NCBI GenBank assembly: GCA_017521345.1
Contig: JAFXCU010000118.1
Location: 1 to 22,963, forward strand
Direction of reading: 5' to 3'
Length of the DNA: 22,963 bases
DNA from: Ruminiclostridium sp.
GTDB lineage: Bacteria; Bacillota_A; Clostridia; Oscillospirales; Oscillospiraceae
The notes under the pieces were generated by a model, which saw nothing but the letters and a program-made list of their open reading frames with translations, had not been told where the DNA came from and made no database searches. Positions within the stretch are counted from its first letter, which is position 1. Each line of letters opens with the position of its first letter. Of this stretch, positions 1-22,963 are shown piece by piece. Made by a program: the position numbers and the translations under genes.

Positions 1-799
1 CTGTGGTGGCTCCCCCTACGTCAACGATCATCAAATCCCCCAGACTGGGCTGGGCAGCGGTTCCCTTGGACAGCAGTTCCCCAGCCGAAAGAACGGCCGC
101 CGGGGTGGGCATGACCATTCGGTCCAACAAACCGGAGACCTTGTCCAGCCCCTTCATATTGATGATGCGGCGGAGAAAGACCTCACGGATAATTACCTCC
201 ACCTGATCCCGGTCGATCTGGCCTACATCGGGGATGATGTTGCGAACCATGTAGCACTCTTTCTTCCCCTGGGTCAGCAGGCGGCGTACTTCCCCACTGG
301 CGGCAGAGTTTCCGGAGTAGATGATGGGGATGTGGAGCCCGCTGGCAGCCAGCATCTCCGCATTATGAAGAAGGACCTTGGTGCCGCTGTTTTCGTACCC
401 GCCACAGAACAGAAGGATCTCCAGGGGCTGCGATTCCAGCTGGGCAATGTCTTCCGGTGTCAATCGTCCCGTACAGGTACATAAGATCTTGGCTCCCGCA
501 CCAAAGGCAGCATTTCGCCCAGCCTGGGCGCTGAGAGTCTTGGACAAGCCCACCACACCCATCCGCAGTCCTCCGGCGGCGCTGGAGGAGGAAAGCTTTA
601 GGGCATCATGAAAGGCCTCTACCCCAATGGCCCCTTTGGCGGCTTCAAAGCACTGTTCCAGGCCAATACGGGCATCCCAGGAAACGGTGGAAGGAAACCG
701 GTCGGTCAAGACCATACGCCTCTCCTCCAGGTCAGCCACTACCACTTTGGTATAGGTGCTGCCAAAGTCCGTCAGGATCACATAGCGAGGGCTGTTCAT
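1..799 (-). CDS. glmL: GlmL/MutL-type mutase-associated ATPase (5' part, runs off the left edge)
   Basis: Read on the minus strand from the ATG at 799, an open frame continues to the window edge (about 266 codons), so the C-terminal part is missing. The start has the actin-like ATPase phosphate-1 motif (DFGSTYTKV, residues 11-19). A second acidic, glycine-rich motif (VDVGGATT) lies at the very edge. This pattern fits the GlmL/MutL family found beside B12-dependent glutamate mutase genes; family members are thought to reactivate or chaperone the mutase, as EutA does for ethanolamine ammonia lyase. The ATG overlaps the stop codon of the upstream mutase gene by 4 bases (ATGA), implying translational coupling and a shared function. 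The family call is from recognised motifs and neighbourhood. The reactivase role is inferred. Confidence 0.8.
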   Translation of the reverse strand, partial: MNSPRYVILTDFGSTYTKVVVADLEERRMVLTDRFPSTVSWDARIGLEQCFEAAKGAIGVEAFHDALKLSSSSAAGGLRMGVVGLSKTLSAQAGRNAAFGAGAKILCTCTGRLTPEDIAQLESQPLEILLFCGGYENSGTKVLLHNAEMLAASGLHIPIIYSGNSAASGEVRRLLTQGKKECYMVRNIIPDVGQIDRDQVEVIIREVFLRRIINMKGLDKVSGLLDRMVMPTPAAVLSAGELLSKGTAAQPSLGDLMIVDVGGATT

Positions 800-2556
800 C
801 TCTGATAGGTCCCTTCGTAGATTTGTTTGATGGTAGGAACAATGGTCTCCATTTTGTTGTCACAGTTGACACCCATGGCACGCAGGTCCTCGGTCACATC
901 CACCGCCAGCTGGCTGCCATCCAGATTCTCATTCAGCAGTCCGCCCATGATGAGGACCACGTCCTCCATGTCATTCTCTTGCAAAGCCGCCAACAGATCC
1001 TTGGCAAAGCTCAGGGCAATGCCGTTATAGGTGCTGACTATGACCACTTTGCTTTCGGTCTCCAACAGATTCTCTATGATCTCCTCCACGGTAACATAAG
1101 TGCCCAGGTCATAGACCTGCGCCCCGGCCTTGTTGCACAGGGATTTCACCAGTTCTTTGCCATAGTCATGGATGTCAGTGGATGCCACCAGAGCGAGCCT
1201 TCCGGCCAGCTCACCTTCCACCTTACCGGCAGACAGGAACATCTTTTTCTGCTTTGTCTGGAGGGTCTTGATGATATCCGTGGGGCGGACAGGCTCTCTG
1301 CCCCGGAGGGCGGTCTTCTCCTTTTTTCCCACGCCAAAATTGGTTTCCAGCTGTTCGGCACCAATGGCCTTCAGGGCAGCAAAGATCTCACCGGGATGCT
1401 TCAGATCCACGCCCAGGTCGTCCAGACCGTTCATGACCCGTTCAAAGAAGACCTTGCCGCAGGCCAGCAGGATGTCCCGCTCTGCCTCCACGGCGGTCCA
1501 GTTCACATAGGGCTCATACAGAGCAGCCTTTTCGATCATCATATCCACACACAAATGACCGTCAATGATCTCATCTGCCGTGGGGATCCGGCAGGCCTCG
1601 GAGACTGGCACAGAGGCCACCGCATGACCGGTGGGTTTATGCCGCTGGCAGATGGAATCTGCCAGGGAGAAGCTGGACAGGGCGCCGTAGTTCTTGGAAA
1701 AGTCCAGGCCGTAGTCAATGGTGTTGCCAAAGGTCATGGTACCAGGGGTATTTTTCACGTTGGTGGCATCGCACACCATGTTAAACACGATGCGGGAGAT
1801 GGGATCGCTGAACAGGTTGCCGTAGGAGAAGGTCATGGAGGCTCCCAGAAGCTCCTCCACCAGGTAACGTTCGATCATAGTCCAGCCCGTCAGATTGGCC
1901 AGGTCGTGGAACTGGTTTCCATAACCGTCATCCAGATTGGAGTGGACGATGGTTCCGTCAAACTTGCCCATGAGGCCAAAGGCCAGCAGGGAGTTCACCG
2001 TGCGCTCCCGCTCCAATTCGATGCCAGGATACTCATAGGTGAAATAATGGGAGACATTGCCCAGAGAGGTCACACCGGCCTCCAGGGCCAAACGGGCATT
2101 TTCCAAGGCATTGGGACAGCCGATCATGTGGTCGCTCATGTGGGGCTGTATGGGCGCGATCTGGCCGATGGCCTTCCACTCCTCCGGGGTCTTGAAAATC
2201 AAACCTGTGCCCGGCTGAAGTTTGGAGCGGTATTCCTCCGGCACACCCATGACCCAGTCAAAAATGAAGCCCATGCGGGTGATATAGCTGCCCCGGCGCT
2301 CCAGCTCCCGGTAGATGTACTCCACATTTCTGGCAGTCTCATCCCAGGAGTTCCAGCCAATGTGAGAGTGCTTGGAGATAAAGCCCTCCTTCATGGCCTT
2401 CCGTTTAAACTCCGCCTCAGACTTGACCTCGTGATGGCGGAAAAATAAGGTCTCGCCTATAGTGGTCTGAGCTGCAATCTTGTCAATCTGACGTCGGATC
2501 TCCACCATATCCGGCAGATCTTTATATTCAAAACGCTTGTTCATCACAATATTCAT
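796..2556 (-). CDS. Single-chain adenosylcobalamin-dependent carbon-skeleton mutase (glutamate/methyleneglutarate mutase type)
   Basis: The 586-residue protein has an N-terminal catalytic region (about 1-440) and a C-terminal cobalamin-binding domain (about 446-586). The B12 domain shows the DxHxxG signature (D461, H463, G466) that supplies the lower axial histidine, a VSTYNG segment near 507-512, and the late GG pair at 538-539 (IMGGL). Classic clostridial glutamate mutase keeps the B12 domain on a separate small GlmS chain, so this is a fused arrangement, as in 2-methyleneglutarate or methylmalonyl-CoA mutases. The downstream GlmL gene overlaps it by 4 bases and supports the glutamate-mutase-like class. 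The catalytic part does not show the GlmE segments I remember, so the substrate is open. The start at 2556 follows an AGGGAAG ribosome site; the next Met (2544) has none. Confidence 0.65.
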   Translation of the reverse strand: MNIVMNKRFEYKDLPDMVEIRRQIDKIAAQTTIGETLFFRHHEVKSEAEFKRKAMKEGFISKHSHIGWNSWDETARNVEYIYRELERRGSYITRMGFIFDWVMGVPEEYRSKLQPGTGLIFKTPEEWKAIGQIAPIQPHMSDHMIGCPNALENARLALEAGVTSLGNVSHYFTYEYPGIELERERTVNSLLAFGLMGKFDGTIVHSNLDDGYGNQFHDLANLTGWTMIERYLVEELLGASMTFSYGNLFSDPISRIVFNMVCDATNVKNTPGTMTFGNTIDYGLDFSKNYGALSSFSLADSICQRHKPTGHAVASVPVSEACRIPTADEIIDGHLCVDMMIEKAALYEPYVNWTAVEAERDILLACGKVFFERVMNGLDDLGVDLKHPGEIFAALKAIGAEQLETNFGVGKKEKTALRGREPVRPTDIIKTLQTKQKKMFLSAGKVEGELAGRLALVASTDIHDYGKELVKSLCNKAGAQVYDLGTYVTVEEIIENLLETESKVVIVSTYNGIALSFAKDLLAALQENDMEDVVLIMGGLLNENLDGSQLAVDVTEDLRAMGVNCDNKMETIVPTIKQIYEGTYQR

Positions 2557-2591
2557 ATGGGTTCACTTCCCTTCTTCCCTATCATATAATA

Positions 2592-2624
2592 AAAGAGACC
2601 GATTGACAAGCAATCGGTCTCTTT
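2592..2624 (-). terminator. Perfect 14-bp hairpin between dctM and the mutase gene
   Basis: An AAAGAGACCGATTG arm (2592-2605), a 5-base loop and the exact complement (2611-2624) form a 14-bp stem. On the minus strand the stem ends in CTCTTTT followed by ATTAT, a fair U-rich tail, so it should end or attenuate the TRAP transcript before the mutase gene. On the plus strand no T-run follows. Confidence 0.8.
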
Positions 2625-2640
2625 ATCATCGAAAAATCAA

Positions 2641-3948
2641 TTATGCAAAAATCTGGGGCATCAGGATGCTGGGCAGAGTGGTTGCAACTGCGGGGATGTA
2701 GGTGGTGATCAGCAGAGTGGGGACCCAAGCAAAGATGATGAAGGTCATGATGGGCTTGAGCATGGTGTTGATCTTTGCGCCGACAACACGGCCGGACAGG
2801 TACAGCATGGGAGCGGTGGGGGGAGTGATGTTACCCATACCCAGGTTCACGCCCAGGATTGCTGCGAAGTGGACGGGGTGCACGCCGATGCTGGTCACGA
2901 TGGGCAGCAGGATGGGGGTGCACAGCAGGATGCCGGAGGTATCGTCCATGATCATACCGATGATAACCATGAAGATGTTGATCATCAGCAGAATGACGAT
3001 GCGGTTGTCGGTGACGCTCAGCAGAGCCTCTGCGATCTGAGTGGGGACGTTCAGCATGGTCAGCAGCTTGGAGAAGATCATAACCATGAAGAACATGACC
3101 ATGATAACGCCGGTGGTGGAGGCAGACTCGGTCAGTGCCTGAACGAAGGTCTTGCCCTTCAGGCCCTTGTAGACCAGGAAGCCAACGGGGATGGCGTAAG
3201 CAACGGAGATAGCTGCTGCTTCGGTAGCAGTCATGATGCCGCCGTAGATGCCGCCCAGGATGATGATGGGCATGAGCAGAGCGGGGATCGCATGAACGGT
3301 TGCCTTAGCAGTGTTGCCCAGCCAGTTTCCGCCTTCCTTTTCGGGCTGACGGATGTCCATCTTGCGGCACATGACAGCGTTCACGATGCACAGGAAGATG
3401 ACCAGGATGACGCCGGGAACAACGGTAGCGGTGAAGCAGGCCAGAACGGAAGTACCGGAGGACCATGCATACAGGATCTGTGCGGAGCTGGGAGGGATCA
3501 GCAGACCCAGGGGGCAGGCAGCTGCCAGCAGAGCAGCGGTGTAGCCAGTGGGATAGCCGGCCTTCAGCATACGGGGGTACATCAGAGAACCGATGCAGGA
3601 CAGGGTTGCGGATGCGGAACCGGAGATGGAACCGAACACAGCGGAAACGATAACAGAGACAGCACCCAGGCCGCTCTTGGCTTTACCAACAAATCGCTCG
3701 ACCAAGCCGATCAAGGCGTCGCCGATGTTGCCCTTCTCCATGATCTTACCAGCCAGAACGAACAGGGGGATAGCCAGCAGAACGACGGAGTTGATCTGGG
3801 TGTAGCCAGATGCCAGCAGGGTGTTGGGGTTGAAGTCCATGGTGTAAGTCAGCCACAGGAAGGAACCGCCAAAAGCGAAGGGAATGGGCATACCAAGGAT
3901 CAGGCCAACGACCAGAATAACAATACTAATGATAACTTCGATATCCAT
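2641..3948 (-). CDS. dctM: TRAP transporter large permease subunit (DctM family)
   Basis: This 435-residue, very hydrophobic protein has about a dozen membrane segments, the usual size and form of DctM, the ion-coupled channel subunit of tripartite ATP-independent periplasmic transporters. Family-typical stretches include the glycine/proline-rich opening (ILGMPIPFAFGG), the GSISGSASAT region near 107-116, GLLIPPSS near 147-154, and the NLGMGNITPP segment near 375-384. Its ATG at 3948 shares a base with the stop of the upstream dctQ (TAATG), the common tight coupling of Q and M subunits. With DctQ and DctP it forms a complete importer, normally for carboxylates or amino acids and driven by a sodium gradient. 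The substrate cannot be read from this subunit. Confidence 0.92.
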   Translation of the reverse strand: MDIEVIISIVILVVGLILGMPIPFAFGGSFLWLTYTMDFNPNTLLASGYTQINSVVLLAIPLFVLAGKIMEKGNIGDALIGLVERFVGKAKSGLGAVSVIVSAVFGSISGSASATLSCIGSLMYPRMLKAGYPTGYTAALLAAACPLGLLIPPSSAQILYAWSSGTSVLACFTATVVPGVILVIFLCIVNAVMCRKMDIRQPEKEGGNWLGNTAKATVHAIPALLMPIIILGGIYGGIMTATEAAAISVAYAIPVGFLVYKGLKGKTFVQALTESASTTGVIMVMFFMVMIFSKLLTMLNVPTQIAEALLSVTDNRIVILLMINIFMVIIGMIMDDTSGILLCTPILLPIVTSIGVHPVHFAAILGVNLGMGNITPPTAPMLYLSGRVVGAKINTMLKPIMTFIIFAWVPTLLITTYIPAVATTLPSILMPQIFA

Positions 3949-4601
3949 TACTCGTTCGCCTCCTTTTCTGCGTTCTCAGCAGCTTCGGCTGCCTTTGCGG
4001 CCTCAACTTCGGCCTTGGTGGGTGCGGAGCACTCAGGGAACTTTGCCTTCAGAGCATCGGTGACATAGTCGCCGTCCTGAGGCTCAGAGAAATAACCCTT
4101 GCGGACAAAGGTCAGAGTGTTCTTAATAAAGTAGACCACATGATAGAACTCCATCAGCAGGAAGCCGAAGAAGACTGCGGACTTGGGAATGACCAGGGGG
4201 ATCTTCAGTGCAGTGGACAGACCGCCCTTGGCGATCTCAGCACCGAAGTAACGAATAGCCCAAACCAGAACGATGGTGTTGACCACGATGGTCAGGAACT
4301 GACCCAGCAGGGCAACAGCGTCCTTCTTGCGCATATTCTTGATGTAAACGTTCAGCAGGTCAGCCTTGATGTGGCTGTTCTCGTAGGAGCCATAGACAGC
4401 ACCCATGAAGTAGAGCCAGAAGGCGAAGAGCATGATAACTTCGTCGGAACCGTAGAAGTTGCCCTTGAAAACATAACGCAGAACCACGGAATAGACCATG
4501 CAGCCGGTGGAGATGACGCTGCAGGCGATCATCAGCCAACGGATGACCTCAGAAAGGCCCTTCCATGCCAGGGACTGCGTCAGGTCAAAGGATTTAGACA
4601 T
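3948..4601 (-). CDS. dctQ: TRAP transporter small permease subunit (DctQ family)
   Basis: The 217-residue protein has four predicted membrane helices (about 18-45, 50-75, 95-120 and 140-165), matching the DctQ topology. A segment with DEVIMLFAFWLYFMG at 53-67 is typical of the family. The C-terminus is unusual: from about residue 175 it becomes a charged, alanine/glutamate-rich cytoplasmic tail (KAEVEAAKAAEAAENAEKEA) that probably forms a helix and that ordinary DctQ proteins lack. It sits between dctP and dctM, overlapping dctM by one base, and is separated from dctP by a strong intercistronic hairpin. Its role is to join the DctM channel to the receptor pathway. Confidence 0.88.
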   Translation of the reverse strand: MSKSFDLTQSLAWKGLSEVIRWLMIACSVISTGCMVYSVVLRYVFKGNFYGSDEVIMLFAFWLYFMGAVYGSYENSHIKADLLNVYIKNMRKKDAVALLGQFLTIVVNTIVLVWAIRYFGAEIAKGGLSTALKIPLVIPKSAVFFGFLLMEFYHVVYFIKNTLTFVRKGYFSEPQDGDYVTDALKAKFPECSAPTKAEVEAAKAAEAAENAEKEANE

Positions 4602-4653
4602 TGAATTACTCTCCCTTGTTTCTAATGCAGTGATAATTTTGTTTTCTTGAAAA

Positions 4654-4683
4654 GAGCCGGGGCACCACGGGGTACCCCGGCTC
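4654..4683 (-). terminator. Intercistronic attenuator-type hairpin between dctP and dctQ
   Basis: GAGCCGGGG (4654-4662) pairs perfectly with CCCCGGCTC (4675-4683), a 9-bp GC-rich stem with a 12-base loop. On the minus strand it is followed by TTTT and then CAAG, so the U-tail is short. This looks like a leaky terminator or mRNA-stabilising hairpin that would leave dctP, the receptor needed in excess, expressed above dctQM. The stem is seen; the stoichiometric role is inferred. Confidence 0.65.
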
Positions 4684-4743
4684 GATCAAAGTTCAATCAA
4701 TACGATACTGGCTGGTATCGATTAAACCAAATTGAGTGACCAA

Positions 4744-5829
4744 TTAGGCCTCAGCAGCCTCTTCGCCCTCAGCAGCCTCACCAGCGTCGGAAGCGGTGTT
4801 AGCCTCGATCAGACCATTCAGGATGTCCTCGCCGATGTTGTCGGTCAGCTTGGGCCAGGTGGTAGCGATGACGTGATCGATGTAAGCCTGCATCTCTTCG
4901 TCGGTCAGCTCCAGAATGGTGATGCCGTAGTCGGCCATCTTCTGCATAGCTTCCTCGTCACCGGTCTTAGCGGTGGAGAAGGAGTTGACGGACTCTTCGG
5001 TGAAGGTGGTGGTGATCAGGGTCTGCAGGTCCTCGGGCATGCCGTTGAAGACATCCTGGCTCATCAGGAAGCCGATGTTCTCAGCGAACACGTTGTAGGG
5101 GACATAGTACTTGATAACGTCGCGGAAGTCGGAGTAGTTCAGCTGAGGAGTGCCGCCGATCCAGCCGTCGCAAACGCCGGTCTGCATTGCGGTGTACAGG
5201 TCAGCATAAGCAATGGTGGTTGCGGAGTAGCCCATGTCCTCGGTGACCAGGTTGTAGACCTCGATAGCGGGAGCGCGGACCATCAGGCCCTTGTTGACGT
5301 TGACGTCGTTGTAGCCGACGGGTTCGGGAACGAAGCCGAAGCCGATCATGCCTTCAACGTACATACCCAGCAGCTTGATGTTCAGGTCAGCCATGATGTT
5401 GGTGTACTGCTCGAAGAAGTAGGAGCCTTCGCCGAAGCCAGCTTCCAGGCCGTCATAACCGTTGAACAGGTAGGGGATGAAGTTCATCTCCAGGCGGGGG
5501 TCATACTCAGAGGGGATGGGAATCAGAGCGATGTCGACGGTGCCTTCACCCAGCTCCTGGAAGGTCAGGGTGTAGTCGCCCAGCTGGGAAGAGGGATACA
5601 GAGTGACGTCCAGACGGCCCTCGGACTCGGTCTCCAGCTTCTCCTCAATACGCTCCAGAGCTGCATAGCCCAGGTGCTCCTGGTTGTAGTGGGTAGCAAT
5701 ACGCAGGGTGTAGACTTCGCCTTCAGCGCCGCCTTCATCTGCTGCGGGCTCGCTGTCGCCACCGCCGCAGCCAGCCAGCAGGGAAGCAGACATTGCCAGA
5801 GCCAGGATGAGACTCAGTGCTTTCTTCAT
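4744..5829 (-). CDS. dctP: TRAP transporter solute receptor lipoprotein (DctP family)
   Basis: The ATG at 5829 is chosen over an upstream in-frame ATG because a GGAGG ribosome site precedes it and a lipoprotein signal peptide starts exactly there: KK, a hydrophobic helix, then the lipobox LLAGC with the acylated cysteine at residue 21. The mature part (about 40-340) has the DctP layout: a strand TLRIATHY near 41-48, a middle GLMVRAPA with Arg185 at the position of the conserved carboxylate-binding arginine, and GVCDGWIGG in the second lobe. Length (361) is normal. The acidic C-terminal tail (AGEAAEGEEAAEA) is odd. It should bind the transported acid at the outer membrane face and deliver it to DctQM. 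The substrate is unknown; a carboxylate is implied by the arginine. Confidence 0.9.
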   Translation of the reverse strand: MKKALSLILALAMSASLLAGCGGGDSEPAADEGGAEGEVYTLRIATHYNQEHLGYAALERIEEKLETESEGRLDVTLYPSSQLGDYTLTFQELGEGTVDIALIPIPSEYDPRLEMNFIPYLFNGYDGLEAGFGEGSYFFEQYTNIMADLNIKLLGMYVEGMIGFGFVPEPVGYNDVNVNKGLMVRAPAIEVYNLVTEDMGYSATTIAYADLYTAMQTGVCDGWIGGTPQLNYSDFRDVIKYYVPYNVFAENIGFLMSQDVFNGMPEDLQTLITTTFTEESVNSFSTAKTGDEEAMQKMADYGITILELTDEEMQAYIDHVIATTWPKLTDNIGEDILNGLIEANTASDAGEAAEGEEAAEA

Positions 5830-5892
5830 TTTTGTGTTCCTCCTTGTTGATTTTCCGGTTGCGTCTCCCGGATTTATTAATTTCGGCAAAAA

Positions 5893-6999
5893 TTACTTCT
5901 TGCCGGTACGCACGTATGCCAGCAGGGTATCCTTGTCCATGCCTTCGATGCCCAGCTCGTCCAGGCCGCAGCCGTTTGCGCGCCAGTCCTTCTCGTGGAC
6001 AACGTTGATGATGTCGATGAAGCCGTTGGTCAGAGGCATGGGAACGCCGACGACCTCAGCGATAGCTGCCCAGGGCACCAGGCCGTAGGGGATGTCCTCG
6101 GTCAGGTAACGGGAATTGATGTCGTTGGGGCCGCAGATGGGGGTCAGGCCGATGGAGCCGTGGCCTTCCTTGTACAGGTCCTGCCAGGTCCACTCGTAGT
6201 CGTCGGGACGGCCAGCGAAGTCTTCCATGGGGCGCAGGTTGTAGCCCAGAACGTTGCCCAGAGCCTTACGCTCCTTGTCCATAGCGATGTTCAGGCGGCA
6301 AGCGGAAGGAGTCCAGCCGTGCTCATACAGGAAGAAGTTGACCTGGGGAGACTCGATGCGGGAGATGTTGAACAGAACGGGGCCAGCATGCCAGTCGGGG
6401 TTGACGATAGCCAGGCCGCACTCCAGAACGTCGGTGTAGATACGCTCGAAGGGGAACAGGTCTTCGCGCATCTCGTCGATCAGCTCGGGACCCTTCTCAG
6501 CAGGCAGGAAAGCGATGTTGATGGGGTTACGGCCGAAGACGTTGACGGTGTCGGAGCCCTTTTCCACCAGACGTGCGTCGTAGGGCAGGTTGTTGGCGTC
6601 AGCGAAGATGGGGCAGTCCTCGTCGCCGATGACGTTCTTCAGAACCAGAGCGGAGAATGCGCCGGGATAGGTGACGATGATCTGATCCTTGTGGACGTGG
6701 CCCTTCAGCAGCTTAGCATAGCCCAGGTGAGCGAATGCGGGAGCAACGATGCAGATGTAGTGGCAGCCTTCGACAGCAGCAGCGATGTCGTCGGTGACCA
6801 TGTTCAGCTTGACAGCGCCCTGCAGCTCGGGGATGTTGCCCTGCAGCTTGATGGTCTGGGTGTCAAAGACCTTCTGCATGTTGGCCTTGAACTGAGGCAT
6901 TTCGTACAGGTTGACAGTGTGGCCCTTCAGAGCCATCTCAGCTGCCATGGTGTGAGCGCCGTTGCCGCCGCCCAGGACTGCGATTTTCTTGGGAGTCAT
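5893..6999 (-). CDS. Opine dehydrogenase family protein (octopine/nopaline dehydrogenase type)
   Basis: The 368-residue protein starts with a Rossmann nucleotide-binding motif (VLGGGNGAHTMA, residues 8-19) and has the family two-domain form: N-terminal NAD(P) domain to about 185 and a C-terminal helical opine-dehydrogenase domain. The segment IVNPDWHAGP holds His204, which corresponds to the catalytic histidine of the family. Known members interconvert an N-(carboxyalkyl) amino acid with a 2-oxo acid plus an amino acid, using NAD(P)H. It is the first gene of the TRAP unit, with dctP 63 bases downstream, so it probably acts on the imported compound or its product. An AAAGGA ribosome site precedes the ATG. 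Family confidence is good; substrate and direction are unknown. Confidence 0.8.
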   Translation of the reverse strand: MTPKKIAVLGGGNGAHTMAAEMALKGHTVNLYEMPQFKANMQKVFDTQTIKLQGNIPELQGAVKLNMVTDDIAAAVEGCHYICIVAPAFAHLGYAKLLKGHVHKDQIIVTYPGAFSALVLKNVIGDEDCPIFADANNLPYDARLVEKGSDTVNVFGRNPINIAFLPAEKGPELIDEMREDLFPFERIYTDVLECGLAIVNPDWHAGPVLFNISRIESPQVNFFLYEHGWTPSACRLNIAMDKERKALGNVLGYNLRPMEDFAGRPDDYEWTWQDLYKEGHGSIGLTPICGPNDINSRYLTEDIPYGLVPWAAIAEVVGVPMPLTNGFIDIINVVHEKDWRANGCGLDELGIEGMDKDTLLAYVRTGKK

Positions 7000-7034
7000 A
7001 ATCTTCCAATCCTTTCTGACATAATTTATTTGCT

Positions 7035-7053
7035 ACAATGGACAAGCCATTGT
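7035..7053. promoter_or_regulatory. Inverted repeat upstream of the dehydrogenase gene (possible operator)
   Basis: ACAATGG, 5 bases, CCATTGT: a perfect 7-bp inverted repeat centred about 45 bases before the dehydrogenase start. The size fits an operator for a dimeric regulator; the CdaR-like protein encoded next door is the obvious candidate. No binding evidence exists. Confidence 0.4.
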
Positions 7054-7255
7054 CAGGGAACGGGAACAGTATCATTTTGAACCTTGCTGATGGGGAAAGC
7101 TACAATACAGCAATTATATCAACCATGATACCCTATTCTCGACTTGATGTTATCACTTTCTATAAAATCTGTCATCCTCAAAAAGGTGGAATTTTCAGTC
7201 TTGACTACTGCATTCATCCTACTTTTCGTACGAACCGCAGGAATGAATAAAATAT

Positions 7256-7287
7256 ACGGCAGACAAATTCCAATATTCGTCTGCCGT
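7256..7287. terminator. Hairpin terminator downstream of the CdaR-like gene
   Basis: ACGGCAGAC (7256-7264) pairs exactly with GTCTGCCGT (7279-7287) around a 14-base loop. On the minus strand ATATTTTATTC follows, and on the plus strand TTTTCCTTATT follows, so it could work both ways. Its natural role is to end the regulator transcript before the dehydrogenase-TRAP operon. Confidence 0.6.
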
Positions 7288-7392
7288 TTTCCTTATTAAT
7301 ATTAGGTTTTCCTATTTCTTGTCGGTTGTTTTTACGAATTTATCCTTTGCAACAAATGTAGGAAATCTTTTTTCTAGGTTTCCTATCTATCT

Positions 7393-8601
7393 TCACTTCA
7401 GCTTCCGGCGGATGTCCAGCAGATAAAGGGCCACCACACGGTCAAAATCATACAGATCCAGACCATACAGCTCCTGGATCCTGCGGAAACGGTAGACCAG
7501 CGTACTTTTGTGGATATGCAGAGCCTCTGCCGTCTTGGTAAACTGGAAGCGAAGGCGGCACCAGCACTCTATGATAGAGATGATCTCATCGTAATTGGGC
7601 GCATGAAGGATGGTCTGAAAGAGGGTGTTGGCCGCCTCTTCGCACAGATCCTCCGGAAGATTGGCTGCCAGCTTTTCCAGCATCACATCGGCGATGCTGA
7701 GGCAGGAATCCTCCCGGATCTTTGCCTGTAGGATGCGGAGGACAAAGGAGGCATTTTCGTAAGAGAGACGCAGCCCTTCCAGAGAACCGGCCATGGAGCC
7801 GATACCTACAAGGACCGGGTGTCCACTCTGGATGAGCTCCTGCTCCATCTCCTGACAGGTATGAAGGATGCTCTCCATGCTGCTTTCCTGAAGTCCATCG
7901 GGAAGACAGGCCAGCACCACGTACTCCGCATTGTTCTGGGGGCAGATAAAATCCTGGGAATCAGAAAAATACTTGCTCAGGATCTCAGTCACATGCTCTG
8001 CCGCCAGTCCCTTTTCTTCCTCGGTGAGCTGGCCATTCCCGTCCTGACCATTCTTGATCAGGATGGCCACCCTGGGCACGTTGAGATCCAGCCCCACCTC
8101 ATAGGCCAGACCGTAAACATCCTCAGGATCGCGGATGCGCTTGTCAAAGGTCACGATCTCGCGGATCAGATTCTGCTTGCGGTAATCCTGCTGGGCCGTG
8201 GTCTGCTGCTGGCTCTGGAAGCTCATAAAGATCTGCGCAAACTGCTGGATCAGGGCTGCGTATCGGGAGATCTCCTGGGGAGAGCCGGTGATGCCGATGG
8301 TGCCGATGACCTCTTCCCCCATAAAAAGAGGGATGGTCATGCCGGGCATGGTCCCTTCCAGCTTCATGGCGGCAGCGCTGTTGTGATAGGCCTTCTGCTT
8401 GGTCCGAATGACCTCAACAGAGGCCTCGTGAAGGGTCCCCTCACGGCTGGGATCGTTGCTGGACAGAATGTGGCTGGTTTCATCCGTGATGAGGACATTG
8501 CAGCCAATGGTCAGGCTGGCAGACTGGACCAGCTTGTCACACAGCTCCTTGTCCAGCACCCGTCTTGTGAAGATGTTATGATTTTCACGCTTGCCTTCCA
8601 T
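7393..8601 (-). CDS. CdaR/PucR-type transcriptional regulator (sugar-diacid regulator family)
   Basis: The ATG at 8601 is preferred over one at 8760 because GAGGAGG lies at proper distance upstream and the family N-terminus begins here, giving 402 residues. Residues about 10-140 resemble the diacid-recognition domain (ITDETSHILSSNDPSREGTLHEA, then PGMTIPLFMGEEVIGTIGITG). The middle (about 150-300) matches the GGDEF-like domain of this family, and the C-terminus (about 335-402) is the PucR helix-turn-helix (QFTKTAEALHIHKSTLVYRFRRI). CdaR proteins sense organic diacids and activate uptake and catabolic genes. It lies upstream of, and on the same strand as, the dehydrogenase-TRAP genes and divergent from eutV, so the TRAP locus is its likely target. 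The ligand is unknown. Confidence 0.85.
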   Translation of the reverse strand: MEGKRENHNIFTRRVLDKELCDKLVQSASLTIGCNVLITDETSHILSSNDPSREGTLHEASVEVIRTKQKAYHNSAAAMKLEGTMPGMTIPLFMGEEVIGTIGITGSPQEISRYAALIQQFAQIFMSFQSQQQTTAQQDYRKQNLIREIVTFDKRIRDPEDVYGLAYEVGLDLNVPRVAILIKNGQDGNGQLTEEEKGLAAEHVTEILSKYFSDSQDFICPQNNAEYVVLACLPDGLQESSMESILHTCQEMEQELIQSGHPVLVGIGSMAGSLEGLRLSYENASFVLRILQAKIREDSCLSIADVMLEKLAANLPEDLCEEAANTLFQTILHAPNYDEIISIIECWCRLRFQFTKTAEALHIHKSTLVYRFRRIQELYGLDLYDFDRVVALYLLDIRRKLK

Positions 8602-8673
8602 CCCTGTCTCCTCCTCAATGTAGTGGTACCTAAAAAATGATTGCGATTTGCTGTGATTTATGCTATTTTTAAC

Positions 8674-8705
8674 TTGAACACTGGTGCGATCAACAGGCTG
8701 TTCAA
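8674..8705. promoter_or_regulatory. Inverted repeat in the divergent cdaR-eutV region
   Basis: TTGAACA (8674-8680) and TGTTCAA (8699-8705) form a perfect 7-bp inverted repeat with an 18-base spacer. It would lie in the regulator gene's 5' untranslated region or act as a two-site operator between the divergent genes. The function is not known. Confidence 0.3.
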
Positions 8706-8731
8706 ACCCAAATTTTAGGTAATTTGTTTTT

Positions 8732-8760
8732 AACATACCACAAAACTTCGGTTTGGTCAA
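8732..8760 (-). promoter_or_regulatory. Probable sigma-70-type promoter of the CdaR-like gene
   Basis: On the minus strand TTGACC (8760-8755) is followed after exactly 17 bases by TATGTT (8737-8732), a good vegetative promoter match. It would give a leader of about 120 bases before the ATG at 8601. I found no equally clear plus-strand promoter for eutV in the 200-base divergent gap. Confidence 0.6.
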
Positions 8761-8801
8761 TTTAAGATTGCACTTTATTTTTCCATACGGAGGGAGACAG
8801 A

Positions 8802-9530
8802 TTGAAAAAAGTAATCATCGTCGATGACGAGCCCATCACTCGAATGGACCTGTCCGATATGCTCCAGGAACTGGGGTTCTCCGTGATTGGCGAGGCCGCT
8901 GACGGCTTCGACGCCATCGAACTCTGCCGTTCCCTCCATCCTGATGTGGTCCTGATGGACGTAAAAATGCCCATCTTTGACGGCTTGACTGCCTCTGAAA
9001 CGATCTTGGACGAAGACCTGGCAGAGTGCGTCATCCTTCTCACGGCATTCAGTGACCGTGAGGTCATTGAGCGTGCCAGCTCTGCCGGTGTCACCGGATA
9101 CCTGGTCAAGCCCATCGAGCAGAAGTCTCTGCTGCCCACCATTGAGGTGGCCTATGCCCAGAGCCAGCGGCTGAAAGAGATCCGTAAAAAGGCCGCAGAT
9201 GCCGAGCGTCAGATCCGGGAAAATCGCCAGATCATGAAAGCCCAGCAGTATCTTGCCAAGACCCAAGGCTGTTCTGAGAGCGAGGCCTACCGCCAGATGC
9301 GCAAGACCGCCATGGATAAGCGAATGTCTATTGCCGCCCTGGCCGAGCGCATCCTTCAGCAGGCTGCCCAAAATGATGACATTGCTGCTGTAAAGAAGAT
9401 CCTGATGGCCCGAAAGAACATGACCGATTCCCGGGCCTACCATTATATTTCAACTTACGCAAAGAGCCACAGATGCACCGTGGAACAGGCGGCCAAGGAG
9501 CTGAAAATCCTGTTCAGCAGGGAGGGCTGA
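8802..9530 (+). CDS. eutV: EutV response regulator with a receiver and two ANTAR-like RNA-binding domains
   Basis: It starts with TTG at 8802, placed by a GGAGGG site just upstream. The receiver domain (1-120) has the acidic pair D8-D9, phospho-acceptor D53 (VVLMDVKMP), T81 and K103. A coiled linker leads to an ANTAR domain at about 142-185 (AYRQMRKTAMDKR core). EutV proteins are normally about 190 residues and end here; this one has 242, and the extra part (195-238) repeats the ANTAR pattern (LMARKNMTDSRAYHYI, then A220, R224, A230). The two segments align without a gap over 37 residues. EutV is phosphorylated by EutW and binds paired hairpins in nascent RNA to block terminators. The eutW start is 3 bases after its stop. 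Confidence 0.9.
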   Translation: MKKVIIVDDEPITRMDLSDMLQELGFSVIGEAADGFDAIELCRSLHPDVVLMDVKMPIFDGLTASETILDEDLAECVILLTAFSDREVIERASSAGVTGYLVKPIEQKSLLPTIEVAYAQSQRLKEIRKKAADAERQIRENRQIMKAQQYLAKTQGCSESEAYRQMRKTAMDKRMSIAALAERILQQAAQNDDIAAVKKILMARKNMTDSRAYHYISTYAKSHRCTVEQAAKELKILFSREG

Positions 9531-9532
9531 CC

Positions 9533-10606
9533 ATGCTGAGTCAAATTTGTCAGGAACTGACCACCCTCTCCCCTGCCGATATCCAGCAGTTGGAGGACGT
9601 CAGCCGTCAGCTCCCTCTCATGGCCGAACTCACCGGCGCAGATGTTTTCATCGACTGCCCCACCAAAGACAATGAGATCGTGGTGGTGGCTCAGGCTAAG
9701 CCCACCTCCGGCAGTGCCTATGAGAAAAGCGTCATCGGAGAAATCATCCTGCGGCAGAAAGAGCCCGCTGTGTTCCATGCTCTGAAGATCCTCTCCCCTG
9801 CCCGGGACATCAAGGCCATTACCCAGGAAAACCACACGGTTCGCCAGGACGTGGTGCCCATCTTTAACCCAGAACAGCGGTGCATCGCTCTGCTCATCCG
9901 GGAACTGGACATCAGCGACGATGTGCTCCAGGAGAAAAAGTACCAGAGTCTGGCCAGAACTTATGAGAAGGAGGACAGCACCCTCCGCTCCAGCCAGATC
10001 AGCGAAGACACCACCACTCTCCGGGAGGTCCACCACCGGGTCAAGAACAACCTGCAGCTGGTGGCCAGCATCCTGAATATCCAGGCCCGCCGATGCGGCA
10101 ACGACTTTACCAAAAAAATTTTACAGGAAAATGTCAGTCGAGTCTTGTCAATTGCTGCGATCCATGATATATTGACACAGAATCGGGATGGTTTTCACCA
10201 AATCGACAGCATGACCCTGCTGGAACAACTGCGCAAAAACCTGCAGGCCTTTGTTCCCGATGGCAAGTCCATCACCATCAGTGTCAGCGGCTCTTCCGTG
10301 ATGCTGTCTCCCGACACAGCCAGTTCGGTCTCTCTGGTGGTCAACGAGCTGATCACCAACGCCTTGGAGCACGCTTTCGAGGACAGAGACTCCGGCTCTA
10401 TCCAAGTAGCCTTCCTGGCGGGCAGTCTGTTCCACACCGTGACCGTGGCAGACAACGGCAGTGGCTTTGATGTCACCACACCCCGCACAGGCAGCCTGGG
10501 GCTGAACATCGTGGACGCTACGGTCCGTGACCGCCTGCGCGGTCATATGACGGTGTATTCCAGTGCTGGCGGCACACGGATTTCATTTGACTTCAAAGCA
10601 GAATAA
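9533..10606 (+). CDS. eutW: EutW sensor histidine kinase
   Basis: The ATG at 9533 follows AGGGAGGG inside the end of eutV and gives 357 residues; an in-frame GTG/ATG-type start further upstream would overlap eutV by 60 bases and is not needed. Residues 1-130 match the PdtaS/EutW-type N-terminal sensor domain (ELTGADVFID, AKPTSGSAYEKSVIGE). The HisKA_2 phospho-acceptor box is REVHHRVKNNLQ (164-175, His167 or His168), followed by the ATPase domain with N-box NELITNALEHAF (271-282), DNGSGF (307-312) and GSLGLNIV (320-327). No membrane segment is visible, so it is a cytosolic kinase. It should respond to ethanolamine and phosphorylate EutV, as shown for Enterococcus homologues. Confidence 0.92.
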   Translation: MLSQICQELTTLSPADIQQLEDVSRQLPLMAELTGADVFIDCPTKDNEIVVVAQAKPTSGSAYEKSVIGEIILRQKEPAVFHALKILSPARDIKAITQENHTVRQDVVPIFNPEQRCIALLIRELDISDDVLQEKKYQSLARTYEKEDSTLRSSQISEDTTTLREVHHRVKNNLQLVASILNIQARRCGNDFTKKILQENVSRVLSIAAIHDILTQNRDGFHQIDSMTLLEQLRKNLQAFVPDGKSITISVSGSSVMLSPDTASSVSLVVNELITNALEHAFEDRDSGSIQVAFLAGSLFHTVTVADNGSGFDVTTPRTGSLGLNIVDATVRDRLRGHMTVYSSAGGTRISFDFKAE

Positions 10607-10611
10607 TACAT

Positions 10612-10647
10612 CTGCACAACAGAGTGCGGTTTGAAAGCAAGAAAGCT
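10612..10647 (+). promoter_or_regulatory. Candidate EutV-binding double hairpin (P1-P2) upstream of eutA
   Basis: P1 is a 6-bp stem, CTGCAC (10612-10617) with GTGCGG (10624-10629), around the hexaloop AACAGA. Six bases later P2 is AGC-AAGAAA-GCT (10636-10647). Two small hairpins with hexaloops beginning in A are the known ANTAR target form, and AGCAAGAAAGCTA fits the reported eut motif AGCAANGRRGCUY at 11 of 13 positions. The usual G at loop position 4 is A in both. P2 shares bases 10642-10647 with the following terminator, so the two structures exclude each other. Confidence 0.7.
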
Positions 10648-10679
10648 AGGGCGTTGCAAGACACGCCTTGGCTTTTTTT
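10642..10679 (+). terminator. EutV-controlled intrinsic terminator between eutW and eutA
   Basis: Bases 10642-10654 pair with 10663-10675 around the loop TGCAAGAC, with two G-U pairs, and the stem runs into an unbroken T7 (10673-10679). By default it should stop transcripts entering from eutVW. EutV binding to the overlapping P2 hairpin would free the structural eut genes. Confidence 0.85.
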
Positions 10680-10705
10680 GTCTTTTTTCAGAAAGGGGGG
10701 AATTT

Positions 10706-12136
10706 ATGCCGGATATTTTGAGTGTCGGTATCGACATTGGTACATCCACCACCCAGCTGGTTTTCAGCCGGATCACCATGGAAAACACCACCGGGTACTT
10801 CACGGTACCTCGTATCTCTATCGTAGATAAAGAGGTCATCTACAAGAGCTCCGTTCATATCACTCCCCTGGTCACGCCCGTCCTCATTGACGGTGAGGCT
10901 ATCCGGGATATCGTCGCCGAGGAATTCCGCCTGGCGGGATTCAGCCCCTCCGACGTGGACACGGGTGCCGTCATCATCACTGGTGAGTCTGCCCGCAAGG
11001 AGAACGCAGCCGCCGTGCTGGACAAGCTCAGCGGCTTTGCCGGTGAGTTCGTGGTCTCCACCGCTGGCCCTGACCTGGAATCCATCATTGCCGGCAAGGG
11101 CAGCGGTGCCTTCCAGTACAGCCTGGACAACAACTGCCGGGCGGTCAATCTGGACATCGGCGGCGGCACCACGAACATTGTTCTGTTCGACAACGGCGAC
11201 ACCATCAGCAAGGGCTGTCTGGACATCGGCGGACGACTGATCCGCCTGAAATCCGACCTGACTGTGGAACGTGTCAGCCCTGCCGCCCAGCTGGTGGCAG
11301 ATGCCGTAGGGATCACCCTGACCCCCGGTTCCAGAACTACCCTGGAGGACCTGACCCGCATCACCGATAAAATGGCCGACCTTCTGGCCCAGGCCATGTT
11401 CTTAAAACCCCAGGAGCCCCTCCTGTTGAAGATCCAGACCCCGGAAAGCTCCTGGCTGGAACTGGAAGGCCTTAAAATCGACCGGATCTGTTTTTCCGGC
11501 GGTGTGGCCGACTGCATCACCAGCGATTCCCAGGATCCTGTCCCCTCTGGTGACATCGGCATCCTTCTGGGCCGTTCCATTGCAAAGGGCCTTCTGATGG
11601 CCTCTATCCCCTCCATCCAGGGTGTGGAGACCATACGAGCCACTGTGGTGGGTGCCGGAACCTATACTACCAGCATCTCCGGCAGCACCATCACCTATGC
11701 CAACGAGCTCTTCCCCATGAAGAGTGTCCCTGCCCTGAAGCTGGGTCTCCAGGAGCAGGAACGCTGCTTTGCCGGGGATTCCGGTTTCCTGGCGGATAAG
11801 ATCCGCTGGTTCCTGGAGCAGAGCAGTTCGGATATCCTCATCCTGGCCCTGCCGGGTGAGGGCGACCCCAGCTATCCCCAGCTGAAAGCTCTGGCCCGCT
11901 GTCTGGCCAAGGGCATGGATCAGGGGCTTCCTGCCGGCGCTCCCGTACTGGTGGTGCTGGAGCAGGACATTGCCAAGGCCCTTGGCATCCTGCTGGAGGA
12001 GGAGCTGCAGGGCCGCAGAAAGGTCGCCTGCATCGACGGCATCAAAGTCGAGCAGGGAGACTACATCGACCTGGGCCGCCCGGTGATGGGTGGTCTGGTG
12101 ATCCCCGTTGTGGTCAAGACCCTATTATTTGGTTAA
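10706..12136 (+). CDS. eutA: EutA, reactivating factor of ethanolamine ammonia lyase
   Basis: The ATG at 10706 is chosen because it follows AAAGGGGGG; the longer frame from 10631 would start inside the terminator. The 476-residue product has the ASKHA ATPase fold: phosphate-1 motif VGIDIGTSTTQLVFSR (residues 7-22) and phosphate-2 motif NLDIGGGTTNIVLFD (about 147-161). EutA uses ATP to eject inactivated cobalamin from EutBC so that fresh adenosylcobalamin can bind. It is the first structural gene after the regulated terminator and is directly followed by eutB. The length and these motifs match known EutA proteins well. Confidence 0.94.
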   Translation: MPDILSVGIDIGTSTTQLVFSRITMENTTGYFTVPRISIVDKEVIYKSSVHITPLVTPVLIDGEAIRDIVAEEFRLAGFSPSDVDTGAVIITGESARKENAAAVLDKLSGFAGEFVVSTAGPDLESIIAGKGSGAFQYSLDNNCRAVNLDIGGGTTNIVLFDNGDTISKGCLDIGGRLIRLKSDLTVERVSPAAQLVADAVGITLTPGSRTTLEDLTRITDKMADLLAQAMFLKPQEPLLLKIQTPESSWLELEGLKIDRICFSGGVADCITSDSQDPVPSGDIGILLGRSIAKGLLMASIPSIQGVETIRATVVGAGTYTTSISGSTITYANELFPMKSVPALKLGLQEQERCFAGDSGFLADKIRWFLEQSSSDILILALPGEGDPSYPQLKALARCLAKGMDQGLPAGAPVLVVLEQDIAKALGILLEEELQGRRKVACIDGIKVEQGDYIDLGRPVMGGLVIPVVVKTLLFG

Positions 12137-12174
12137 CTAAAATCATTAGTTATAAATTGTTAGGAGTGTAGCGA

Positions 12175-13539
12175 ATGAAGCTGTCAACTGTTCTGGCTGG
12201 CAAACACTTCTCGTTCCGAGATGTGAAAGATGTGCTGGCCAAAGCAAATGAAAACAAGTCCGGCGATACCCTGGCCGGTATCGCTGCCACCTCCGACCTG
12301 GAGCGGATCGCCGCCAAAGAGGTGCTCAGCCACCTGCTGGTCCGTGATCTGCGGGAAAACCCGGTGGTCCCCTACGAGGATGACGAAGTGACCCGGATGA
12401 ACCAGGACTCCCTGGACACCCAGGTCTACAACGAGATCGCCAACTGGACCATGGCTGATCTTCGTGAGTACATCCTCAGCCATGAGTCCTCCGAGGAGGA
12501 CATCAAGCGCCTGAGCAAAGGTCTCACCGCCGAAGTGGTTGCCGGCGTGTGCAAGCTCATGAGCAACCTGGACCTGGTCTATGCGGCCAACAAAGTCCGC
12601 ATCGAGGCTACCTGCAACACCACTGTGGGCCGTCGCGGCACCCTGTCCACCCGTCTGCAGCCCAACCACCCCACCGACAGTGTGGAAGGCATCACTGCCT
12701 CCCTGTTTGAGGGTCTGAGCTACGGCTGCGGCGACGTGCTGCTGGGTCTGAACCCCGTTACCGACGCCCCCGCCACCCTGGGTGAAGTCCTGAAGCGTTT
12801 TGACGAAGTCAAGCGCAAGTTCGAGATCCCCACCCAGATCTGTGTCCTGGGTCACATCACCACCCAGATCGAGGCCGTGAAGAAGGGCGCCCCCTGCGAT
12901 ATGATCTTCCAGTCCATCGCAGGCAGCCAGAAGGGCAACTCCGCCTTCGGCTTCTCCGCCGCCACCGTCCGTGAGGCACAGGCTCTCATGCGGGAGAAGG
13001 GCACCGCCAAGGGCCCCAACGTCCTGTACTTCGAGACCGGCCAGGGCAGTGAGCTGTCCTCCGACGCTCACTACGGCGCAGACCAGGTGACCATGGAGTC
13101 CCGGTGCTACGCCTTCGCCCGTGAGTTCAATCCCTTCATGGTCAACACCGTGGTCGGCTTCATCGGCCCCGAGTACCTGTACGACAGCCGTCAGGTCATC
13201 CGTGCCGGTCTGGAGGACCACTTCATGGGTAAGCTCAGCGGCATCCCCATGGGCTGCGACTGCTGCTATACCAACCACATGATGGCCGACCAGAATGATA
13301 TTGAGAACCTGGCTCTGCTGCTGGCAAGCTGCGGCATCAACTACATTCTGGGTGTTCCCTCCAGCGATGACATCATGCTCAACTACCAGACCAACGCCTA
13401 CCACGACACCGCAGCCATCCGTGAGATCCTGGGTCTGCGCCCCATCCGTGAGTTCGAGCTGTGGCTGGAGAAGATGGGCATCATGGAAAACGGCCGCCTG
13501 ACCCGCCGGGCCGGCGACCCCACCATTTTCATGAAGTGA
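12175..13539 (+). CDS. eutB: EutB, ethanolamine ammonia lyase large subunit
   Basis: The 454-residue product has almost exactly the family length (453 in E. coli) and conserved segments across the TIM barrel, for example RRGTLSTRLQPNHPTDSVEGI (about 154-174), YFETGQGSELSSDAHYGADQ (about 284-303), and GIPMGCDCCYTNHMMADQND near 360. EutB binds ethanolamine and, with EutC and adenosylcobalamin, splits it by a radical route into acetaldehyde and ammonia in the compartment lumen. An AGGAGTG site precedes the ATG. The eutA-eutB gap of 38 bases holds only a weak AT-rich 7-bp hairpin (12134-12152). eutC follows after 13 bases. Confidence 0.97.
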   Translation: MKLSTVLAGKHFSFRDVKDVLAKANENKSGDTLAGIAATSDLERIAAKEVLSHLLVRDLRENPVVPYEDDEVTRMNQDSLDTQVYNEIANWTMADLREYILSHESSEEDIKRLSKGLTAEVVAGVCKLMSNLDLVYAANKVRIEATCNTTVGRRGTLSTRLQPNHPTDSVEGITASLFEGLSYGCGDVLLGLNPVTDAPATLGEVLKRFDEVKRKFEIPTQICVLGHITTQIEAVKKGAPCDMIFQSIAGSQKGNSAFGFSAATVREAQALMREKGTAKGPNVLYFETGQGSELSSDAHYGADQVTMESRCYAFAREFNPFMVNTVVGFIGPEYLYDSRQVIRAGLEDHFMGKLSGIPMGCDCCYTNHMMADQNDIENLALLLASCGINYILGVPSSDDIMLNYQTNAYHDTAAIREILGLRPIREFELWLEKMGIMENGRLTRRAGDPTIFMK

Positions 13540-13552
13540 GGAGGCCATAGAG

Positions 13553-14434
13553 ATGAACCAAGTGAATCCTGAACTGATCGCTGCCATCGTAACTGAGATC
13601 GTGAAGCAGCTGGAAACCACCGGCAGTGTCCGTCTGCCCGGTTCCTCCTCTTCTGCCGTCCCTGCACCCGCCAAGGAGTGGGAGGACATCACCTCCCCCG
13701 AGTGCAAGGCCATCCCTCTCATCGAGAACCCCGAAGACCCCGAAGCTCTCCAGCGCATGATGAAGCGCACCACCGCCCGCATCGGCGTGGGCCGTGCCGG
13801 CTCCCGTCTGAAGACCCAGACCATGCTGGCTCTCCGTGCCGACCATGCCCAGGCCCGTGACGCCGTCTTTGCAGACGTTGATCCCAAGGTCCTGGATGAG
13901 GCAGGTCTCTTCACCGTTCAGACCATGTGTGAGGACAAGAACACTTACGTCACCCGCCCTGACCTGGGCCGTCAGCTGAGCCCCGAGGCCGTCCAGACCC
14001 TGCGTGAAAAGTGCGTGGCCAACCCCGACGTGCAGATCTACGCTGCCGACGGTCTGAGCTCCACCGCCATCGAGGCAAACCTGAACAAGATCCTGCCCGT
14101 CATCACCGAGTCCCTGACCCGTATGGGCCTGAAGGTGGGCACCCCCTTCTACCTGCGGTTCGGCCGTGTGGGCTCTCAGGAGCACGTGGCAGAGACCCTG
14201 GGCGCCAAGGTGGTCTGCACCCTGATCGGTGAGCGTCCCGGTCTGGCTACCGCAGAAAGCATGAGTGCCTACATCGCTTACAATGCCTATGTGGGTATGC
14301 CCGAGTCCAAGCGTACCGTGGTCTCCAACATCCACAAGAACGGCACTGCTGCTGTTGAGGCCGGTGCCTATGTGGCCGAGGTCATTGCCAAGATCCTGGA
14401 GCAGAAGGCCAGCGGCGTGGACCTGGTGAAGTAA
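13553..14434 (+). CDS. eutC: EutC, ethanolamine ammonia lyase small subunit
   Basis: The 293-residue product matches the usual EutC length. The body contains recognisable family segments: ARIGVGRAGSRLKTQTML (about 79-96), LRADHAQARDAV (about 97-108) and, late, LIGERPGLATAESMSAYIAY (about 225-244). EutC carries the part of the enzyme that binds the cobalamin. Residues 4-20 (VNPELIAAIVTEIVKQL) form an amphipathic helix, followed by a flexible Ser/Pro/Ala linker to about residue 45. That is the form of an encapsulation peptide, and EutC N-termini are known to target the lyase to the microcompartment. A GAGGAGG site precedes the start. Confidence 0.96.
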   Translation: MNQVNPELIAAIVTEIVKQLETTGSVRLPGSSSSAVPAPAKEWEDITSPECKAIPLIENPEDPEALQRMMKRTTARIGVGRAGSRLKTQTMLALRADHAQARDAVFADVDPKVLDEAGLFTVQTMCEDKNTYVTRPDLGRQLSPEAVQTLREKCVANPDVQIYAADGLSSTAIEANLNKILPVITESLTRMGLKVGTPFYLRFGRVGSQEHVAETLGAKVVCTLIGERPGLATAESMSAYIAYNAYVGMPESKRTVVSNIHKNGTAAVEAGAYVAEVIAKILEQKASGVDLVK

Positions 14435-14449
14435 GAGGAGGAGAACCCT

Positions 14450-15103
14450 ATGCGCGGAAAAAGAATGGGCACCACCATCCTCAGCGTACGGATCATCCCC
14501 AATGCTGACCCCATGCTCCTGGCCCGCCTGGAGGTTCCGGAAGGCCATCGCAGCTTAGGTATCTTCACCTCTGACTGCGACGACGTCTCCTACGCCGCCC
14601 TGGACGAGGCCACCAAGAAGGCCATGGTCACCGTGGTCTACGCCCGGAGTATGTATGCCGGTGCAGGCAACGCCAGCACCGCACTGGCCGGTGAATTCAT
14701 CGGCATCCTGTCCGCCGAAAACCCCGCCGAGATCCGAAGCGGTCTGGAAGCTGCCATCGACTACTGCGAGAACGAGGCCAGCTTCTACAGTGCAAATGAC
14801 GACGATTCCATCGTCTACTTTGCCCACACCATTTCCCGGACCGGCACCTATCTGTCCAAGATGGCAGAGGTCCCTGAGGGCACTGCCATGGCCTACCTGA
14901 TCGCTCCCCCTCTGGAAGCCATGGTTGGCATGGATGCTGCGTTAAAGGCAGCTGATGTGGAGCTGAAGACCTTCTACGGTCCTCCCTCCGAAACCAACTT
15001 TGCAGGCGGTCTCCTGGTTGGAGACCAGGCAGCCTGCCGGGCAGCCTGTGAGGCCTTTGCAGAGACCATCTGCGAGATCGCAGACGCTCCCACCACCTAT
15101 TAA
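14450..15103 (+). CDS. eutL: EutL, trimeric tandem-BMC shell protein
   Basis: The 217-residue product has the EutL size and opening (LSVRIIPNADPMLLARLEVP, about 11-30), and carries two permuted BMC domains that pair into a pseudohexameric tile with a gated pore. The second domain shows AYLIAPPLEAMVGMDAALKAADV (about 149-171), the usual strand-helix of this fold. EutL is thought to let larger molecules such as ethanolamine or cofactors pass the shell. The ATG at 14450 follows GAGGAGGAGAA, 15 bases after eutC. A second Met at residue 6 has no better ribosome site. After eutL there is a hairpin and an 80-base gap before eutM. Confidence 0.94.
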   Translation: MRGKRMGTTILSVRIIPNADPMLLARLEVPEGHRSLGIFTSDCDDVSYAALDEATKKAMVTVVYARSMYAGAGNASTALAGEFIGILSAENPAEIRSGLEAAIDYCENEASFYSANDDDSIVYFAHTISRTGTYLSKMAEVPEGTAMAYLIAPPLEAMVGMDAALKAADVELKTFYGPPSETNFAGGLLVGDQAACRAACEAFAETICEIADAPTTY

Positions 15104-15111
15104 GTGATCCC

Positions 15112-15129
15112 ACTCCATGGATATGGAGT
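15112..15129 (+). other. Intercistronic hairpin between eutL and the first eutM
   Basis: ACTCCAT (15112-15118) and ATGGAGT (15123-15129) form a 7-bp stem with a GGAT loop, 8 bases after the eutL stop. No T-run follows, so it is not a normal terminator. It may protect an mRNA end or mark a processing site. Confidence 0.5.
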
Positions 15130-15182
15130 AAATATTAAATTTGTTAAGTAAAACCATTCAGTGAATCAATGGAGGTATTATT

Positions 15183-15479
15183 ATGAATAGCATGCAGGCA
15201 TTAGGTATGATCGAAACCAAGGGTCTGGTCGGTTCCATCGAGGCAGCCGACGCAATGGTCAAGGCAGCAAACGTTCACCTGATCGGTAAGGTCCACGTCG
15301 GCGGCGGTCTGGTCACCGTTATGGTCCGCGGCGACGTCGGCGCTGTCAAGGCTGCAACCGACGCTGGCGCAGCTGCAGCTTCCCGTGTTGGCGAGCTGAT
15401 CTCCGTCCACGTCATCCCCCGTCCCCACGGTGAGGTCGAGTACATCCTGCCTGTCCTGGGCGGCGAAGCAGCAGAATAA
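15183..15479 (+). CDS. eutM: EutM, hexameric BMC shell protein (copy 1)
   Basis: The 98-residue, single BMC-domain product is of the EutM/PduA type: [20 protein letters not shown] (about 6-25), the pore loop and [19 protein letters not shown] (about 29-47), and the terminal [13 protein letters not shown] (about 79-91). Such proteins are the main hexagonal tiles of the shell. A GGAGG site precedes the ATG. From residue 5 to residue 93 it is identical in protein to the second eutM at 17105, with ten silent base changes; only the ends differ. Codon choice (GGT, GTC, ATC, AAG, CTG) is strongly biased, fitting very high expression. In related operons one of the copies flanking eutE is named eutK, but here both are plainly EutM. 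Confidence 0.96.
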
Positions 15480-15525
15480 TCTTACGCTGAAACCAATTTC
15501 GACCTAACACCCAGGAGGTACAACC

Positions 15526-17049
15526 ATGGAATTCGATAAAGACTTACGCTCGATCCAGGAAGTAAGAAACCTGGTCGAGAAGGCTAAGGCAGCTCAGAAG
15601 GAGTATGCCAACTTCAATCAGGCTCAGGTGGACAAGATCGTCCATGCCATCACCGTGGCCTGCGAGGCTCACCTGGAGCCCCTGGCTAAGATGGCTGTGG
15701 AAGAGACCGGCTTCGGCATCTGGCAGGACAAGGTCCTGAAGAACGTGCTGGGCTCCACCCTGACCTACAACTTCATCAAGGACATGAAGACCATCGGCAT
15801 CCTGAACGAGGATCCCGTGCGGAAGGTCTGGGAGATCGGCGTGCCCAAGGGCGTTGTGGCAGCACTGATTCCCTCCACCAACCCCACTTCCACCGCAATG
15901 TACAAGACCCTGATCTCCCTGAAGGCAGGCAACGCCATCATCCTGAGCCCCCACCCCAATGCAAAGAACTGCATCCTGGAGACCTTCAAGATCATGAACC
16001 AGGCAGCCATCGCAGCCGGTGCTCCCGCAGGCCTGATCCAGTGCGTCTCCATCCCCTCTCCCCAGGGCACTGACGCTCTGCTGAAGAACCCCAACGTGGG
16101 CATCATCCTGGCTACCGGCGGCGAGGCAATGGTCAAGGCAGCTTACAGCTCCGGCAACCCTGCTCTGGGCGTCGGCCCCGGCAACGGCCCCTCCTTCATC
16201 GAGAAGTCCGCTGACATCCAGATGGCTGTCAAGCACATCATGGACTCCAAGACCTTCGACAACGGCACCATCTGCGCCTCCGAGCAGTCCATCGTCACCG
16301 AGCGCTGCATCAAGGAGCAGGTCATCTCCGAGGTCAAGAAGCAGGGCGGCTACTTCATGTCCGCTGAAGAGAGCGAGAAGGTCGGCCGCTTCATCATGCG
16401 TGCCAACGGCACCATGAACCCCAAGATCGTCGGCAAGTCCGCTAAGGTCATCGCTGACATGGCTGGTATCACCATCCCCGAGGGCACCCGTGTTCTGGTC
16501 TCCTTCCAGACCACCGTGGGCAAGGACAACCCCTACTCCCGCGAGAAGCTGTGCCCCATCCTGGCCTTCTACACCGCAGAGAACTGGGAAGAGGCCTGCG
16601 AGCTGAGCATGAAGATCCTGTACAACGAGGGTGCCGGTCACACTATGACCATCCACTCCGAGGACATGAGCGTCATCCGTGAGTTCGCTCTGAAGAAGCC
16701 TGTCTCCCGTCTGCTGGTCAACACCCCCGGCACCCTGGGCGGCGTGGGCGCATCCACCGGCATCCAGCCCGCTCTGACCCTGGGCTGCGGCGCAGTGGGC
16801 GGCAGCGCTACCGCTGACAACGTGGGCCCCATGAACCTGATCGACATCCGTCGTGTGGCCTTCGGCCTGAAGGAACTGGACGAGGTCCGCGGCAACTATC
16901 CCGCTCCCGAGACCCCCTGCTGCCAGGCTCCCGCTCCCCGTTATCCTGACACCGTTTCCGCAGCATGCGGCGAGAAGGCAATGACCTCTCTGAGCAAGTC
17001 TGACATCGAGGCAATCACCAGAGCAGTTCTGGCTCACTTCAACAGATAA
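15526..17049 (+). CDS. eutE: EutE, CoA-acylating acetaldehyde dehydrogenase
   Basis: The 507-residue product has an aldehyde dehydrogenase body (about 10-455) with the catalytic cysteine C250 in DNGTICASEQ, the cofactor segment IPSTNPTSTAMYKTLI (about 115-130) and GVGPGN (215-220). It converts acetaldehyde, CoA and NAD+ to acetyl-CoA and NADH in the lumen. It is longer than enterobacterial EutE because of a C-terminal extension: a Pro/Ala/Cys-rich linker (about 456-486, with PCCQAPAPRYP) and a terminal amphipathic helix (SKSDIEAITRAVLAHF, about 490-505) that looks like an encapsulation peptide. Enterobacterial EutE carries its peptide at the other end. A clear AGGAGG site precedes the start, and eutM copies lie on both sides. 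Confidence 0.95.
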   Translation: MEFDKDLRSIQEVRNLVEKAKAAQKEYANFNQAQVDKIVHAITVACEAHLEPLAKMAVEETGFGIWQDKVLKNVLGSTLTYNFIKDMKTIGILNEDPVRKVWEIGVPKGVVAALIPSTNPTSTAMYKTLISLKAGNAIILSPHPNAKNCILETFKIMNQAAIAAGAPAGLIQCVSIPSPQGTDALLKNPNVGIILATGGEAMVKAAYSSGNPALGVGPGNGPSFIEKSADIQMAVKHIMDSKTFDNGTICASEQSIVTERCIKEQVISEVKKQGGYFMSAEESEKVGRFIMRANGTMNPKIVGKSAKVIADMAGITIPEGTRVLVSFQTTVGKDNPYSREKLCPILAFYTAENWEEACELSMKILYNEGAGHTMTIHSEDMSVIREFALKKPVSRLLVNTPGTLGGVGASTGIQPALTLGCGAVGGSATADNVGPMNLIDIRRVAFGLKELDEVRGNYPAPETPCCQAPAPRYPDTVSAACGEKAMTSLSKSDIEAITRAVLAHFNR

Positions 17050-17104
17050 TCCCCCTATCTACTATCAATTCACATTCAACCACTAATTTTTGGAGGTAAC
17101 TATT

Positions 17105-17395
17105 ATGGTACAGCAGGCATTAGGTATGATCGAGACCAAGGGTCTGGTCGGTTCCATCGAGGCAGCCGACGCAATGGTCAAGGCAGCAAACGTCCATCTG
17201 ATCGGTAAGGTCCACGTCGGCGGCGGTCTGGTCACCGTCATGGTCCGCGGCGATGTCGGCGCTGTTAAGGCTGCTACCGACGCTGGCGCAGCAGCAGCTT
17301 CCCGCGTTGGCGAGCTGATCTCCGTCCACGTCATCCCCCGTCCCCACGGCGAGGTCGAGTACATCCTGCCTGTCCTGGGCAACACCGAGGAGTAA
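17105..17395 (+). CDS. eutM: EutM, hexameric BMC shell protein (copy 2)
   Basis: The ATG at 17105 (after TTGGAGGTAA) gives 96 residues; the TTG at 17090 lies in the ribosome site itself and is rejected. Residues 4-92 are identical to residues 5-93 of the copy at 15183. In many Firmicute eut operons a distinct shell gene (often called eutK) occupies this place after eutE, so an exact EutM repeat is notable. The product should co-assemble freely with copy 1 in the shell facets. A strong non-terminating hairpin follows the stop (17429-17451), which could stabilise the upstream mRNA and raise shell-protein output. The codon bias is as strong as in copy 1. Confidence 0.96.
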
Positions 17396-17428
17396 TCCTC
17401 CCCTGCCCCAGTTTTTGACCAATCCGAA

Positions 17429-17451
17429 GGGTGGCCGCCCTGCGGCCACCC
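17429..17451 (+). other. Strong GC-rich hairpin between eutM copy 2 and eutT
   Basis: GGGTGGCCGC (17429-17438) pairs perfectly with GCGGCCACCC (17442-17451) across a CCT loop. The following CTCTCAATAATG has no T-run. It is strong enough to block 3' exonucleases and may separate abundant shell/EutE mRNA from scarcer enzyme mRNA; that role is inferred. Confidence 0.65.
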
Positions 17452-17479
17452 CTCTCAATAATGACAGGCGGGTAATGCA

Positions 17480-18247
17480 ATGAAAAAATATCTACTGACC
17501 GATGTAGAACTGCGCGCCCGCTGGTCCCGTGACCGCTCCTCCACCTACTACGTAGAGGAAGGTGCGATCCTGACGCCCTCCGCCAAGGACTTTCTCAAGG
17601 AGCACAACATCCAGTTATGCTATACCATGGGCGGCGAGACAACAGAGTCCGCCGTGTCTTCCATGACCATGACTCCCATTCCCACCAAGGAAGGAAAAGC
17701 CCGGTATCGCAACGCCGCCACCGGCCAGGAGCTGGATCAGAAGCCCGAGGAGATGACCCATTTACGGGGCAATCTTCTGGTGCCCAAGATCCATCCCCAG
17801 ATCGAGTTCCGGGGCAAACTGGACAGCCTCATGGCACGTATCCTGGAAGTGCAGCTCATCGCCGAAGAGTGTGAAGAGCCCAAAGTCCTGAGCGACCTGG
17901 AGGAGATCCTGGAGTACGCCCACCAGATCCTGGCTGCCGAGGTGAAAGACGAGCCTCTGCCTGCCATGAACATCATGGACATGGACAGCCAGCAGATCCG
18001 ATACAATTCCCACCATGTGAAGAAGGTGTTCGGCATCAGCCATCCCATCCCCAACTACCGGATGGGCAAGCTGTGCATTGCTCTGAACTCCCTGCGCACC
18101 CAGGTGCGTGAAGTGGAGCTGGCCGCCGCCAAGGCGTTCTGCCAGGGCGGTACCTTCACTCGCGTGGATATTATCGAGGGCCTCAACCGGATGTCCAGCT
18201 GCGTCTACATCATTCTTTGCCGCAAACTGTCCGGCTATTACAAATAA
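17480..18247 (+). CDS. eutT: EutT, ATP:cob(I)alamin adenosyltransferase
   Basis: The 255-residue product has the EutT layout: N-terminal YYVEEGAILTPSAKDFLKEH (about 23-42), then THLRGNLLVPKIHPQIEFRGKLDS (about 93-116), and a C-terminal helical region with ALNSLRTQVREVELAAAKAF (about 201-220) and IIEGLNRMSSCVYIILC. It transfers the adenosyl group of ATP to reduced cobalamin, giving the cofactor of EutBC. The metal-binding HX11CCXXC motif of Salmonella EutT is absent; no cysteine lies between residues 48 and 120. This fits the metal-independent subgroup seen in some Firmicutes. EutT may also serve the B12-dependent mutase encoded at the left of the window. Confidence 0.9.
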   Translation: MKKYLLTDVELRARWSRDRSSTYYVEEGAILTPSAKDFLKEHNIQLCYTMGGETTESAVSSMTMTPIPTKEGKARYRNAATGQELDQKPEEMTHLRGNLLVPKIHPQIEFRGKLDSLMARILEVQLIAEECEEPKVLSDLEEILEYAHQILAAEVKDEPLPAMNIMDMDSQQIRYNSHHVKKVFGISHPIPNYRMGKLCIALNSLRTQVREVELAAAKAFCQGGTFTRVDIIEGLNRMSSCVYIILCRKLSGYYK

Positions 18248-18277
18248 GTATCTGCCCGTTGCGAATGGGGTAGATAC
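18248..18277 (+). other. Hairpin between eutT and pduL
   Basis: Starting at the base after the eutT stop, GTATCTGCCC (18248-18257) pairs with GGGTAGATAC (18268-18277) with one G-U pair; pairing can continue inward past a bulged G to a GCG loop. No T-run follows. It resembles the other intercistronic hairpins of this operon. Confidence 0.5.
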
Positions 18278-18300
18278 CATGTGACAGAGGTAAATCGCCC

Positions 18301-18984
18301 ATGAATTATTTTTCTGAAAAAGATATTTACGATATCGTAGCAAACGTAGTGGCACAGTCCGGCCTTGGCAAGAACAAGGCTGCCACTCCCGTTTGCACTG
18401 ACGAAGGCATGGAGATCCCCATCGAGATCTCTGCCCGTCACGTCCATCTGGACCGTGAGTCCCTGGACATCCTCTTCGGCAAGGACTACAAGCTCACCAA
18501 GAAGCGTGATCTGAGCCAGACCGGCCAGTACCTGGCTGAAGAGCGCGTCAAGCTGGTCACCGAGCGCGGCCAGATCGCCAGCGTCGGTATCCTGGGTCCC
18601 CTGCGCAGCAAGAACCAGGTGGAGCTGTCCTTCAGCGATGCCCGTATCCTGGGTGTGAAGGCTCCCATCCGTCAGTCCGGCGACCTGGAAGGCGCTGCTG
18701 ATGTGCTGATCGTGGGTCCCAAGGGCGTGGTCACTGCCAAGGGTTCCGTTATCGTGGCCAAGGCTCACATTCACATGACTGCTGCCGATGCTCAAGCATA
18801 CGGCGTGGTGGACGGCGAGCATGTGAGCATCCGTATGGGTACCGACCGTAAACTTACCCTGAACGATGTCATCGTCCGTGTTCGAGAGGACTTCGTCCTG
18901 GCTGTCCACATTGACTATGACGAGGCCAACGCCGCCAATGTGTCCGGCGGCCACATCATTGGCCACCTGATCAAGAATAGGTGA
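18301..18984 (+). CDS. pduL: PduL-type phosphotransacylase (eut acetyl-phosphate-forming enzyme)
   Basis: The 227-residue product is of the PduL family: two beta-barrel domains with metal-binding histidines in SARHVHLDRE (H47, H49) and AHIHMTAAD (H156, H158), plus H203 in the late HIDYDEANAA. It converts acetyl-CoA and phosphate to acetyl phosphate and CoA, closing the CoA cycle inside the compartment and allowing ATP formation by acetate kinase. In the eut setting it takes the place of the unrelated Pta-type EutD of enterobacteria and is often annotated eutD. Residues 4-19 (FSEKDIYDIVANVVAQ) form an amphipathic N-terminal helix before a linker, the usual encapsulation peptide of PduL. The next gene begins 4 bases after its stop. 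Confidence 0.93.
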   Translation: MNYFSEKDIYDIVANVVAQSGLGKNKAATPVCTDEGMEIPIEISARHVHLDRESLDILFGKDYKLTKKRDLSQTGQYLAEERVKLVTERGQIASVGILGPLRSKNQVELSFSDARILGVKAPIRQSGDLEGAADVLIVGPKGVVTAKGSVIVAKAHIHMTAADAQAYGVVDGEHVSIRMGTDRKLTLNDVIVRVREDFVLAVHIDYDEANAANVSGGHIIGHLIKNR

Positions 18985-18988
18985 TCCT

Positions 18989-19681
18989 ATGAACCAAGCT
19001 GATCTGGAATACATTGTGGGTCTTGTGACCCAGCAGGTCATGGCTGCCATGAACCAGGGGTGTTCCGCTCAGGATCCTCAATATGAGGGAATGTCCAAGA
19101 TCCTGGTGGTGGGTCCTGAAAATGTGACCCTCCCCGAGGATCTGTGCCAGGACTCCGTGGCCTTTGGCCTGGCAGATTTCTGCGCACACAAAAACATCCT
19201 GCGCTATGACCGCGTGATCATCACCGATCTCACCACCACCCAGCTGGCTGACATTGCCATGGCACGGGTGAGCGACGACGTCACCGACGCAGTCATCACT
19301 GCCCTGCTCAACGGCATCGACACCTACATGCTGGAGAGCGCTCTCTCCTTCCGGAAGATGGCCGGCAAGGGCAGCACCGCCCTGTATAACCTCCTGGAGA
19401 GCTATGCCCGGACCCTGCAGGTCTTTGGCATCAAGATGGCAGGCATCCGCCCCAAGCAGCAGCCCCTGCCCGAGGCCAAGCCTCCCAAGTTCAAAGCTCC
19501 CGCCATCCAGGTCCCCAAGGGAAGCGGTATGCCCAACGCCAGCCGCCTGATCTCCGAGGTGGAAGCCGCTGAACTCATCAAGGCAGGCGGTCCCGTTCAT
19601 CTGGCCGCCAATGCTATCATCACTCCCCTGGCCCGGGATATGTTTGCCCAGGCCCGTGTGGACGTGATCCAGGACCGCTGA
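18989..19681 (+). CDS. Conserved ethanolamine-utilization protein of unknown function, probable lumen cargo
   Basis: This 230-residue protein resembles the uncharacterised eut family that sits between pduL/eutD and eutN in Firmicutes. Residues 3-20 (QADLEYIVGLVTQQVMAA) form an amphipathic helix like the encapsulation peptides of PduL and EutC. The centre (about 36-152) is a compact alpha/beta region (ILVVGPENVTLP, YDRVIITDLTTTQLADIAMARVSDD) with a faint likeness to flavoprotein-type Rossmann folds, which I cannot confirm. After a Pro/Lys linker (155-182), the end (184-229) reads SRLISEVEAAELIKAGG then ANAIITPLARDMFAQA, a motif also seen at the EutT N-terminus and in EutQ-like proteins. The ribosome site AGGTGATCC lies in the end of pduL, so translation is coupled. 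Function unknown. Confidence 0.75.
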   Translation: MNQADLEYIVGLVTQQVMAAMNQGCSAQDPQYEGMSKILVVGPENVTLPEDLCQDSVAFGLADFCAHKNILRYDRVIITDLTTTQLADIAMARVSDDVTDAVITALLNGIDTYMLESALSFRKMAGKGSTALYNLLESYARTLQVFGIKMAGIRPKQQPLPEAKPPKFKAPAIQVPKGSGMPNASRLISEVEAAELIKAGGPVHLAANAIITPLARDMFAQARVDVIQDR

Positions 19682-19694
19682 GGAGGGCTTTGCA

Positions 19695-19970
19695 TTGATT
19701 ATTTGTAAAGTCATCGGCCATGTCTGGGCTACCAAAAAGGAGCCCAGACTGGAAGGCCTGAAGCTGATGGTGGTCCAGGAAGAGGGCACCGAACGTCAGA
19801 CCCATGTGGCAGCTGACGTGGTGGGCGCCGGCATCGGCGAACAGGTGCTGGTGGTCTCCGGCAGTACCGCCCGGAGCATCTTCAAGGAACGAATGGATGG
19901 TCAGGTCCCCACCGATATGGCCATCGTCGGTATCATTGACAGTCTGGAAATCGATCCGACTGCACAGTAA
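19695..19970 (+). CDS. eutN: EutN, pentameric BMC vertex protein
   Basis: The 91-residue product belongs to the EutN/CcmL family of pentameric vertex proteins (opening IICKVIGHVWATKKEPRL, then AADVVGAGIGEQVLVVSGSTAR about 39-60, and MAIVGIIDSLEI near the end). It caps the twelve corners of the shell. The start is TTG at 19695, set by an AGGAGGG site (19681-19687) and by the family N-terminus; no ATG is available near it. eutV in this window also uses TTG, which may keep a low-copy protein low. It lies 13 bases after the unknown eut gene and 21 bases before pduS. Confidence 0.94.
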   Translation: MIICKVIGHVWATKKEPRLEGLKLMVVQEEGTERQTHVAADVVGAGIGEQVLVVSGSTARSIFKERMDGQVPTDMAIVGIIDSLEIDPTAQ

Positions 19971-19991
19971 CTCCCAAAGGAAGTGAAATCC

Positions 19992-21335
19992 ATGGGTATC
20001 GTTGATCAAATCAGGGATGCCGGTATCGTCGGCTGCGGCGGTGCAGGCTTCCCCACCCATAAAAAACTGAATCCCGGCATCGAGTATCTCATCATCAACG
20101 GCGCAGAGTGCGAACCCCTGCTCCGTACTGACCGATACATCATGCTGAACAAAGCACCCGATATGGTGCGTGCACTGACCGCCCTCCAGTCTGAACTGGA
20201 GATCCAGAACGTGGTCATTGCCGTCAAGCATCACTATCAGGACGAGATCGCCGCTCTGCGGCAGGCCATCGCCCAAGCCGGTGCCAACATCTCCATCCAT
20301 GAGCTGGAGAGCTTCTATCCCGCCGGCGACGAGCAGACCATCGTCTACGAGGTCACCGGTCGTGTGGTCCCCCCTGCCGGCATCCCCGGCATGGTGGGCT
20401 GTGTGGTCAACAACGTGGCCACCATTTACGCCATCTCCGAGGCTATGGACAACGTCCCCTTCACCCACAAGTTCCTCACCGTCACCGGTGAGGTCCGCAA
20501 CCCCACCGTGCTGTATGTCCCCCTGGGCACCAGCTATCGGGAGTGCTTCGAAATGGCTGGGGGCACCAACTACGGCTCCTACTTCGTGGTCAGCGGCGGC
20601 CCCATGATGGGCAAGTCCATGACTCAGGAGGAGGCCGAGACCGCTGTGGTCACCAAGACCACTTCTGGCATCCTGGTCCTGCCTGCAGAGGGCTATCATG
20701 CCCGCACCAATGAGGTGGACATGGCTCGTATGATCAGCCGTGCCCGCTCTGCCTGCATCCAGTGCACCGCCTGCACCCAGCTGTGCCCCCGTCATATGCT
20801 GGGTCATCCCATCGAGCCCCACCGCATCATGCGTGCTATGGCTTCCGGTGCTTCCCTGGAAGAGCTGATGGAGACCCCCGCCATCCGCAATGCAGCCCTG
20901 TGCTGCGCCTGCGGCATCTGCGAGGTCTACGCCTGCCCCATGGGCCTCTTCCCCCGGAAGATCAACACCATGCTCAAGGGCGAGCTGGGCAAGGCCGGCA
21001 TCCGCTATCAGGCTGATACCGACCACTGGGAGGCACATCCCATCCGCGAAGCCCGTCTGGCTCCCTCCGAGAAGACCGCAGCTCGTGCCGGTGTACACAA
21101 GTACTACGACTACGAGATCCGTGAGCTTCGTGTGGGCGACCCCAGCCGGGTCGAGATCCCTGTGAGCATGCACATCGGCGCTCCCTCCGTCCCTGTGGTG
21201 AAGGAAGGCGACCATGTGAACGTGGGCGATCTCATCGCCGAGACCCCGGAAGGCGCCATGGGCGCTCTCATCCACGCCAGCATCTCCGGCCGGGTGGAAT
21301 CCGTGGGCAACCGAATCGTGATTGTGAAAGATTGA
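19992..21335 (+). CDS. pduS: PduS/RnfC-like iron-sulfur flavoprotein (electron transfer or cobalamin reductase)
   Basis: The ATG at 19992 is chosen because AAAGGA lies about 9 bases upstream; the GTG at 19983 overlaps that site. The 447 residues match PduS in length. In order: a nucleotide/flavin motif GCGGAGFPTH (14-23), the NGAECEP signature (36-42), an SLBB-like region, two 4Fe-4S motifs (C255, C258, C261, C265 and C304, C307, C310, C315), and a C-terminal barrel-sandwich domain (about 395-447). PduS of Salmonella reduces cobalamin and can oxidise NADH; it binds shell protein PduT, whose homologue is encoded next. Here it may feed EutT with reduced cobalamin or move electrons from NADH made by EutE, which matters as no EutG is visible. 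Confidence 0.9.
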   Translation: MGIVDQIRDAGIVGCGGAGFPTHKKLNPGIEYLIINGAECEPLLRTDRYIMLNKAPDMVRALTALQSELEIQNVVIAVKHHYQDEIAALRQAIAQAGANISIHELESFYPAGDEQTIVYEVTGRVVPPAGIPGMVGCVVNNVATIYAISEAMDNVPFTHKFLTVTGEVRNPTVLYVPLGTSYRECFEMAGGTNYGSYFVVSGGPMMGKSMTQEEAETAVVTKTTSGILVLPAEGYHARTNEVDMARMISRARSACIQCTACTQLCPRHMLGHPIEPHRIMRAMASGASLEELMETPAIRNAALCCACGICEVYACPMGLFPRKINTMLKGELGKAGIRYQADTDHWEAHPIREARLAPSEKTAARAGVHKYYDYEIRELRVGDPSRVEIPVSMHIGAPSVPVVKEGDHVNVGDLIAETPEGAMGALIHASISGRVESVGNRIVIVKD

Positions 21336-21346
21336 GGTACTGACTT

Positions 21347-21895
21347 ATGATGGAAACGATTGGTTTTCTTGAATTAAACAGCATCGCCAAGGGCGTCGAA
21401 GTGGCAGATATCGTGCTGAAGACCGCAGCCGTCAATCTGGTCTTCTCCCGTTCCGGCTGCCCCGGCAAGTATTACCTGCTCTTTACCGGCGAAGTGGCTG
21501 CCGTTCAGGCCTCTATCGACGCCGGCTGTGAGCTGGGCGGTCATCACGTGGTGGATCACTGCGTGATCCCCCGTGTCCACCCCCAGGTCATCAAGGCCAT
21601 CAACATGACCAGCGCACCCGACCACATGAACGCTGTGGGCGTCATGGAGTTCTTCTCCGTCACTGCTTCCGTGTACAGCGCCGATGCTGCCGTCAAGGCT
21701 GCTGATGTGGACCTGATCGACGTGCGCCTGGGTACCGGCATCGGCGGCAAGTCCTTCGTCATCCTCACCGGCGAAGTGGCTGCTGTCAGAGCTTCCATCG
21801 ACGCGGGCATCAACACTCCCGCTGCCGAGGGTATGCTGGTCTCCTCCGTGGTCATCCCCAGCCCCCATCCTGAGCTTCTGGACAGCCTGATGTAA
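21347..21895 (+). CDS. pduT: PduT-like tandem-BMC shell protein with an iron-sulfur site
   Basis: The 182-residue product has two BMC domains in a row (about 3-88 and 95-180) and closely follows PduT: opening IGFLELNSIAKGVEVAD, then SRSGCPGKYYLLFTGEVAAV with Cys38, the residue number of the cysteine that binds a 4Fe-4S cluster at the trimer centre in Salmonella PduT, and GIGGKSFVILTGEVAAV in the second domain. It should form a pseudohexameric tile that conducts electrons across the shell, partnered by PduS just upstream. The ATG pair at 21347/21350 is ambiguous; the first gives Cys38. A multi-hairpin element starts 10 bases after the stop. Confidence 0.92.
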   Translation: MMETIGFLELNSIAKGVEVADIVLKTAAVNLVFSRSGCPGKYYLLFTGEVAAVQASIDAGCELGGHHVVDHCVIPRVHPQVIKAINMTSAPDHMNAVGVMEFFSVTASVYSADAAVKAADVDLIDVRLGTGIGGKSFVILTGEVAAVRASIDAGINTPAAEGMLVSSVVIPSPHPELLDSLM

Positions 21896-21905
21896 TACTC
21901 TTTCT

Positions 21906-22050
21906 GATAAAATGATGAAATCATTTTATCGTGCCATCCCAATGGCACGCCGCCCTTGGCGGCAAGAAATGTATTGCACGTCGTTTTTGCGGCGAAAGCC
22001 GCAAGCCGCAAACATTGCGGCTTAATAAAATGCTTAAAGCATTTTATTAA
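21906..22050. repeat. Six-hairpin structured element between pduT and eutS
   Basis: Six perfect hairpins stand almost head to tail. H1: 21906-21930 (11 bp, GAA loop). H2: 21931-21948 (7 bp, CCCA). H3: 21949-21963 (6 bp, CTT). After 23 unpaired bases, H4: 21987-22004 (7 bp, GAAA tetraloop). H5: 22005-22021 (7 bp, ACA). H6: 22022-22050 (13 bp, TAA). H1-H3 abut with no spacer, as do H4-H6. The outer hairpins share ATAAAATG/CATTTTAT arms, and H4 and H5 use the same arm sequence in opposite order. There is no open frame. It looks like a dispersed palindromic element or a structured RNA; I cannot test for other copies. Confidence 0.8.
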
Positions 22051-22057
22051 AAACTAG

Positions 22058-22063
22058 TATAAT
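22058..22063 (+). promoter_or_regulatory. Possible -10 element for eutS-eutP
   Basis: A perfect TATAAT lies 26 bases before the eutS ATG, just after the six-hairpin element. At 17-18 bases upstream there is only TTAAAG, a poor -35 inside hairpin H6. A separate promoter is therefore possible but not well supported. Confidence 0.35.
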
Positions 22064-22089
22064 CCCTGGCTTCCCGAAAGGAATTCGCT

Positions 22090-22449
22090 ATGGCAGAAAT
22101 CTTCAACGGCGAGAAGCAGAGAATCATTCAGGAGTTCGTACCTGGCAAACAGGTCACTCTGGCTCACATCATTGCCAATCCCAACCAGGACATCTACAAG
22201 AAACTGGGCGTGATCGGCGAGCATCTGGGAGCCATCGGCATCATGACCATTACGCCCAGTGAAGCCGCCATCATCGGCGCTGATATTGCCACCAAGGCCG
22301 CTGACGTGTCCATTATCTTTGTGGACCGTTTCAACGGCTCTCTGGTCATCGGCGGTGACGTGGCAAGCGTGGAAACAGGCGTGAAGGAAGTGCTGGAAAC
22401 CCTGCGTGATCTGCTGCAATTCTCCCCCACTGTGATCACTCGCACATGA
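22090..22449 (+). CDS. eutS: EutS, bent hexameric BMC shell protein
   Basis: The 119-residue product is a circularly permuted BMC domain of the EutS/PduU type: [19 protein letters not shown] (about 14-32), [32 protein letters not shown] (about 48-73) and [18 protein letters not shown] (about 80-97). EutS hexamers are bent and thought to shape shell edges. AAAGGA precedes the ATG. The gene sits at the far end of the operon behind the hairpin element, whereas in many eut operons eutS and eutP come first. Its stop overlaps the eutP start by 4 bases. Confidence 0.95.
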
Positions 22450-22883
22450 AAAAAGTTATTCTCGTTGGTACCGTCGCCTGCGGAAAGACCACCCTCTGCC
22501 AGTGCCTGAACGGCATGGAGCTGAGCTATAAAAAGACCCAGGCCCTGGAGGTCATCCACCAGACCATTGACACCCCCGGTGAATACCTGGAGCACCGCTC
22601 CTTTCTCCGGGCGCTGATCACTACCTCGGTGGAGGCTGATATGGTTCTCTTTGTACTGGACCCCACCCAGGACCGATTCATGTTCTCTCCTGGGCAGTCC
22701 TCCTCCTTCCCGATCCCCACTGCCGGTGTCATCACCAAGGCGGACATCGCGACCGAGGCACAGATCAAACTTGGCCGAGAGCTCCTGGAACTGTCCGGTG
22801 CAGACCCCATTTTTACGGTGAGTTCTTTCACCGGAGAAGGGATCCCGGAGCTGATCGCCTTCCTGCAGGACGACAACACCTGA
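22446..22883 (+). CDS. eutP: EutP, P-loop GTPase-like/acetate-kinase-like eut protein
   Basis: The 145-residue product has GTPase-type motifs in order: P-loop GTVACGKTT (8-16), switch-type DTPGEY (42-47), and a guanine-recognition motif ITKAD (96-100), followed by SSFTGEGI (126-133). Family members are the EutP/PduV proteins; PduV associates with the compartment, and enterobacterial EutP has been reported to show acetate kinase activity. In this operon an acetate kinase would convert the acetyl phosphate from PduL to acetate plus ATP, which would suit the pathway, but the role is inferred. It overlaps eutS (ATGA) and is the last gene before a strong terminator. Confidence 0.9.
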
Positions 22884-22890
22884 TCAAATC

Positions 22891-22934
22891 AAAAAGCCCT
22901 CTCAAGCATGTAAAATCGCTTGAGAGGGCTTTTT
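22891..22934 (+). terminator. Strong intrinsic terminator ending the eut operon
   Basis: A 17-bp perfect stem (22891-22907 with 22918-22934) has a 10-base loop, a GC-rich core (GCCCTCTCAAGC) and a T5 tail continuing as CTCTTATTC. It lies 7 bases after the eutP stop and has the A/T symmetry of a bidirectional terminator. The remaining 29 bases to the edge show nothing. Confidence 0.93.
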
Positions 22935-22963
22935 CTCTTATTCTTTATTTGGCGGCAGGAGAC

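Follow-up and report, generated by a model that had tools for sequence, protein, structure and literature searches.

The reading frame at 8802-9530 of the window, the window being the whole stretch of 22,963 nucleotides from Ruminiclostridium sp. analysed here, is predicted to encode a regulator of ethanolamine genes of a gut-type bacterium. Judged from sequence comparison, its product is a genuine and conserved variant of EutV in which two ANTAR domains stand in tandem. Tentatively, at somewhat less than an even chance, the protein is taken to be an EutV-type antiterminator in which ANTAR1 would read the RNA within a phosphorylation-driven dimer, ANTAR2 being a conserved auxiliary ANTAR. Both ANTARs, their 50-residue pitch, the adjoining kinase and an element of two hairpins and a terminator before eutA are read from the sequence. 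The features concerned are the following.

8802..9530, + strand: EutV-type response regulator with a receiver and two ANTAR domains (ORF of 242 aa with a TTG start; Pfam)
8811..9143, + strand: receiver domain, residues 4-114 (Pfam PF00072, Response_reg, 90 bits)
9147..9224, + strand: linker or coiled-coil region, residues 116-141 (aligned to the EutV coiled coil)
9198..9356, + strand: ANTAR1, residues 133-185 (Pfam PF03861)
9381..9503, + strand: ANTAR2, residues 194-234, with K198, D209 and Y213 at G-pocket positions (PF03861, 32.1 bits alone)
9533..10606, + strand: EutW-type sensor kinase with GAF_PdtaS, HisKA_2 and HATPase (Pfam on a longer ORF from 9473)
10612..10629, + strand: RNA hairpin P1, 6-bp stem, CTGCAC[AACAGA]GTGCGG, hexaloop AACAGA (element scan, covariation)
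10636..10647, + strand: RNA hairpin P2, 3-bp stem, AGC[AAGAAA]GCT, overlapping the terminator (element scan)
10639..10678, + strand: intrinsic terminator upstream of eutA (16 pairs, then a T run)
10709..12136, + strand: eutA, first gene past the RNA element (ORF; mechanical start at 10631, 10709 being the chosen start)

The traits of the EutV family were found together in the window: a receiver-ANTAR protein adjoining an EutW-type kinase within a eut locus, and a dual hairpin with terminator at 10612-10678. Most of the eut loci compared have a similar order, with eutA first. The phospho-acceptor, D54 in Enterococcus faecalis EutV, is kept, an Asp standing in this column in all 33 alignment rows listed, and the a/d positions of the coiled coil hold more Ala and Ser than in E. 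faecalis EutV. The preliminary description had expected the tandem to change how phosphorylation switches the system; since the receiver Asp and the coiled-coil linker are kept, phosphorylation-driven dimerisation would be the more economical switch.

The second ANTAR, which the preliminary description had proposed, was borne out by profile searches. With the whole protein, the Pfam ANTAR family scored 70.8 bits in two matched stretches, the best at 133-185. Alone, residues 188-242 scored 32.1 bits for ANTAR, over its cut-off of 27.3 (E 9.7e-8), and matched no other Pfam family at E up to 10; the match placed residues 194-234 on profile positions 13-53 of 54, leaving the first 12 positions unmatched. 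In a profile-profile comparison, ANTAR2 (63 homologues) matched 22 single-ANTAR EutV domains with a probability of 97.5 and E 7.4e-12, and its profile scored 52.1 against these classical ANTARs and 32.0 against its own ANTAR1, the former being the nearer. The idea that the C-terminal part is an unrelated extension was rejected, the profiles identifying it as ANTAR. Among the 25 of 98 NCBIfam matches listed for the regulator, all were to receivers. The best solved relatives were 6WSH (E. faecalis EutV) over residues 3-185 and 1S8N (Rv1626) over 2-188 only.

The repeat within the chain had been described as an ungapped alignment of residues 147-183 with 198-234, a register that is one residue off: offset 51 scores -24 with 3 identities and offset 49 scores -12, but the true offset of 50 gives +23, with 9 identities over 141-189. 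The pairwise case is modest, for the offset-50 score was equalled by 135 of 20,000 shuffled tails (offsets 44-57), and the profiles therefore carry the argument for ANTAR2. The Arg that had been counted in the shared ANTAR core is indeed Arg in both copies here (R174 and R224), but the sharing is almost confined to this sequence: of 63 homologues, 51 have Gly at position 224 and 2 have Arg.

Homologues near 240 residues with a second ANTAR were surveyed. From a search of 5.8 billion proteins with 1722 matches, 113 of the 120 listed homologues are 238-252 aa long, and a one-off fusion was thereby rejected. A set of 143 proteins was assembled from the 120 listed matches, 22 tandem loci and the window protein; both domains were found in 142, where equivalent alanines of ANTAR1 and ANTAR2 lie 50 residues apart in all but one (141), the exception having 51. 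The remaining protein (P0074, 215 aa) gave no ANTAR2 match and stands outside the measured set. Among the best 80 of 221 relatives in named genomes, 22 loci held an intact ANTAR2 by the profile from 63 homologues; locus L031 has an ANTAR2 match behind a disturbed ANTAR1 in a disturbed reading frame. The hosts are Oscillospiraceae and other Bacillota, two Synergistota (Synergistaceae) MAGs and one Planctomycetota (Planctomycetaceae) MAG, the last two labels being open to binning errors. Within the class, 391 genomes were screened at E 1e-30; matches came from 21, and in G001, G414 and G462 they were of tandem length. Two regulators of the EutV-type family, one of tandem and one of single length, stand in genome G462 (L112, L132). 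With the Pfam model alone, which may miss divergent second ANTARs, two adjacent ANTARs were found in 2 of 147 genomes of the order (G001, G064). No description of a tandem-ANTAR chain was found at the level of titles and abstract openings; the published overview of architectures, whose Figure 1 gives 17 ANTAR architectures according to its legend (PMC3369931), lies beyond that scope, and priority is not claimed for the tandem form. The wording on paired ANTARs in the crystal paper refers to the two chains of a dimer (PMC8934654).

ANTAR2 appears to be under purifying selection. Rough pN/pS values, with synonymous sites near saturation, were for ANTAR2 0.107 (window-L001), 0.121 (window-L002) and 0.119 (L001-L002), and for ANTAR1 0.029, 0.039 and 0.013 in the same pairs; against L003 they were 0.40-0.59 for ANTAR2 and 0.29-0.34 for ANTAR1.

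The scan of the window gave one P1-P2-terminator element, at 10612-10678 before eutA, with a P1-P2 linker of 6 and with the loop and 3′ arm of P2 taken up by the terminator. Of the relatives, those called type A here include single-ANTAR proteins that are the closest non-tandem kin of the window protein. Type-A leaders of eutA were inspected in 28 cases, 16 from tandem and 12 from single-ANTAR loci; 26 showed both hairpins in the required form (A1 and a C-G closing pair), and those of L015 and L034 had P1 but no P2 of that form. An alignment of 26 leaders, from which L015, L034 and the wrongly cut leader of L038 are omitted, has 91.5% of cells pairing and a covariation score that none of 500 shuffles equalled; both sides vary in 8 of 10 pairs, as also occurred in 68 of 500 shuffles, and the choice of leaders by hairpin form is itself a bias toward the structure. 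On loci outside its build the covariance model (R1) scored 43.5 bits in L038, 41.0 in L031, 36.1 in L014 and 34.1 and 33.6 in L013, was marginal in L032 (20.3 and 17.9) and L036 (17.9), and stayed without a match at E up to 1 in L015, L022, L029, L030 and L113. Genome G001 had one strong match (39.9 bits), on C17, the contig of its tandem gene, and three further matches at E 0.33-0.70. The linker measures 4-8 in the 12 tandem leaders, 3-11 in the 7 from type-A singles and 3-8 in the 19 classical ones, L031 with a linker of 12 being left out; the automatic finder behind such sets failed to return a pair in 21 of the 40 classical leaders, 4 of the 16 from tandem loci and 6 of the 13 from type-A singles.

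The RNA target is thus not doubled: each leader has one P1-P2 pair, in relatives that lack ANTAR2 as well. A third hairpin as partner of ANTAR2 was sought and rejected, none being consistent in the 28 leaders; scattered extra hairpin matches lie, for example, inside the kinase frame in L037 and beside the eutA ribosome site in the window. EutV systems frequently have a link to EutX/Rli55, an RNA with an AdoCbl riboswitch (PMC5821096). Over window positions 1-22963 no Rfam family, the cobalamin riboswitch included, reached the gathering threshold, and the 9 matches of a permissive search all fell under it.

The loops differ from the classical code. Both window hexaloops, AACAGA and AAGAAA, have A1 and lack G4; the P1 loop lies at 10618-10623, and type-A hexaloops mostly read A4-G5. 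In the automatic set, P1 carried G4 in 19 of 19 classical leaders against 1 of the 20 remaining leaders (12 from tandem loci, 7 from type-A singles, and L031 counted as type A), 11 of the 19 classical leaders being from Paenibacillus, so that independent events are few. By eye, none of the 16 tandem type-A leaders has G4 in P1 and 15 have G5; of the 12 single ones, 4 have G4 and 11 have G5. P2 is less regular, with G5 in 5 of 12 tandem leaders, not including the window. The shift to G5 is a trait of the clade and not of ANTAR2, because it goes with the loss of R142 from ANTAR1 and the single-ANTAR relatives show it too. Together, G5 hexaloops and the loss of R142 may amount to another recognition code. 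A1 and G4 have been kept as requirements when ANTAR targets were searched for by computer (PMC3369931), and an altered loop code would widen such searches.

In E. faecalis EutV, whose numbering is used for the contacts below, R142, K149 and E160 hold G4 and Y164 stacks on it, R168, N173, R175 and R177 touch the backbone, M172 plugs the loop, and K143 and K147 reach over the dimer (PMC8934654). Classical single EutVs have the pocket set in 41 of 41, M172 in 40, R168 in 41 and R175 in 40; R177 is absent from them (0 of 41), as from both ANTARs of the tandem proteins, and is for that reason no criterion of membership. Of the RNA-contacting residues whose absence was to count against a second ANTAR, the pocket is kept: in 23 tandem proteins (the window and 22 loci), ANTAR2 has Lys149, Glu/Asp160 and Tyr/Phe164 in all 23 and Arg142 in 10. 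The other contacts are nearly all missing, M172 being found in 0, R168 in 1 and R175 in 2, and a basic residue stands at 147 in 12 and at 143 in none. ANTAR1 of the same proteins has M172 in 23, R175 in 22 and R168 in 14. The full G-coordinating set R142/K149/E160/Y164 is present in ANTAR2 of 10 and in ANTAR1 of 1. The window's ANTAR1 lacks R142 and has Gln for K149; its ANTAR2 has Asn at position 142 (Asn191) and misses the equivalents of R168 and M172. In the 63 homologues, by residues of the window protein, ANTAR1 has Tyr163 in 61, R167, M171 and R174 in all 63 and Gln at the place of K149 in 62, and ANTAR2 has K198 in 63, Asp/Glu209 in 60 and Tyr213 in 56.

The two ANTAR copies thus look to split the classical contact set between them. 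That the split is obligatory is argued against by the type-A single proteins, in which, with no ANTAR2 present, R142 is missing in 16 of 16 and Gln149 is found in 15 of 16. Compensation by ANTAR2 for the change of K149 to Gln in ANTAR1 was considered and rejected for the same 15 of 16, and independent pairs lend it no support. Replacement of R168 in ANTAR1 is seen only alongside an ANTAR2 (9 of 23 tandem against 0 of 56 single rows of the tree set), an association without significance in the 4 independent pairs. Some RNA contact by ANTAR2 is plausible, since its pocket trio is kept in 23 of 23 and the full set with R142 in 10.

On the tentatively preferred reading, EutW would phosphorylate the receiver, a dimer would form through receiver and coiled coil, ANTAR1 would clamp the hexaloop and its stem, and with P2 held the terminator could not form. 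ANTAR2, having kept its base-pocket face (K198, D209, Y213) and not the loop plug and backbone contacts, would not be a second complete hexaloop reader; most likely it would add an in-cis contact to the same or a neighbouring hexaloop, raising affinity or easing the step from P1 on to P2; it is also a domain that can be lost. It may be dispensable for the P1-P2 RNA, because the type-A single proteins presumably work on the same element without ANTAR2 or R142.

A lesser but serious possibility is that ANTAR2 makes no RNA contact and serves in protein-protein contacts instead, steadying the dimer or, as long as the protein is unphosphorylated, covering ANTAR1 or packing against the receiver. The absence of loop plug and backbone contacts from nearly all ANTAR2s would fit this, the ANTAR of NasR is autoinhibited by a partner domain (PMC7496416), and the change of the classical dimer contacts R142/E146/E161 and of the coil leucines in the clade leaves room for another dimer contact. 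The residues kept are, however, those of the base pocket, K149 in 23 of 23, although K149 and Y164, being family-wide, could be kept in ANTAR2 for folding; and the altered dimer contacts and coil are common to type-A singles that have no ANTAR2.

A history in which the tandem came first has also to be weighed. On a tree from receiver and ANTAR1 only (79 rows, 23 of them tandem, L031 and L035 left out), the tandem label changes at least 4 times. One loss of ANTAR2 is well supported, as L026 with a single ANTAR is nested in the window's clade (100/97). Rooting with 12 other receiver-ANTAR proteins placed the root among tandem rows, the classical EutVs branching inside L032/L036, L030 and L029 (L029 plus the classical clade 98/93); this root is weak, with long branches and 3 of the 12 outgroup proteins inside the ingroup. 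The textbook single-ANTAR EutV would then be derived from within a tandem grade, on a weakly rooted tree. It is conceivable, but on balance unlikely, that the tandem is ancestral to EutV-type regulators, with ANTAR1 clamping loop and stem, ANTAR2 taking the flipped base and a phosphorylated dimer of four ANTARs holding P1 and P2, and that the textbook EutV lost ANTAR2 and kept a single ANTAR with the whole contact set and a G4 code as against the G5 of the tandem type.

Less probable again is that both ANTARs are complete hexaloop readers, one chain holding P1 and P2 or a dimer four loops, so that phosphorylation need not dimerise the protein. The preliminary description had proposed this from the premise of one ANTAR per hairpin at once, a premise revised by the EutV-RNA crystal paper on E. 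faecalis EutV, in which a dimer contacts a single hexaloop at any moment, with a shift from P1 to P2 proposed, and a monomeric construct gave no antitermination (PMC8934654). Two predicted ANTAR folds per chain at a fixed pitch, and a full G-coordinating set in ANTAR2 of 10 of 23 proteins against ANTAR1 of 1, speak for it; the window's own ANTAR2 has Asn at 142 and lacks R168 and M172 equivalents, and one P1-P2 pair per leader, with the linkers given above, is found also where ANTAR2 is missing. With the contact set of ANTAR2 partial and the target single, and the same in relatives without ANTAR2, one chain reading both hairpins or a dimer reading two pairs gains no support, and the monomer model, though possible, is disfavoured and not the best supported. 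That ANTAR2 is a decaying relic without function is very improbable, for although it was lost in relatives such as L026 and evolves faster than ANTAR1, its pN/pS is about 0.11 in close pairs, its pitch is unchanged in 141 of 142 proteins and K198 is present in 63 of 63.

For the use of two hairpins by EutV, the crystal paper found no arrangement in which a single dimer reaches the pair on the same RNA, and proposed successive binding (PMC8934654). A natural protein with a second ANTAR, and near kin that lack it on the same RNA element, make the two-hairpin question directly testable.

Several neighbourhoods deserve record as co-locations. Divergent from the window's regulator, at 796-8760 (- strand), lie by eye a PucR-like regulator, an opine-dehydrogenase-like gene, a TRAP transporter and a B12-type protein. 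In L002, L003 and L029, too, the regulator stands beside opine-dehydrogenase-like genes; in L029 Pfam names octopine dehydrogenase, TRAP-like genes are seen by eye, and an AATAAG loop resembling P1 lies upstream of the regulator. The divergent stretch of L013 encodes DHDPS, an FAD oxidoreductase, an iron alcohol dehydrogenase and an FGGY kinase (Pfam) with TRAP-like genes (by eye), and has P1-P2 elements with AATAGG P1 loops at 1596-1632 (-) and 9671-9707 (-); going by co-location only, the tandem-ANTAR regulator beside this non-eut operon may mark a new ANTAR regulon. In L032 it adjoins, again by co-location only, a glycyl-radical enzyme and a BMC-domain protein (Pfam), with P1-like loops AACAGG before regulator and enzyme, and in L036 it likewise adjoins glycyl-radical enzyme and BMC-domain genes. 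The marginal P1-P2 matches of these two loci, which precede regulator and enzyme, are at 9693-9731 and 11674-11710 (+) in L032 and 4846-4882 (+) in L036. In the window, the shell-protein products of 15183-15479 and 17090-17395 are seemingly identical over about 88 residues, and the gene pair looks like a recent duplication or gene conversion.

Among known systems, E. faecalis EutV/EutW (6WSH, 6WW6; PMC3369931, PMC8934654) shares the receiver, coiled coil and ANTAR1 (E 2.4e-47 over 3-185), the adjoining kinase, two hexaloop hairpins with P2 overlapping the terminator, and the eut genes. Its EutV has a single ANTAR and its loop a G at position 4, whereas the window protein has a second ANTAR and an ANTAR1 without R142 and with Gln for K149, and the G of its P1 loop is at position 5. 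Closest of all non-tandem kin are the type-A single-ANTAR EutVs of Oscillospiraceae and other Clostridia (the L010-L038 group), which are 57-65% identical to the window protein over residues 1-187 in the rows checked, have lost R142 as it has and carry G5 loops in 11 of 12 leaders, but lack ANTAR2. Rv1626/PdtaR combines receiver and ANTAR like the window protein, with one ANTAR only. NasR, whose ANTAR reads hexaloops with A1 and G4 (PMC7496416), differs in having one ANTAR and a NIT sensor where the window protein has its receiver.
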